From contig NZ_JAHXBG010000003.1 in NCBI RefSeq assembly GCF_020103725.1, positions 310,001 through 374,000 on the forward strand: 64,000 nucleotides of DNA, written 5' to 3'. This document shows, in pieces, positions 1-64,000 of this stretch (position 1 is its first letter; each line of letters opens with the position of its first letter). The notes under the pieces are model-generated. The model saw only the letters and a program-made list of their open reading frames with translations, made no database searches and was not told where the DNA came from. Origin of the DNA: Hyalangium gracile (lineage in GTDB: Bacteria; Myxococcota; Myxococcia; Myxococcales; Myxococcaceae). The position numbers were made by a program, and so were the translations under genes.

Positions 1-1362
1 GCCCGCCTGGATCTCCCGGCCCATGCGGTACGCCGTGTTCGTGTCACGCGTCCACACGCCCGCGCCCAGGCCGTACAGCGTCTCGTTGGCGATGGCCAGC
101 GCGTCCGCCTGGTCCTTGAACTTCGCCACCGACACCACCGGGCCGAAGATCTCCTCCTGGAAGATGCGCATCTTGTTGTGGCCCTCGAAGATCGTGGGCT
201 GCACGTAGTACCCCTCGGACAGGGCGCCCGACAGGCTCGCGCGGCCGCCACCGGTGAGCACCTTGGCGCCCTCCTTCTTGCCGATGTCGATGTACGAGAG
301 GATCTTCTCCAGCTGATCGTTGGACGCCTGGGCGCCGATCATCGTGCTGGTGTCCAGCGGGTTGCCCTGGACGATCTTCCTGGTGCGCTCCACGGCCTTC
401 TGCATGAAGGCGTCGTAGAACTTGTCCTGCACCAGCGCGCGCGACGGACAGGTGCACACCTCGCCCTGGTTGAGGGCAAACATCGCGAAGCCCTCGAGCA
501 CCTTCTCGGCGAAGTCGTCGTTCTTGTCGAACACGTCCGCGAAGAAGACGTTGGGCGACTTGCCGCCCAGCTCCAGCGTCACCGGGATGAGGTTCTCCGA
601 GGCGTACTGCATGATGAGGCGGCCCGTCGTCGTCTCACCGGTGAAGGCCACCTTGGCGATGCGCTTGTTGCTGGCCAGCGGCTTGCCGGCCTCGATGCCA
701 AAGCCGTTCACCACGTTGAGCACGCCGGGCGGAATCAGGTCGCCTACCAGCTCCATCAGCATGAGGATGGTGGCGGGCGTCTGCTCGGCGGGCTTGAGCA
801 CCACGCAGTTGCCCGCGGCCAGCGCCGGCGCCAGCTTCCAGGCCGCCATCAGCAGCGGGAAGTTCCAGGGGATGATCTGCCCCACGACGCCGAGCGGCTC
901 CTGGAAGTGGTACGAGACGGTGTTCTCGTCCAGCTCGCCCAGGCTGCCCTCCTGCGCGCGGATGACGCCCGCGAAGTAGCGGAAGTGATCGATGGCCAGC
1001 GGCAGGTCCGCCGCCAGCGTCTCGCGGATGGGCTTGCCGTTGTCCCACGTCTCGGCGACCGCGAGCTTCTCGAGATTGGCCTGCATCCGGTCGGCGATCT
1101 TGTTGAGCATGTCCGCGCGGGTGGTGACGGACGTCTTGCCCCAGGCGCCCTTGGCCTTGTGGGCCGCGTCGAGGGCCTTCTCGATGTCCTCGTGGGTGGA
1201 GCGCGGAATCTCGCAGAACGGCTTGCCCGTCACCGGGGTGATGTTCTCGAAGTACTGGCCCTTGGTGGGCGGGACGAACTCCCCTCCGATGTAGTTGCCA
1301 TAGCGGCTGGCGAACTGGACCTTGCTGCCAGGCTGATTGGGGGCTTCATAGACCTTGGACAT
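1..1362 (-). CDS. Aldehyde dehydrogenase, 3' end cut by window edge
   Basis: NAD(P)-dependent oxidation of an aldehyde to its carboxylate, probably acetaldehyde or another short aliphatic aldehyde, in the cytoplasm. The minus-strand frame is open for 454 codons from ATG at 1362 to the window edge, so roughly the last 50 residues are missing if the protein has the usual length of about 506 residues. Visible landmarks are the [10 protein letters not shown] Rossmann segment, [24 protein letters not shown] and the catalytic-cysteine segment [11 protein letters not shown] (cysteines near residues 303 and 305), whose GEVCTCPSR form is typical of the ExaC/AldB acetaldehyde dehydrogenase branch. An AGG six bases before the ATG supports the start. 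The neighbour is divergent. The family is certain; the substrate is inferred. Confidence 0.93.
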
Positions 1363-1590
1363 CTCGGACCTGCCTTTCGTGTGTGTGAAGGCCATGCGCC
1401 AGCCCCGACGGGGGAGTGCCGGAGAGCGCAGTGCGCACGATACGAGCAAGAACGCCTGAACGGGTAGGCGCGCGCGAAGCAGAGGCTAGAGACCCGCACG
1501 GTAGGCCGTCGAACGAGGTGCCGGCCCACCCACCGGGAAGTGTTCAGAATCGGAGGAACCTCCGACAACCCCTCGGGGTCCAACGCCTCC

Positions 1591-2361
1591 GTGAGAACCG
1601 CCCTGCTCTGCCTGCTGCTGACCTGTGCGCTGAGCGCGCATGCCGAGGATCGCGTTGCCGCCGCGCGTCAAAACCGGACCCGGGCGCTCACCGAGCTGTT
1701 CGCCGCCGCGGGGCTGTCGTATCCGCCGGAGGAGTTGTACCTGCGCGCCTTCAAGGAGGAGCGGCAGCTGGAGGTGTGGGCGGGCGCCAGGGGTCAGCCG
1801 CTGGTGAAGGTGAAGACGTACCCGTTCTGCGCCGCGTCAGGCGAGCTGGGGCCCAAGCGCCAGCGCGGAGACCTGCAGGTGCCCGAGGGCTTCTACACCA
1901 TCAACCTCTTCAACCCCCGGAGCAACTTCCACCTGTCCATGCGGGTGAGCTACCCGAACGAGTCGGACCGGCTCCTCGGCCGGAAGGACCCGGGGGACGC
2001 CATCATGGTGCACGGCAACTGCGTGAGCATCGGCTGCATCGCCATCGAGGACGAGCCCATCGAGGAGCTGTACGTGCTGACGCTGGACTCGCACGCGAAG
2101 ATGGGCCGGCAGGTGCCCATCCACATCTTCCCGCGTCGGCTCGACGCCGAGGGCCTGGCCGAGCTGAAGAAGCTGCCGCATGCCACCGAGGCCCTCCTCG
2201 CCTTCTGGCAGGGCCTGGAGCCGGGCTGGAGGTTCTTCGAGGAGACGCGCCGTCCGCCCCAGGTGACGGTGGATCCGAAGACGGGCGCCTACCGGGTTCG
2301 AGCGGAGAAGCCCCGCGCCGCGACGTCCCGGACGCGGGCGGGGCGCGGGGGGCGTCCCTAG
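1591..2361 (+). CDS. Exported L,D-transpeptidase-like (YkuD) protein
   Basis: A predicted periplasmic L,D-transpeptidase-type enzyme that would form or edit 3-3 peptidoglycan cross-links or attach proteins to murein. From GTG at 1591 the protein has about 256 residues and starts with a hydrophobic signal (TALLCLLLTCALSAHA) with a likely signal-peptidase I site after SAHA. The catalytic signature is HGNCVSIGCIAI (HG...S.GC), the arrangement of YafK/ErfK-type YkuD domains, with the nucleophilic cysteine in SIGC. The frame is open from 1540, but the signal peptide argues for 1591; no strong ribosome binding site is placed for either start. The C-terminal tail is Arg-rich. The immediate neighbours give no functional clue. 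Confidence 0.85.
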   Translation: MRTALLCLLLTCALSAHAEDRVAAARQNRTRALTELFAAAGLSYPPEELYLRAFKEERQLEVWAGARGQPLVKVKTYPFCAASGELGPKRQRGDLQVPEGFYTINLFNPRSNFHLSMRVSYPNESDRLLGRKDPGDAIMVHGNCVSIGCIAIEDEPIEELYVLTLDSHAKMGRQVPIHIFPRRLDAEGLAELKKLPHATEALLAFWQGLEPGWRFFEETRRPPQVTVDPKTGAYRVRAEKPRAATSRTRAGRGGRP

Positions 2362-2397
2362 CCGGGATGGTTCCGGCAAATGCCCGGGCGGCTGTCG

Positions 2398-2847
2398 TCA
2401 GCGCTTGGGCGCGGGCACCTCGGCGGGCATCGCCCTCACCGCCTCGATGCGCCCCATCCGCTCGTAGGTGCTGGAGAGCATGCCCTGGAGCGCGACGAGA
2501 TCCCGGCGCATCGTCACCTTCGGGAGCGCGGCCTCCAGGAGCGTGCGGAAGGCCACCGGGAGCGTCATCTCGGCGATCAGTCCGTGGAGCAGCTTCCGCT
2601 GGCCCGCGGTGAGCGGCTCCTTCTCCATGTCCTGGAGCGGCGCGGCCTCCGCCATCTCGCGGATGGCCTGCGCCAGCGCGCGCACCGAGTCCGGGTGGAC
2701 GCCATCCCTGCGCATCGCGTAGGCCAGCCGCACGGCCGCCTCGGCGCGCACCTCCTCGCGCAGCGCATCGCCCACGAAGAAGCCGGAGCCGAACATCTCG
2801 GTGACGACTCCTCCCACCGCGCTGGCGGGCGTCTGCCTCTGCGTCAC
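2398..2847 (-). CDS. Hypothetical helical protein
   Basis: I do not recognise the family. GTG at 2847 is preceded by GGAGG with five bases of spacing, which sets the start; the frame itself is open further upstream to 2943. The product has 149 residues, no signal peptide or membrane segment, and looks mostly alpha-helical, with an Arg/Glu-rich centre and the C-terminal motif MPAEVPAPKR. It contains one Gly/Phe-rich patch (EMFGSGFFVGDALREEV). It converges on the transpeptidase gene and is followed at 3011 by the TerB/LETM1-like gene on the same strand. A cytoplasmic role is likely; no function can be given. Confidence 0.7.
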   Translation of the reverse strand: MTQRQTPASAVGGVVTEMFGSGFFVGDALREEVRAEAAVRLAYAMRRDGVHPDSVRALAQAIREMAEAAPLQDMEKEPLTAGQRKLLHGLIAEMTLPVAFRTLLEAALPKVTMRRDLVALQGMLSSTYERMGRIEAVRAMPAEVPAPKR

Positions 2848-3010
2848 GACGTCCTCCCGTGCTGCGTTCCGAAGCCCTGGCCGATGGGTCCCTGCGCTCT
2901 CGTAGATTATCCCTTTCCCCTGGCCCGGGTTGCGGCAACCCACGCCTGGAATTGACGTGGAGTTTCCATCAGCGAGAGCGCGGTAGCGGCCGTTCGCCTC
3001 GCGGGCGCTG

Positions 3011-4423
3011 TCACCCCACCCGGCGCTCGGACACCTCGGAGGCCTCGGCGTCCAGCTCGGGCTCGGGAAGGGGCTCGGGCGCGGGCTCGTCCTGGAACGC
3101 GCTGGGCAGCAGGCTGAAGGGCAGCACCTTGGACAGCGCGATCAGGAGCAGCACCCCTCCCGGCGCGGCGAAGATCGCCAGCGCGGGAATGGCCTTGGCC
3201 ACGTCGAAGAGCTGCGCTCGCATCCGCCGACGCTCGTCCCGCGTGAGCCGCTGTCCCCGGGCGGCCTTGGCCAGCAGCACCGCCAGGTCTCCCGTCTCCC
3301 GCACCTCCTGCATCACCCGGTGGAAGTTCTTCTCCAGCGCCTCCTGGATCCGGATGACGTAGTCCTCGCCCATCACCCCCGCCGCGGCCGACACCGTGAA
3401 CACATCCACCACCGAGCGGTGCCGGGCGTAGAACTCGGCCATCTCCAGCTCCAGCCGATGCAGCTCCTCGTCCGGCACGTGCAGCGTGTCCGCCAGCTCC
3501 TGGATGAAGGCCCGCTCACCGCGAGAGCGCTGCCCATCCACCAGCGAGGCCAGCAGCGTCTGCTCCACGATGAAGTGCTTCATGTCCTTGCTGCGCACGC
3601 CGGCCACCACGGTGCGCACCGCCAGCCGATGCTCGAAGGACTTCTTCACCGAGGCCTTCAGCTCGGACTCGATGGCATCCGGCAGCGCCAGGTCCTCCAC
3701 CTGGCGAAGAATGGCCCGGCGCGAGGCGTAGCTCGGCTCGCGGTCCGCGCAGGACAGCCCCGTCAGCACCTTCACGAGCAGCGCCTTCTGCCTGGCCGCG
3801 AAGTCGATGCGCCGCTGCGCCGCCGCTCGCTGGAAGCGCCCACGCGAGAAGTAGTCGATGGCCTGCCGGCCGAACATCTGCGCGTCCGCGTACAGCGCCC
3901 CGTTGTGCAGCACCAGCCCGTAGACCGGATCCCCCGCCAGCGAGATGGCCCGCCGCGCCAGCGCCGACTCCACCTTGCCCTGCATGCGCCGGGTGGCCTC
4001 CAGCCCGTCCTGGAGCTTCTCGTCGATGCCCTCGGCCACGCCCAGCTCGCCGGTGAACACGGCGAACAGCAGCAGCAGCTGGTCCTCGCGCGAGCGGAGG
4101 GGAGCGCCCGTGAGCAGCGCGATGTCCAGCGCCATCCGGGCCAGCGTGCGGACCACCGCGAGGAAGAGCAGCTCCTCGGGGGCGCGAGCCCGCTCTCCAC
4201 CCTTCTCGCCGGGAGTGGCGCCCTCGGGGGTGCCCTCCATGGGCGTGCCATACAGCAGGCCCGAGGCGCGCAGCGTCTGGCGCAGGTAGGCGCGCGCCCG
4301 GGCACGACCGGAGGCGCTGTGCTCGGACAGGCCGGGGGTCACCGCGGGAGAGGACACACCGGAATGTGCCGCCACCGCCTCCTCGAGAATCGAGGAGAGC
4401 CAACCCGCTTTGCCGAGATCCAT
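3011..4423 (-). CDS. TerB-like / LETM1-like domain protein
   Basis: A 470-residue protein from ATG at 4423. Residues about 1-250 are an uncharacterised helical region. About 280-340 resembles a TerB-type helical domain (IVEQTLLASLVDGQRSRGE...). About 385-446 closely resembles the LETM1/ribosome-binding-like module: basic helices, then a hydrophobic segment (AIPALAIFAAPGGVLLLIAL) and a KVLPFSLLPSAF ending. LETM1 proteins are mitochondrial cation/proton-exchange and ribosome-associated factors, while bacterial relatives are poorly studied. The hydrophobic stretch suggests membrane association. The tail (residues about 447-470) is acidic and proline-rich. Divergent from the outer-membrane gene at 4613. 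The LETM1 match rests on motif recognition and should be checked by profile search. Confidence 0.72.
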   Translation of the reverse strand: MDLGKAGWLSSILEEAVAAHSGVSSPAVTPGLSEHSASGRARARAYLRQTLRASGLLYGTPMEGTPEGATPGEKGGERARAPEELLFLAVVRTLARMALDIALLTGAPLRSREDQLLLLFAVFTGELGVAEGIDEKLQDGLEATRRMQGKVESALARRAISLAGDPVYGLVLHNGALYADAQMFGRQAIDYFSRGRFQRAAAQRRIDFAARQKALLVKVLTGLSCADREPSYASRRAILRQVEDLALPDAIESELKASVKKSFEHRLAVRTVVAGVRSKDMKHFIVEQTLLASLVDGQRSRGERAFIQELADTLHVPDEELHRLELEMAEFYARHRSVVDVFTVSAAAGVMGEDYVIRIQEALEKNFHRVMQEVRETGDLAVLLAKAARGQRLTRDERRRMRAQLFDVAKAIPALAIFAAPGGVLLLIALSKVLPFSLLPSAFQDEPAPEPLPEPELDAEASEVSERRVG

Positions 4424-4612
4424 GACCGTGTCCTACCCGCGACGCCACACTGCCCGCGCTGCCCTGGGAATAACCTACCTGCCGCGCGGATGCCACCGCT
4501 CCCCTTCCCTGCTGCGAGGAGGGTGACAGTGCGCGCCTCCGCCCTGGAGGCCCCGGTCGCTCGCCTGGTCGCCCTCTTGTCCTTGCAGCGCCAAGGAAGC
4601 GAGGATGTTTCC

Positions 4613-5305
4613 ATGCGTGGCGTGATCCTTCTGCTCGTGACCCTGACAGCCAGTCTTGCCTCCGCACAGGACGACTACGCCCCGGAGGACTACGAGGTCG
4701 AGGAGAACAAGCGGCTCGAGGGCACCAGCCGCATCTCCATCATGGGAGGCTGGCGGTACGCGCCCAACCTCACCTTCTACGACAACTACTACCTCGACCG
4801 GGACAACCGGGGCCTGGAGCGCTCACGGGGCTCCATCGGCGGTCCGCTGGTGACGGGCACCTTCGGGTACTCGGTGAATGACTTCATCGAGGTGGGCATC
4901 GATCTGTTCGCCACCTACGAGCGGATGGTGCTCACGAACAAGCCGGGCCTGAACACCGCCACCTATGGGGCCCTCGTAGGGCTGCGCTTCCAGAAGCGGC
5001 TGGAGCTGGGCAGGCAGGTGGTGATTCCGTCGGCTGGCGTCCTCGTCGGGCCCCTCATCGCCGCCGCCTACTTCGACGGTGGGCGCGCCGTGGAGCGCGG
5101 CGGACAGGCCCTGGGGTTCTCCGCGGGGGCCACCATGCGGCTGTCGCAGACGTGGGGGCTGAGCTTCGAGTTCCGACAGCTCTTCGCGGGAGGCGACGCC
5201 GAGGATGTCGGCTCCTACAACGCGGGCGGGAGCTGGCTCTCGGTGGGGATGACCTACGTCATCCCCTGGCAGTATGACGAGAAGAAGATCCGCGGGCGCC
5301 TGTAG
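4613..5305 (+). CDS. Outer-membrane beta-barrel protein
   Basis: A 230-residue exported protein of unknown role. ATG at 4613 starts a clear signal peptide (GVILLLVTLTASLASAQ, cleavage after ASA). After an acidic linker (DDYAPEDYEVEENKRLEG), the chain shows alternating hydrophobic/polar strands such as SRISIMGGWRYAPNL, GTFGYSVNDFIEVGIDLFA and WGLSFEFRQLF, the look of a small (about 8-strand) barrel. It is not closed by the canonical C-terminal Phe; it ends in IPWQYDEKKIRGRL. The frame is open far upstream but only this start gives a signal sequence. It ends 3 bp from the stop of ilvC on the other strand. Confidence 0.8.
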   Translation: MRGVILLLVTLTASLASAQDDYAPEDYEVEENKRLEGTSRISIMGGWRYAPNLTFYDNYYLDRDNRGLERSRGSIGGPLVTGTFGYSVNDFIEVGIDLFATYERMVLTNKPGLNTATYGALVGLRFQKRLELGRQVVIPSAGVLVGPLIAAAYFDGGRAVERGGQALGFSAGATMRLSQTWGLSFEFRQLFAGGDAEDVGSYNAGGSWLSVGMTYVIPWQYDEKKIRGRL

Positions 5306-5308
5306 CCC

Positions 5309-6334
5309 TCAGCGAGGCGTGGGCTCGCTCGAGTCCTTCCGGGACTCGCGAATCCAGGACATCATCTCGCGAAGGCGCCGGCCCACGTCCTCGATGGGGT
5401 GCTGTCGGCCCTGCTCGCGCAGCTTGTCGAACATGGGGCGGCCCGCCTGGTTCTCGAGGATCCACTCCCGGGCGAAGGCGCCCGTCTGGATCTCCTTCAG
5501 CACCTTCTTCATCTCCGCGCGCACCTGCTCGTTGATGAGGCGGGGGCCGCGCGTGTAGTCGCCGTACTCGGCGGTGTCGCTGATGGAGTGGCGCATCCAG
5601 CCCATGCCGCCCTCGTACATCAGGTCCACGATGAGCTTGAGCTCGTGCAGACACTCGAAGTAGGCGCTCTCGGGCTGGTAGCCCGCCTCCACCAGCGTGT
5701 CGAAGCCCGCCTGGACGAGCGCCGTGACGCCGCCGCAGAGCACCGCCTGCTCACCGAAGAGATCCGTCTCGGTCTCCTCCTTGAACGTGGTCTCCAGCAG
5801 GCCCGCCCGCGTCGCGCCGAGCGCCCGCGCGTAGGACATGCCCAGGGCCCGCGCCTGGCCGGTGGCGTCCTGGTGCACCGCGATCAGCGCCGGAGTCCCC
5901 TTGCCCTCCTGGTAGAGGCGACGCACCAGGTGGCCGGGAGACTTGGGCGCGATGAGCAGCACGTCCACGTCCGCGGGCGGGCGGATCTGCCCGTAGTGGA
6001 TGTTGAAGCCGTGCGCGAAGAACAGGGCCTTGCCCCGCGTGAGGTGGGGCGAGATGTCCGCGTCGTAGATCTGCTTCTGGGTCTGGTCGGGCGCCAGGAT
6101 CATGATGGCGTCGGCCCACTGCGCGGCCTCGGCGACCGAGGTCACCTTGAGCCCCGCGGCCTCGGCCTTGCCTCGCGAGCGGCTGGCGGCGTGCAGGCCC
6201 ACCCGGACGTCGGCGCCTGACTCCTTGAGGTTGAGCGCGTGCGCGTGCCCCTGGCTCCCGTAGCCGATGATGGCGACCTTGCGGGCGCGGATGGGCTCGA
6301 GGGAAGCGTCCTTGTCGTAATAGATGCTCGTCAT
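5309..6334 (-). CDS. ilvC: Ketol-acid reductoisomerase (class I)
   Basis: Converts 2-acetolactate or 2-aceto-2-hydroxybutyrate plus NADPH to the 2,3-dihydroxy acids of valine and isoleucine synthesis. 341 residues, the normal class I length. The N-terminal Rossmann motif is [13 protein letters not shown]; the following SRSRGKA loop carries the Arg/Ser residues expected for NADPH. The C-terminal knotted domain shows [19 protein letters not shown] and the metal-site segments [17 protein letters not shown] and [13 protein letters not shown] eight bases before ATG at 6334 supports the start. It is the last gene of the ilvBNEDC run, 28 bp after ilvD, and its stop faces that of the barrel gene with no obvious terminator between them. 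Confidence 0.97.
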
Positions 6335-6362
6335 CTGAACGGTCCTTGTGGTTGGGAGGGAG

Positions 6363-8063
6363 CTACGGAGAACGGGGAGGGAGCGGAGGCGGCCGCGTCA
6401 CGGCGCCCTCGGCGGCCGAGGAGACCAGGGCCGCGTACTTGGCGAAGACGCCCGAGGAGAACCGAGGCGGCGGAGGCCGGAAGCCGCGCAGGCGCTCGGA
6501 GAGCTCGGAGGGAGAGAGCGCCACGGAGAGCTGCCGGGCCTCCGCGTCGATGGTGATGATGTCTCCGTCGCGAACCGCCGCGATCGGACCGCCGACGGCC
6601 GCCTCCGGGGCCACGTGGCCCACCATGAGTCCGCGGGTGGCGCCGCTGAAGCGGCCATCGGTGAGGAGCGCCACGGAGTCGCCCAGCCCCTGGCCCACGA
6701 GCGCCGCCGTCACGCCGAGCATCTCGCGCATCCCCGGGCCGCCTCGCGGGCCCTCGTAGCGGATGACCACCACATCGCCGGGACGGATGCGGCGCTCCTG
6801 CACCGCGGCGAAGGCGTCCTCCTCGCGCTCGAAGACCCGCGCGGGACCTCGGTGGTACGGGCGCTCGTGCCCCGACATCTTCACCACGCAGCCTTCCGGA
6901 GCGAGGTTGCCGCTCAGGATGACCAGGCCTCCCGTGGAGCGGATGGGCTCGCTCAAGGGACGGATGACCCGCTGGCCCGCGGTCTCCGTGGCTCCCGCCG
7001 CGTGCTCGGTCCAGGTCCGCCCGTCGATGGTGCGAGCACTGCCCTCCAGGAATCCACCGGCCAGCATGCGCTGGGCGAGCAGCGGAACGCCGCCCGCGCG
7101 GTCCATGTCCACCGCCGCGAAGCGGCCCCCCGGCTTGAGGTCCGCCAGCAGCGCCGTGCGCCGGCTCACCCGATCGAAGTCCGCCAGGGACAGCGGCACG
7201 CCCACCTCTCGCGCCAGGGCGAGCAGGTGCAGCACCGCGTTGGTCGAGCCTCCCGTGGCCGCCACCGCCGCGATGGCGTTCTCGAAGGACACCCGCGTGA
7301 CGATGTCGCGAGGGCGAGCGCCACGCTGGAGCAGCTGCATGATCAGCCCGCCGACCGCGACGCTCGCCTCCTCCTTGCCAGGCGCCTCGGCGGGGATGGT
7401 GGTGTACCCCACCGGCGTCAGGCCGAGCAGCTCGATGGCCAGCGCCATGGTGTTGGCGGTGTACTGCCCGCCGCAGGCGCCTGCTCCCGGACAGGCGACG
7501 TTCTCCAGCTCGGAGAGCGCCTTCGGCGACATCTTCCCGGCCGACACCGCGCCCACGGCCTCGAAGACATCCTGGATGGTGACGTCCCGGCCCTCGTAGC
7601 AGCCCGGGGCAATGGAGCCGCCGTAGAGCACCAGGGAGGGCAGATCCAGGCGCAGCAGCGCCATGGCCGCCGCGGGGAGCGTCTTGTCACAGCCCACCAG
7701 CGCCACCACGCCGTCGAACATGTGGCCGCGGCACATCAGCTCGATGGAATCGGCGATGACCTCCCGGCTCACCAGCGAGGCGCGCATGCCGTCGGTGCCC
7801 ATCGTCACGCCATCGCTCACGGAGATGGTGTTGAACTCCATGGGCGTGCCGCCCGCGGCCCGGATGCCCTCCTTCACCTTGGCCGCCAGCCGGCGCAGGT
7901 GGAAGTTGCAGGGCATCGTCTCGGTCCAGGTGTTGGCCACGCCGATGATGGGCCGGGACAGGTCCTCGTCGGTGAAGCCAATGGCCTTCAGCATGGCGCG
8001 CGCGGGCGCGCGGCCGACTCCCTCGGTGATGGCACGGCTGTGGTGGCGCGGATCTCGGGTCAT
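6363..8063 (-). CDS. ilvD: Dihydroxy-acid dehydratase
   Basis: Iron-sulphur dehydratase producing 2-keto-isovalerate and 2-keto-3-methylvalerate, the step after IlvC. From ATG at 8063 the protein has 566 residues and begins [20 protein letters not shown], the usual IlvD N-terminus. Cluster cysteines are visible in [10 protein letters not shown] and in [16 protein letters not shown]. Other family blocks are [46 protein letters not shown] and [13 protein letters not shown]. The frame is open upstream to 8126, but that would overlap the end of ilvE and lacks the family start. The gap to ilvE is 35 bp. Confidence 0.97.
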
Positions 8064-8098
8064 GGGGGTTCCTGGAGGGCGGTTCTCGGGCGGGAGCG

Positions 8099-9019
8099 CT
8101 ACTTGCCGGGCACGTAGGTCAGCCACTCGGCGGAGCGCGGCAGCTCGCCTCGCACGGCCGACTGATAGGCCTGCTGGAGCTTCCGGGTGATGGGGCCCGT
8201 GCGGCCGCTGCCGATGGTGCGGAAGTCGATCTCGCGCATGCCGACGATCTCCGCGGCGGTCCCGGTGACGAAGACCTCGTCAGCCATGTAGAGCTGGTCT
8301 CGCGAGAGCGGCTGCGCGCTCACCTCCAGGCCCATCTCCCGCGCCAGGATCATCACCGTGTCGCGGGTGATGCCCTCGAGGATCTGCGCCTCGGGCGGCG
8401 TCATCAGCCGGTTGCCCTTGATGATGAAGAGGTTGGCGCCCGTGCACTCGGCCACCAGCCCCTGGGCGTCCATCATGATGGCCTCGTCGAAGCCCAGCCG
8501 GACGGACTCCGTCTTGGCGAGGAACGAGTTCGGATAGTTGCCGGCGATCTTCGCCTTGGTCATCGCCACGTTGGGGTGGTGGCGCGTGTACGAGGAGACG
8601 TTGGCCCGCACGCCGCGCTCGGCGGCCTCGGGACCGAGATAGGCGTTCCACGGCCACACGGCGATGCCCACGTGGGGCTGGCCGCCATCCAGGTTGAGGT
8701 TCCATCCTCCGCCCGCGAGGTAGATGAGCGGGCGCAGGTAGCACTCCTCGAAGCCGTTGGCGTGGACCGTCTCCTGGCAGGCCTCGATGAGCTGTCCCAC
8801 CGTGAAGGGCAGCTCGCGCCAGCCCAGGACCGCGGCCGACTTGTGGAGCCGCTCGATGTGCTCGCGCAGGCGGAAGATCGCCGGGCCGTTCACCGCGCGG
8901 TAGCAGCGGATGCCCTCGAACACCGCCATGCCGTAATGCACCGCGGGCGTCATGAAGGGCATCTGCACCTCGCCCCCGGCCATCATCTTCCCGTTCATCC
9001 AGATGTACTTGCAGTCCAT
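8099..9019 (-). CDS. ilvE: Branched-chain amino-acid aminotransferase
   Basis: PLP enzyme for the final transamination to valine, isoleucine and leucine. 306 residues. The family features are the substrate-side motif FEGIRCYRAVNGPAIFRLREH, the PLP-binding lysine segment AMTKAKIAGNYPNSFLAK, the EAIMMDAQGLVAECTGANLF block and the VTGTAAEIVGMREID phosphate-binding region, typical of class IV (IlvE-type) transaminases. ATG at 9019 has GAGAGG eight bases upstream. It lies third in the operon, 40 bp after ilvN. A D-amino-acid or 4-amino-4-deoxychorismate role is unlikely given the context and the EGIRCYR motif. Confidence 0.96.
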   Translation of the reverse strand: MDCKYIWMNGKMMAGGEVQMPFMTPAVHYGMAVFEGIRCYRAVNGPAIFRLREHIERLHKSAAVLGWRELPFTVGQLIEACQETVHANGFEECYLRPLIYLAGGGWNLNLDGGQPHVGIAVWPWNAYLGPEAAERGVRANVSSYTRHHPNVAMTKAKIAGNYPNSFLAKTESVRLGFDEAIMMDAQGLVAECTGANLFIIKGNRLMTPPEAQILEGITRDTVMILAREMGLEVSAQPLSRDQLYMADEVFVTGTAAEIVGMREIDFRTIGSGRTGPITRKLQQAYQSAVRGELPRSAEWLTYVPGK

Positions 9020-9059
9020 ACGTGTTGCCTCTCTTCAGCGGCTTCGGATGACTTCTCTC

Positions 9060-9605
9060 TCAGGCGGTGTGCTCCGGCGGGTCGGTCCTCGCGTCGAGCA
9101 GGTCCGTGAGCGCGGACTGGGCTCCGCGGGCCATCGCCACGGCGCCGGTGCGCACCAGCTCGATGATTCCGTGAGGGCGCAGCAGCTCGATGAGCCCGTC
9201 GATCTTGTCCGGCGTGCCGGTGAGCTCCACCATCACCGAGGCGGGCGTCACGTCGATGGCCCGCGCCCGGAACACCTCGCAGACCTGCAGCACGTTGGGG
9301 CGCGTCTTCTCGTCGGACCGGACCTTGATGAGCGCCAGCTCGCGCGCCACCGTCCCCTGGTCCGTCACCTGCTCCACGTAGAGGACGTTGATGAGCTTGT
9401 AGAGGTTGGCCTCGAGCAGGCGCGCCTCGCGGTCATCCGCCTCCACCACCAGCGTGATGCGCGAGATGGCCGGGCGCTCGGTGCGCGCCACCGTGAGCGA
9501 GTCGATGTTGTAGGCCCGGCGCCGGAAGAGCGAGATGACGCGGTTGAGGACGCCGGGCCGGTCCTCGACGTGGGCGATGAAGGTGTGTTGGCGGGAAGGG
9601 TTCAT
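9060..9605 (-). CDS. ilvN: Acetolactate synthase small (regulatory) subunit
   Basis: Regulatory ACT-domain subunit of acetohydroxy-acid synthase, needed for full activity and for valine feedback inhibition of IlvB. 181 residues, longer than the roughly 95-residue E. coli IlvN and similar to IlvH-type subunits. The N-terminal ACT domain reads HVEDRPGVLNRVISLFRRR..NIDSLTV; a second, C-terminal domain starts near residue 80 (LALIKVRSDEKTRPNVLQVCE). ATG at 9605 has GAGGAG seven bases upstream. The gap to the ilvB stop is 11 bp, which suggests coupled expression. Whether valine inhibits cannot be read from sequence. Confidence 0.95.
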   Translation of the reverse strand: MNPSRQHTFIAHVEDRPGVLNRVISLFRRRAYNIDSLTVARTERPAISRITLVVEADDREARLLEANLYKLINVLYVEQVTDQGTVARELALIKVRSDEKTRPNVLQVCEVFRARAIDVTPASVMVELTGTPDKIDGLIELLRPHGIIELVRTGAVAMARGAQSALTDLLDARTDPPEHTA

Positions 9606-9616
9606 GGCGGGGCTCC

Positions 9617-11443
9617 TCAGACGGCTCCACTGGTCCAGGGAGAGCTCCCGCCGGGCGCGCTGCCGGACGGAGGACGGCGGATCATGTCGTCCAGGTCCGC
9701 GCCCGCGGGCACCATCGGGTAGACGATGTCCTCCTGCTCCACCCGGAAGTCGATGACGGTGGTGCCGGGCTGGGCTCGCGCCTGCGCCACCGCCTCCGGA
9801 ATCTCCTCTCGCCGGGTGACGCGCAGGCCGTTCAGCCCGTGCGCCTCGGCGAGCTTCACGAAGTCGGGGTTGCGCAGCGCGGTGGCGCTGTAGCGGTTCT
9901 CGTAGAAGAACTGCTGCCACTGCCGCACCATGCCCAGGTAGCCGTTGTTGATGATGGCCACGTGGACCTTGATGCCCTCCTGGGCGCAGGTGGACAGCTC
10001 GGCCGCCGTCATCTGGAAGCCACCGTCCCCCACCACCACCCAGAGCTCGTCGTCGGGCCGGGCGAAGCGCGCGCCAATCGCGGCCGGCAGCGCGAAGCCC
10101 ATCGTGCCCAGGCCTCCCGAGGTGATGAGCTGCCGGGGGCGATCGTGCCGGTAGTACTGGGCCTCCCACATCTGGTGCTGGCCCACGTCGGTGACCATGA
10201 GCGCCTTGCCCTGCGTCAGCCACCACAGGTCATGGATGACGTGAGCGGCGTAGAGCCGGCCGTTGTGCGGCAGGTACTGGATGTCTCGCACCGCCGAGTC
10301 GCCCTTGAGCGCGCGGATGTGCTCCATCCACGGGGTACAGGTGCGCCGCTGGATGCGCGGGAGCAGCCGGGTCAGCGTCCGGCGTAGATCTCCCACCAGC
10401 CCCACGTCCACCTTGACGTTCTTGTTGATCTCCGACGGGTCGATCTCGATGTGGATCTTCCGGGCCTTGCGCGCGAACGTCTTCAGGTTGCCCGTCACCC
10501 GGTCGTCGAAGCGCATCCCCAGGGCGATGAGGAGGTCCGACTCCTGGATGGACGTGTTCACCCAGGCCTCGCCGTGCATGCCCATCATCCCGAGGCTGAG
10601 CGGGTGGGTCGCCGGGAAGCCGCCCAGGCCGAGCAGCGTGCTGGCCACGGGGATGCCGGTCTTCTCCACCAGCTCCATCAGCAGCGGCGCGGCCTCGGCC
10701 TTGAGCACGCCATGGCCGGCGAGGATGAGGGGCCGCTCGGCGGCGGCGATGAGCTCGGCGGCGCGGGCCAGCTCATCCTCGGAGGGTTGGTGCTCGGGAC
10801 GGTAGCCGGGCAGCCGCACCGGCCGGGCCCGCCAGTCGTCCTCGGTGGAGGCCTGCTGCGCGTCCTTGGTGATGTCCACCAGCACGGGCCCGGGGCGCCC
10901 CGAGCGGGCGATGAAGAACGCCTCACGGAGGGTGGGCGCGATGTCCTCGACGCGCGTGACGAGGTAGTTGTGCTTGGTGATGGGCAGGGTGACGCCGGTG
11001 ATGTCCGTCTCCTGGAAGGCGTCGCTGCCGAGAAGCGTGGAGGAGACCTGCCCGGTGATGCAGACGATGGGCGAGGAGTCCAGCATCGCCGTGGCGATGC
11101 CCGTCACCAGGTTGGTCGCTCCCGGCCCCGAGGTGGCCAGGCACACGCCCACCTTCCCCGAGGCGCGCGCGTAGCCGTCCGCCATGTGCGCCGCGGCCTG
11201 CTCGTGGCGCACGAGCACGTGGCGGGCCGAGCGCTGATGCATGGCATCGTAGATGGGCATGATGGCCCCACCCGGATAGCCAAAGACGACGTCCACGCCC
11301 TCGCTGGCGAGGACGTCCCAGACGATCTCGGCGCCGGTGCGTCTGGCCGCGCCGGAGGTGCGCTCCGGGGCGGGGGCTCCCAGCGGAGCACCGGGTTCCA
11401 TTTCAGGCTGTGTGGCCTTCGGGCCTGCTCCAGGTTTCGTCAT
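9617..11443 (-). CDS. ilvB: Acetolactate synthase large (catalytic) subunit
   Basis: ThDP- and FAD-dependent condensation of pyruvate with pyruvate or 2-ketobutyrate, the first common step of branched-chain amino-acid synthesis. About 608 residues from ATG at 11443. That start is chosen over GTG at 11455 because GGAGG lies five bases before the ATG. Catalytic glutamate region: VFGYPGGAIMPIYD..VRHEQAAAHMADGYARA. FAD region: LGLGGFPATHPLSLGMMGMHG. ThDP motif: VVGDGGFQMTAAELSTCAQE then IINNGYLG. The first 35 or so residues are a Pro/Ala-rich extension. It is the first enzyme gene of ilvBNEDC and is read through the attenuator-like leader described at 11484-11700. Confidence 0.97.
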   Translation of the reverse strand: MTKPGAGPKATQPEMEPGAPLGAPAPERTSGAARRTGAEIVWDVLASEGVDVVFGYPGGAIMPIYDAMHQRSARHVLVRHEQAAAHMADGYARASGKVGVCLATSGPGATNLVTGIATAMLDSSPIVCITGQVSSTLLGSDAFQETDITGVTLPITKHNYLVTRVEDIAPTLREAFFIARSGRPGPVLVDITKDAQQASTEDDWRARPVRLPGYRPEHQPSEDELARAAELIAAAERPLILAGHGVLKAEAAPLLMELVEKTGIPVASTLLGLGGFPATHPLSLGMMGMHGEAWVNTSIQESDLLIALGMRFDDRVTGNLKTFARKARKIHIEIDPSEINKNVKVDVGLVGDLRRTLTRLLPRIQRRTCTPWMEHIRALKGDSAVRDIQYLPHNGRLYAAHVIHDLWWLTQGKALMVTDVGQHQMWEAQYYRHDRPRQLITSGGLGTMGFALPAAIGARFARPDDELWVVVGDGGFQMTAAELSTCAQEGIKVHVAIINNGYLGMVRQWQQFFYENRYSATALRNPDFVKLAEAHGLNGLRVTRREEIPEAVAQARAQPGTTVIDFRVEQEDIVYPMVPAGADLDDMIRRPPSGSAPGGSSPWTSGAV

Positions 11444-11483
11444 TTGCGCCTCCACGGCGGACCGCGTGTGGATTGAGGACGCC

Positions 11484-11531
11484 GAAAAACGAAAACCCCG
11501 CCACCGTTTCCGGGGCGGGGTTTTTCGTTTC
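11484..11531 (-). terminator. Attenuator terminator hairpin in ilvB leader
   Basis: On the minus strand an uninterrupted 11-bp stem joins 11514-11524 to 11492-11502, extended by CG and AAA/TTT pairs after one bulged base. The loop has 11 bases (11503-11513). The downstream arm runs into TTTTCGTTTTT, an intrinsic-terminator tail. It lies 41 bp before the ilvB start and 29 bp after the leader-peptide stop, the classic position of an attenuator. The stem is nearly symmetric, so it could also end transcripts from the plus strand, but no plus-strand gene ends here. Confidence 0.85.
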
Positions 11532-11572
11532 GGCCTGGGTGGGGTGATTCAACCAGGTGTCAAAACGGTGGC
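11500..11572 (-). promoter_or_regulatory. Putative antiterminator pairing for ilvB attenuator
   Basis: Minus-strand bases at 11572-11563 (GCCACCGTTT, the last three codons of the leader peptide) are perfectly complementary over 10 bp to 11509-11500 (AAACGGTGGC), which is the terminator loop plus the first three bases of its 3' arm. The two structures exclude each other. A ribosome that reaches the leader stop codon at 11562-11560 would cover the first strand and let the terminator form. A ribosome stalled in the Val/Leu run upstream would leave it free to block termination. This is read from sequence; the mechanism is inferred from E. coli ilvB and ilvGMEDA attenuation. Confidence 0.7.
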
Positions 11573-11700
11573 CCGCTCCCGTGAACGACGAGCAGCACGG
11601 CTACCAGCGCTACGCGAACGAAGCCCTGCACGCGCGAGACCGCACCGCGGCACGTCGCCGGGTGCTGGGTGAGCTCGATGCGGGAGGAGAAGTTCGTCAT
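11560..11700 (-). CDS. ilvB leader peptide (attenuation control peptide)
   Basis: A 46-codon ORF, ATG at 11700 to TGA at 11562-11560, between the operon promoter region and the terminator. Residues 27-40 read FVRVALVAVLLVVH: six Val and three Leu in the twelve residues 28-39, with codons GTT, GTA, GTA and GTT that are uncommon in this GC-rich genome. A peptide with a Val/Leu run is the hallmark of the E. coli ilvB leader. AAGGGA seven bases upstream is a plausible ribosome binding site. Its end overlaps the antiterminator strand. It would act in cis through ribosome position; the peptide itself needs no function. Confidence 0.82.
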   Translation of the reverse strand: MTNFSSRIELTQHPATCRGAVSRVQGFVRVALVAVLLVVHGSGPPF

Positions 11701-11812
11701 GGCTGCGTCCCTTCATCATGCGTCAACTGTCACGGCGAGTGCAAATCGCTCGACCGCTCTCGGGGTTTTCCCCAGCACACGCCGTCCGCGGCCCCAGAGG
11801 GGACGAACGCTC

Positions 11813-13201
11813 ATGGTACGGTCCACGCGCATGAGTGCGGACCTGTTGGGTGACCTCGCGGCCGTGCTGCCACCCGCTGGACTCGTCACCGACGCCGATG
11901 TGCTCGAGGCGCATCGCCGGGACCAGGCCTCGTGGGCGGTGGCAGGCACTCCGCGCGTCCTCGTCCGCCCGGCCTCGACGAGCGAAGTCCAGGCCGTGCT
12001 CCGGGTCGCCTCCGCCCATCGGGTTCCCGTGGTCGCCCGAGGCGCCGGGTCGGGGCTGACCGGCGGAGCCAACGCCGTGGACGGCGGCATCGTCCTCTCG
12101 CTCATGAGGATGAACCGGATCCTCGAGCTGGACCGCCGAGGGCTGTTCGCCGTCGTCCAGCCCGGGGTGCTCAACGCCGCGGTCAAGGCCGCCGCCGCCG
12201 AGCAGGGGCTCTGGTACGCGCCGGATCCCGCGAGCTGGGAGTTCTCGAGCATCGGCGGCAACCTCGCCACCAACGCGGGCGGCCTGTGCTGCGTGAAGTA
12301 CGGCGTGACGGGAGACTCCGTGCTGGGCCTGGAGGCCGTGCTCGCGGATGGCTCCGTCGTCCGCACCGGCGGCCGCACGCACAAGAACGTGGCCGGTTAC
12401 GATCTCACCCACCTGTTCGTCGGCTCCGAGGGCACGCTGGGCATCATCACCGAGGCCACGCTGCGGCTCCGGCCACGCCCGCCTCCCGCCACGACGCTGG
12501 TGGCCTCCTTCCCGACGCTCGTCGCGGCCGGCGCGGCCGTCACGGAGATCATGGCCAGCACCCGCCCCTCGCTCCTGGAGCTGATGGACCGCGCGACCGT
12601 CCGCGCCGTCGAGGCGCACCGTCCCATGGGGCTGGACGTCGACGCCGCGGCGCTCCTGCTGGCGCGCTCCGATGCCGGAGGAGACCAGGGCGTCGCGGAG
12701 TGCACGCGGATGGCCGCGGCCTGCGAGGCCGCCGGAGCCACCTTCCTCGCGCAGTCCGCCGACGAGGCCGAGGGGGAGCTGCTGCTGGGCGCGCGCCGCC
12801 TCGCCTACCCCGCGCTGGAGAGACAGGGGAGCACACTGCTGGATGACGTGGGCGTCCCGCTCTCGCGCATCGTGGACCTGCTCGCGGCCGTCGAGCGCAT
12901 CGCCGAGCAGCGCGGCGTGCTCATCGGCACCTTCGGACATGCCGGTGACGGGAACATGCACCCCACCCTCGTCTTCGATCGGAATGATCCGGATGCCGTC
13001 GCGCGGGCCCAGGCGGCGTTCGACGACATCCTCCTCGTGGTAGGCGAGCTGGGCGGGACGATCACCGGAGAGCATGGCGTCGGCCTGCTCAAGCGTCCCT
13101 ACCTGGCCCGGCAGCTCGGCCCCGAGACGACGCGGGTCCACACGGCCATCAAGGCGGCGCTCGATCCGCTCGGCATCCTCAACCCCGGCAAGCTGCTCTG
13201 A
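11813..13201 (+). CDS. FAD-binding oxidase, GlcD/D-2-hydroxyacid dehydrogenase type
   Basis: Flavin-dependent oxidation of a 2-hydroxy acid such as glycolate or D-lactate. About 462 residues. The PCMH/VAO FAD domain occupies the N-terminal half: VARGAGSGLTGGA, SSIGGNLATNAGGLCCVKYG (the Gly/Asn FAD-binding stretch) and LFVGSEGTLGIITEATLRL. The C-terminal cap has HAGDGNMHPTLVFD and GEHGVGLLKRPYL, followed by the usual NPGKLL ending of GlcD-type proteins. ATG at 11813 has GAGGGG ten bases upstream; ATG at 11831 is an alternative without a visible site. Divergent from the ilv leader. No GlcE/GlcF genes follow, so a single-subunit D-lactate-dehydrogenase-like role is as likely as glycolate oxidase. 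Confidence 0.9.
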   Translation: MVRSTRMSADLLGDLAAVLPPAGLVTDADVLEAHRRDQASWAVAGTPRVLVRPASTSEVQAVLRVASAHRVPVVARGAGSGLTGGANAVDGGIVLSLMRMNRILELDRRGLFAVVQPGVLNAAVKAAAAEQGLWYAPDPASWEFSSIGGNLATNAGGLCCVKYGVTGDSVLGLEAVLADGSVVRTGGRTHKNVAGYDLTHLFVGSEGTLGIITEATLRLRPRPPPATTLVASFPTLVAAGAAVTEIMASTRPSLLELMDRATVRAVEAHRPMGLDVDAAALLLARSDAGGDQGVAECTRMAAACEAAGATFLAQSADEAEGELLLGARRLAYPALERQGSTLLDDVGVPLSRIVDLLAAVERIAEQRGVLIGTFGHAGDGNMHPTLVFDRNDPDAVARAQAAFDDILLVVGELGGTITGEHGVGLLKRPYLARQLGPETTRVHTAIKAALDPLGILNPGKLL

Positions 13202-13431
13202 TCGCCAGACAGCAGGCCAGCTCCACCGTCGGCCCTCGCCGCCACGGCGGCCGGCGCGGCACGTGAGGCCGGCTCGGACATCCTGACGCCCCGCTGATAC
13301 ATGCCGTGACGGAATGTCACACTGCGTGCTATCCCTATCGGGCTCGCACTGCGTGGGGGACACGGGCACATGGCTTGCCTGCCTGCTCGGCGACCACCCT
13401 GCCTGGGCGCGCTTCCCGGAGGAGAAACTCG

Positions 13432-15144
13432 GTGAGCCATCTCGAGACCCGCAACCTGTCATCCCAACCGAGGCACCACCCTGTGCGCTCGAGCCCGGCG
13501 TTCCTCGCCGTGTGCCTGCTGCTGCTGCTTCCCGCCTGCGCGGCGAGAAAGGCCGGCATCTCGGGCGAAGTGAAGGGCACGGAGGGCACGCTGCCCTATG
13601 CCCAGGTCTTCCTCACCCAGCCCAACGAGAAGATCGCCAAGCCTCTGCGCTCCTCGGAGGTCCAGCCGGACGGAAGCTTCTGGCTGGAGGTGCCGGGCCC
13701 GGGCGACTACCTGCTGTGGCTCGCGGCTCCGGGCTATCCCGCCCAGAGCCTCTTCATCCCGGTGACGCCCGAGGAGCCCGCCGTGTCGCTCCAGGCGACC
13801 CTGGCGCCCTACCGCTACGTGGAGCGCTTCGAGAAGCCCTCCGTCATCGGGAGCTGGAACGACTACGCCATGGGCGCCGCCGAGCCGATGGTGCCCCAGC
13901 CGGATGGAAGCTGGCTCTTCGAGCGCGAGGTTCCCGGAGACAGCGTCACCTACCAGCTCACGGAAGTGGTGGCCGACGGGAGCACCGTCCCCGGCACCCA
14001 GGCGGAGGGCTATGTGATCGACTCGGGGGGCGACTACCAGTGCAAGGTCCGCACGCAGGAGGGCCGGGTCCGCATCCGCTTCGAGCCGGCGAAGCTGCCC
14101 CGGAAGGGCGAGGGAGCTCCGCTGCACGCCGTCTTCGAGGCTCCGCACGAGGAGCTGGGCCCCCTCAACGCACTCCACGCCGAGGCAGCCCACCGAGGCC
14201 AGGAGGCCCAGCAGGCCTTCGTCGCTCGCAGGGGCAACCCCAAGGTCCGGTCCTTCGACTACGGCGACTTCCCCAAGAAGCTGCTCGCCATCGCGCGGGA
14301 CTCCAGCAAGTCCGTGCTCACGCGACAGGTCGCGGCGCTGGACCTGCTGGGGCTGCCCTTCTACGAGCCGGCGACGTATCACCCGGGCGCGGAGGGCGAG
14401 GCGCTCGCGGCGGAGCTGTTCCAGCTGCTGCCCATCGACAGCCCTCGCTGGGTGCTCTCGCCGCATGGGCCTCCGCGCCTGGTGGGCCTCACCGCCGAGG
14501 CGTCCCAGCCGGGGCTGCTGCGGCAGTTCGCCGACCGCAACCCGGAGCCGAAGGTCCGTGCCGGCGCTCTCGTCGCCCTCCTGATGCGAGCCCAGAAGGC
14601 GGAAGACACCGCGCAGGTCGCCGCGCTCAGCGAGGAGCTGAAGCCCTACGCCCAAGGCAACCCGCTGGTGCGGATGATGCTCTCGTCCACCCGGACGGAC
14701 CTCAAGGTGACCAAGGGCCAGCCCGCGCCCTCCTTCTCCGCCGAGCTGCTGGGCGGACAGGGCACCGTCTCCCGCGAGAGCCTGGCGGGCCGCTTCTACC
14801 TCGTGGACTTCTGGGCCGTGTGGTGCGCGCCCTGCGTGGAGGAGATCCCCCGGCTTCACACCGCCTTCGAGCGGTTCCAGGGGCGTGGAGGCTTCACCAT
14901 CCTGAGCGTCTCCCTGGACCGCTCGGTGGAGCAGGTGCGGCAGTTCCGCGAGAAGTGGAAGATGCCGTGGCTCAACGTCTTCGCGGGGGCCAGCTTCGAG
15001 TCACCGCTGCCCAAGGCCTTCGAGGTGCAGTCCATCCCCTCCGCCGTCCTGGTGGATGCCCAGGGCCGCATCGTCGCCAAGGACATGGAGCTGCGCGGAG
15101 AGCAGCTCGAGCGCACCCTGGACGCCCTCCTCCCCGCGAAGTAG
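13432..15144 (+). CDS. Lipoprotein with C-terminal TlpA-type thioredoxin domain
   Basis: An envelope-anchored thiol-disulphide protein of about 570 residues. The N-terminus has a lipobox LLLLPAC. GTG at 13432 has GGAGGAG seven bases upstream; a later GTG at 13483 would give a more usual signal length (lipobox Cys at 19 instead of 36). Residues about 40-125 look like a carboxypeptidase-regulatory/CarbopepD-like beta domain (ISGEVKGTEGTLPYAQVFL...). The middle (about 250-430) is helical and HEAT-like. The end is thioredoxin: VDFWAVWCAPCVEEIP, with WCAPC at 464-468, and a cis-proline near SIPSAVLVD. The reduction partner is unknown. 105 bp upstream of the HSP90-like gene. Confidence 0.85.
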   Translation: MSHLETRNLSSQPRHHPVRSSPAFLAVCLLLLLPACAARKAGISGEVKGTEGTLPYAQVFLTQPNEKIAKPLRSSEVQPDGSFWLEVPGPGDYLLWLAAPGYPAQSLFIPVTPEEPAVSLQATLAPYRYVERFEKPSVIGSWNDYAMGAAEPMVPQPDGSWLFEREVPGDSVTYQLTEVVADGSTVPGTQAEGYVIDSGGDYQCKVRTQEGRVRIRFEPAKLPRKGEGAPLHAVFEAPHEELGPLNALHAEAAHRGQEAQQAFVARRGNPKVRSFDYGDFPKKLLAIARDSSKSVLTRQVAALDLLGLPFYEPATYHPGAEGEALAAELFQLLPIDSPRWVLSPHGPPRLVGLTAEASQPGLLRQFADRNPEPKVRAGALVALLMRAQKAEDTAQVAALSEELKPYAQGNPLVRMMLSSTRTDLKVTKGQPAPSFSAELLGGQGTVSRESLAGRFYLVDFWAVWCAPCVEEIPRLHTAFERFQGRGGFTILSVSLDRSVEQVRQFREKWKMPWLNVFAGASFESPLPKAFEVQSIPSAVLVDAQGRIVAKDMELRGEQLERTLDALLPAK

Positions 15145-15249
15145 GAGGCCGAGCAGGCGCACGTGGAGTGCGGCCGGCTGGGCTCCCCGCCTCCACCCCC
15201 GCATCTGACCCGCCAGTCAGTGCAGCGGGTGCGCTACGCTGCCCGGGAC

Positions 15250-17091
15250 GTGGACCACCGATTCCAGATCAACCTCCGCGGGGTCATCGACCTCCTGTCC
15301 CACCACCTGTACAGCTCCCCCGGCGTCTACGTCCGGGAGCTGCTGCAGAACGCCACGGATGCCATCCGGGCCCGGCAGCTCCTGGAGCCCGGCCACGAGG
15401 GCACCGTCCGGGTGGAGCTCATCGAGAAGCAGGACGGCGGGCTGCCTACCCTGCTCTTCAGCGATGACGGCATCGGCCTGACGGAGGAGGAGATCCACCG
15501 CTTCCTGGCCACCATCGGCGAGAGCTCCAAGCGCGAGGCGCTGGCCGAGCGCCGCAACGACTTCATCGGCCAGTTCGGCATCGGCCTGCTGTCGTGCTTC
15601 ATGGTGTGCGACGAGCTGCTCGTGGTGACGCGCTCGGTGAAGGGCGACGGGCGGACCATGGAGTGGCGGGGCCGGCATGACGGCACCTACTCCGTGCGGC
15701 CCTCCGAGCACCCGCTCGAGCGCCCGGGCACCCAGGTCTTCCTGGTGGCCCGGCAGGACGCGGCCGAGTTCTTCACCGTCGAGCGGGTGCGCCAGCTCGC
15801 CCTCCACTACGGCGGGCTGCTGCCCTTCCCCATCCTGCTCACGGCCGACGGCCGGACGAGCCGCATCAACACCGAGGGAGCCCCCTGGCGCCGCAAGTAC
15901 GAGAGCGCGGGAGACCGGCGCGCGGCGCTGCTGGCCTACGGGCGCGAGGTGTTCGGCTCGGACTTCATCGACTGCATCCCGCTGAAGTCCCCCGCGGGAG
16001 ACGTGGAGGGCGTGGCCTTCGTGCTGCCCTTCAGCCCGCACTACAACGCGAAGCAGAAGCACCGCGTGTACCTGAAGAACATGCTCCTGTCCGAGAGCGC
16101 GGAGAACCTGCTGCCGGACTGGGCCTTCTTCGTGAAGTGCGTGGTGAACGCCAACGAACTGCGCCCCACCGCCAGCCGCGAGTCCTTCTACGAGAACGAG
16201 ACGCTGGGCAAGGCCCGCCAGGCCCTGGGCCAGGCGCTGCGGCGCTACCTCATCGAGCTGGCCAAGGACGACCCGCGCGCCCTGCAGCGCCTCATCTCCC
16301 TGCACGGGCTGTCGGTGAAGGCGCTCGCGCTGGATGACGATGACTTCTACCGGCTCGTCATCGGCTGGCTGCCCTTCGAGACGTCCATGGGGATGATGAC
16401 GCTGGTGGACTACCGCCGCTCCAACCCCACCGTGCGCTACGTCTCCTCGCTGGACGACTTCCGGCAGGTGTCGCGGGTGGCCGCGGCGCAGGGCCTGTGC
16501 GTGGTGAATGCCGCGTACACCTATGACACGGACCTCATCGAGAAGCTGCCGCGCATCTTCCCGGACTCGCAGGTGGAGCCCTTCACCGCGGCGGAGCTGC
16601 CGCAGAGCTTCGACGAGCTGACGCTGGACGAGCGCGAGGAGGTGTTCCCGCTCATCAAGCAGGCCGAGCTGGCGCTCCAGCCGTTCCGCTGCGACGTGGC
16701 GGTGAAGAAGTTCCGTCCCAAGGAGGTGCCCACGCTCTACAGCGTGGACGCGGAGGGCTCCTTCCGGCGCGACGTGGAGCGCAGCCGCGAGGAGAGCGAC
16801 GACCTGTACGGCTCCATGATGGACAGCATGCTCACCGGCGCCCAGGGCGGCGACCGGGCCCTGCTGACCTTCAACTTCCTCAACCCGGTGGTGCGCAAGC
16901 TGGCGGGGGTGGCGGACCGCAAGCTGATGAAGCTGTCGGTGGAGATGCTGTATGTGCAGGCGCTGCTGCTCGGCCACCGCCCGCTGAGCGCCATGGAGAT
17001 GGCCCTGCTCAACCAGGGCCTGCTGGGGCTCATCGCGGGGCGGCTGGACGGCGGTGGGGGAGAGGACTCGGGCCGGGGAGGGATGCATTGA
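15250..17091 (+). CDS. HSP90-family GHKL ATPase (divergent HtpG relative)
   Basis: A 613-residue HSP90-like chaperone of the divergent bacterial group rather than canonical HtpG. GTG at 15250 gives VDHRFQINLRGVIDLLSHHLYS, the usual start of these proteins. ATPase-site motifs are visible: YVRELLQNATDAI (N box), LFSDDGIGLTEEEI (DxGxG) and IGQFGIGLLSCFMV (GxxG). The middle domain includes PLKSPAGDVEGVAFVLPF and a YLKNMLLSESAENLLPDW..ANELRPTASRE segment with the conserved Arg. The C-terminal region is shorter and unlike the HtpG dimer domain, with a helical ending rich in Leu/Met. Its stop overlaps the next gene by 4 bp, so the two are probably co-translated. Confidence 0.9.
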   Translation: MDHRFQINLRGVIDLLSHHLYSSPGVYVRELLQNATDAIRARQLLEPGHEGTVRVELIEKQDGGLPTLLFSDDGIGLTEEEIHRFLATIGESSKREALAERRNDFIGQFGIGLLSCFMVCDELLVVTRSVKGDGRTMEWRGRHDGTYSVRPSEHPLERPGTQVFLVARQDAAEFFTVERVRQLALHYGGLLPFPILLTADGRTSRINTEGAPWRRKYESAGDRRAALLAYGREVFGSDFIDCIPLKSPAGDVEGVAFVLPFSPHYNAKQKHRVYLKNMLLSESAENLLPDWAFFVKCVVNANELRPTASRESFYENETLGKARQALGQALRRYLIELAKDDPRALQRLISLHGLSVKALALDDDDFYRLVIGWLPFETSMGMMTLVDYRRSNPTVRYVSSLDDFRQVSRVAAAQGLCVVNAAYTYDTDLIEKLPRIFPDSQVEPFTAAELPQSFDELTLDEREEVFPLIKQAELALQPFRCDVAVKKFRPKEVPTLYSVDAEGSFRRDVERSREESDDLYGSMMDSMLTGAQGGDRALLTFNFLNPVVRKLAGVADRKLMKLSVEMLYVQALLLGHRPLSAMEMALLNQGLLGLIAGRLDGGGGEDSGRGGMH

Positions 17092-18221
17092 CCGCGCGGG
17101 ACTGGCGTGAGCAGGTGCAGGAGCTGAGGGATCGCGCCGCCCGCCTGCGACACGGCGAGGCCAAGGTCATGGCCTTCGAGGAGGCGGTGCGCCTGGCAGA
17201 CACCCACGGCGACCTGGAGCTGGCCTTCGAGCTGCGGGACGAGCTCATCGACGCGGCCACCTTCGGCGGCTTCCCGGACAAGGCCCTGGTGGCCTTCGCG
17301 TGGTGCCGCGCCCAGACGAAGAAGAGCCCGGAGCGCTTCGACGCGGAGCAGCTCCTGTGGAAGCAGAAGTGGGTGGTGGGCCGGCTGGACGACTTCCCGC
17401 ACATCACCCTCAAGCAGATCCACGACGCGCTGGACGACATCGAGCAGACGTACGCCAAGGTGGATGCCGGCAAGCGCGCCGTCCTCAAGCTGCGCTACCA
17501 GACGGCAAGGGACCTGGGCGACGAGGCCGCGACCCAGCGGTACTGGGACCAGTGGATCTCCGCGCCGCGCGACTTCCTCACCGACTGCCGCGCGTGCGAC
17601 CTGGACGACGAGATCGACCACCACATCGACCTGGGCGAGTACACGAAGGCGCTGGAGAAGGCCCGTCCCATCCTCGAGGGCCGCAGCGGCTGCGCGGAGA
17701 TCCCCCACCTGACCTACGGCAGCGTCCTCTACCCGCTGCTCAAGCTCGGGCGGCTGGAGGAGGCGCGGGACTGCCACCTGCGCGGCTACCCGATGATCTC
17801 TCGCAACCGGGACTTCCTGGCCTGCGTGGGCGAGCACGTGGAGTTCCTGGCGCTCACGGGCAACCTGTCTCGTGGGCTGACGCTGTTCGAGCACCACCTC
17901 GGCTGGGCGCTGGACCATGCGAGCTGGCGGGATCGCTTCACGTTCCACACCGCGGCGGAGTTCCTGCTGTCCCGTCTGCTGGCCGAGGGCCGCGACACGG
18001 TGAGCCTGCGGCTGCCGAAGGCCTTCGCGCTGCACCAGCGCCAGGGCACCTACGACACGCGCGAGCTCCATGGCTGGGTGGACACCCAGGCGAAGGAGAT
18101 CGCCGCCCGGTTCGACAGCCGCAACGGCACGGACCGCTTCCAGAAGCTGCTGGAGCGCACGCGGCAGCTGGAGAAGGACGTGTGGCCGTTCCCCATCGAG
18201 ACGACTACGGGTCCGAGCTAG
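17088..18221 (+). CDS. TPR-like helical repeat protein coupled to HSP90-like gene
   Basis: A 377-residue cytoplasmic protein without signal or membrane segments. It begins at TTG (17088) inside a TTGA overlap with the preceding stop; GGGAGG lies just upstream. The sequence is a run of antiparallel-helix pairs with TPR-like residue spacing, e.g. GDLELAFELRDELIDAATF, LGEYTKALEKARPILEG and LKLGRLEEARDCHLRGYP. I recognise no enzyme motif. TPR proteins are common HSP90 co-chaperones in eukaryotes; here the overlap with an HSP90-like gene suggests, but does not prove, a physical partnership. Its last 17 bp overlap the end of the kinase-like gene on the other strand. Confidence 0.8.
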   Translation: MTARDWREQVQELRDRAARLRHGEAKVMAFEEAVRLADTHGDLELAFELRDELIDAATFGGFPDKALVAFAWCRAQTKKSPERFDAEQLLWKQKWVVGRLDDFPHITLKQIHDALDDIEQTYAKVDAGKRAVLKLRYQTARDLGDEAATQRYWDQWISAPRDFLTDCRACDLDDEIDHHIDLGEYTKALEKARPILEGRSGCAEIPHLTYGSVLYPLLKLGRLEEARDCHLRGYPMISRNRDFLACVGEHVEFLALTGNLSRGLTLFEHHLGWALDHASWRDRFTFHTAAEFLLSRLLAEGRDTVSLRLPKAFALHQRQGTYDTRELHGWVDTQAKEIAARFDSRNGTDRFQKLLERTRQLEKDVWPFPIETTTGPS

Positions 18222-19563
18222 ACGGGCGCGGCGTGGAGAGGATGGGGACATAGCAGGCCCCCCTCCACTCGTAGGCGAAGTCCGGGCAGTCCGGGGGCAG
18301 CGCGTCGTGCTTCATCCAGCAGCCTCCCAGGATCTCCAGGGTCCCCAGGCAGGGAGGTCGCCGCTGGCCCGGCAGCGGCTCCAGGGGAAGGCCCGCGCTG
18401 AACACCCCGCCCCAGTAGGGGACGGGAGCCTCGAAGGTCGCTGAGGTGATGGGCACGCCGTCGCCCAGATCCACCTTTCCGCCATCCCGCGGATCCGCGT
18501 CGGGCCCCTCCGCTGTCACCATGAGCGGCGCGTCCAGGAGCACCTCGTTGCCGAACTCCGGTGGGGGAGACTTCGTGAGCAGGGGCATCGCCACCGCGGC
18601 TCCCGCCAGGCTCAGCCACACCCAGCGCGTCCGCCTCGAGACGCGGGACGGCTCCTTCCAGGAGCCTGGCTGCGCGGGAGCCGGCGGAGTGCTCGCGCGG
18701 GTGTCCCGTGGCGCCTCGCTCTCCGCGAGCTCCTCCAGGGCCTCGGCCAGCTCCCGGGCCGTGCCTCGCTCGTCGGGCTCCACCGCGAGCATCTTCAAGA
18801 TCAGCGCATCGAGTCGCGGAGACACCCGGGGGTTGAGCTCCCGGGGAGGCCTGAGCTCCGCTCCCTCTCCGTGCCACACCTCGGAGCCGTCCACGCTGGG
18901 ATCCGTGGGTGGCGGGTACTGGGCCGTGACCAGTCGGTAGGCCATGACTCCGAGCGCGAAGACATCACTCCTGGGCTGGGCGCCGTCGTGGACCCGGGGA
19001 GGGCCGCCATGGCTCCGGGCGAGCTGCCACGCCTCGGGGCTGCGGTAGGCGTGGTGGCTCGCGCCCAGGCCCGTCAGGACCACGCGCTCCCCCTCCCGCG
19101 TCACCAGCGTGGTGTCTCCGTGGATGTCCAGGGGGAGCCCTCCCACCACGTGCGTGGCCGCGAGCGCCCCCGCCACCTGCGCCAGCAGCCGGGCCACCTG
19201 GCACGACGAGGGCTCGTGCGCGGCGGCCCAGTCATAGAGGGGCGTCCCCTCTACCCACTCCAAGACGATATAGGGATAGAGGACGCCTCCCGGAGAGCGC
19301 CACACCCCGCTGTCTCGCAGGCTGGGGACGGCCGGGTGGTGGAGGCGGGACAGCAGCGCCACCTCGCGCTCGAAGTGGGGCTCCAGCTCCGTCAGCGCGA
19401 TCTTCAGCGAGACGAACTCCGGGGGCTCCTGGCCCTCCTTCGCCGCGCGGTAGACGATGCCATGGCTGCCTCGGCCTCGCCTGCCCACCAGGCGCCACGG
19501 CCCCACGGACGTCCCCGGCCGGAGGAAGGCGGGGTGCAGATCCATCGAGCGAGGAACCTCCAT
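18205..19563 (-). CDS. Ser/Thr kinase-fold protein, probable pseudokinase
   Basis: 452 residues: an N-terminal kinase fold, one membrane helix (WVWLSLAGAAVAMPLL) and a periplasmic tail ending in a Cys-containing region. The glycine loop (GRRGRGSHGIVYRA) and the VAIK lysine (VSLKIAL) are present, but the catalytic loop reads LPLDIHGDTTLV. His and Arg of HRD are lost, Lys is His and the metal-binding Asn is Thr. The DFG region reads LTGLGAS, without Asp. It keeps the SPE segment and the RSDVFALGVMAYRLV helix. It is therefore likely to bind but not phosphorylate, and may sense or scaffold. ATG at 19563 is preferred; 19545 is possible. Confidence 0.85.
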   Translation of the reverse strand: MEVPRSMDLHPAFLRPGTSVGPWRLVGRRGRGSHGIVYRAAKEGQEPPEFVSLKIALTELEPHFEREVALLSRLHHPAVPSLRDSGVWRSPGGVLYPYIVLEWVEGTPLYDWAAAHEPSSCQVARLLAQVAGALAATHVVGGLPLDIHGDTTLVTREGERVVLTGLGASHHAYRSPEAWQLARSHGGPPRVHDGAQPRSDVFALGVMAYRLVTAQYPPPTDPSVDGSEVWHGEGAELRPPRELNPRVSPRLDALILKMLAVEPDERGTARELAEALEELAESEAPRDTRASTPPAPAQPGSWKEPSRVSRRTRWVWLSLAGAAVAMPLLTKSPPPEFGNEVLLDAPLMVTAEGPDADPRDGGKVDLGDGVPITSATFEAPVPYWGGVFSAGLPLEPLPGQRRPPCLGTLEILGGCWMKHDALPPDCPDFAYEWRGACYVPILSTPRPSSSDP

Positions 19564-19637
19564 CAGGGACGACCTCGCGGTGAGAGGGGCAGCCGGCTCA
19601 TGACCGTCCAGCACCCTACTCCATCAGTAGGTCGCTG

Positions 19638-21248
19638 TCAGCCCTCCCTGATGGGTGGTCCTGGGGCCCGAGGTGCGTACTCGCGCCGCAGCACCTTCTT
19701 GTCCACCTTGCCCGTGGCTGTCCTCGGCAGCTCCGCCACGAAGTGCGCCGCGTCCGGCAGCCACCAGCTCGCCACCCTCGGACGCAGGTGCTCCACCAGC
19801 TCCTCGAAGGAGACGCGGGACTCCGGCTGGCGGACCACCACCGCCACGGGACGCTCGCCCCAGTGCTCGTGGGCCACGGCGATGACCGCCACCTCCTTCA
19901 CTCCCGGGTGGGCCATCAGGTGGTTCTCCAGCTCCACCGAGCTGATCCACTCGCCGCCGGACTTCACCAGGTCCTTCGTCCGGTCCACGATGCGCAGCGC
20001 GCCGTGCGCGTCGAGCGTGGCCACGTCCCCCGTGCGCAGCCAGCCGTCCCGGAAGCGCTCCTCGCCCGCCGCGCCCCGGAAGTAGCGGCTCGCCCCCCAG
20101 AGCCCCCGCGTCTCCAGCTCTCCCACGGAAGTGCCGTCCCAGGGCAGCTCGCGCCCCGCTCCGTCCACCACCCGCAGCTCGATGCCCGGCACGGCGGCGC
20201 CCTGCGTCGCCAGCGGTGCGAGCCGCTCCTCGGGAAAGCCCTCCTCCCGGGCCCGCGCCATCGTCCCGCTCGGCCCCAGCTCCGTCATGCCCCAGGCGTG
20301 CAGGAACGAGATGCCGTGCTCGGCGAAGCGCTGGATGGTGCGCATGGGCAGGGGCGCTCCTCCACACAGGATGCGCCGCAGAGAGGACAGCTCGTGCTTG
20401 CCCTCGCGCAGCACCGGCTCGAAGGCGTTCCACACGGTGGGCACCGCGGCGGCCAGGGTGACGCGCTCCCGCTCGATGAGGCGGGCCACGGAGCCCGCGT
20501 CGAGCCTCGGCCCTGGCAGCACCAGCGCCGCGCCCGCGAAGGCCGCCGAGTACGGAAGCCCCCACCCGTTGGCATGGAAGAAGGGCGCCAGGGGGAGCAC
20601 CACGTCGCGCTCCGACACGGCCATGGAGTCCACCATCAGCGCGCCCATGGCATGCAGCACGAGCGAGCGGTGCGAGTACTCCACGCCTTGCGGCCGGCCC
20701 GTCGTCCCGCTGGTGTAGCAGAGGCTCGCGGGCGTGCGCTCATCCACCTCGGGGAGGTTCTCGAGGGGCGCCTCGGCCGCGAGCAGCTCCTCGTAGCGGG
20801 GCGCTCCCGCGAAGGCAGGAGCCACCTCGGCCTCCTCGCCCATCACCACCCAGTGGCGGACGTGGCCGAGCCGGCTCCGCAGCTCCGCCAGCACCGGCGT
20901 GAGCGAGGCATCCACGAACACCACCGCGTCCTCGGCCTCGCGCGACACGTGCACCACGTCGTCCGGATGGAGGCGGACGTTGATGGGGTGGACGATGGCC
21001 CCCAGCAGGGGCACTCCCAGGAGCAGCTCCAGATGCTGGTGGTGGTTCCACCCGAAGGTGGCCACCCGCTCCCCCGGGCGAACCCCGAGCCGCCTCAGCG
21101 CACCGCACAGGCGCAGCGCGCGCTCCGTCACCTGCGCCCACGTGCGCCGCTCCCCTCCCTCCGGCCGGGCGGTGACCACCGGCCTGGCGCCGCCGATCCG
21201 GGCCGCGCGACGCAGCACGAGGGAGAGCGTGAGAGGAAGCTCGCTCAT
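19638..21248 (-). CDS. Acyl-CoA synthetase / AMP-dependent ligase
   Basis: 536-residue adenylate-forming enzyme that activates a carboxylic acid, probably a medium- or long-chain fatty acid, to its CoA thioester. The ATP-binding P-loop is YTSGTTGRPQGVEYSH. Other core motifs are PLAPFFHANGWGLPY, HAWGMTELGP, the RTGDVATLDAHGALRIVDR hinge, KDLVKSGGEWISSVELE and the catalytic lysine motif RTATGKVDKKVLRRE. ATG at 21248 has GGGGAG five bases upstream. The closest recognisable class is the fatty-acid/FadD3-like group (DVVLPLAPFFHANGWG). No fatty-acid operon surrounds it, so the acid is unknown. It ends 74 bp before the kinase-like gene on the same strand. Confidence 0.93.
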   Translation of the reverse strand: MSELPLTLSLVLRRAARIGGARPVVTARPEGGERRTWAQVTERALRLCGALRRLGVRPGERVATFGWNHHQHLELLLGVPLLGAIVHPINVRLHPDDVVHVSREAEDAVVFVDASLTPVLAELRSRLGHVRHWVVMGEEAEVAPAFAGAPRYEELLAAEAPLENLPEVDERTPASLCYTSGTTGRPQGVEYSHRSLVLHAMGALMVDSMAVSERDVVLPLAPFFHANGWGLPYSAAFAGAALVLPGPRLDAGSVARLIERERVTLAAAVPTVWNAFEPVLREGKHELSSLRRILCGGAPLPMRTIQRFAEHGISFLHAWGMTELGPSGTMARAREEGFPEERLAPLATQGAAVPGIELRVVDGAGRELPWDGTSVGELETRGLWGASRYFRGAAGEERFRDGWLRTGDVATLDAHGALRIVDRTKDLVKSGGEWISSVELENHLMAHPGVKEVAVIAVAHEHWGERPVAVVVRQPESRVSFEELVEHLRPRVASWWLPDAAHFVAELPRTATGKVDKKVLRREYAPRAPGPPIREG

Positions 21249-21530
21249 CTCCGCTCCCCTCGCGCGGAGACGTCACTCACGAAGGCCACGCTCGATTCCT
21301 CGGACATCACTCCTCCTCCCAGCGGGCCTCATCATCCAGGGCGGGAGCCGCCCAGGCACCGCGCGATGCTCGGCCCCCAGGCGCGGAGTGTTCCCTTTGG
21401 CACACGCCCCGAATGCCTCCAGGGTCCGACGAGACCCGAGCAGCGGCGGGGGCAGGCACTCCCTCGTCTTCTCCCGGAAGTCGAGCAGGCGTGAACGCGG
21501 AGGCTACCTATCTTCTTTGTGAGGTCTCTC

Positions 21531-22250
21531 ATGCGTACTCGCAGACTTGGATGGTTGCTGGCACTGCTCGTGGTCGGGTGCATTCCCGAGCCCCGGCTGC
21601 AGCCACGTCCGGACGCCCGCGTCCTTGCGGGGGATGAGGGGGCCGCCGTCGCGGAGGCCAACGGCGTGCGGCTCATCGCGGACGGCGAGGCCTGGAAGGG
21701 CCACCCGTCGAACCTCGAGCGCCGCCTGACGCCCGTGGAGGTCCGACTGGAGAACCAGAGCGGACGGGCGCTGAGCATCCGCTACAGCGCCTTCGAGCTC
21801 CTCGGGGCGTCGCGCTTCGAGTACGCCGCGCTCTCACCGCTGGCGCTGGAGGAGGCCAACGCCTCGCAGCCTCGGTGCATCGCCGGGTACCAGCCCGGAT
21901 ACTGGCGCATGGGCGCCACCTGGGGACCCTACCGAGCGTGGAACCGTGGCTACGCCTGGGGCTCACCCTGGCGCTCACCCTGGTGGCCGAGCCCCTACTA
22001 CGACCCGTTCTACGGTCCCTACGGCCCGCCGTACTCCGTCCGGTGCGAGGAGCCGCTCCCCACGCAGGACATGTTGGACGAGGCCCTGCCCGAGGGCACC
22101 CTGGAGAGCGGGGGCACCGTCGCCGGCTTCCTCTACTTCCCAGCGGTCGGCGAGCGCGAGCGACAGGTCATCCTGCAGGCCAGCCTGGTGGACGCCACCA
22201 CGGGCGAGCGGTTCGGCCAGCTGAGCATCCCGTTCCAGGTGCGCCGCTGA
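21531..22250 (+). CDS. Hypothetical lipoprotein with Trp/Tyr/Pro-rich middle
   Basis: A 239-residue predicted lipoprotein: MRTRRLGWLLALLVVGC, with the lipobox Cys at residue 17. ATG at 21531 has GAGG six bases upstream; GTG at 21519 is also in frame. The N-terminal half includes a beta-sandwich-like stretch (LTPVEVRLENQSGRALSIRYSAFELLG). A central low-complexity segment repeats Trp, Pro, Tyr and Gly (SPWRSPWWPSPYYDPFYGPY). The C-terminal part (GGTVAGFLYFPAVGERERQVILQASLVD) resembles the surface-exposed half of a DUF4352-like fold. I know no function for it; location in the envelope is inferred from the lipobox. Confidence 0.78.
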   Translation: MRTRRLGWLLALLVVGCIPEPRLQPRPDARVLAGDEGAAVAEANGVRLIADGEAWKGHPSNLERRLTPVEVRLENQSGRALSIRYSAFELLGASRFEYAALSPLALEEANASQPRCIAGYQPGYWRMGATWGPYRAWNRGYAWGSPWRSPWWPSPYYDPFYGPYGPPYSVRCEEPLPTQDMLDEALPEGTLESGGTVAGFLYFPAVGERERQVILQASLVDATTGERFGQLSIPFQVRR

Positions 22251-22294
22251 CGGACTGCGGGCGCGGGAGCGCACTCCCACGCCCGTCCAACACC

Positions 22295-22906
22295 TCAGGC
22301 CCTCTTGCCGAACTCCACCTCCAGCGTGGCCTTCACCGCGGGCCGGGCCGCGATGCGGTCCCGGAAGGCCTGCAGCGCGGGCCACGGGCTCAGGTCCATC
22401 CCCAGCGGCTGGGCCCAGCCGAGCATGACGAAGAGGTAGGAATCCGGCGCGGAGAACTGCTCTCCCATGAGGAACGGCTTGCCCTGCATCTTCTGGACGA
22501 TGAAGTCGAAGCGCTTTCCCGCCCGCTCGAGGTTGGACTTCTTCTCGGCATCGGAAATGCCCGGCCGGAAGCATGCGGCGAGGGGCTTGTAGACCTCGGA
22601 GGCCAGGAAGGCGAGCCACTCCTGCAGGCGATAGCGCTCGAGCGTCCCGCTGGCGGGCGCGAGCTTCGCCTCTGGCTTCTGGTCGGCGATGTACTGGGAG
22701 ATCGCGGGGTTCTCGGTGAGGATCTCCCCGTTATCCAGCTCCAGCGCCGGCACATAGCCCTTGGGGTTGATGCTGTAGTAGTCCGTGCCCTTCTCGGTCT
22801 TGTGCGTGGCCAGATCGACCTTCACCAGATCGAACTTCAAGCCTGCCTCTCGCAGCAGGATGTGCGGGTTCTGCGAACAGGAGCCAGGGGTGTAGTAGAG
22901 CTTCAA
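22295..22906 (-). CDS. Glutathione S-transferase
   Basis: 203-residue cytosolic GST that would conjugate or reduce substrates with glutathione. The thioredoxin-like N-terminal domain starts MKLYYTPGSCSQNPHILLREAG; the beta-class-type Ser/Cys at PGSCS is the likely catalytic region. The G-site motif is VPALELDNGEILTENPAISQYIAD. The C-terminal helical domain follows from residue about 85, with PFLMGEQFSAPDSYLFVMLGW. The start codon is TTG at 22906, supported by GGAGGAGG six bases upstream. It lies 118 bp after tex on the same strand. The substrate is unknown. Confidence 0.93.
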   Translation of the reverse strand: MKLYYTPGSCSQNPHILLREAGLKFDLVKVDLATHKTEKGTDYYSINPKGYVPALELDNGEILTENPAISQYIADQKPEAKLAPASGTLERYRLQEWLAFLASEVYKPLAACFRPGISDAEKKSNLERAGKRFDFIVQKMQGKPFLMGEQFSAPDSYLFVMLGWAQPLGMDLSPWPALQAFRDRIAARPAVKATLEVEFGKRA

Positions 22907-23024
22907 GCGGAGCCTCCTCCATATGGGTGGATGGGGGCTCCCTTATAAGAGTGCTTCGCCTGGCACGCACGACGACCGACACGATTCCTCGCCTCGAGTG
23001 TGGAGCGAGTCAACATCCCCCCAC

Positions 23025-25352
23025 TCAGCGCTTGAGGTTGCGAAAGGGATTGTTGAATGGCTCGGGGCCCTTCTTGTCCGCCGGGGCAGGTTTGCTTCCG
23101 GAAGGACGCGCTGGCGGCGGCCCCTTTGCACCCGAGGGGCTCGTCGTCATGCGGCCCGCGCTCCCCGCCGGGGCCCGCCCCGAGGACGGCGCGGGCGCTC
23201 CTCCCTCCTGCACCGCTCGCACCGAGAGCCCCAGCCGCTTGCGCGCCAGGTCCACGGAGAGGACCTTCACCGTGAGCCGGTCGCCCACCTTCACCACCTC
23301 GGACGGGTCCTTCACGAAGCGCGTGGAGAGCTGGGACACGTGGACGAGCCCGTCCTGGTGCACGCCCACGTCCACGAAGGCGCCGAACGCGGTGACGTTG
23401 GTCACCACGCCTTGCAGCACCATGCCCTCCTTCACGTCCTCCAGCGTCTTCAGGTCATCTCGCAGCGCGGGCGCGGAGAAGTCTCCGCGCGGATCGCGGC
23501 TGGGCTTCTCCAGCTCGGAGAGGATGTCGCGGAGCGTCAGCTCTCCCAGGTCCGGCCCCAGGTAGCGCTTCGGATCGATCTTCCGCACCAGCTCCACGTT
23601 GCCCACCAGCGCGCCCACCTCCACGCCCAGGTCCTTCGCCATGCGCTCGACGACGGGGTAGCGCTCGGGGTGGACGGCGCTCGCGTCGAGCGGCTCAGGG
23701 CCGCGCACGCGCAGGAAGCCCGCCGCCTGCTCGAACGTCTTGGGCCCCAGGCCGCTGACCTTGAGCAGCTCGCGCCGCGTGGAGAAGGCGCCCTTCTTGC
23801 TCCGGTGCGCCACCAGCTTCTTCGCCAGCGACGGCCCCACGCCGGACACGTGCTCCAGCAGCTGCGGCGAGGCGGTGTTCACGTCCACCCCCACCGCGTT
23901 CACGCACGAGTCCACCACCTCGCCCAGCTTCTTCTTGAGCAGCCCCTGGTCCACGTCGTGCTGGTACTGCCCCACGCCGATGCTCTTGGGGTCGATCTTC
24001 ACCAGCTCCGCCAGCGGATCCTGCAGCCGGCGGCCGATGGAGACGGCGCCGCGCAGGGACACGTCCAGCTCCGGGAACTCCTCGCGCGCCACCTCGGAGG
24101 CCGAGTACACGGAGGCGCCCTGCTCGCTCACGGAGACGATGGGCACCTTCGTCTCGAGCTTCTCCAGCACCTCGCGCACGAAGCCCTCCGCCTCGCGGCT
24201 GCCGGTGCCGTTGCCCACGGCGATCAGCTCGGGCTTGTGCTTCTGGATGACCGCGGCGAGCTGCCGGGCGGCGCGGGCGCGCTCGTCCGGCGAGCGCTCC
24301 GTGTAGAGGGTGGCCGTCTCCGCCACGCTCCCGGTGGCGTCCAGCATCACCATCTTCACGCCGGTGCGCAGGCCCGGGTCCAGCGCCACCACCGGCCGCG
24401 TGCCCGCGGGCGGGGCCAGCAGCAGGTGGCGCAGGTTCTCGCCGAACACGCCGATGGCCTGGCGATCCGCGCGCTCCTTGAGCTCGGCGCGCAGCTCCGA
24501 CTCCAGCGACGGGCCCATCAACCGCTCCCAGGCGTCCGCCGCCGCGGCGCGCAGCTCCGAGGCGAAGAGCGCCTGCGGCCTCGTCACCACGCGGGACGTC
24601 AGCAGGCCCTGGGCCTCGTCATCCGGGAAGAGGACCTTCACCCGCAGCACCTGCTCGGCCTCGCCGCGCAGCAGCGCCAGCACGCGGTGGGAGGGGGCCT
24701 GGGTGAGCGGCTCCTCGTGCTCGTAGTAGGACTCGAACTTGGTCGTCTCGCCCTTCTTCGCGGGCGCCACCTCCGAGCGCAGGCGGCCCTTCTGGACGCA
24801 CAGCTCGCGCGCGGCCCGGCGCAGCGGCGCATCCTCGGCGACGCGCTCGGCGCAGATGTCCCTGGCGCCCGCGAGCGCCGCCTCCAGGTCCGGCACGCCC
24901 TTCTCCGCGTCCACGAAGGGGCGCACCCGCGCGTTCCGGTCCTCGCCGCGCTGGCCCTCCTGCTTCCAGAGCAGATCGGCGAGCGGCTCCAGCCCCCGCT
25001 CCCGGGCGATGGCGGCCCGGGTGCGGCGCTTGGGCTTGTAGGGCAGGTAGAGGTCCTCCAGTTCCGTGCGCGTCCTGGCGCGCTGGATGGCCTTCTCCAG
25101 CTCCGGTGTCAGCTTCCCCTGGCTCTCGATGGTGCGCAGGATGGTGTCGCGCCGCGAGTCGAACTCGGCGCGCTCGGCGGCGCGGTCGAGGATCGTCTGG
25201 ATCTGCACCTCGTCCAGGCCGCCGGTGGCTTCCTTGCGGTAGCGGGCGATGAAGGGGACGGTGGCGCCCTCGGCATTGAGCGCGAGGGTCTTGTCCACCT
25301 GCTCGGGCTTGAGGCCCAGCTCCTGGGACAACTCGACGGCGTAGGCGTGCAT
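23025..25352 (-). CDS. tex: Tex-family RNA-binding transcription accessory protein
   Basis: 775-residue Tex homologue, a nucleic-acid-binding protein linked to transcription and stress tolerance. Domain order: N-terminal helical HTH-like region (AEGATVPFIARYRKEATGGLDE), the YqgF/RNase-H-like core (PVVALDPGLRTGVKMVMLDATG), the HhH pair (NTASPQLLEHVSGVGPSLAKKL and RELLKVSGLGPKTFEQAAGF) and an S1 RNA-binding domain near residues 640-710 (GMVLQGVVTNVTAFGAFVDVGV). After the S1 domain there is an unusual Pro/Ala/Ser/Lys-rich tail of about 60 residues. The tail may give extra RNA affinity. Confidence 0.95.
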   Translation of the reverse strand: MHAYAVELSQELGLKPEQVDKTLALNAEGATVPFIARYRKEATGGLDEVQIQTILDRAAERAEFDSRRDTILRTIESQGKLTPELEKAIQRARTRTELEDLYLPYKPKRRTRAAIARERGLEPLADLLWKQEGQRGEDRNARVRPFVDAEKGVPDLEAALAGARDICAERVAEDAPLRRAARELCVQKGRLRSEVAPAKKGETTKFESYYEHEEPLTQAPSHRVLALLRGEAEQVLRVKVLFPDDEAQGLLTSRVVTRPQALFASELRAAAADAWERLMGPSLESELRAELKERADRQAIGVFGENLRHLLLAPPAGTRPVVALDPGLRTGVKMVMLDATGSVAETATLYTERSPDERARAARQLAAVIQKHKPELIAVGNGTGSREAEGFVREVLEKLETKVPIVSVSEQGASVYSASEVAREEFPELDVSLRGAVSIGRRLQDPLAELVKIDPKSIGVGQYQHDVDQGLLKKKLGEVVDSCVNAVGVDVNTASPQLLEHVSGVGPSLAKKLVAHRSKKGAFSTRRELLKVSGLGPKTFEQAAGFLRVRGPEPLDASAVHPERYPVVERMAKDLGVEVGALVGNVELVRKIDPKRYLGPDLGELTLRDILSELEKPSRDPRGDFSAPALRDDLKTLEDVKEGMVLQGVVTNVTAFGAFVDVGVHQDGLVHVSQLSTRFVKDPSEVVKVGDRLTVKVLSVDLARKRLGLSVRAVQEGGAPAPSSGRAPAGSAGRMTTSPSGAKGPPPARPSGSKPAPADKKGPEPFNNPFRNLKR

Positions 25353-25468
25353 GGCGGGGGCAACCTATCACCCGCCGCCCTTCTTGCCTACTTCCACCCA
25401 CACCCCCTCTCAGGAGGGCCTGGAGGACGGCGGTGCTTCCACGAGCCACCGCCTGTCCCGACCGGCGA

Positions 25469-28400
25469 CTACTCAACCTTCACGGTGTATGCGCCCGTCG
25501 TCGAAGAGGCACTCTGCACCCGGAAGTAGTGCGTGCCTCCGCCCGAAACGGCGTTGAAGGTACGAGGGCTCGAGCCGGTGGAGAGCACCGTCGTCCTGTC
25601 CGGAGCGTACACGGTGATGGTGGTGGAGATGCCCGTCGTAATCACCGTATAGGTGGTGCCGGAGCCGAGCCCCATCGAGAAGAAGTCCACGTCTCCGACG
25701 ACCTCGATGGAGCCCGAGACCGCGGTGCCCAGCGTGAGGGCCGTGGCTCCCGTGGTGGTGTCCGAGTGATCATCCGTTCCCAGGTCCAGCAGCTGGAAGG
25801 AGTAGGTGTTGGAGGTAGACCAGTTGGCGGCCACCGCTCGCGCGTAGTAGGTGCCCGCCGTGGCGAAGAGGTACCGGGCCCGAGCGCTCGTGTTGCTGAG
25901 GGTGTCCGAGGCCAGCGTCGTGCCTGCCGCGTCCGTCAGGTACACGTTGCAGTTGATGATCGAGGAGTTGCAGTAGAACTCGTAGAGGTGGCCGGCCTCG
26001 GCATTGAACGAGAACCAGTCCACGTCCCCTGACACCTCGAACTTCGCGGGCGCCTGCGTGGTGGACGGCACGATGGGCGTGGCCCCGGCCTGCGTGTCCG
26101 CGTGGTCATCCACCCCCAGGTCCGCCAGCTGGTATTGGTAGGTGTTGGTCCTGCTCCAGTCGGCGGCCACCACCCGCACGGAGTAGGTGCCCGCCGCGTT
26201 GAACTCCCAGCGCACCCGCGCGGACGTGTTGGTGGTGGTGTCCGACACCACCGTGGTGCCTGCCGCGTCCGTCAGGTACACGTTGCAGTTGATGGTCGAG
26301 CTGTTGCAGTAGAACTCGTAGACGTGGTCAGCCTCGGCGCTGAACGAGAACCAGTCCACGTCCCCTGACACCTCGAACGTCGCGGCCGTCAGCGCGGTGG
26401 ACGGCACGATGGGCGTGGCCCCGGCCAACGTATCCGCGTGGTCATCCACCCCCAGGTCCTCCAGCTGGTATTGGTAGGTGTTGGTGCTGTTCCAGTCAGC
26501 GGCCACCACCCGCAGGTAGTAGGTGCCCGCCGCGCTGAACTCCCAGCGCTTAATCGACCCGCCGGTGGTGCAGTAGAACTCGTAGATGTGGCCGGCCTCG
26601 GCGTTGAACGAGAACCAGTCCACGTCCCCTGCCACCTCGAACGTCGCGTCCGTCAGCGCGGTGGACGGCACGATGGGCGTGGCCCCGGCCAGCGTGTCCG
26701 CGTGGTCATCCACCCCCAGGTCCGTCAGCTGGTAGCGATAGGTGTTGGTGGCTTCCCAGTCGGCGGCCACCACCCGCAGGTAGTAGGTACCCGCCGCGTT
26801 GAACTCGTAGCGCACCCGGGCGAACGTGTTGGTGGAGGTGTCCGCCACCACCGTGGTGCCCGCCGCATCCGTCAGGTACACGTTGCAGTTAATGTACCCG
26901 CCAGTGGTGCAGTAGAACTCGTAGATGTGGCCCGCCTCGGCGTTGAACGAGAACCAGTCCACGTCCCCCGGCACCTCGAACGTCGCGTCCGTCAGCGTGG
27001 CGGACGGCACGATGGGCGTGGCCCCGGCCAACGTATCCGCGTGGTCATCCACCCCCAGGAGCTGCAGCTGGAAGGAGTAGGTGTTGGTGGTGCTCCAGTC
27101 GGCGGCCACCACGCGCACGTAGTAGGTGCCCGCCGTGTTGTACTCGTAGCGCACCCGAGCGGTCGTCAAGGTGGCGGTGTCCGAGGCCAGCGTCGTCCCC
27201 GCCGCGTCCGTCAGGTACACGTTGCAGTTGATGTTGCCGCCGGTGCTGCAGGTGAACTCGTAGATGCGGCCGGCCTCGGCGGTGAACGAGAACCAGTCCA
27301 CGTCCCCTGCCACCTCGAACGTCGCTGACGTCTGCGTGGTGGACGGCATGATGGGCGTCGCCGTGGCCAGCGTGTCTCCGTGGTCATCCACCCCCAGGTC
27401 CCGGACCCGATACGTGTAGGCGCCGAAGGTTGTCGTGCCTGGCTGGATGCGGAAGTAGTACGTGCCCCCGGTGTTCAGCTCGACCCGCACCCTCGCGGAG
27501 GTGGTGCTGGCGGTGTCCGAGGCAATCGTCGTCCCGGTCGAGTCCATCAACACCAGATCGCAATCGAAGGCCGAGGTGGTGCACTCCACCTCGTAGATGT
27601 GACCGGCCCCGGCGTTGAACGAGAACATGTCCACGTCCGCCGAGGAGTCGATCCTGCCGTTGCTGAAGGTGCTGGAGGGCGTCACCGGCGTGGCGTCCGC
27701 CAGCGTGTTGCCATGGTCGTCCGTCCCCAGGTTCTTCAGCTGGTAGGTGTAGTCGCCGATCGTCGCCGTCCCGCTGTAGACCCTCACGTAGAACGTGCCG
27801 GCCACTCGCACCAGGTACGTCACCTTGGCGCCAGCGTTGGAGCTGGTGTCGCTCTGCACCACGGTGCCGCTGGCATCGTAGAGCACCACGTTGCAGTCGA
27901 TGACGCTGCTGGAGCAGCTGAACTCATACGTGGTGCTCAGCGCGCCCGAGAATGAGAAGTGGTCCAGATCTCCCAGCGTCTCGATGCGCCCGGTGGTGCT
28001 CGTGGTGGACGGGGTGATCGGCGTGGCGGTGGCAATCGAGTCCCCGTGGTCATCCACTCCGACATCCTTGAGCTGGTAGGAGTAGCTGCCCGTCACCGTG
28101 GTCGAGGCAGTCCCGAACCGCAGCCTCACGTAGTACGTGCCCGCTGTTCCCAGCTCGGCGACGATCTTCGCCGAGAGGCTGGACCCCACGTCCTGCACCA
28201 CCACCGTCCCGCTGGAGTCCACCAGCGTCAGGTCGCAGTCGCCCGCGGCTCCCGTGCAGGAGAACTCGTAGATGCGGCCCGCGGTGGCGCTGAACGAGAA
28301 GACGTCGAAGTCCCCCGCCGTCTCGATCTGACCGGGCGCGGTGCTCGCCATCGGGGTGATGGGCGTGGCCGTCGCGTCGGTGTCCCCGTGGTCATCCATC

Positions 28401-31400
28401 CCCAGGTCCTGGACCCGATAGGAGTAGTTGCCGAAGGCGGACGAGCCCGACTGGATCTGGAAGCAGTACGTGCCCGCCGTGGCCAGCTCCCTGCGCACCT
28501 TCGCGCTGAGCGTGGTGCCGGTATCCGAGGCAATCGTCGCCCCGGTCGAGTCCATCAACACCAGGTTGCAGTCGAAGGCCGAAGTGCTGCACTCCACCTC
28601 GTAGATGTGACCCGCGATGGCGCTGAACGAGAACACGTCCACGTCCGCCGCGGCGTTCATCCTGGCGTTGGCGAAGGTGCTGGAGGGCGTCACCGGCGTG
28701 GCGTCCGCCAGCGTGTTGCCGTGGTCATCCGTCCCCAGGTTCTTCAGCTGGTAGGTGTAGTCGCCGACCGTGGCCGTCCCGCTGGACACCTTGATGAAGT
28801 AGGTCGCCGCCGCGCGGACCAGGTACGTCACCTTGGCGCTGGTGCTGCTGCCCGTGTCGGACTGCAGCACGGCGCCGCTGGCGTCATAGAGCACCACGTC
28901 GCAATCGATGGCGCTGCTGGAGCAGCTGAACTCGTACGTCGTATTCAGCACACCGGCGAACCTGAAGAAGTCCACGTCCCCGAGCGTCTCCACCCGACCC
29001 GTGCTGCTCGTCGTGGATGGCGTGATGAGCGTGGCGGTGGCAATCGAGTCCCCGTGGTCATCCGCTCCGACATCCTTGAGCTGGTAGGAGTAGCCGCCCA
29101 TCACCGTGGTCGAGGCATTCCCGAACCACAGCCTCACGAAGTACGTGCCCGCCGTCCCCAGCTCGTAGACGATCTTCGCCGAGGAGGCCGGGGTCACGTC
29201 CTGCGCCAGCACCGTCCCGCTGGAGTCCACCAGCGCCAGGTCGCAGTCACCCGCGGCTCCCGTGCAGGAGAACTCGTAGATGCGGCCCGCGGTGGCGCTG
29301 AACGAGAAGACGTCGAAGTCCCCCGCCGTCTCGATCTGACCGGGCGCGGTGCTCGCCATCGGCGTGATGGGCGTGGCCGTCGCGTCGGTGTCCCCGTGGT
29401 CATCCACCCCCAGGTCCTGCAGCCGGTACGAGTAGCTGCCGAAGGCGGATGAGCCCGACTGGATCTGGAAGTAGTACGTGCCTCCCGTGGCCAGCTCGAC
29501 CTTCACCCGGGCATTGCTGGCGCTCGTCGTGTCGGAGGCCACCGTCACCCCCGCCGCGTTCATCAGCACCAGGTTGCAGTCGAAGGCGGAGGTCGTGCAC
29601 TCGATGTCATAGATGTGACCCGCCACCGCCGTGAACGAGAACATGTCCACGTCCGACACGACTTCGATGCTCGCGTTGCTGAAGGTGCTCGACGGCGTCA
29701 CCGGGGTGGCGTTGTCGATCGTGTTGCCGTGGTCGTCGGGGCCCAGGTCCCTGAGCTGATACGTGTAGTCGCCCAGGGTCGGCGTCCCGCTGGACACCTT
29801 GACGAAGAAGGTCCCCGCGGAGCGCACGACATAGGACACCCGGGCGCTGGCGCTGGAGCGCGTGTCGGACTGCAGCACGGCCCCGTTGGCGTCATAGAGC
29901 ACCACGTTGCAGTCGATCGCGCTGCTGGAGCAGGTGAACTCGTAGGTGGTGTTGCTCGCGCCGGGAAACGAGAAGAAGTCCTCGTCCCCGAGCGTCTCCG
30001 CCCGGCCCGTGCTGCTCGTGGCGGACGGGACGATGGGGGTGGCGGTGGCCCGGCTGTCCCCATGGTCGTCCACCCCGAGGTCCTGGAGCTCATAGGTGTA
30101 GGTCCCCAGCGCGCCGCTGCCGCTCGAGACGTGGAAGTAGTAGGTCCCCGCGGCGATGAACTCGAACGCGACGAGCGCGTTCGCCGAGGGACCGCTGTCG
30201 GAGGCCAGCACCGTCCCCGCACCGTCCCTGAGCACCACGTTGCAGTCGAACGCCGCCGCGCAGGTGAACTGGTAGATGCGGCCCTGCACCGCCTCGAAGG
30301 AGAAGACGTCCACATCGGTGGGGCTGTTCATCTTCCCGTCCCGCGGAGGGGCTCCCGGCGTCACCGGTGTCGCGGTGCCCGTGGTGTCGCCGTGGTCATC
30401 CAGCCCCAGATCCCGCAGCTGGTAGCCATAGGTCCCCGTGGCGCTGCCCGAGCCGCCTCCCTTCACTCGCAGGTAGTACGTGCCCGCGGTGATGAGCTGG
30501 AGGCGCACGAGCGCCGTCAAGCGGGAGGAGTTGTCCGCGATCAGCACCGTCCCCGTCGAGTGCACCAGCTCCACGTTGCAGTCGACAGTCGTGCCGGTGC
30601 ACGTGAACTCGTAAAGGTGCTCGGCCGTTGCGGAGAAGGAGAACACATCCACGTCGCCCGCGAGCTCCAGCGTGCCATTGGCCACGGGAGCCCCGGCCGT
30701 GATGGCGGTGGCGCTGGCCAGGTCATCCCCGTGGTCATCCACGCCGAGATCCACGATCTGGTACGAATACGTCCCCGCCGAGCTCGAGGCGCTGGCGATC
30801 CGGAAGTAGTAGATCCCCGCCGGACCCACCTCGTAGACGACCCGCGCGTTGGCGCCACTGCTGGAGCCGAGCACCGTCCCCGTCCCGGAGAGCAGCTCGA
30901 GCGCGCAGCTCAGGTTGGTGCTGGTGCAGGTGATCTCGTAGATGTGGCCCGCGAGCGCGCTGAAGGAGAAGAGATCCACGTCCGTGGACGTGTCGATCCG
31001 TCCGCCCGCGGCGGGCCCTCCCACGACGACCGGGGTGGCGGTGTCGGTGGTGTCACCGTGCTCATCGGTCCCCAGGCCCACCAGCTGATACCCGTAGCTG
31101 CCGGTGGCCGTCGCCGTGCTCTTCACGTGCAGGAACCACGTCCCGGCGCGAGGCAGCCGGTAGGTGATGCTCGCGTTGGCGCTGGTGGAGGTGTCGGACG
31201 CCACGGTCGCCCCGCTGGAGTCCAGCAGGAGCACGTTGCAGTCGACGGAGGTGCCCGTGCAGGTGAACGTGTAGACCTCCTCGGCCAGGCCGCTGAAGGA
31301 GAAGGCATCCACGTCACCCGCGGTCTCCAGCGTGCCCGTGCCCGAGATCGGCGCGGTCAGGGACGTCGCCTGGCCCGAGGCGTCACCGTGGTCGTCCACG

Positions 31401-33583
31401 CCGAGGTCCTCCAGCGTGTACGAGTACGCACCCACCGCCGAGCCATCGGTCCGCACCCGGAAGTAGTACGCGCCGCCCGTGTTGAACTCGGAGGTGATGA
31501 TGGCGGGAGTCTCGGGGCCGCTGGCGCTCCTGAGCACGGCGCCACCGGCATCGAGCAGCTCAACGTCACAGTCCAGGACGCTGCTGTCACACGTGAACCG
31601 GTAGATGTGCCCCGCGGTCGCGGTGAAGCGGAAGACATCCACATCCGTCGCCTCCTCCAGCGAGCCACTGAGCGTGCCACCGCCCGCGGAGATTGGGGTC
31701 GCCGCGTCGAGCGTGTTGCCGTGGTCATCCACGTGCTTGGACTCCAGCAGCCACGTATAGGAGCCCATGGCGCCCGCGGTTCCCGAGGAGATCCGCGCAT
31801 GAAGGGTGCCCGCCGCGGTGAAGGTATGGGTGAGCTTCACGGAGCTACCGCTCGCCGTGCCCGAGGCGAGCACCGTCCCGGTGGCATCCTGCAGCTCCAC
31901 GGCGCACGGGAAGGCGTTCGAGGCGCACGTGAAGGAGTAGATGGTATCGGCCTCGACGCTGAACTTCAGGAAGTCCACGTCTCCAGGCACCTCCAGCCGC
32001 GCCGGAGTGGGCGAGGCCGCCGGAGTGCTCGGCGTCGCCGTGGCCAGGGTATCGCCATGGTCGTCGAAGCCCAGGTCCTCCAGGCGGTACGTATAGGTCC
32101 CCACCTTGCCCGACGAGAGCCGGAAGTAATACGTCCCCGCCTGCGCGTACTCGTGGACCAGATAGCCCGTGCCCCCGTTGTTGTCGCTGGCCAGCACGTT
32201 GCCCGCCGCGTCCGAGAGGCTCACCTGGCAGTCCACCGCCCCGCCGCTCGGGTTGCAGGTGAAGGCGTAGATGTGGCCCGCCTGCGCCTGGAACGAGAAG
32301 AGGTCCACGTCATCCGGGCGCTCGAAGCCACCGTTCGCTGGCGGAGCGCCGATGACCACGGGCGAGGACTCCGGCGGAGCATCCCCATGGTCATCCACTC
32401 CCAGGTCCGTGAACGTGAAGGTGTAGGCCGCGCGCAGCTTCCCCGTGGGCTCCTGGATGCGCAGGTAGTAGTCCCCGCCGCTGGTGATGCGCGTGAGCGC
32501 CCCGGGCGCCACCTGCTGGCTGGAGACCACCACCGTCGTCCGGTCGGGCGCGATGAGCTCGAGCTGGAGCGAGGCCGTGCTCGTGGCGCTCCATGCCGCC
32601 TCGAAGCGGTAGCTGCGGCCGGCGCTGAGCGGCAGCTTCACCACGTCCCGATCCCCGTCGAACTGCAGCTCCCCGGGGACCGCCGTCCCGCTCGTCGCCG
32701 TCAGCGTCGTGGCCAGCGCGGGCTCGTCCGCGAAGTCATCCACGCCCACGTCCGAGATCGAGATGCTGTAGGCCCCCGTCTCGCCACTGGCGAAGGCGCG
32801 AACCCGGAAGAAGAGCTCCCCCGCGCCCGCCGCCTTGTGGAGGAGGCTCACCGTCGCCTGCCCGCCGTGGTCCGAGGCCAGCACCGTGGTGCCATCCGCG
32901 GCGTACAGGTCCAGGTGCAGCCGCTGGCCCGCCGCGCCCGTGGCCACGGCCTCGTAGATGTGCCCGGCGACCGCGGTGAGCTTGAACCAGTCCTCGTCCC
33001 CCGCGGGGCTCAGCGTGTGCGCCTCGTTCTGCATCCCACCAGCGCCCACGGCGCGCGCCAGCCCGGGGCACTCATCCGGCTCGAAGGAGTCTCCCGTGGT
33101 GTGCTGCCCCACGCAGGTGACGGTCTGCTCCGGCCTGCACCCGTCCCCCTCCGGGACATAGCCGCTCACGCACGCGCAGACCGGCTGGCCGTTCGCCACG
33201 CTGCAGTCCGTCTTGTTCGGCGCGGTGCAGGGGTTCGGCTCGCACGGATTGGGGACGACACAGACGCCGCCCTGCTCCTGCTTGCCCGGATCGCACGAGC
33301 ACACCGCGCCGCCGTCCACGTTGGAGCACTGGCCGCGGCCCGGCTGCACGCAGGGGTTGGGCTCACAGGGGTTGCGAGGAGGCGTGTTGTCCTTGACGCA
33401 CGTCAGCCCCTCCGCGTGATGGCCCGGCTCGCACTCACAGGCCGCCCGTCCGTCGCTGGCCACGCAGCGCCCTGGGCCACAGACGACCCCCTCGCACGGA
33501 GCCGCGGGCTCACTTCCCCCAGAACAGCCAGCGAGGTTCACCGTGAGTACAAGTGCGCAAACCAGGGTAATCCAGATTTTCAT
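25469..33583 (-). CDS. Giant lipoprotein with three EGF-like modules and about 23 PPC-like repeats
   Basis: A 2,704-residue predicted lipoprotein from ATG at 33583 (GTG at 33595 is also in frame). Lipobox VNLAGC is at the start, then three Cys-rich EGF-like modules (CEGVVCGPGRC..CECEPGHH, NPCEPNPCVQPGRGQC, NPCEPNPCTAPNKTDC) to about residue 160. The remainder is about 23 tandem units of roughly 112 residues: DDHGDT..ATPI, DVDVFSFSATAGHIYEFSC, CNVVLYDASGTVL.SDT, AGTYYVRV and Y.YQLKDLG. They resemble bacterial pre-peptidase C-terminal (PPC) domains, beta-sandwiches seen on secreted enzymes, here without any catalytic part. It is probably a surface fibre or adhesin. Only 63 bp separate it from the GNAT gene upstream. 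Confidence 0.88.
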   Translation of the reverse strand: MKIWITLVCALVLTVNLAGCSGGSEPAAPCEGVVCGPGRCVASDGRAACECEPGHHAEGLTCVKDNTPPRNPCEPNPCVQPGRGQCSNVDGGAVCSCDPGKQEQGGVCVVPNPCEPNPCTAPNKTDCSVANGQPVCACVSGYVPEGDGCRPEQTVTCVGQHTTGDSFEPDECPGLARAVGAGGMQNEAHTLSPAGDEDWFKLTAVAGHIYEAVATGAAGQRLHLDLYAADGTTVLASDHGGQATVSLLHKAAGAGELFFRVRAFASGETGAYSISISDVGVDDFADEPALATTLTATSGTAVPGELQFDGDRDVVKLPLSAGRSYRFEAAWSATSTASLQLELIAPDRTTVVVSSQQVAPGALTRITSGGDYYLRIQEPTGKLRAAYTFTFTDLGVDDHGDAPPESSPVVIGAPPANGGFERPDDVDLFSFQAQAGHIYAFTCNPSGGAVDCQVSLSDAAGNVLASDNNGGTGYLVHEYAQAGTYYFRLSSGKVGTYTYRLEDLGFDDHGDTLATATPSTPAASPTPARLEVPGDVDFLKFSVEADTIYSFTCASNAFPCAVELQDATGTVLASGTASGSSVKLTHTFTAAGTLHARISSGTAGAMGSYTWLLESKHVDDHGNTLDAATPISAGGGTLSGSLEEATDVDVFRFTATAGHIYRFTCDSSVLDCDVELLDAGGAVLRSASGPETPAIITSEFNTGGAYYFRVRTDGSAVGAYSYTLEDLGVDDHGDASGQATSLTAPISGTGTLETAGDVDAFSFSGLAEEVYTFTCTGTSVDCNVLLLDSSGATVASDTSTSANASITYRLPRAGTWFLHVKSTATATGSYGYQLVGLGTDEHGDTTDTATPVVVGGPAAGGRIDTSTDVDLFSFSALAGHIYEITCTSTNLSCALELLSGTGTVLGSSSGANARVVYEVGPAGIYYFRIASASSSAGTYSYQIVDLGVDDHGDDLASATAITAGAPVANGTLELAGDVDVFSFSATAEHLYEFTCTGTTVDCNVELVHSTGTVLIADNSSRLTALVRLQLITAGTYYLRVKGGGSGSATGTYGYQLRDLGLDDHGDTTGTATPVTPGAPPRDGKMNSPTDVDVFSFEAVQGRIYQFTCAAAFDCNVVLRDGAGTVLASDSGPSANALVAFEFIAAGTYYFHVSSGSGALGTYTYELQDLGVDDHGDSRATATPIVPSATSSTGRAETLGDEDFFSFPGASNTTYEFTCSSSAIDCNVVLYDANGAVLQSDTRSSASARVSYVVRSAGTFFVKVSSGTPTLGDYTYQLRDLGPDDHGNTIDNATPVTPSSTFSNASIEVVSDVDMFSFTAVAGHIYDIECTTSAFDCNLVLMNAAGVTVASDTTSASNARVKVELATGGTYYFQIQSGSSAFGSYSYRLQDLGVDDHGDTDATATPITPMASTAPGQIETAGDFDVFSFSATAGRIYEFSCTGAAGDCDLALVDSSGTVLAQDVTPASSAKIVYELGTAGTYFVRLWFGNASTTVMGGYSYQLKDVGADDHGDSIATATLITPSTTSSTGRVETLGDVDFFRFAGVLNTTYEFSCSSSAIDCDVVLYDASGAVLQSDTGSSTSAKVTYLVRAAATYFIKVSSGTATVGDYTYQLKNLGTDDHGNTLADATPVTPSSTFANARMNAAADVDVFSFSAIAGHIYEVECSTSAFDCNLVLMDSTGATIASDTGTTLSAKVRRELATAGTYCFQIQSGSSAFGNYSYRVQDLGMDDHGDTDATATPITPMASTAPGQIETAGDFDVFSFSATAGRIYEFSCTGAAGDCDLTLVDSSGTVVVQDVGSSLSAKIVAELGTAGTYYVRLRFGTASTTVTGSYSYQLKDVGVDDHGDSIATATPITPSTTSTTGRIETLGDLDHFSFSGALSTTYEFSCSSSVIDCNVVLYDASGTVVQSDTSSNAGAKVTYLVRVAGTFYVRVYSGTATIGDYTYQLKNLGTDDHGNTLADATPVTPSSTFSNGRIDSSADVDMFSFNAGAGHIYEVECTTSAFDCDLVLMDSTGTTIASDTASTTSARVRVELNTGGTYYFRIQPGTTTFGAYTYRVRDLGVDDHGDTLATATPIMPSTTQTSATFEVAGDVDWFSFTAEAGRIYEFTCSTGGNINCNVYLTDAAGTTLASDTATLTTARVRYEYNTAGTYYVRVVAADWSTTNTYSFQLQLLGVDDHADTLAGATPIVPSATLTDATFEVPGDVDWFSFNAEAGHIYEFYCTTGGYINCNVYLTDAAGTTVVADTSTNTFARVRYEFNAAGTYYLRVVAADWEATNTYRYQLTDLGVDDHADTLAGATPIVPSTALTDATFEVAGDVDWFSFNAEAGHIYEFYCTTGGSIKRWEFSAAGTYYLRVVAADWNSTNTYQYQLEDLGVDDHADTLAGATPIVPSTALTAATFEVSGDVDWFSFSAEADHVYEFYCNSSTINCNVYLTDAAGTTVVSDTTTNTSARVRWEFNAAGTYSVRVVAADWSRTNTYQYQLADLGVDDHADTQAGATPIVPSTTQAPAKFEVSGDVDWFSFNAEAGHLYEFYCNSSIINCNVYLTDAAGTTLASDTLSNTSARARYLFATAGTYYARAVAANWSTSNTYSFQLLDLGTDDHSDTTTGATALTLGTAVSGSIEVVGDVDFFSMGLGSGTTYTVITTGISTTITVYAPDRTTVLSTGSSPRTFNAVSGGGTHYFRVQSASSTTGAYTVKVE
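26437..26700 (-). repeat. Internally deleted PPC-like unit (264 bp)
   Basis: Flanking units are 336 and 339 bp long, but this one is 264 bp. It lacks 75 bp (25 codons) that encode the central NCNVYLTDAAGTT block. The two sides meet at 26549/26550, so the product reads GGSIKRWEFSAAG. The deletion is in frame, so the gene stays open, but the shortened unit has probably lost two or more strands of its fold. This is a likely slippage or recombination deletion between similar copies; an assembly error is possible. Confidence 0.8.
27388..30075 (-). repeat. 1,008-bp higher-order repeat inside the giant lipoprotein gene
   Basis: Equivalent positions of the unit boundary (the conserved GTCCCCAG-like linker) fall at 27723, 28731 and 29739, exactly 1,008 bp (336 codons, three units) apart. 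Within each period the three units have their own signatures: NTLADATPVTPSSTF, DTDATATPITPMASTAPGQ and DSIATATPITPSTTS. Two full periods are flanked by one related unit on each side. This shows block duplication of unit triplets rather than one-by-one growth. Confidence 0.85.
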
Positions 33584-33592
33584 ATGGGCGCT

Positions 33593-33609
33593 CACGACGC
33601 GACGTCGTG
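33593..33609. promoter_or_regulatory. Perfect 7-bp dyad at the giant lipoprotein start
   Basis: CACGACG and CGTCGTG flank a 3-bp centre, ending ten bases before ATG 33583. It could be a protein-binding operator or a short RNA hairpin over the ribosome-binding region. It also overlaps the alternative GTG start at 33595, so it might simply be coding or chance in GC-rich DNA. Confidence 0.35.
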
Positions 33610-33646
33610 CCAGATATTCAAATAAACGACAAATCGGCGCGGACTC

Positions 33647-34186
33647 TCAGCGGGCCGACTGGCGTGCCGCCCACTCGGGCCTCAGCAGGCCCCAGATCTG
33701 CTGATCCATCCGCCGCTCCTGGACGATGCAGTGCTCGCGCAGCACGCCCTCCAGGACGAAGCCCAGCTTGCGCGCCAGCGCCTGCGAGGCGAGGTTCTCC
33801 GCCGTCGTGGCCAGCCAGACGCGGTGGAGCTCGGGGATCGTGAAGAGCCGATCCAGCATCAAGCCCACGGCGCGGGTGCCAATGCCGCGGCCCAGGGTCT
33901 CCTCGGCGAGCATGTAGCCCACCTCGATGCGGCCCTGCGCGCGGGACAAGTCACGAGCGGACACGGTGCCGACGATGCCCCCGTCGGCCTGCACCATCCA
34001 CCGGAAGCTCCGAGCGCGAGGATCCGTCACGTCGCTGCTCGCCTCGCTCAGCCGCTTCAGCAGCGCCTCTCGGCTGTCCTCCTCCATGGAGACGAGCCGG
34101 CGCGCGGTGGCGCCGGCCCGGATGGAGATCCAGTCGTCCAGGTGCTCGGGGAGCGCGGGGACGAGCCGCACGTCGGGGGTGCTCAT
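33647..34186 (-). CDS. GNAT-family N-acetyltransferase (RimJ/RimL-like)
   Basis: 179-residue acetyl-CoA-dependent acyltransferase. It shows the RimJ/RimL-like pattern: an N-terminal beta-hairpin with RLVPALPEHLDDWISIR, the central IVGTVSARDLSRAQGRIEVGYML, the acetyl-CoA pyrophosphate-binding loop ETLGRGIGTRAVGLMLDRLF and the helix LHRVWLATTAENLASQALARKLGFVLEGVLRE. Substrates in this group include ribosomal-protein N-termini, spermidine and small amines, so the target here is unknown. It sits between the PhoD-like gene (42 bp) and the giant lipoprotein (63 bp) on the same strand, possibly as one transcript. Confidence 0.92.
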   Translation of the reverse strand: MSTPDVRLVPALPEHLDDWISIRAGATARRLVSMEEDSREALLKRLSEASSDVTDPRARSFRWMVQADGGIVGTVSARDLSRAQGRIEVGYMLAEETLGRGIGTRAVGLMLDRLFTIPELHRVWLATTAENLASQALARKLGFVLEGVLREHCIVQERRMDQQIWGLLRPEWAARQSAR

Positions 34187-34228
34187 GGGAGGCGCAGCGT
34201 ACCCCCGCGCCTCCCGAGCAGGAACGGA

Positions 34229-36343
34229 CTACGCGGGGGTGATGGTGCCGTTCTGGACGCGGAAGGCCTGGGTGGTGAAGCGGCTCTTCAGCTCCTCGGC
34301 GCTCCGCACCGAGTAGTCCTTGTGGATCTCGCTGCTGGGGATGAGGTGGTAGGTGGCCACCGCCTGGTCCGCGCGGATGTCCACGATCATGAAGCCGTGG
34401 GCCTCCGAGTTGGCGAAGACGAGGCCCGGGTTGCCGGCCTTGAGCGTGGCGTCCATCTCGGCGACGGCGTAGCGGTAGATGGCGCTACCCTGCGAGTAGC
34501 CCGCGCCCATCACCGCCGTGCCCGCCAGCTCCTGCACCGTGCCCGAGGAGATGGCCGGCCCCGTCAGCGCGGGGATGCCGCCCTCCACCGACGCGTACGA
34601 GGCGTGGATGTCCCCGGACAGCACCAGAGTGTTCACGTTGTTGGCCTTCAGGGAGCCCAGCAGCTCCTTCTTCTTCGTCGGGAAGCCGTCCCAGTGGTCC
34701 ACGTTGAAGTAGAAGCGCTGACGCAGCGAGGGATCCGGGATCTCCGACTTGGCGCGCAGGTCCCACACGAGGGACGTGAACGACACGGAGCTGACGACCA
34801 CCTTCCAGGTGTTGCTGGTCTTCACCCGCTCCTGGAACCAGGCCTCCTGGTCGGGGCCCCACGCGTTCTCGCTGTCCTTGTTGGAGGTGCTGTAGCGGTA
34901 CGCGGCGTACAGATCGAAGGTGTCCTTCACCACGACGTAGCGCGTGCCGCGGATGTCGAACAGGCCCACCTTGCCCATGTGCACATAGGCCATGCCGCGC
35001 GGCTTGCCATCGGCCGAGATGGGCGGCGGCGGCGTGGGCAGCTGGGCGAGCACCTGGTTGACGTAGGCCAGCGCCAGCTTGCCCTTCACCCAGGCGCCGG
35101 CCTTCTCCGTGGCCTCCTGCTGGGTCAGCCCGGCCTTCATGGCCAGCGCCACGTAGGCCTGCTGCAGCCCGCCCTTCACCGCGGCGTACTCCGGCGCGTC
35201 CACGTCGATATAGGCGAAGGTGTCCGCGTTGAAGACGGACGCCACGCCGAGCGCCGTCAGCACCGCCTGGTCCATGACCACCGTGCCGGGGTAGGCGTCC
35301 TCGGGGATGAGGTGGTCGGGGCGGTAGGTGCGGTAGTCCGTGACGATGAGCCGCACGTGCTTGCCGAACTCGAAGTCACGGTAGATGCGCGTGTTCGGGA
35401 AGCGGGGCTCGGCGTTCACATCGATGGGGCCCGCGGCTGCGTTGGCCGAGGTGTCGATGGGGATGAACTCGAAGAAGGCCTGCTCGCCGTTGCGGCGACG
35501 CTCCGTCTGCAGCTCATTGCGGCGGCCGTCCTCGTACGTGGCGTTCGCGCCCCAGCAGTCGTCGGAGAACTCGTGGTCGTCCCACACGACGATGAAGGGG
35601 TAGCGCTCGTGGACCTTCTGGATGATGGGGTCCTTGCGCAGGTTCTTGTAGATGTCGCGGTAGTTGGAGAGCGACGAGGCGGCCAGGTACTGGAAGACAC
35701 CGCTCTTCTGCACCTGGGCGCTCGCCGGATCGGAGAAGGTGACGCCGCGGGTGGTGTTGGCGGACTGGAAGGCCGGGTCGCCGGTGGTCTCGTAGATGTA
35801 GTCGCCCAGGAAGACGATGGCATCCACGTCCGCGTCCAGCTGCAGCAGGCGCTGCCAGGCGTTGTAGTAGCGGCCCACGTAGTCCTGGCAGTTGCCGACC
35901 ACGAACTTCACGGGCACGTCATCGCCCGCGGCGGGCGCCGTCCTGGTGCGGCCCACGGGGGAGACAAACTTCTCTCCGTCGTGCTCGTAGACGAAGCGGT
36001 AGTAGTAGGTGGTGCGCGGCTGGAGGTTGGTCACCTTGACCTTGATGGCGTTGTCGTGAACGGCCTTCGCCGTCAGGCCCTGCTGCTGGAGCACGAGCTG
36101 GCCGAAACTCTCCTCGGTGGAGACCTCGAGGGAGAGGGTGACATCGCCCTCGTGCTCCTGGTCCACGGCGCGTGTCCACAGCACCACGCTGTCGGGCCGT
36201 GGATCTCCGGAGGCCACGGACTGCGGGAAGTACGGCCGGGACTTCTCCGCCTGAGCATCAATGGACGTCTCTTCGTCGCTGCACCCGAACGCCGTCGTCG
36301 CCGCCACGGCGACGATGGACTGCAGGATGGTGCGGCGATGCAT
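34229..36343 (-). CDS. PhoD-like alkaline phosphatase/phosphodiesterase, exported
   Basis: About 704 residues. The N-terminus MHRRTILQSIVAVAATTAFGC combines an RR pair with a lipobox-like AFGC, so export as a lipoprotein, possibly by Tat, is plausible. The PhoD N-terminal beta domain (FPQSVASGDPRPDSVVLWTRA) is followed by the metallophosphatase core with the metal-binding motifs VVGNCQDY, AIVFLGDYIYETTGDPAF, FIVVWDDHEFSDDCWG and LVLSGDIHASY. Released phosphate would come from extracellular esters or diesters. ATG at 36343 is chosen; TTG at 36355 with GGAGGG four bases upstream is an alternative. No Pho box was recognised upstream. Confidence 0.9.
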   Translation of the reverse strand: MHRRTILQSIVAVAATTAFGCSDEETSIDAQAEKSRPYFPQSVASGDPRPDSVVLWTRAVDQEHEGDVTLSLEVSTEESFGQLVLQQQGLTAKAVHDNAIKVKVTNLQPRTTYYYRFVYEHDGEKFVSPVGRTRTAPAAGDDVPVKFVVGNCQDYVGRYYNAWQRLLQLDADVDAIVFLGDYIYETTGDPAFQSANTTRGVTFSDPASAQVQKSGVFQYLAASSLSNYRDIYKNLRKDPIIQKVHERYPFIVVWDDHEFSDDCWGANATYEDGRRNELQTERRRNGEQAFFEFIPIDTSANAAAGPIDVNAEPRFPNTRIYRDFEFGKHVRLIVTDYRTYRPDHLIPEDAYPGTVVMDQAVLTALGVASVFNADTFAYIDVDAPEYAAVKGGLQQAYVALAMKAGLTQQEATEKAGAWVKGKLALAYVNQVLAQLPTPPPPISADGKPRGMAYVHMGKVGLFDIRGTRYVVVKDTFDLYAAYRYSTSNKDSENAWGPDQEAWFQERVKTSNTWKVVVSSVSFTSLVWDLRAKSEIPDPSLRQRFYFNVDHWDGFPTKKKELLGSLKANNVNTLVLSGDIHASYASVEGGIPALTGPAISSGTVQELAGTAVMGAGYSQGSAIYRYAVAEMDATLKAGNPGLVFANSEAHGFMIVDIRADQAVATYHLIPSSEIHKDYSVRSAEELKSRFTTQAFRVQNGTITPA

Positions 36344-36453
36344 TCTCTGGGACAAGGAACCCTCCAATGGACCGAGGCCTTCGGGCCTCTGGCGCGCGCG
36401 GAGTCTATGGTGCATCCCTCCCCTCGGGGCAAACCATCGTCATGACGCGCCGC

Positions 36454-36475
36454 GCCTGAGAAACCGCCCTCAGGC
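36454..36475. promoter_or_regulatory. 7-bp inverted repeat between phoD-like gene and toxin cassette
   Basis: GCCTGAG and CTCAGGC separated by eight bases, without a following T run on either strand. It lies in the 256-bp divergent space between the PhoD-like gene and the first toxin. It may be an operator; nothing else was recognised in this gap. Confidence 0.3.
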
Positions 36476-36599
36476 ACCCTGTGTCAGCGCAGCTTTTCCC
36501 CCGGGTGAATCAGGTGGAGAGGGCATGTGCCGGGTGGCCGCGATGTCCACGTCCCCGCCCCTCTGGCACCCCCAATGGTGAAGCCCTCCCTCGTCGTGC

Positions 36600-37940
36600 A
36601 TGCTCCGGTGCATGGACCACGCCTCCACTCTGCTGCGCGTGACACTGGCCGTATCGTTCGCCGCGTTATCCTCGTGCGCGGCGCTTCCAGTGCGTGGCTC
36701 CCCTCCCGGAGAGGCCCCTGCTCGCCCACTGGCGATGGGCGTCGAGGCGCTACCGGGGGGAGCCCTGCGACTCTCCTTCGAGCCAGGACCCCACTCCCCC
36801 GCTCATGACATGTTGACGTTGGCAGAGGCTCGCGCCGTGCTCGCCGCCTTCGACGAAGCGTTCACAGCCACTGCCCAGACTCACCCTCAAGCCGTCATGG
36901 TTGCGACGGGCTCCCAAGGCCTTGCCGCCCGGGCGCCCTCCGCATGGCAGCAGACCCTTCGAGAAGAGTTCATCGCCCGGTATGGCCCTCCCCTTCTGCC
37001 CATGCCCAAGGTTCTGGAGCGAAGCCCGCTCTACATGGCCCTCAAGCTGTCTCCTCGCTACATGGGACGAGGGGCCCGGGATGCAGCCGAGGAGCTATTC
37101 AGGTCGCCAGTCTTCCTGGCCAGCGTTGCCCTCTCCGTGCTGGTGTACTTCGCCGCCTGGGTGGCCCCTGAGCCGTTCTTCTCCAAGGCCTTCGCTGCCT
37201 CCCTCACGGTCAGACTGGCGATGGTGGTGGGAGTGTTGGAGCTGCGGAACGTAGCCATGGCCTGCTTGCAGCTCTACAGGGACGCCACGAACGCCAGGAC
37301 GCTGAAAGAGCTCGAAGCCGTGGCTGAGCGCTTTGGCAGGGCCATCGGTGGCGCGGCTCTGCGCGTCCTCGTGATGGTGGCCAGCTTTGGAGCCTCCAAG
37401 GCACTGCCCTCCCTTTCACCGGGAACTCTGGGGTCTCTCATGGGACCGCCTCGGTACGCCACGGCTGGAGGGCTGAGGATGGGAGGCTCGGCGACGGCCC
37501 ACGTCATGGCCGACAGCTCCATCGTCGTTACAGGCGCGGCGGTGGGAACAGCCGCCAGCGAGGCGGGGGCTGGCGGTGGCGTCTGCAGCGACGGCTCCGA
37601 GAAGAAGACTGGCTACCAGTGGCACCACCTTGCGACCAACAAGAATGAAATCTCCTCAATCCACGGCGGCCCCTGGACGCCTCGCTTCGAGGACCTCTTC
37701 ACGAGAGCAGGCATGAGCCTGAGTGCGAGGGAGAACCGGGTCTATCTGGCGGGCCACCAAGGCCCCCACCCCGAGCAGTACCATCTGGAGATTTTCAGAC
37801 GCCTCGAGGAGGCCCTGGGAGAGTGCCAGACTCCGTCGCACTGCCGGCCCAGGTTGTTGAGCGCACTCGAGGAACTCGCGCGTGAGCTATGCACTCGGGG
37901 CTCGCGCCTTCACACTCTGGCGACACGAGCCCAGCACTGA
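36600..37940 (+). CDS. SitA-like polymorphic toxin lipoprotein, AHH nuclease tip
   Basis: 446 residues. The N-terminus is a signal with lipobox LSSC. Residues about 170-285 form a scaffold with two hydrophobic segments (FLASVALSVLVYFAAWVA and the helix near LRVLVMVASFGA) that also occurs in the toxin at 38780. The C-terminal tip is an AHH-type nuclease of the HNH/endo VII superfamily: WHHLATNKN (341-349), then GGPWTPRFEDLFTRAGMSL, and GHQGPHPEQYHLEIFRRLEEA. In Myxococcus such lipoproteins (SitA) are passed between cells by outer-membrane exchange and poison non-immune kin. The adjacent gene encodes an Imm11-type immunity protein. ATG at 36612 is an alternative start. Confidence 0.85.
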   Translation: MLRCMDHASTLLRVTLAVSFAALSSCAALPVRGSPPGEAPARPLAMGVEALPGGALRLSFEPGPHSPAHDMLTLAEARAVLAAFDEAFTATAQTHPQAVMVATGSQGLAARAPSAWQQTLREEFIARYGPPLLPMPKVLERSPLYMALKLSPRYMGRGARDAAEELFRSPVFLASVALSVLVYFAAWVAPEPFFSKAFAASLTVRLAMVVGVLELRNVAMACLQLYRDATNARTLKELEAVAERFGRAIGGAALRVLVMVASFGASKALPSLSPGTLGSLMGPPRYATAGGLRMGGSATAHVMADSSIVVTGAAVGTAASEAGAGGGVCSDGSEKKTGYQWHHLATNKNEISSIHGGPWTPRFEDLFTRAGMSLSARENRVYLAGHQGPHPEQYHLEIFRRLEEALGECQTPSHCRPRLLSALEELARELCTRGSRLHTLATRAQH

Positions 37941-37956
37941 CTCAGGAGCCATGAGG

Positions 37957-38523
37957 ATGCCCGGTTATTACGACCTCCAGGACGACATGCGCATCCCTGG
38001 GCGCTGGCATCTGCGCAGCCCGAGAGACGAACGAGGGCAGGCGGTCGCTCCCTGGCAGTTCCGAAAGGGCCAGCGCATCGCTCCACCTGGGATGATCCGA
38101 TTTCCGGTGGGCCCTGGCGGGATACCACAGGACTTCACGCTGGCTTCCTCCGCAATTCCCGTCGTCCACGCCCGCGTCGTCCGGCTCCTGGAGCGCCTGG
38201 GGGCTCAGGATCAGGTCCAGTTCCTGCCTGCTCGGATCGAGGGTCACGAGGAGCCATATTTCATCCTCAATACCCTGCGCGTCATCCGTTGCATCGACGA
38301 TGCCCGCAGCGAGGAGGTGCGGTACTGGAAGCCCGAGGACAACCGCCCTGACAAGGAGGGTGAGTACCGCAACGTCGCGGGCCTGCGCATCGCTCCCTCC
38401 AAGGTTGGCGGCAGTCTGCTCTTCCGTCCCTGGGGCTGGACCATCGCCCTCATCGTCTCCGAGGAGCTAAAGCACGCGATGGAACAAGAGGGCGTGACGG
38501 GCACGAAGTTCGTCGCAGCCTGA
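37957..38523 (+). CDS. Imm11 (DUF1629)-family immunity protein
   Basis: 188 residues, predicted cytoplasmic immunity protein that would neutralise the AHH toxin encoded just upstream (gap 16 bp). The second half shows the DUF1629/Imm11 pattern: YFILNTLRVIRCIDDARSEEV, a Y.YW.PEDNRPDKEGEYR segment, GLRIAPSKVGGSLLFRPWGW and IVSEELKHAMEQEGVTGTKF. AGGAG eight bases before ATG 37957 fixes the start; ATG 37951 is also in frame. Imm11 genes follow AHH and other nuclease toxins in many myxobacteria, which agrees with the pairing. The family match is clear; the specific partner is inferred from adjacency. Confidence 0.82.
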   Translation: MPGYYDLQDDMRIPGRWHLRSPRDERGQAVAPWQFRKGQRIAPPGMIRFPVGPGGIPQDFTLASSAIPVVHARVVRLLERLGAQDQVQFLPARIEGHEEPYFILNTLRVIRCIDDARSEEVRYWKPEDNRPDKEGEYRNVAGLRIAPSKVGGSLLFRPWGWTIALIVSEELKHAMEQEGVTGTKFVAA

Positions 38524-38525
38524 CA

Positions 38526-38548
38526 GAGAAGGGGCTGCCTACCTCACG
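38526..38548 (+). repeat. Cassette-boundary repeat, copy 1
   Basis: GAGAAGGGGCTGCC followed by TACCTCACG lies 2 bp after the stop of the Imm11 gene. It matches 20 of 23 positions of the copy at 40240-40262, which follows the second immunity gene and forms part of the recA terminator. A sequence kept after each immunity gene looks like a boundary where cassettes were added or exchanged. Confidence 0.65.
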
Positions 38549-38779
38549 CGAGACGAACCTGACCAGTTGTGGGTAGCTGATATTACCTACGCGCCGCCGC
38601 CAGCCGGCTTCCTCTATCTTTGTTATTTGGCGCCTACGGCCTGCACATGTGCGGGCCACTTGAGCAGCCTCGCTGCACACGAACCGCCTTTCTCTCGCCC
38701 CCCGATTTCTGGTGAGCTTCCCCAGCATGACTTGGACCGGCATCCATCGAGGGGCGAGCCCTCCACCAGAGAGAAACCG

Positions 38780-39780
38780 ATGACGTCGCGCTGGGCTGTA
38801 GCGATGTCGCTTGGATTGCTGCTGGGAGCGGGCTGTGCGAGCTCGCGTGTGGTGCGGCTGGAGACGAGCCAGGGCCAGCCCATGGAGTACTCATCGCCCT
38901 CTTGGAACAAGTCCGTGCATCTGGTCGCGGACGATTTCGAGCAAGCACTGACCCTGCTGGTGCTGGAGATACCCCTCACGCTGCGCCCCGCCCACCCAGG
39001 CCAGCTGGTGCTCGCCTCCTATCCCAGCAACCACGCCGACAGTCGATGGCAGTTCCTGATGAGCCAGAGCTTCGGCGGCATCTGCAAGCCAGGCCAGAGA
39101 AGAACCGACTGTCTGTCCCTGCTCGATGACGTGGCGGGCCTGACGGAGTGGGACAAGCTGGGGGTGGCCCTGGGCCTGTCGATCGAGCCCATGAAACAGA
39201 GCATCTCCCGAGCCGTGGAGAACACCCTGGCACCCCAGCTCTTCTATACGGTGATTGCCACGGGCCTCATCAGTTGGGCCCTGTTGGCCGCGAACCCCGA
39301 GCCCGTTTTCACCAAGGCGGCGGCGATCGTCTCTGCGGTCATGCTGATCTACCTGGGAGTGGAGACCTTCCTGGAAGCAGTGGACGCAGCCCGAGAACTG
39401 AAGGGGGCCACCGACAGGGCCACCACCTTCGAGGAACTGGACGCGGCCGGCAAGCGCTTCGCGAACCGAGTGGGCCCCGAGGTGGCACGCGTCTTCGTCC
39501 TCGCTGTGACGATCGTAGTGACCCAGGGAATGAATGGGGGTGCCTCGTGGCTAGCCTCGCGACTGTCGACGCTGCCTCGCTTCTCGGAGGCGGCATCACT
39601 CGGGGCCTCGCAGGTCGCCATCAAGCTGTCGGGAGTGGGGCAGGCTACCCGATGGAGCTCCACCACAAGGTGTCGCTCGCGGAGGGAGGAACCAATGCGT
39701 TCGACAACCTGGCCATCAAGTCCCGAACGGATCACCGCCTTGGCCCCAACTACAAGCAGAACCACCCCAACCTGCCATGA
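38780..39780 (+). pseudogene. SitA-like toxin lipoprotein, HNH nuclease tip, frameshifted
   Basis: Lipoprotein frame from ATG 38780 (MTSRWAVAMSLGLLLGAGC, lipobox LGAGC). A scaffold near residues 145-260 is related to that in the toxin at 36600: PEPVFTKAAAIVSAV against PEPFFSKAFAASLTV, and ATTFEELDAAGKRF against ARTLKELEAVAERF. The nuclease domain ELHHKVSLAEGGTNAFDNLA..TDHRLGPNY is in the -1 frame, which opens at the G run 39637-39640. Reading one G twice there gives SGVGAGYPMELHHK, as in intact HNH toxins. Without it the scaffold frame runs into an unrelated Ser/Thr/Arg-rich tail to 39790. The nuclease frame ends in ATGA at 39777-39780 that overlaps the next gene. It is a decayed toxin, a sequencing indel or a programmed frameshift. 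Confidence 0.75.
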
Positions 39781-40220
39781 CCTTCGATGAACTCGCTCGG
39801 AAGCTAGAGTCGTCCGCCTCGCGAACCTTCGGTCACGGCGTGAGCGAGGATGACATCCGCGCCGCCAGTGCCCGGCTTGGCGTGAGCCTGACCGGCGGCT
39901 ACCTGCGCTTCTTGCGGCGCTTCGGCTGGGGAGGTGTCGGCTCCTTTGAACTCTTCGGGCTCGGCGCAGATGTCCCTCCCTATCTGCACCTCGTGACGGT
40001 GACAGAGAGCGAACGAACCGAGGTGCGCCCCAGACTCCCCTCACATCTCATCCCGCTCATGAACGACGGTGGCGGCAATCTCTACTGCCTCGACGTACGT
40101 AGCGCCGGCGAGCCAGCGGTCGTCTTCTGGGATCATGAGGCCAGCGAAGAGCAATCCCCGGAGCCCGTGGCTTCCGATTTCATCTCCTGGCTGGCGAACC
40201 GGCTGGAGCAGCCCGATTAG
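39777..40220 (+). CDS. SMI1/KNR4 (SUKH)-family immunity protein
   Basis: 147 residues. A SUKH-superfamily protein, the most widespread immunity class for nuclease polymorphic toxins. The sequence shows the early helix EDDIRAASARLGVSLTGGYLRFLRRFGWGGVGSFELFGLG, the loop PSHLIPLMNDGGGNLYCLDV and WDHEASEEQ near the end, as in Knr4/Smi1 proteins. ATG 39777 overlaps the stop of the HNH toxin frame by ATGA, so it is probably translationally coupled to that frame and neutralises that toxin. It stays open although the toxin is frameshifted, as expected if immunity is still useful. Confidence 0.85.
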   Translation: MTFDELARKLESSASRTFGHGVSEDDIRAASARLGVSLTGGYLRFLRRFGWGGVGSFELFGLGADVPPYLHLVTVTESERTEVRPRLPSHLIPLMNDGGGNLYCLDVRSAGEPAVVFWDHEASEEQSPEPVASDFISWLANRLEQPD

Positions 40221-40239
40221 CCAGCTCGCTCCATCGCAC

Positions 40240-40262
40240 GAGAAAGGGCTGCCCACCTCGCG
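40240..40262 (+). repeat. Cassette-boundary repeat, copy 2
   Basis: GAGAAAGGGCTGCC followed by CACCTCGCG, 20 bp after the SMI1/KNR4 stop. It differs from the copy at 38526 at 3 of 23 positions. It merges with the hairpin at 40246-40273, so the ancestral element may have been a terminator shared by the cassettes and recA. Confidence 0.65.
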
Positions 40263-40273
40263 GCGAGCAGCCC
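40246..40273 (-). terminator. Probable recA terminator hairpin
   Basis: GGGCTG pairs with CAGCCC and CTCG with CGAG around a short CGG loop; the downstream side on the minus strand is followed by TTTCT. It lies 33 bp past the recA stop. The tail is weak, so confidence is moderate. Confidence 0.45.
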
Positions 40274-40306
40274 CTGGAACTTCTCTTCCGCCGATTCAGC
40301 CGAGCA

Positions 40307-41389
<1,083 letters not shown>

Positions 41390-41433
41390 CTCTCGACTCC
41401 TCCAGTCGTATGCGGTGAGCCACCCCGGCCCAC

Positions 41434-41449
41434 CTGAACCCGCGTTCAG
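41434..41449 (-). promoter_or_regulatory. LexA-type SOS box upstream of recA
   Basis: CTGAAC-CCGC-GTTCAG is a perfect 6-bp inverted repeat with a 4-bp centre. It contains the GAAC-N4-GTTC core of Bacillus-type boxes. It fits most positions of the Myxococcus xanthus LexA motif as I recall it (CTRHAMRYBYGTTCAGS). A second half-related dyad, GAACGCGGTTC, follows at 41449-41459. Only recA can be served in this orientation, since the next gene upstream is read in the same direction. Confidence 0.75.
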
Positions 41450-41522
41450 AACGCGGTTCGTATTACTACGCGACGGGTAGACCGTAGTCCACCCCTCTGA
41501 CATACCCGTATCGCAAGGCCCC

Positions 41523-42572
41523 TCAGCTCCGATGGAGAGCGAACAGGAGGGTAGCCACCAGCCCGGTCAGCCCGGCCACCGGGCCAGCGTAACCGCCGAA
41601 AAGTCCTAGGGAAAGTGTCAGCACCGAGGCCACCAGCAGCACCGCCAGCCCCATGTTGCGCAGGGCGGAGCGCGGCCGGCCGACCAGCAGCGCCACCATG
41701 GCCAGCAGCGCCACCCCTACCTCCACCGTGAGGAGCCCGGCCCCGGGATTCCCACGCAGCACGTTCAGGAGAACCTCCACCGTCGCCCCCCCTACCAGCA
41801 CGCCCGCGGCCGCCTCCTCGAGGTGCCGGCCCCGCTTCCCGTGCTGGCGCTCGCCCTCCTGGGGCTTGATGCGCTCCAGATCCTCGGGCCGCACTTCCAG
41901 CGCGTAGGGGAAGCCCATGGCGAGCAGCCCTCGGACGGCCGTCTCGTGGCAGTTGTGGCCCGCGGCATCCGCCAGGCCCTCGAGCCGCCCGCTCTCGATG
42001 AGACGGTGGAACCAGTCCGCTACGTGCCGTGAGCCTCCCTCGCGCACCATCTGGTCCAGCCAACGGTTGATGCGACGCGAGAGCTCCTGCCGCTCCGCTC
42101 CCTCGGCGCTCTGGGCCTGCTCCACCAGCAGCAGCACCGGCAGCGGAGTCCCCGGAGGCGGCGTGTTCACTCCCGGGAGCTGCTGGTCACCCGCGAGCGA
42201 GGTGATCTGCGCCGGATCCACCGTGACGGAAGCATCCCCCCGCTCCGGCACCGCATAGATGACGGCCGGCATGGGGCGCGCGATCGGGGGGAGAGCGTCC
42301 TCTAAAGGAGGGGCCGCGGCCAGGTGAGCCGCTGCCTGCTCCTCGGGTCGCTCCTCCCTGGGTAGCGCCTCCGAGTCGGCCCCCAGCACCCCACCCTCGG
42401 GCGCCGCCGCCGCAGGTGGGCTCTCCGGGAGGAGATGTCCCCAGTCAGCCACGTCCGCGATCGGGAGATCGCCAGCACCCTCGCCCTGAGGCGGACGGGT
42501 GGACTCACCCAGGGTGGGTGGACGTGTGCTGGAGACCGTCGACACGCCGAAAACTGTACCCGTGAGTGCCAC
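41523..42572 (-). CDS. Hypothetical membrane protein, C-terminal helices
   Basis: About 349 residues from GTG 42572. The first 160 residues are Pro/Ala/Glu-rich and apparently disordered. A folded-looking cytoplasmic segment follows ([66 protein letters not shown]). The last 90 residues carry three or four hydrophobic helices ([68 protein letters not shown]). I do not recognise the family. No ribosome binding site is clear, so the true start may lie downstream of 42572. Divergent from the sigma-factor gene. Confidence 0.65.
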
Positions 42573-42630
42573 TGCGGTTCAAAGCGCATGAGGCCCGCAA
42601 CTTCCTGAAGCCAACGGGGTTCATGGCACC

Positions 42631-43230
42631 GTGGAGCCGGAATCGGACACACAGGTGATGCTGAGGGTGGCAGCGGGCGACCGGAAGGCGTTCGCCCTGC
42701 TGTTCGACCGCTACCACGCGAGCGTGGCGCGCTTCGCGTTCCGCTTCGTGGGGGATCAGGCCCGGGCGGAGGAGCTGACGCAGGACATCTTCGTGAAGCT
42801 CTACCGGAACGCGAAGGCCTACAAGCCCACCGCGCAGTTCAAGACGTTCCTGTTCCGGGTGGCCACCAACCACTGCCTCAACGAGGTGCGACGCGGAGAG
42901 TACCGGGTGACCCACACGACCACCGCGCCCACGCAAGAAGAAGAGAGCGGAGTGGAGGTCGCCGGGCCCGAGGGAGAGCGCCCGGACGAGGCGGTGGCGG
43001 GGCGCGAGCTGGAGCGCGCCGTGGGCGAAGCACTGCAGGGCATGAGCGAGCGGGAGCGGGCGGCCTTCACCATGTGCCGCTTCGAGGGCATGGCATACCG
43101 GGACATCGCGGAGGCGCTGGAGGCCAGTGAGGCGGCGGTCAAGAGCCTCATCCACCGGGCCACGCTCGCGGTGGCGCGGAAGATCGAGGAGTTGCAGGCG
43201 GGCACCTCGCCCGCCAGGAGCAGGGCATGA
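42631..43230 (+). CDS. ECF RNA polymerase sigma factor
   Basis: 199-residue extracytoplasmic-function sigma factor, a promoter-recognition subunit for RNA polymerase. Region 2 spans about 25-95: FDRYHASVARFAFRFVGDQARAEELTQDIFVKLYRN with the conserved core-binding helix and KTFLFRVATNHCLNEVRR. A Glu/Thr-rich linker follows, then region 4 (about 135-190): MSERERAAFTMCRFEGMAYRDIAEALEASEAAVKSLIHRATLAVARK, the helix-turn-helix for the -35 element. Start GTG 42631. The stop overlaps the anti-sigma start by ATGA. Regulated by the next protein; signal unknown. Confidence 0.93.
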   Translation: MEPESDTQVMLRVAAGDRKAFALLFDRYHASVARFAFRFVGDQARAEELTQDIFVKLYRNAKAYKPTAQFKTFLFRVATNHCLNEVRRGEYRVTHTTTAPTQEEESGVEVAGPEGERPDEAVAGRELERAVGEALQGMSERERAAFTMCRFEGMAYRDIAEALEASEAAVKSLIHRATLAVARKIEELQAGTSPARSRA

Positions 43231-43697
43231 GCTGCGCGTTCGAGGAAGACCTGACGGCGTACATCGACGGGGAGCTGCCGCCGCCGCGCCGCGCGGAGGT
43301 GGAGGCGCACATGGGGACGTGCGCGGACTGCCGGAGCACGGAGGCACTGCTGCGGCGCACGCTGACGCACCTGGAGGCGCTCCCCGAGTTCAAGCCCTCC
43401 CCGGACACGCGCCGGGCGGTGCTGGCGAAGGTGGACGCGCTGCCACTTCCGCTCCGGGAGCGGCTCAAGGCGCTGCTGCGGCCCGCGGTGCTGGTGCCCT
43501 CGCTGGGGCTGGCGGCGGCGGTGGGGCTGGCCGTCGTCTACAGCGGCCAGGAGTCCCAGGGCCCGGACGTGATGGACGCGGGAGCGCTGGAGCTGGCGGC
43601 CAACCTGGAGCTGGTGGAGGACTTCGACGTGGTGGGCATGGACAGCGCCGAGGACATGGAGGTCATCGAGAACCTCCACGAGCTGGAGGTTCAGTGA
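43227..43697 (+). CDS. Zinc-finger anti-sigma factor, single membrane helix
   Basis: 156 residues. N-terminal HCC zinc motif HMGTCADCRS (H-x3-C-x2-C), the anti-sigma domain that would hold the upstream ECF factor. One membrane helix (residues about 88-108, VLVPSLGLAAAVGLAVVYSG) divides it from a short, very acidic outer segment (VEDFDVVGMDSAEDMEVIENLHELEVQ). ATG 43227 overlaps the sigma stop by ATGA; the stop TGA overlaps the next ATG by one base. Release of the sigma factor in response to envelope stress is the usual mechanism but is inferred here. Confidence 0.88.
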   Translation: MSCAFEEDLTAYIDGELPPPRRAEVEAHMGTCADCRSTEALLRRTLTHLEALPEFKPSPDTRRAVLAKVDALPLPLRERLKALLRPAVLVPSLGLAAAVGLAVVYSGQESQGPDVMDAGALELAANLELVEDFDVVGMDSAEDMEVIENLHELEVQ

Positions 43698-44191
43698 TGA
43701 GACACACGCTGGCAATCATCGGCGCGGTGGGGGCGCTGCTCGTGGGGATGCCCGTGTGGGCCCAGGAGCCGGCGCAGGGGCAGACCGCCGCCGAGCGCTT
43801 CGAGAAGCTCTCGCCCGAGCAGAAGGAGGCGCTGCGCGCGAAGCTGCGCGAGTTCAAGGCGCTGCCCAAGGAGGAGCAGGAGCGCATCCGGGGCAACCTG
43901 CAGCGCCTGCGCAACCTGCCGCCCGAGGAGCGCGAGCGGCTGCGCGCCAACCTGCGCGAGTTCCAACGGCTGTCGCCCGAGGAGCGCAAGCTGCTGCGCG
44001 AGCGCTTCAAGGACTTCCGGAACATGGATCCGGAGCGCAAGGCGGAGCTGCGCAAGCGGATGCGGGAGTACCTGCGCGCGCACCCGGAGCGGCGCGAGCA
44101 GATGATGGAGAACATGCGGCGCTGGCGGCAGATGTCGCCCGAGCAGCGGCAGGAGCTGCGCGAGCGCATGCGCGAGAGGCGACGCCGGTGA
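43697..44191 (+). CDS. Exported DUF3106 protein
   Basis: 164-residue exported protein: signal peptide MRHTLAIIGAVGALLVGMPVWA, then a highly helical Arg/Glu-rich chain. It has at least four copies of a short unit with the pattern LSPEQKEALRAKLREFKAL, LPKEEQERIRGNLQRLRNL, LPPEERERLRANLREFQRL and SPEERKLLRERFKDFRNM (DUF3106). Each pair ends in a hydrophobic stop. It would act in the periplasm, perhaps by binding membrane, RNA-like or acidic partners, but no reaction is known. ATG 43697 is immediately coupled to the anti-sigma stop. The +4-charge repeats contrast with the acidic outer domain of the anti-sigma factor, which may be its partner. Confidence 0.82.
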   Translation: MRHTLAIIGAVGALLVGMPVWAQEPAQGQTAAERFEKLSPEQKEALRAKLREFKALPKEEQERIRGNLQRLRNLPPEERERLRANLREFQRLSPEERKLLRERFKDFRNMDPERKAELRKRMREYLRAHPERREQMMENMRRWRQMSPEQRQELRERMRERRRR

Positions 44192-44439
44192 GCCGCTTGC
44201 TCGTCATCCTGCTGGCCGCCGGCCTCCAGGCCGGTGTGGCCTCGGCGGCGGAGGATCGGACACCGGAGCCGCCCTCGCCTCCTGCCCCTCGGGCGACCGA
44301 GCCCGCCCGGCCCCGTCCCGAGGAGCCCCGGCTGTCCCCGGAGGACCGGGAGGTGGTGGAGAACCTCGAGCTGCTCGAGAGCATGGAGGCGGCGGAGAAC
44401 CTGGACCTGCTGCTGGAGCTCTCGAGAGAGGAAGATTGA
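44188..44439 (+). CDS. Small exported acidic protein of the sigma operon
   Basis: 83 residues from GTG 44188, overlapping the previous stop by GTGA. N-terminal signal SRLLVILLAAGLQAGVASAAED, a Pro/Arg-rich middle (TPEPPSPPAPRATEPARPRP), then an acidic helix REVVENLELLESMEAAENL. That helix echoes the MEVIENLHELE tail of the anti-sigma factor two genes earlier. The four overlapping genes from 42631 to 44439 thus seem to form one sigma-sensing unit. I know no function; too short to be in most gene predictions. Confidence 0.68.
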   Translation: MSRLLVILLAAGLQAGVASAAEDRTPEPPSPPAPRATEPARPRPEEPRLSPEDREVVENLELLESMEAAENLDLLLELSREED

Positions 44440-44494
44440 GCCTGCCGCCCGGGGTGGTGTCCCACCTTCCCGATTCGTAGCGTAGAATGGGACC

Positions 44495-45433
44495 GTGGAA
44501 GTCGGGGCCGCCAGAACCGTCGAAGTGCCCTCGCGGCGCTTCGGTCGCTATTTCATCCGCTCCCTGCTGGGTCAGGGCGGGATGGCGGAGGTGTTCCTGG
44601 CGGAGGCCACCCCTCCGCGAGGCGAGAAGTTCTCGGTGGCCCTCAAGCTGATGCGCAAGGACGCCCCGCCGGAGGCCTTCGCGGACGAGGCGGACCTGAT
44701 GGGGCTGCTGGACCACCCCAACCTGGTGCGCATGCTGGAGTCGGGACAGGCCTTCGGGCGGCCCTTCATCGCCATGGAGTTCCTCGTGGGCGGGGACCTC
44801 AAGCGGCTGATGGAGGCCCACGAGACGCTCAAGCGTCGCATCCCACTGGGCACGGCGGTCTACATCTGCATCGAGGTGCTGCGGGCGCTGGCCTACTTCC
44901 ACCAGGTGCGCACGCGCAGCGGCCGGCCGCTGGAGCTGGTGCACGGGGACGTGAACCCCTCCAACATCTTCTTCTCGGGCGAGGCGGACGTGAAGCTCGG
45001 GGACTTCGGGGTGGCCAAGGCGCGCGGGGTGGACCTCGGCCCCCAGGACGGCATCGCCGCCGGGAAGCTGCACTACCTCTCGCCGGAGCAGACGCTGGGC
45101 GAGCCGCTCACTCCGGCCTCGGACCTGTTCTCCCTGGGCATCGTCTTGCACGAATTGGTGGTGGGCACCCACCCCTTCCTCCTCGAGGAGACGGACGACC
45201 AGGTGGTGATGACGGCCATCCGCGCGGCGAAGGTGAGCCTGCCGGACACGGTGGATCCGCCGCTGGGACAGATCATCCGCAAGGCGCTCGCGGCGGACCC
45301 GGACACCCGCTACCACAGCGCCGGGGAGTTCGCCGGGGCGCTCTTCACCTGGGCCCTGGACTCGGGCAACAGCCCCACGCGCGGCAACGTGCAGTCCTGG
45401 CTGATGAAGACCCTCAGCTACGCGGGCCTCTGA
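44495..45433 (+). CDS. Eukaryote-like Ser/Thr protein kinase
   Basis: 312-residue cytoplasmic kinase. Glycine loop LGQGGMAEVFLAEA, ATP-anchoring lysine in VALKLM, catalytic loop VHGDVNPSNIFF (HRD is HGD and the usual Lys is Asn; the catalytic Asp and metal Asn are kept), DFG in LGDFGVAKARG and the SPEQ of subdomain VIII. No membrane helix or extra domain is visible. It likely is active, in contrast to the kinase-like gene at 18205. It follows the sigma operon by 55 bp and could be part of it. GTG 44495 is the start. Substrate unknown. Confidence 0.92.
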   Translation: MEVGAARTVEVPSRRFGRYFIRSLLGQGGMAEVFLAEATPPRGEKFSVALKLMRKDAPPEAFADEADLMGLLDHPNLVRMLESGQAFGRPFIAMEFLVGGDLKRLMEAHETLKRRIPLGTAVYICIEVLRALAYFHQVRTRSGRPLELVHGDVNPSNIFFSGEADVKLGDFGVAKARGVDLGPQDGIAAGKLHYLSPEQTLGEPLTPASDLFSLGIVLHELVVGTHPFLLEETDDQVVMTAIRAAKVSLPDTVDPPLGQIIRKALAADPDTRYHSAGEFAGALFTWALDSGNSPTRGNVQSWLMKTLSYAGL

Positions 45434-45465
45434 GCGGGCCCGCGCAGCGGGGACACGCCGACGCG

Positions 45466-48276
45466 CTACGGAACGAAGGTGGTGCGTGAGGCCCTGTGGG
45501 CGTTCACGTCCGCCTCCTGGAAGTAGAGGCTCGGCGCCTCGTTGCGGCGCCAGTGCTCCATCTCGTCCGCGTGGTGCTTGCTTCGAGGATCGAACACCTG
45601 GCCGCCCGGCAGCGCGTTCCAGGCCTTCGGGCCCTCGGGCGTCATCTCCACCACCACGCGCTGCACCGGGCCATTCTCGTACGAGAACCTCTCCGGGTTC
45701 GACAGGCCGAACTGAGAGGCGTCCACGCCGAAGTTGTCACCCGGCCGCGGGAAGCCATCCGGGAACCGGGTGTCGCCGGGCGCCGGAATCGTGGCCGCGC
45801 TCTCGCCCGACGTCGGCGGCACGGACGACACCAGCTTCAGCGTGTGCAGCTTGCCCCACCGCCACTGCGACGGATCCGCGCCGAACTTGTCCCTCAGGTA
45901 GAACGCCCCGAGGATCATCGAGACCGCGATCCGCTCGTCCCGCGTCTCGACCACATCCATCGTCGCCAGGTTGTCCCACAGCACGGTGTCGCCTCGGGCG
46001 GCGCTGTACGTCGCCAGCTTGTTCGGCTCGAGGATGGCGAGCTGCAGCGCCTTGGCCATGAAGCTGCTGCTCGGTCGGAATCCAATGGCGCTGATCTCGT
46101 CATCGAACGCGAGCTTCACCAGCCGCAACAAGGAGGCATTGAACAGCGAGGTCGCGATGGAGTCCGAGATCTCCGCCGCGGAGGGCTCGCCGTCTCCGAT
46201 GTCCACGCCCGCCGGCGTCTCGTAGGTCCACGCCGCCAGCCGGTTCGCCACCTGCGCGAGCAGGTCCAGGTCCGCCGAGGTGGACCGCTGCACCAGGCCC
46301 GACAGGTCGGGGTGGGTTCCAGGCTGTGACCGCTCCTCCTGCACCCGCCGCGCCGCCGCCACGAACCTGGGCGCCAGCAGCGCTCCCAGCGGAGAGCGAT
46401 GGTCTCCCTGGAGCGCCATCATGTCCTCCGGCGTCACCCCACCCTTCGCCACCAGCGTCTGGAGCCGCTCGGTGATGCGAGCGACACGGTGCCCGAGGTC
46501 ATAATCCCACCCGATATAGCGGGAGTCGTTGAACGGGTTGCCGTCCTTCGTCGTTCCCACGAGATCGTTGTTGGCCGTGGCAATGAACCCCTTCGCCGGG
46601 TTCGCATCCTGCGGCAGGCCCTGCGCCTCCACGTCGCCGAGCCACTCGCAGCTGCCGTCACCCGGCAGCACCATCGCGGGCGACAGCCCGGTCTGCGTCA
46701 CCGGGTCATAGGTCAGCGCTCGGGCATCACGCACCGGCAGCCGGGCCTGCGTGGACCAGGCGATGTCCCCGGACCGGGTCGCGAACACGAAGCTCTGCGC
46801 GCCGACCTTGAAGTTGGCGAGCGCCGCCTGCGCCTCCGCCACGGTGGTGGCCGTGTTCAGCCCCAGGAACGCCGAGATCTCACTGGACACCTCGTCGCCC
46901 GTCCACCGCATGGACAGCGCCGTGCTCGAGGTCCGAGGAACCACCGCGCCGTTCTCGATCTTCGGGATGATGAGCCCGTGGTGCGGGACTCGCTCGAGCT
47001 TGAGCACCACGTCCGGCTCACCGGCAACCTTGATCGTCTCCGTGACGGTCTCGATGGGTACCTGCTGGCCCTTGAAGAGCACCGTGTCGGGGCCGCCGTT
47101 CGTCCCCTTGGTGATCACCTCCTGGTACACGTCCGTCACGTCGTGGTTGGCCGTCGTGCTCCCCCACGCGAGCTGATCGTTGAAGCCCAGGATGATGCCG
47201 GGCACGCCGACCAGCGAGATCCCAGCCACGTCCAGGTTCCCACCGGCGCGCTTCGTGTTCAGGTGCGAGTACCAGAAGAGCGGCGGGCTCGGCAGCGACA
47301 GGTGCGGATCATTCGCCAGCAGCGGCGCCCCCGAGGCCGTCTTCGACCCCGCCACCACCCAGTTGTTCGAGCCCCGGCTCTCGTCCCCGAGCATCGAGCG
47401 CAGCCGCTTCGACGCGGCGAGGAAGCCCTGGGCGTTCGCGACGGCCTCTCCGCTCGGAAGCACGGCCTCGCTCGACGGCTTGCGCGCGGCCCGACCCTTC
47501 ATCCCCTCCGCGCCCTCCCGCGGCAGCGAGAGCCCATCCCGGGTGAACACCTCCCGCGCCGGGGCGAACGACCAGAAGTCCCGGAAGATGCCCGCCCGCG
47601 GGTTGCCCGTGGGGAACGCCGCGGCTGCCGCCATCCGCGCCTGCGTCAGCCCCACCTCTTCCTCGGCGGAGTGCGACAGCGCATGCGACAGGTACCGCCC
47701 GATCGCCAGCGAGTCCTGCGGCGTCCAGTCCTTGAAGGCCGCGGGGTTGCTCACCAGCAGCCCGAGCAGCTCCGCGCCCGGCGAGAGCTTCGCCGTGCCG
47801 CTGCGCACCTCCGCGAGGTACGCGTTCACCCCCGCGGCGAACCCGTCGAGCGCGATCTTCTCTTGCGACTCCGCGCCGAGCGACGCGTACATCCTGTCCG
47901 CCACCCGCTTGAAGCCGATGACCCGCGCGGCGACGTCGTTCTCCAGCGCCGACGCGGACCGCGTGCCGATGAACTCGGCCAGCTGCCCCGTCACGTTGCG
48001 CTTGATGATCTCCATCTGCGGGAAGCGGTCCTTCGCCATCAGGTAGCCCTGCACCAGCGCCGCGTCATGCAGGGATAACGCGTAGATGTGCGGCATGCCG
48101 CGGTCGTCCACGACGACCTCCACCTGCTCCCGCAGCCCGGCCAGCTGCGGCCCCGCGGGCTTCGGCGGCTCCACGACGGGAGGCTGGGAGGGCGTCTCGC
48201 CGCTACAGCCGCTCGCGCCTGCGAGCACGGCGAGCACGACCAGACCGAACGGAGACAGCAGGACAGGACGTCGCAC
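45466..48276 (-). CDS. Penicillin acylase-family (Ntn-hydrolase) lipoprotein
   Basis: 936 residues. Signal with lipobox ASGC, so anchored in the envelope. The maturation site is visible: a spacer ends at G-S in ESRGSNNWVVAG, where the new N-terminal Ser is the nucleophile of the beta subunit. The alpha region includes VDDRGMPHIYA, and YLMAKDRFPQMEIIKRNVTG. Beta-subunit blocks are LLANDPHLSLPSPPLFWYSHL, VPGIILGFNDQLAWGSTTANHDVTDVY, FIATANNDLVG and GDNFGVDASQF. Related enzymes cleave beta-lactam side chains or acyl-homoserine lactones; the substrate is not evident. GTG 48276 has GGAGG five bases upstream. Confidence 0.92.
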   Translation of the reverse strand: MRRPVLLSPFGLVVLAVLAGASGCSGETPSQPPVVEPPKPAGPQLAGLREQVEVVVDDRGMPHIYALSLHDAALVQGYLMAKDRFPQMEIIKRNVTGQLAEFIGTRSASALENDVAARVIGFKRVADRMYASLGAESQEKIALDGFAAGVNAYLAEVRSGTAKLSPGAELLGLLVSNPAAFKDWTPQDSLAIGRYLSHALSHSAEEEVGLTQARMAAAAAFPTGNPRAGIFRDFWSFAPAREVFTRDGLSLPREGAEGMKGRAARKPSSEAVLPSGEAVANAQGFLAASKRLRSMLGDESRGSNNWVVAGSKTASGAPLLANDPHLSLPSPPLFWYSHLNTKRAGGNLDVAGISLVGVPGIILGFNDQLAWGSTTANHDVTDVYQEVITKGTNGGPDTVLFKGQQVPIETVTETIKVAGEPDVVLKLERVPHHGLIIPKIENGAVVPRTSSTALSMRWTGDEVSSEISAFLGLNTATTVAEAQAALANFKVGAQSFVFATRSGDIAWSTQARLPVRDARALTYDPVTQTGLSPAMVLPGDGSCEWLGDVEAQGLPQDANPAKGFIATANNDLVGTTKDGNPFNDSRYIGWDYDLGHRVARITERLQTLVAKGGVTPEDMMALQGDHRSPLGALLAPRFVAAARRVQEERSQPGTHPDLSGLVQRSTSADLDLLAQVANRLAAWTYETPAGVDIGDGEPSAAEISDSIATSLFNASLLRLVKLAFDDEISAIGFRPSSSFMAKALQLAILEPNKLATYSAARGDTVLWDNLATMDVVETRDERIAVSMILGAFYLRDKFGADPSQWRWGKLHTLKLVSSVPPTSGESAATIPAPGDTRFPDGFPRPGDNFGVDASQFGLSNPERFSYENGPVQRVVVEMTPEGPKAWNALPGGQVFDPRSKHHADEMEHWRRNEAPSLYFQEADVNAHRASRTTFVP

Positions 48277-48338
48277 GGGCACCTCCACGCCGAGAGGCGC
48301 GCGAAGCTAGCACAGGCGATCTCCCGCGCCGCCTCCGG

Positions 48339-50354
48339 CTACAGCAGCGCGCGGACCCGGATGGGATCGAACGGCTTGTCGACGCGCCGGACGGAGACCC
48401 GCTCGAGGAACGCGACAGCACGCGGAGTGAAGGCCCCCGCGGACATGAAGACCATGCGCGAGAGGAGCTCCGGACGCCGCGCCGCGACGATGTCGTGCAG
48501 GTCCATCCCGGTGAGGTCCGGCATCATCAGGTCGCAGAAGATGACGTCGAAGTCCTCCGCCGGGTCCAGCAGCCGCTGCTGGGCCTCCCGAGCCGTCTCG
48601 GCCAGCTCGACGCGGTGCGGCGCGCCGATGATGCGCGCGAGCGCCGCGCGGACCTCGGGATCGTCGTCGATCACCAGCACGTGCCTCGGCGTGAGCGCTC
48701 GCTGCGCCGGGGCCTGGAGCACGGGAGTGGCCTCGGCGGGACTCTTCGCCGCGGGCAGGCGGATGCGGAACGTGGTCCCCCGCCCCAGCGCGCTCTCCAC
48801 TTCGATCTGCCCGCCCATCCCCACCACGATGCCGTGGCACACCGAGAGCCCCAGCCCCGTGCCCAGCCCCAGGGGCTTGGTGGTGAAGAACGGCTCGAAG
48901 ATGCGCGGCAGGTGCTCGGCGGCGATGCCGCTGCCCGTGTCGCTCACCTCGATGATGACCCAGCCCTGCTCGCCGTCGCGCACGGCGACCGTCACGGCGT
49001 GCTCCGCCACGGCCCCTTCCGGGATGGCCTGCGCGGCGTTCACCAGGAGGTTGAGGAAGACCTGGCCCAGGCGGGACTCGTTGCCCATGACGAACGAGGC
49101 CGGCTCGTACCGCCGCACCAGCTGGGCGCGCTGGCGCAGCTGCGGCGTCGCCATGGAGATGGAGAACTCCAGCGTCGCCAGGATGTCGATGGGCCCCATC
49201 GCATCGGGATCGCCACGGGCGAAGGTGCGCAAGTCCCGGACGATGTCGCGGATGCGCTCGGCTCCGAGCTGGGCCTGCACCAGCGCCCGCTGGACCTCCT
49301 CCAGGTCCACGCCCGGGGTGGGCGTCTTCAGCCGCGCCAGCTCCTCCACGGCGAACGTCTGGTTCGCCAGCACGTAGGACAGCGGGTTGTTGATCTCGTG
49401 GCCCACGCCCGCCGCGAGCTGGCCGGCGGTGGCCAGGCGCTCGGCCTGGACCAGCGCGTTGCGTGTGGCCTCCAGCTCGTCGGAGCGACGCCGCACCAGC
49501 GCCTCCGCCTCCGTGCGGGCCTGGTGCTCGCGCGCCAGCAGGGCGTCTCGCTCCAGCTCCGCGCTCCGGCGCCGGGAGATGTCCTCGATGACGCTGATGA
49601 AGTAGTCCGGCAGCCCGTCCGGCTTGCGCACCAGGGACACGGTGAGGTTGCACCAGACGAACCCGCCGTCACGCCGCAGGTAGCGCTTCTCCAGCGAGTA
49701 CGTGGCGAGGGTGCCCTCGAGCACCTGCATGGCCAGATCCAGATCCGGGCCGATGTCGTCCGGATAGGTCAGGTCCGTGATGCCCAGCCGGAGCAGCTCC
49801 TGGGGCTCGTAGCCGAAGATCTCGGCCAGCTTGGAGTTGACGCGCAGCAGCTGGCCGCCCACGCCCACGTGCGCGATGCCCACGGCGGCCTGCTCGAAGG
49901 TCGCCTTGAAGCGCCGCTCGCTCTCCTCGAGCCGGGCCAGCGCCAGCTCCCGCTCCGTGACGTCCAGCGCCTGGGTGAGGATGCACAGCAGCTTGCCCGT
50001 CGCGTCGCGGATGGAGGAGCAGTACCAGACGCAGTGGGCGACCGAGCCGTCCTTGCGGTAGGTCCTGAACTGGCTCACCACCCAGGGCATCTCGCCCCTG
50101 AAGAACCGATCCATCACCTCCGAGACGCGAGGCCGATCGTCCTCGTGGACGAAGAACATGTCCTGCATCCGCTTGCCGCGGACCTCTTCCTCGCCCCACC
50201 CGAAGATCTCCACGGCCCGCCGGCTCCACAACGAGACCTTGAACTCGGCGTCCCACTCGATGACCGCAAGGGGCGAGTTATCCGCGAGGTCGTTCGCGGA
50301 GAAGGTCCATTGAGGACGAACCAGCTTGGAGACGTTCAAGGGTTGCGCGGACAT
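48339..50354 (-). CDS. PAS-PAS hybrid histidine kinase with C-terminal receiver
   Basis: 671 residues, no membrane helix. Two PAS domains with PAC segments (about 25-135 and 150-265: KVSLWSRRAVEIFGWGEEEV and TFEQAAVGIAHVG) precede a kinase core: H box GVGHEINNPLSYVLANQ, N box NLLVNAAQAIPEG, G1 DTGSGIAAEHLPRIFEPFFTT and G2 GTGLGLSVCHGIV. A receiver follows from about 555 with the phospho-Asp in IFCDLMMPD, MSAGAF and KPFD. It is a soluble hybrid sensor, likely redox or small-ligand responsive. No response-regulator gene is adjacent, so phosphotransfer targets are elsewhere. Confidence 0.94.
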   Translation of the reverse strand: MSAQPLNVSKLVRPQWTFSANDLADNSPLAVIEWDAEFKVSLWSRRAVEIFGWGEEEVRGKRMQDMFFVHEDDRPRVSEVMDRFFRGEMPWVVSQFRTYRKDGSVAHCVWYCSSIRDATGKLLCILTQALDVTERELALARLEESERRFKATFEQAAVGIAHVGVGGQLLRVNSKLAEIFGYEPQELLRLGITDLTYPDDIGPDLDLAMQVLEGTLATYSLEKRYLRRDGGFVWCNLTVSLVRKPDGLPDYFISVIEDISRRRSAELERDALLAREHQARTEAEALVRRRSDELEATRNALVQAERLATAGQLAAGVGHEINNPLSYVLANQTFAVEELARLKTPTPGVDLEEVQRALVQAQLGAERIRDIVRDLRTFARGDPDAMGPIDILATLEFSISMATPQLRQRAQLVRRYEPASFVMGNESRLGQVFLNLLVNAAQAIPEGAVAEHAVTVAVRDGEQGWVIIEVSDTGSGIAAEHLPRIFEPFFTTKPLGLGTGLGLSVCHGIVVGMGGQIEVESALGRGTTFRIRLPAAKSPAEATPVLQAPAQRALTPRHVLVIDDDPEVRAALARIIGAPHRVELAETAREAQQRLLDPAEDFDVIFCDLMMPDLTGMDLHDIVAARRPELLSRMVFMSAGAFTPRAVAFLERVSVRRVDKPFDPIRVRALL

Positions 50355-50417
50355 GCCTGGGCGGAAGCCCCCTCTAGTGTACGCCTCTCAACATCATGGT
50401 GACACCCATACATGCCC

Positions 50418-53000
50418 CTACTCAGGACGTGCGATGACGGGGCTGGCGGCGGTCGCCCGCGGAGAGCCGAGGCTGGCCTCGGCGGCAATCTCCCGCAGCA
50501 GGGCACCGCTGAAGTGGTCCCTCGCCTGGAGATACACGCAGGTGCGCTGCGCCACCGAGCCCAGCCGGAACTTCTCCATGTCCGCCGTCATGCCCAGATG
50601 GACAGTATTCATACGTAGTTCCATGGCGCGTCGCACGGCCTGATACAGAAGCTGCCGATACGCCCCGTGGCTGTACACATACTGGTAGTCAACCCCGCAC
50701 AGGAACCCTCCGTAGTGCCCGTCCTGCTTGTGGGCGGCGCCGAAGGCCACCGGGCGCCCGTCCGCAGGCCCGCCGTGGGCTGGATCAATCCGGAGCGTCA
50801 TCAGCTCCCAGGCGGGAGACTCGTGCATGGCGGCCAGCAGCCGCAGGGGCAGGTGGAAGACGTTGAAGCGCAGGGCCCGCTTCGCCACGTTGAGGTAGAG
50901 CGAGTGCAGGTGCTCGAGCTCCTCGAGCGTCAGCGTCTCGCCCACGCCCACGCCGTGCAGCCGCCGCTCGTAGAAGCGCGACTGCTCGATGCGCTCGCGC
51001 AGGTGCGCCCGCCGCGAGCGCTTCAGGCTGGCCAGGTACTCCTCCTCCGTCCACCAGGAGATGTTCAGCCGGTGCGAGTCGAGCATGGGCACCTTCACCA
51101 GCCCGTGGTGGAGCATCTCCTGATCCATCTCGGGATCATCCGCGGGCAGATCCCTCAGCGTCATCACCGAGCACCCCGAGCGGTCGAACTCCTCGCGCGC
51201 CACCTCGAGCAGGCGGGCGAGCGCGGCGCGCCACGGCCCCGCGCGGTTCAGGTACAGGTGGTTGCCCTCGGAGAGCAGCGTGCCCAGCAGCAGCGAGCGC
51301 GAGGACAGGAAGTACGGATCCTTCTTCCGTCGCTCCTCGACACGCTCGGACACCTCCTCGCGCATGAGCATGTCGTCCTTGCACAGCGCCACCGTGAAGG
51401 GCGCCGCCGCCAGGACGCGGCCGGTGCGGTCGCGGACGAGCACGTAGAGGAACTTCCAGGAGTTCTCCGGCTCGTCGGTGTCGGTGAACACCTGCTCCTG
51501 CATCATCAGCGAGTCCCAGCTGACGAAGCCCACGGTGCCCAGCATCGAGTTCCACAGCGCCTTGTCGATCTGCCAGATGGAGGTGAAGCGCTCGACCTCC
51601 AGGCCCTCCACGCTCTCGGTGGGCCGGCGGACGGCGGGCAGGGGCGCGGCGGCGGGCTCTGGCTCGGACGGCTGCTGCTCGACGATGAGCCGCTGGATGA
51701 GCTCCTGGAGCGGAGCCCGGACGCGGGTGCCCATCCGGCCCCGGCCCGGCAGCGCGTTGCGGAACTCCTCGTCCAGGTTGTCGACGGTCCACCCCTCCTC
51801 CGCGAGCACGGCGGGGATGTGCACGCCCAGCCGCTCGATGACGCGCGTCACGTCCTCGGCGGTGTGGTTGGCCGTGAGCGACAGGCGGATGCCGCCCCGG
51901 CGCATGGGCACCGTGGGGTACACGGAGGGCGTGACGTAGAGGCCCTCGTCCATCATCCGTCGAGCGACCTTGAAGGCCAGCCGCGGCAGCCCCAGGCGCA
52001 GGAAGAAGATGGGCGTCTCGTTCTCCACGAGCAGCGGCAGGCCCGCGTCGTGGATCAGCTGGTTGGCCAGCCGGACGCGCTCCTGCAGCACCTCCTGGCG
52101 CTCGTAGATCTCCGGGGAGAGGTGCAGCCGCGCGGACGCGATGGCCGCGCCCAGCATGGGCGGCTGCAGCGGGCCGGAGAAGAACAGCGGCCCGCCCGTC
52201 TTCCGGACGAACTGGCGCTCCTTGTCGGTGGCGAACAGCAGACAGCCGCCTCCCGCCGCGAAGGCCTTGTTCAGCGAGGTGGCGAAGACGATGCGCTCGT
52301 TGAAGCCCATCCGCGTGAGGAAGCTGCCCTGGCCGTGCTTGCCCACCCAGCTCATGCCGTGCGCGTCATCCACGTACAGCCGCACGTTGGGCGCGATCTT
52401 CAGCGCCTGCCGCAGCAGCTCGATGGGCACCAGGTCACCGTACATGCTGTAGACGCCGTCCACGGCGAACCACACGGTGCGGTGCAGCCCCGCCAGCTCC
52501 TGGATGACCTCCAGCGCGCGCTCCAGCTCTCCGTGGCGGACGATCTCCACGCGGCACCCGGAGGTGCGCGTCAGCTGCGCCGCCTGCTGGATGCTGTAGT
52601 GGGCCTGGTGATCCAGGACGATCGCGTCCTTCTCGGTGGCCAGCACGCCCAGCGCGGACTGGTGTCCCAGGGACGTGGAGGAGCAGACCAGGGCGTAGCC
52701 GCCGAGCAGCTCGGACATCAGCGCCTCCAGCTCCGCGTACGGCGGCGCCGAGACGAAGCCGCGCGTCGCCGAGAACTGGGTGCCGTAGCGCTTCACCGCG
52801 TGGATGACGCCTTCGACGAGCCGCGGGTGGTGCTCCAGCCCCAGATACGAGCAGGAGGCGAACGACAGCAGCTCCTGCCCGTTCAGGGTGAAGGTGCGAC
52901 CGTGCAGCTCCTGATCATCCGGGTTGAGGAAGTAGATACCGTGCTGGATGGCCTCCTGATGGATGGAGTCCACCGTCGCGCTGCGCTCTGAAGCTTCCAT
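50418..53000 (-). CDS. Alpha-oxoamine synthase-like PLP enzyme fused to a GNAT acyltransferase
   Basis: 860 residues with two modules. Residues about 1-420 are a fold-type I PLP enzyme related to KBL/BioF/CqsA/serine palmitoyltransferase: LLSFASCSYLGLEHHPRL, the DDAH (210-213) and the Schiff-base lysine near 245 in ATSLNKAFAAGGG. It would condense an amino acid with an acyl-CoA. After a Pro-rich linker (about 430-475), a second module from about 490 to 850 has GNAT/FemAB/CelD-like character (LNISWWTEEEYLASLKRSRRAHLRERI, RPVAFGAAHKQDGHYGGFLCG, MNTVHLGMTADMEKFRLG). The product could be an N-acylated aminoketone signal or lipid. No biotin genes are nearby. Product is inference. Confidence 0.85.
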   Translation of the reverse strand: MEASERSATVDSIHQEAIQHGIYFLNPDDQELHGRTFTLNGQELLSFASCSYLGLEHHPRLVEGVIHAVKRYGTQFSATRGFVSAPPYAELEALMSELLGGYALVCSSTSLGHQSALGVLATEKDAIVLDHQAHYSIQQAAQLTRTSGCRVEIVRHGELERALEVIQELAGLHRTVWFAVDGVYSMYGDLVPIELLRQALKIAPNVRLYVDDAHGMSWVGKHGQGSFLTRMGFNERIVFATSLNKAFAAGGGCLLFATDKERQFVRKTGGPLFFSGPLQPPMLGAAIASARLHLSPEIYERQEVLQERVRLANQLIHDAGLPLLVENETPIFFLRLGLPRLAFKVARRMMDEGLYVTPSVYPTVPMRRGGIRLSLTANHTAEDVTRVIERLGVHIPAVLAEEGWTVDNLDEEFRNALPGRGRMGTRVRAPLQELIQRLIVEQQPSEPEPAAAPLPAVRRPTESVEGLEVERFTSIWQIDKALWNSMLGTVGFVSWDSLMMQEQVFTDTDEPENSWKFLYVLVRDRTGRVLAAAPFTVALCKDDMLMREEVSERVEERRKKDPYFLSSRSLLLGTLLSEGNHLYLNRAGPWRAALARLLEVAREEFDRSGCSVMTLRDLPADDPEMDQEMLHHGLVKVPMLDSHRLNISWWTEEEYLASLKRSRRAHLRERIEQSRFYERRLHGVGVGETLTLEELEHLHSLYLNVAKRALRFNVFHLPLRLLAAMHESPAWELMTLRIDPAHGGPADGRPVAFGAAHKQDGHYGGFLCGVDYQYVYSHGAYRQLLYQAVRRAMELRMNTVHLGMTADMEKFRLGSVAQRTCVYLQARDHFSGALLREIAAEASLGSPRATAASPVIARPE

Positions 53001-53178
53001 GGATGTACCTGGCTGTCCGCGCCTGGGGGAGAGAGGGTGGGCCGCGACCCGAGTGTCTTTGAGACAACAACCCCAGGGCAGTTACACACGTAACGTATTA
53101 TTTCCGTATGAGCAATGGCCGCCAGGTCATTTTTGTGAGTGGTTTCCAGGGCTTACGGACAAGGCACGTCCTCTGAAA

Positions 53179-53220
53179 CAAAAAAAGCCCGGGAACCTCG
53201 CAGAAGAGGTGCCCGGGCTT
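53179..53220 (-). terminator. Strong intrinsic terminator of glmS
   Basis: AGCCCGGG at 53187-53194 pairs with CCCGGGCT at 53212-53219; an inner AACCTC/GAGGT pairing continues the stem. On the minus strand it is followed by seven T residues. It lies 31 bp past the glmS stop at 53251. The remaining part of the 53001-53250 gap shows no other feature. Confidence 0.92.
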
Positions 53221-53250
53221 CGAGAATACCGATGTCTCAGCCTGTCAGCG

Positions 53251-55086
<1,836 letters not shown>

Positions 55087-55245
55087 GTTTCAGACCTCTC
55101 TCTCTCACGCCCTTGCCCGCCGGACTTCTCCGCGGGATTCCCGAACCACGTTGCCTGGCTGTCTTCCGATTTTCTTACTGAGCAAGAGCCGCGCCATCGT
55201 ATCGCGGCCGGGGCGGTCCTCGTAAACCGCCCGACTTTCAAGGGG

Positions 55246-56634
55246 TTAGCCCCGTTTGGCCTTCTTCCGGGCCACCCACCCCTCCTTGTTGACCTGCGGC
55301 ACCCGGGACACGGCGAGGCTCCCAGGCGGTACATTTTTCGTCACGGTTGTCCCCGCGCCGACATATGCGCCATCGCCCACACTCACGGGTGCCACCAGTT
55401 GTGTATCAGAGCCGATGAAGACGCCATCGCCCAACTCGGTGAGGTGCTTGTTCACCCCGTCATAGTTGCAGGTGATGGTGCCGGCGCCGACGTTCACTCC
55501 GGAACCAATCTTCGCGTCCCCCAGGTACGCCAGGTGGTTGGCCTTGGAGCCCTTGCCGATGCGGGCCTTCTTCGTCTCCACGAAGTTGCCCAGGTGGACC
55601 TCCTCGGCGAGCTCCGTGCCCGGCCGCAGCCGGGAGAAGGGGCCGATGATGCAGCGCTCGCCCACCCTGGCCTCCTCGAACACCGAGTAGGGCTTGATGG
55701 AGGTGCCATCCGCCACGGCGGAGGCCGTCAGCACGCTGCCCTGGCCAATGGTGACGTTGCGCCCCACCACCGTGCCGGCCGCCAGTGACACCTGGGGGCC
55801 CACCTCCGTGTCGGCGCCGATGGTGACGTCATCCTCGATGAAGGTGCTGGCCGGATCCGTCAGGGTGACGCCGGCGCGCATGTGGCGCTCGTTGATGCGC
55901 TGCTGCATGACGCGGGCGCGCGCGGCCAGCTCCACGCGATCATTCACGCCCGCGGTGTCCGTGGCGTCCGCCTCCACCGTGGCCACCGGGCCCAGCCGCG
56001 CGGCCATCTCCACCAGGTCCGTGAGGTAGTACTCGCCCTGCGCGTTCTGCGGGCGGATCTCCGCCAGCGCCCGCCACAGGAAGGAGGTCTCCACCAGGTA
56101 GATGCCGGCGTTGCACTCGCGCACGGCGCGCTGCTCCGGAGTGCAGTCCTTGTGCTCGACGATGCGCTCCACCTTGCCACCCTCGCGGATGACGCGGCCG
56201 TAGCCGGTGGGGTCCTCCAGCACGGTGGACACCATGGACAGGGTGGCCTTGCCGGCCTCGTGCGCCTTCACCAGCGCCTCGAGCGTCTCGCGGCGCAAGA
56301 GCGGCACATCTCCGTAGAGGATGAGCACGCGCCCGGAGAAGTCCTTGAGCGACTCCTCCGCCGAGCGGACGGCGTCCGCGGTGCCGCGCTGCTCCTTCTG
56401 GAGCGCGAAGCGCAGCGAGGCCGAGGGGAACTGCGCGCGGATGGCCTTCTCCACTTCAGCAGCCTGGTGGCCAACCACCGGCACCAGCGGAGAGGCACCC
56501 AGTTCGAGCGCGCGCTTCAAAGGATATGCACAGAGGGGACGGCCCAGGATGGGGTGAAGGACTTTCGCCTTCTCCGACTTCATCCGGGTGCCCTTGCCGG
56601 CACACAACACCACCGCCGCGAGGGGAGAGGACAT
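55246..56634 (-). CDS. glmU: Bifunctional GlcNAc-1-phosphate uridylyltransferase / GlcN-1-phosphate acetyltransferase
   Basis: Last two steps to UDP-GlcNAc for peptidoglycan and lipopolysaccharide. 462 residues. The N-terminal nucleotidyltransferase begins [24 protein letters not shown] (LxxGxGTRMxS...K) and continues [30 protein letters not shown], with the Mg-binding NDRVELA. From about 250 comes the left-handed beta-helix with hexapeptide repeats ([21 protein letters not shown]) and acetyltransferase residues in [23 protein letters not shown] and [22 protein letters not shown]. 159 bp before glmS. The short space holds a GGGCGGT/ACCGCCC stem (55211-55232) without a T tail. Confidence 0.98.
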
Positions 56635-56667
56635 GCGGCGGAGAGATAGGGACCAGCGAAATGATCG

Positions 56668-56829
56668 TCAACCGCGCTGCGTGTCGTCGCTGTCCTGCTG
56701 TGGCCGCGCGCTGACATCTACGGAGAGGCCCCCGCTCTCGGCACGGATGCCGAAACGTGGCCTATAGAACACCTTCACCTCCTGTTGCGCAGGAGGTAGT
56801 TTTTTCATGGGCTTTGCGGTGGTGCTCAT
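56668..56829 (-). CDS. Small hypothetical protein upstream of glmU
   Basis: A 53-codon frame from ATG 56829 ends 33 bp before glmU, in the same direction. It reads MSTTAKPMKKLPPAQQEV, then VFYRPRFGIRAESGGL and a polar end (QQDSDDTQRG). It has no signal or membrane segment. Other in-frame starts exist: ATG 56853 (MSRQPG) and a later GTG 56772 with a perfect AGGAGG five bases upstream, which would give only 34 residues. Which start is used is unclear. It may be a translated leader or a small protein made with GlmU. No family is recognised. Confidence 0.45.
   Translation of the reverse strand: MSTTAKPMKKLPPAQQEVKVFYRPRFGIRAESGGLSVDVSARPQQDSDDTQRG
56777..56797 (-). promoter_or_regulatory. Hairpin that sequesters an AGGAGG
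   Basis: ACCTCCTG and CAGGAGGT form a perfect 8-bp stem around a 5-base loop. The downstream arm contains a full AGGAGG that is five bases from GTG 56772 on the minus strand. As an RNA hairpin it would hide this ribosome binding site. It also lies inside a candidate reading frame (PPAQQEV), so part of the symmetry may be chance. Confidence 0.45.
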
Positions 56830-57239
56830 CACAGCCCCCGGTTGACGACTCATGGCGTTTTCCATCATGTACGGATTCTTACACCCGTACAAGTAAAATT
56901 CTGTGACCATGCTGAAATCCCGAACTGGAGGACGTGAGGGTCACCACGCCTCGGGCACGGGGTCGGGGATGCTGCTGAGTCCAAATCCCCCCCAGAAGAC
57001 AGGAGCTTAAGAACCTCAAACCGCTCCTTTGGACAAGGGGGAAGGGGCGAACTGCACACCACCGGGCGTTACGGACCCTATGAGTTTCTGAAAACCGACA
57101 GCGGCCCTGAGCAGCAACAGCGCACATACACGGAGTGTGCTTGACACAGCGCAACATGTGTTACGGGGAGTGACCTCGGGGGTAGTGCGGCCAGCCAGCC
57201 AGGCGCACGCAGTGGGCACGGCGCGCCGCCACTGAGGGC
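56830..57239. other. 410-bp divergent intergenic region, small ORF/glmU versus TatD-like gene
   Basis: No further gene is supported. The region holds a 7-bp inverted repeat TGTACGG/CCGTACA (56868-56891, 10-base loop) just before the small ORF, and a perfect TTGACA at 57141-57146 (plus strand) that could be a -35 element for the TatD-like gene. Fifteen bases further comes TACGGG, similar to the TAAGGG -10 type seen at some Myxococcus promoters. The spacing is short, so the promoter call is weak. A/T content is higher than in genes around. Confidence 0.4.
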
Positions 57240-58070
57240 GTGTCGGACTCAGGATATAGATGGCTGTCCCGCTGTGTGAGAGCCCCCTTGCCCGAGCTGC
57301 CCTCTCTCTTCGACGCGCACCTGCACCCCGAGGCCCTGAGTGATCAGGACCTCGAGTCCATGCGCTTCTTCGGAGTGGAGCGGGTGCTGGTGGTGGCCCA
57401 TCACTTCGCGGAGCCCAGCGCCAAGGCGCTGCTGAGCCACTTCGATGAGCTGGTGGGCCGGCAGCTGCCGCGCCTGGAGCGGCTGGGCATCCGCGCGTAC
57501 GCGGCGCTGGGGGTGCACCCGCGCTGCATCCCGCGCAGGGGCTTGTCGGAAGTGCTCTCCCGCCTGCCGGACTACTTCCAGGGCGGGCGCGTGGTGGCGC
57601 TGGGAGAGACGGGGCTGCATGCCGGCGGGGAGGAAGAGGAAGAGGCCTTCCTGGAGCAGCTCGCGCTGGCGCGGCGGCTGAAGCTGCGGGTGGTGGTGCA
57701 CACGCCCACGCAGGACAAGGAGCGCCACACCCGGCGGATCCTCGCGCTGCTGCGCACCTCGGGGCTGCTGCCCTCTCGCGCGCTGGTGGACCACGCCACG
57801 GGACGGACAGTGGGAGCCATCCTGGGCTGCGGACACTGGGCCGGGCTGACGCTGCACCCCGAGGCGCTGAAGGCCGAGCGCGCGGTGGCGCTGGTGCGCA
57901 AGCTGGGCAGTGAGCGGCTGGTGCTCAACTCCGACGCGGGCGATGGGGCGGGAGACATCCTCGGCCTGGCGCGCCTGGCCCGCCTGCTGGCGAAGGCCAA
58001 CCTCTCGGACCGCATCGTGCGGCGCGTGGCCTACGAGAACGCCGAGCGCTTCTTCCAGATCACCGCCTGA
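57240..58070 (+). CDS. TatD-like metal-dependent hydrolase
   Basis: 276-residue TIM-barrel hydrolase of the TatD group (some are DNases or D-aminoacyl-tRNA-type hydrolases). Metal ligands are visible: FDAHLHPE (HxH), ALGETGLH (Glu), VVVHTPTQDKERH (His), DHATGRTV and LNSDAGDGAGD (Asp). ALGVHPRCIPRRG is the usual TatD block. GTG at 57240 is the longest start; GTG 57276 gives VRAPLPELPSLFDAHLH. The acidic loop AGGEEEEEAF is unusual. No RNA- or DNA-processing gene is nearby that would reveal its substrate. Confidence 0.85.
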   Translation: MSDSGYRWLSRCVRAPLPELPSLFDAHLHPEALSDQDLESMRFFGVERVLVVAHHFAEPSAKALLSHFDELVGRQLPRLERLGIRAYAALGVHPRCIPRRGLSEVLSRLPDYFQGGRVVALGETGLHAGGEEEEEAFLEQLALARRLKLRVVVHTPTQDKERHTRRILALLRTSGLLPSRALVDHATGRTVGAILGCGHWAGLTLHPEALKAERAVALVRKLGSERLVLNSDAGDGAGDILGLARLARLLAKANLSDRIVRRVAYENAERFFQITA

Positions 58071-58092
58071 CGACCAGGGCCGGGGCCGGGCC

Positions 58093-58692
58093 TCAGAAGA
58101 ACACGTGGAAGGTGGCCGTGCCGAGCAGCTCGTCGTGGCCCACGAGCTCCATGCGGACCCCGTGCGCGCCAGCCACCTCGAGCGAGCGCATGAGCATGCC
58201 CCGGAGGAAGTGCGGCGGATCCATCTGGAGCAGCTTCGACGCGGCGAACTCCGGCAGGGGGCAGATGAACAGCTCCCAGCCCTTGCCTCCAGGGAGCGCT
58301 CGCACCCGGGCATCGATGAAGTTGTTGGCCATGCGGAGGTTGCGCGCCGTGCGCATCAGCGTCCGCTGCGGCCCCACCACCTGCGCGTGGGCGTTCAGGG
58401 CCGAGCCGATCCGCGAGCGCAGGGACTGGGCGACATAGCGCTGCCCCAGGAGGAACTCCGCCGCGGCCGTCCCCACGTCCGCCGAGAGCGCCTCGACGAG
58501 GGTGTGCAGGGCTTCCGACCACACCTCCAAGGGGTACGCCACCTCGAGGACGTGCCGCGGAGGCAGGCCCAGCCGCGAGAAGTCGTCCAGGACATGCGGG
58601 GCGAGCACCTCCGCCTCGGCCACCAACGTCTCCAGCGCGTGCCCGAAAACGACGGGCTCCCGTGCCCACTCGCGACTCGTCTCCGCCAACAT
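58093..58692 (-). CDS. DUF2378 / TIGR02265-family protein
   Basis: 199 residues, soluble. It fits the paralogous myxobacterial family TIGR02265 (DUF2378), whose function is unknown: YPLEVWSEALHTLVEAL, EFLLGQRYVAQSL, LNAHAQVVGPQRTLMRTARNLRMANNFIDARV, then a beta-rich C-terminus (GKGWELFICPLPE, FLRGMLMRSLEVAGAHGVRMELVGHDE). Members occur in many copies per myxobacterial genome, often beside signalling genes. This one lies between a TatD-like gene and the M3 peptidase, both on the other strand. The match supports a myxobacterial origin of the window. Confidence 0.85.
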   Translation of the reverse strand: MLAETSREWAREPVVFGHALETLVAEAEVLAPHVLDDFSRLGLPPRHVLEVAYPLEVWSEALHTLVEALSADVGTAAAEFLLGQRYVAQSLRSRIGSALNAHAQVVGPQRTLMRTARNLRMANNFIDARVRALPGGKGWELFICPLPEFAASKLLQMDPPHFLRGMLMRSLEVAGAHGVRMELVGHDELLGTATFHVFF

Positions 58693-58903
58693 GAGGCCTC
58701 CACCCGATCCAGGGCGCCGGCCGCGCCCCTGTCATCAGTGGTGCCATCACATACGAGGCCTGTTGGCCCGCCATTGCAGTTCCATGAAGAAATGTTGCGA
58801 GCCCGGGTAACCTGCCTCGCCGGTCAGGGGGCGGGCCTGGGAATGCCGCCGCTCCGCCCGGGTTGAAACCGACCATTCCCCCGCTCTGGAAGGGACCTAC
58901 TTC

Positions 58904-60970
<2,067 letters not shown>

Positions 60971-61010
60971 GCCTGGCCGCGGCGCGTCGTCCGGGTGCGC
61001 AGTAAAAGCA

Positions 61011-61042
61011 GAGGCCCCGTGCCGTCAAAGGCGCGGGGCCTC
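61011..61042. terminator. Bidirectional terminator-like hairpin
   Basis: GAGGCCCCG pairs with CGGGGCCTC around TGCC..GGCG and a short loop. It lies 40 bp after the M3 peptidase stop and 49 bp after the stop of the convergent small gene. Tails are weak (GAAATTG on plus, TGCTTTTAC on minus), so it may end both transcripts. Confidence 0.6.
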
Positions 61043-61090
61043 GAAATTGTCAAAGCGTGAACAAGGGGCTTGCCCCAGAGGGCAAGAGGC

Positions 61091-61360
61091 TCAGTGAACC
61101 GAGGCCTCGGAGCTCTCGGGCTGCAGGGTGACGCCCTGCGCCTCATCCATGCGGACCTGCACCGGGATGCCCTGGCGCCGGTACTGGGCCAGCGAGTCCG
61201 CCACGGTGTCCAGCATGCGCTGGTAGCGCTCCTCGAGCTCCACCGCGATCAGCAGCATCGTCTCGCCCGCGTCATCCACGCCCGGCCGGTACACCCGGCA
61301 GCGCTGGAACCGCGCCCAGCGACCGTTCTCCATCTTTACAAGCTCGCCGTCGTAAGCCAT
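61091..61360 (-). CDS. Small conserved-looking hypothetical protein
   Basis: 89 residues from ATG 61360, GGGGGA seven bases upstream. MAYDGELVKMENGRWARFQRCRVYRPGVDD then a helix (LIAVELEERYQRMLDTVADSLAQYRRQG) and a beta strand PVQVRMDEAQGV. It is soluble, with an alternating beta-helix-beta pattern that could be a small ferredoxin-like or PilZ-adjacent fold. I recognise no family and the neighbours do not help. Confidence 0.65.
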   Translation of the reverse strand: MAYDGELVKMENGRWARFQRCRVYRPGVDDAGETMLLIAVELEERYQRMLDTVADSLAQYRRQGIPVQVRMDEAQGVTLQPESSEASVH

Positions 61361-61666
61361 CGCGCAGTCCCCCGTGCGAAGAGTGGGTTTCAGTGGGGAG
61401 CACTCTAAGCACTTATTAACTCGGCGTCATCCCCCCTCTTGAAAATTCGTCAAACGCCAGTTTTTTCAATATGTTGGCGGCTCAGACAGGGGGCCTCGAG
61501 CCCTCCCCCGGACGAAAGGGAAGGAATGTTGTAAATTTGCCAGTCTGTAAAGCTGTTGATGGCCGGCCCGCTGCGTCAAGTGCCCGACAGGCCGATCAGG
61601 CGCTCTTTGTGCCGCTCCTGCTCCAGAGCCGTGACCCCGAGGGGCGCTTCCCTTAGATTGAGCGGG
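61361..61666. other. 306-bp intergenic region, no gene seen
   Basis: Divergent space between two small genes, richer in A/T than its surroundings. It has a CGCCA...TGGCG dyad around GTTTTTTCAATATG (61454-61478) and several T/A runs, consistent with promoters on both strands. No clear -35/-10 pair or RNA gene is supported. Confidence 0.4.
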
Positions 61667-61897
61667 ATGAAGGTCCCACTGCTGTTCCGCCGCGACAGGA
61701 CCGTCCTCAAGCGGCCGGACGCCCAGGATCAGCTGGAGAAGGTGCTCGCGGACTCGCTGCGGACGCTCGGACACGTGTGCGCCAAGGTCGCGGACCTCAT
61801 CGAGGCCCAGCGCCTGGAGCGCCAGGGCTACGCACAGCAGCAGGACACCCTGCGGCGAGTGGATCAGGAGAAGGCACCGACTCCCAAGAAGGAGTAG
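61667..61897 (+). CDS. Small helical hypothetical protein
   Basis: 76 residues from ATG 61667 (GCGGG just upstream; no strong site). MKVPLLFRRDRTVLKRPD then a continuous amphipathic helix (QLEKVLADSLRTLGHVCAKVADLIEAQRLE) and a Lys/Glu-rich tail. It may form a coiled coil. The frame is open upstream to 61556. It ends 18 bp before the amidohydrolase start, so the two could be co-transcribed. Function unknown. Confidence 0.6.
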   Translation: MKVPLLFRRDRTVLKRPDAQDQLEKVLADSLRTLGHVCAKVADLIEAQRLERQGYAQQQDTLRRVDQEKAPTPKKE

Positions 61898-61915
61898 CGG
61901 GCCCGAGCCCTCGCC

Positions 61916-62884
61916 ATGTCCCTCCACGATGAAGCTCCGACGTGTCTCGGCGCCATGGCGGCCTGGATGGACCCGAGCCGCTCCCTGCCGCTGCCCGCGC
62001 TGAATGACGAGGAGGGGCCTCGGCTACCCGAGGGACTGCCACCCGTGGTGGATGCCCACGTCCACCTGTTCCCGGATCCCGTCTTCGAGGCCATCTGGCG
62101 CTGGTTCGAGCAGTACGGCTGGCCCATCCGCTACAAGCTGCACACCCCCGAGGTGGTGGCCTTCCTGCTCTCGCGCGGGGTGAGCCGGGTGGTGGCGCTC
62201 GCGTACTCGCACAAGCCGGGCATGGCGCGCCTGCTCAACCAGTACATGGCCGAGGTGGTCCGCGCCGAGCCGCGCGTGGTGGGGCTGGCCACGGTGCTGC
62301 CCGGAGAGGAGGGCGCGGCGGACATCCTCGCGGAGGCCTTCGCCGCGGGGCTCCAGGGCGTGAAGCTGCACTGCCACGTCCAGTGCTTCGCCCCGGACGC
62401 GCCCGCGCTGCACGAGGTGTACGAGGCCTGTGCCCGGGCCGGAAAGCCCCTCGTCATGCACGCGGGCCGGGAGCCGGCGAGCCCACATTACAGGTGTGAT
62501 CCGCACGCGCTGTGCTCGGCGGAGCGGGTGGAGCGGGTGCTGAAGGACCATCCCACCCTGAGGCTGTGCGTCCCGCACATGGGGGCGGATGAGTTCGACG
62601 CCTACGTGCGGCTGCTGGAGCGCTACGACACCCTCTGGCTGGACACGACGATGGCCATGGCGGACTACTTCCCCATCGCCCTGCCGCGCCGGGCGCTGGA
62701 CGTGCGCCCCGAGCGCATCCTCTATGGGACCGACTTCCCCCAGCTGCCCTATGCTTGGGATCGCGAGCTGAAGCAGCTGCTGGGCCTGAAGCTGGGGGAC
62801 GAGGTGGAGGCGGGGCTGCTGGGGCAGAACGCACTGCGTCTTTTCGGGGGGGTTCTCCCTGAACGGAACATCCCCTGGGGGTAA
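61916..62884 (+). CDS. Amidohydrolase-family (TIM-barrel) hydrolase/decarboxylase
   Basis: 322 residues of the amidohydrolase-2 group. Metal motif VDAHVHLFPDP (HxH), the later His in KLHCHVQCF, HAGREPASP, VPHMGADEFDAY and the Asp in LYGTDFPQLPYAWD. Members hydrolyse amides or decarboxylate aromatic acids (for instance ACMSD, 4-oxalmesaconate enzymes). Which of these is done here cannot be told. Several in-frame ATGs lie near the start (61916, 61955, 61967). After the stop an AAGTGGG/CCCACTT dyad (62883-62913) might be its weak terminator. Confidence 0.88.
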   Translation: MSLHDEAPTCLGAMAAWMDPSRSLPLPALNDEEGPRLPEGLPPVVDAHVHLFPDPVFEAIWRWFEQYGWPIRYKLHTPEVVAFLLSRGVSRVVALAYSHKPGMARLLNQYMAEVVRAEPRVVGLATVLPGEEGAADILAEAFAAGLQGVKLHCHVQCFAPDAPALHEVYEACARAGKPLVMHAGREPASPHYRCDPHALCSAERVERVLKDHPTLRLCVPHMGADEFDAYVRLLERYDTLWLDTTMAMADYFPIALPRRALDVRPERILYGTDFPQLPYAWDRELKQLLGLKLGDEVEAGLLGQNALRLFGGVLPERNIPWG

Positions 62885-62992
62885 GTGGGTGTTCAAAATT
62901 GGATCCCCCACTTCCGCTATGGAGAGATCGATCCCATCTTGGTCCCCATAGAATCACCACACCCCCGCTGCTTGTCTCACTGAGGCCTCACC

Positions 62993-63370
62993 ATGTCCCA
63001 CATCCTGGTCGTCGATGACGACGCGAGCCACCGCACGCTCATCTGCGATGCCCTCGAGGAACTGGGTTACCGCACCGTCCAGGCGTCCAACGGCCGAGAG
63101 GCGCTGGACCTGTTGGAGGGAGACATGCCCGCCGCGGTGCTGTTGGACCTGCGGATGCCCGTCATGAGCGGGTGGGGGCTGCTCGACGCGCTGAAGAAGA
63201 TGCCCAGGGCGCGCAACCTCCCCATCATCATCATCTCCGGCTACGGCTTCGAGTGGGAGGCGGAGCTGGTCGGCGCCGCCGGCTACATCTCCAAGCCGGT
63301 GGACCTGGACAAGGTGCGGATGACGGTGCAGCAGATCGTCGGCCCGCCCGAGATGTCCCTGATGCACTGA
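62993..63370 (+). CDS. Stand-alone response regulator receiver
   Basis: 125 residues, receiver only. ILVVDDDASHR gives the acidic pocket (Asp 8-10), the phosphoacceptor is Asp52 in VLLDLRMPVMSGW, with Ser in IIISGYG and the Lys in YISKPVD. No output domain; single-domain receivers in myxobacteria act as phosphorelay shuttles or bind a partner. It precedes an ABC transporter ATPase by 50 bp on the same strand and may be co-expressed. Cognate kinase not known. Confidence 0.93.
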   Translation: MSHILVVDDDASHRTLICDALEELGYRTVQASNGREALDLLEGDMPAAVLLDLRMPVMSGWGLLDALKKMPRARNLPIIIISGYGFEWEAELVGAAGYISKPVDLDKVRMTVQQIVGPPEMSLMH

Positions 63371-63420
63371 TCAGGGGGGATTGTCGGAGGGGGCTCGGTG
63401 GACCGAGACTGGGCGCTCAC

Positions 63421-64000
63421 ATGTCGCCCTCCCCCACCGACCTGGCCGTCGATGCCCGCGGGCTCGTCAAGCGCTTCGGCAGCTTCACCGCACTCAACGG
63501 GCTGGACATCCAGATCCCCCGAGGCGCCTTCTACGCCTACCTGGGCCCCAACGGCGCCGGGAAGTCCACCTCCCTCACCATCCTCACCGGCGTGTATGGC
63601 CCCGACGCGGGCACCATCCAGCTGCTGGGCATGGATGCCGTGAAGCAGCCCATGGAGGTGAAGCGGCGCATCGGCATGGTGCCCGAGGAGCTCAGCCTCT
63701 TCGAGCGGCTCACCGGCCGGCAGTACCTCACCTTCTGCGGTCGCATGTACGGCCTGTCCGGAGACGAGGCCGCCTCTCGCGCCGTGGAGCTGCTGGAGCT
63801 CACCGAGCTCACCTACAAGGCCGGAGCGCTCGTCGCCGAGTACTCCAAGGGCATGCGGCGGCGGCTGGCCATCGCCGCGGCGCTCATCCACGCGCCGGAG
63901 CTCGTCTTCCTGGATGAGCCCTTCGAGGGCATCGACGTGCTGGCCGCGGGCGTCATCCGCGAGCTGCTGCGCGAGCTGAGCCGGCGCGGCGTCACCCTGC
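63421..64000 (+). CDS. ABC transporter ATP-binding protein (3' end cut)
   Basis: 193 codons are present from ATG 63421 to the window edge, about two thirds of a usual ATPase subunit. Walker A is LGPNGAGKSTSLTILTGVYGPDAG; Q loop region RRIGMVPEELSLFERLTG; signature EYSKGMRRRLAIAAALIHAPEL (S-K-G-M-R form of DRA/NatA-type exporters); Walker B LVFLDEPFEGID. The Ser-Lys-Gly-Met signature and the DUF-like 'LFERLTGRQYL' segment are typical of ABC-2-type exporters. The membrane partner should lie just beyond the window. Upstream neighbour is a receiver protein. Confidence 0.94.
   Translation, partial: MSPSPTDLAVDARGLVKRFGSFTALNGLDIQIPRGAFYAYLGPNGAGKSTSLTILTGVYGPDAGTIQLLGMDAVKQPMEVKRRIGMVPEELSLFERLTGRQYLTFCGRMYGLSGDEAASRAVELLELTELTYKAGALVAEYSKGMRRRLAIAAALIHAPELVFLDEPFEGIDVLAAGVIRELLRELSRRGVTL

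Follow-up and report, generated by a model that had tools for sequence, protein, structure and literature searches.

The window analysed here, a 64,000-nt stretch of the Hyalangium gracile genome (positions 310,001 to 374,000 of contig NZ_JAHXBG010000003.1), carries on its minus strand an ilvBNEDC operon headed by a short leader ORF. Each of the five genes downstream of the leader, named as in the original prediction, scores over its NCBIfam cut-off, and translation of the ORF bears out a 46-codon leader with six Val and three Leu in residues 28 to 39, as had been described from the sequence.

5309 to 6334, minus strand: ilvC, ketol-acid reductoisomerase (TIGR00465, over cut-off)
6363 to 8126, minus strand: ilvD, dihydroxy-acid dehydratase (TIGR00110, over cut-off)
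8099 to 9019, minus strand: ilvE, branched-chain aminotransferase (TIGR01122, over cut-off)
9060 to 9605, minus strand: ilvN, acetolactate synthase small subunit (TIGR00119, over cut-off)
9617 to 11443, minus strand: ilvB, acetolactate synthase large subunit (TIGR00118, over cut-off)
11560 to 11700, minus strand: leader ORF of 46 codons with an in-frame ATGACG start, encoding the peptide MTNFSSRIELTQHPATCRGAVSRVQGFVRVALVAVLLVVHGSGPPF
11584 to 11619, minus strand: regulatory run, leader codons 28 to 39, with six Val and three Leu and with rare GTT/GTA Val codons
11714 to 11721, minus strand: -10-like block GCATGATG, a GCAT block of a putative promoter
11741 to 11747, minus strand: -35-like block (GATTTGC) of presumed function, only partly conserved in 12 aligned leader upstream regions

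Thus a short ORF whose codon run specifies the amino acids made by the biosynthetic operon lies 5′ of that operon, and 116 nt separate the leader stop codon from the ilvB start codon (11443) on the minus strand. GCAT is present upstream in 11 of 12 aligned leaders (nine before ilvB and three before leuA; see below), the exception being L145, and the in-frame ATGACG occurs in all 12 leaders compared by a script that looked for ATGACG or ATGACC. A consensus-rule scan upstream of the leader returned no consensus sigma-70 site. Transcription likely starts above the leader, at a promoter proposed from the conserved blocks. A divergent ORF on the plus strand (11669 to 13201), related to glycolate oxidase GlcD at a score below the NCBIfam cut-off, may share the intergenic promoter region with the leader.

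Between the leader ORF and the first gene, folding places a terminator and several further elements.

11484 to 11491, minus strand: U-rich tail of the terminator, CGTTTTTC, read from the sequence
11492 to 11524, minus strand: intrinsic terminator stem-loop, from folding
11526 to 11532, minus strand: 3′ strand of the helix AT2, CGAAACG, with one two-sided pair change
11534 to 11557, minus strand: AT3, a hairpin just 3′ of the leader stop codon, from folding
11561 to 11567, minus strand: 5′ strand of AT2, CGTTTTG, in the last leader codons and stop, from folding and pair counts

The terminator has an 11-bp stem (AAAACCCCGCC/GGCGGGGTTTT), then a bulged U and CCG-GAAA-CGG; both sequence and folding agree with the 11-bp core stem and T tail first proposed. 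The RNA of 11470 to 11700 (minus strand) has a folding z-score of -3.0, with 1 of 200 dinucleotide shuffles equally stable. A rule-based terminator scan, which asked for a loop of 3 to 8 and apparently allowed no bulge, did not list the minus-strand terminator and returned two overlapping plus-strand sites in the same near-palindrome, against 0.6 expected; the segment from 11484 to 11524 also resembles a terminator when read on the plus strand. AT2 was discarded as a strongly supported helix, as it fell below 5% against shuffled spacers in only 2 of 10 loci tried; one of its pairs has a change on both sides. Together with R2 (below), a small hairpin offers an RNA-based alternative to explaining the Pro-Pro of the leader tail as a stall motif.

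To place the leader among its relatives, 145 genomes of the window's order were searched for IlvB, and 45 of them match at E <= 1e-100; the 18 of these loci with an IlvB identity of at least 70%, the window included, are called order loci here. Before ilvB, all 18 possess a leader ORF that contains a V/L/I run and terminates in G-x-G-P-P-x-stop, and the leader, the terminator and the competing helix R2:R3 described below recur in every one of them. Because it recurs with the same end at all 18 orthologous ilvB loci, the leader is more than a chance ORF; a failure of conservation in relatives, which the original prediction had named as telling against it, was looked for and not seen. Of the 27 matches below that identity, 12 were scanned (L019 to L030), and none shows such a leader within 500 nt before ilvB. 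A further 80 named loci of other genomes were scanned for at least 7 V/L/I per 12 residues within up to 500 nt (less at contig ends), with L031 to L049, L066, L073, L077 and L088 scanned additionally at at least 6 per 12. By eye, seven of the 80 were accepted as leaders (L033, L034, L036, L037, L039, L049 and L077), and L033, L039, L049 and L077 have a common GGGTGCGGCGG-type leader end (GAGTGCGGCGG in L049). L034, which lies on the same contig as L015, and L111, in which no leader was recognized by eye, were omitted from every count; the 22-locus counts of z-scores, duplexes, masking and codons also exclude L036 and L037, whose pairing strand follows the stop codon.

The nearest named IlvB relatives come from Sorangium and from Myxococcales and Myxococcota MAGs, as well as from Chloroflexi and Acidobacteria. 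Short V/L-rich ORFs before ilvB in the Chloroflexi/Acidobacteria records L053, L067 and L097 are possibly unrelated leaders. This type of IlvB is patchily distributed: within the genus, five of seven genomes have it, and of the remaining large genomes listed, G047 and G073 to G075 alone do. Repeated loss in predators would be consistent with that pattern. In the window's leader tail the first Pro codon (11569 to 11571) is CCA, which makes up 1 of 113 Pro codons in four ilv genes; CCA is that Pro codon in 8 of the 18 order leaders, the window's included, and in the three leuA leaders.

The element that competes with the terminator consists of two strands.

11572 to 11581, minus strand: R2, antiterminator strand in the last leader codons, CGGGAGCGGG, identified by R3 pairing in the partial fold and by the synonymous control
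11511 to 11519, minus strand: R3, inner part of the terminator 5′ arm, CCCGCCCCG, the partner of R2

In the window, CGGG[A]GCGGG pairs with CCCGCCCCG, the A being bulged from R2. In the more distant of the 18 order loci the last leader codons, GGG TGC GG(G/A), copy the 3′ side of the terminator and pair with its 5′ arm. When the RNA is folded only to the end of the 5′ arm, the leader end pairs with the arm in all 20 loci printed; in the same partial folds the pairing strand of L036 sits just after the stop codon, and L036 and L037 appear to represent a variant with the strand GCGGGGACCAG directly 3′ of the leader stop, folded for L036 only. R2 is the best leader partner of R3 in 20 of 22 loci; in the other two, L039 and L049, R2:R3 is poor. 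Folding z-scores range from -2.1 to -5.5 across the 22 loci. The original prediction of an antiterminator strand in the last leader codons probably holds, while the partner that it assigned, the loop and 3′ arm of the terminator, is replaced by the 5′ arm (11511 to 11519) as the conserved one.

Applied to the 18 order sequences, RNAalifold gives seven predicted pairs, every one of them in R2:R3. One position is U-A in nine sequences, G-C in seven and mismatched in two, and there the other arm of the terminator changes too, giving a three-strand change that is perhaps a single event. This is the one two-sided pair of R2:R3 across the 18 loci, a number that shuffles reach in 498 of 500 cases. 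Over the same loci 92.2% of R2:R3 cells are paired, against 41 to 69% for slid versions of the helix. By these comparisons the antiterminator is conserved and exclusive with the terminator, with only one compensatory pair. When the last seven codons of 21 leaders were recoded synonymously, between 0 and 7% of trials per leader reached the observed stability of the partial fold; taking only the R2:R3 duplex, the fraction was 0.7 to 11.5%, exceeding 5% in 8 of the 21. One codon table, that of the window's four ilv genes, was applied to all loci in these controls. Since recoding so seldom matches the observed pairing stability, the GxGPP peptide tail is probably to a large extent a side effect of RNA pairing.

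Masking by a translating ribosome was calculated with 12 nt covered past the A-site codon, a value taken from an excerpt of PMC4833913, and with A-site positions counted in nt before the end of the leader stop codon. For RNA reaching the end of R3, R2:R3 forms at A-sites -57 to -39 (4.5 to 10.9 expected pairs) and is zero at A-sites from -24 onward, in 22 of 22 loci. The switch falls where the runs end, their last BCAA codons being at about -30 to -24. At this transcript length alone, stalled and terminating ribosomes give opposite structures in all 22 loci, and the modelled masking appears to agree with the earlier proposal that translation to the stop codon would cover the antiterminator strand and a stall in the run would free it. 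With the full terminator out and at equilibrium, the window has 10.0 terminator pairs and 0.0 R2:R3 pairs whatever the position of the ribosome; the terminator likewise or mostly prevails in L002, L003 and L009, and the outcome is mixed in L004 and L005. Three bases short of the full terminator, the window has 9.0 and 8.9 R2:R3 pairs (A-sites -45 and -39). Because the complete terminator wins at equilibrium in the window, the model needs kinetic trapping of R2:R3.

In attenuators of the E. coli trp type a protector helix (1:2) gives termination without translation, although such a helix is not obligatory for attenuators. The window has none by calculation: without a ribosome it shows 8.9 expected R2:R3 pairs and 0.0 upstream pairs. 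R2:R3 exceeds upstream pairing in 18 of 22 loci under these conditions, with upstream pairing prevailing in L009, L014, L033 and L049, and an untranslated leader here would therefore read through, unlike the trp leader.

The partner first proposed for the leader end lies elsewhere in the terminator.

11500 to 11509, minus strand: loop and 3′ arm of the terminator, exactly complementary to 11563 to 11572; the pairing is not common to most relatives

This 10-bp complementarity is exact as claimed, and one extra G-U pair extends it to 11 bp. That 11562 to 11572 pairing with the loop and 3′ arm (11500 to 11510) is the main antiterminator is, in our judgement, unlikely, although a few loci, the window among them, speak for it. 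The helix reaches 11 bp in both L001 and L002 but 9 bp in L004, with bare-helix energies of -17.4 (L001) and -17.0 (L002), and synonymous recodings seldom match it there (0 of 1000 trials in L001, 0.2% in L002 and 2.4% in L004). Its duplex in the window is slightly stronger than that of R2:R3 (-19.9 versus -18.0), and it would serve for ribosomes stalled at the last Val codons, a position that masks R2. Beyond these loci the helix falls away: it is uninterrupted over at least 9 bp in only three of the nine closest loci, being interrupted in L003 and L005 to L009, and in the nine distant order loci its duplex amounts to -9.8 to -13.4, against -18.2 to -24.7 for R2:R3, with remnants of 7 bp in L011 and of 8 bp, in another register, in L015. 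At least 29% of synonymous recodings equal or exceed its strength in 7 of 10 loci tried, and one of its special codons, TTT, is also accounted for by AT2. Its formation requires part of the 3′ arm to have been transcribed already, and in masking calculations on six of the nine closest loci, at six codon positions and three transcript lengths, only the combination of A-site -27 with the shortest length takes it past two expected pairs (5.0 in L001 and 6.5 in L004), the maxima in L003 and L002 being 1.6 and 1.4. Pair counts in the nine closest loci do not separate the two helices (89.9% of cells paired for R2:R3 and 85.9% for the other). Covariation, suggested beforehand as a check on the alternative helices, came to the single two-sided pair of R2:R3 over the 18 loci, with no two-sided change in either helix among the nine closest. 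Interrupted in six of these, weak in the distant loci and little formed under masking, the helix was rejected as the shared antiterminator; it is possible that it is a local addition in L001, L002 and L004.

We return to the R2:R3 attenuator and the amino acid that it would sense. Among Val codons in 30 gene calls of the window, GTA accounts for 1.0% and GTT for 2.2%; A/T-ending Val, Leu and Ile codons are termed rare here. Rare codons make up 89 of 235 V/L/I codons in the leader runs and 110 of 2600 in ilvB of the same 22 loci, a contrast for which a pooled p-value overstates independence, the loci being related; in single-locus tests the excess is non-significant in 3 of 22 (L011, L012 and L014). 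The window's run has four rare codons, all of them Val. The codon bias favours the sensing of BCAA-tRNA charging that had been suggested, and the "Val/Leu" of that suggestion is best narrowed for the window, given that the rare codons of its run are all Val.

A covariance model built from the 18 order loci was run on 195 genomes of the phylum. At E < 1e-7 it finds 21 places, the 18 used in training and three new ones in G077, G079 and G082. These three untrained copies (L143, L144 and L145) lie directly before leuA, followed by leuC, with leuD and leuB recognized behind them by eye only. Their leaders end GAGPPF, and the terminator switch is that of the ilvB leaders. When 30 leuA loci were scanned upstream of the gene, leaders turned up in three, the ones already located by the covariance model; leuA matches came from 45 genomes. 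In the genomes with leuA copies the leu genes lie apart from ilvB; in G047 and G073 to G075, leuA lies about 1.6 kb behind ilvB. Four weak matches were inspected by eye. L146, L147 and L149 were discarded, having no V/L/I run followed by a terminator. The match in G160 (L148; E = 0.017), a distant genome from a different family within the phylum, consists of a leader rich in V/L with the end GCGPP, then, by eye, a terminator, with ilvC and a LeuA homologue behind it.

The leuA and leuC genes are absent above the NCBIfam cut-off from the window genome (81 contigs, completeness 100) and are found above it in 3 of 7 genomes of the genus; keeping ilvBNEDC without them, the window genome has a predicted leucine requirement. 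The rare codons of the three leuA leaders are 16 Leu and 2 Val, and those of the ilvB leaders of G000 and G080, which have no leuA over the cut-off, 1 Leu and 8 Val (Fisher p = 0.0002, the leaders being few and related). In the three genomes with leuA copies, the rare codons of the ilvB leaders are mixed (8 Val, 10 Leu and 1 Ile), and the nine distant order leaders have rare Leu and Ile codons and no rare Val codon. Because of these mixed and Val-free leaders, the notion that specificity is retuned by shifting rare codons is suggestive only. A wider reading would see a Myxococcota-wide attenuator family copied among ilvB, leuA and ilvC operons, with the antiterminator strand encoded in the last leader codons, RNA pairing thereby fixing the GxGPP tail, and rare codons retuning specificity (Leu in leuA copies, Val in the ilvB leaders of genomes that have lost leu genes); we hold it tentatively, at a little short of an even chance.

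These data also bear on whether the leader senses amino acids at all. Its BCAA codons might be translated and yet not act as charging sensors, control being exerted by general translation, Rho or RNA stability instead. A precedent comes from Streptomyces, where, according to the excerpt of PMC1262725, changing candidate ilvB leader codons had no effect. In the loci studied here, the enrichment of rare codons, the leuA copies rich in rare Leu codons, the presence of a terminator and the register of R2 to the codon run all argue against it, and we consider such a leader improbable. Still less probable, to the point of being hardly credible, is an RNA that senses a ligand or a tRNA with the ORF being incidental. 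T-boxes, which are tRNA-sensing RNAs, were considered under this heading, together with a ppGpp riboswitch and others. A class of ppGpp riboswitches controls BCAA genes in other bacteria, as excerpts of two papers report (PMC8632094, PMC10272879). In the window and 20 relative loci, however, none of the leader, riboswitch and T-box families of Rfam 15 matches at its gathering threshold, and the conserved core of the element is coding. The best weak match in 11400 to 11800 is Thr_leader, at 24.1 bits against a threshold of 55, and on these sub-threshold scores the Rfam families were rejected as the identity of the element. The ilvB-OMG motif is among the Rfam families.

The reading that we prefer, with a probability of roughly 85% and on evidence that is entirely computational, is that the ilvBNEDC leader region is a ribosome-mediated transcription attenuator with R2:R3 as its antiterminator. 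The idea of attenuation that senses BCAA-tRNA charging appears well supported by the comparison across the 18 order loci. The parts and their conservation, the exclusive helices, the masking geometry, the codon bias and the independent copies before leuA and ilvC are computed results; for events in the cell, namely coupling, stalling, kinetic trapping of the antiterminator, termination and promoter activity, we infer the following course. RNA polymerase would start just upstream of 11700, with the leader translated right behind it. If charged Val-tRNA were short (sensing in the window genome would be mainly of Val, judged by the rare codons), the ribosome would stall in codons 28 to 36 and partly in 37 to 38, leaving R2 free to pair with R3 as soon as R3 emerges; the hairpin just past the stop codon would sit between the two strands. 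R2:R3 would then hold off the terminator, and ilvBNEDC would be transcribed. With Val-tRNA plentiful, the ribosome would reach the stop codon and cover R2, R3 would pair with the 3′ arm, and transcription would end.

The mechanism is classical, and the conserved element matches no Rfam family checked. The ilvB(N) and ilvGMEDA leaders of E. coli have a BCAA-rich leader peptide, a terminator and a competing helix, and the leader described here resembles them in all of these and in preceding the same kind of genes. It differs from the E. coli ilv leaders, set beside it by general description and not by direct comparison, in that its antiterminator strand lies within the last leader codons, no Rfam family matches it and most loci have, by calculation, no protector helix. 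Both E. coli leader attenuators are named in an excerpt of PMC1183508. Among the literature examined, the closest experimental parallel is the ilvBNC attenuator of C. glutamicum, a leader uORF with the control codons CUU (Leu) and GUA (Val) in the excerpts of PMC11857589 and PMC10272879. It likewise lies before ilvB, CUU and GUA are also enriched here, and in both systems terminator and antiterminator share a strand, which, compared by description only, is a GCC trinucleotide in C. glutamicum and about nine bases here. The ilvB-OMG, ilvB (Leptospira) and ilvB-II motifs also have a BCAA-codon-rich uORF before ilvB (PMC10272879, PMC8632094); in contrast, our 21 sources have no Rfam match, and a GxGPP tail goes unmentioned for those motifs in the excerpts of these papers. 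In actinobacteria, leader ORFs precede both ilvB and leuA, as they do here, and the leuA LEU element may fold as a pseudoknot or a hairpin, with Leu codons pairing with the Shine-Dalgarno box of leuA (excerpt of PMC1262725); the leuA copies found here differ in using the same terminator switch as ilvB. Among the literature matches listed, none describes a myxobacterial ilv or leu attenuator, although comparative surveys might include a delta-proteobacterial case.

If the R2:R3 attenuator is confirmed, one more phylum would have conserved leader-peptide attenuators, and a ready RNA family would be at hand for annotation. It would also provide a natural test of whether rare codons set the amino acid sensed, based on ilvB and leuA leaders paired within one genome and on a comparison of genomes that have leu genes with those that lack them. 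According to an excerpt of PMC13293253, BCAA auxotrophy is common among myxobacteria, the auxotrophs drawing BCAAs from lysates of their prey, and control of what remains of the BCAA pathway would therefore bear on the physiology of predation.
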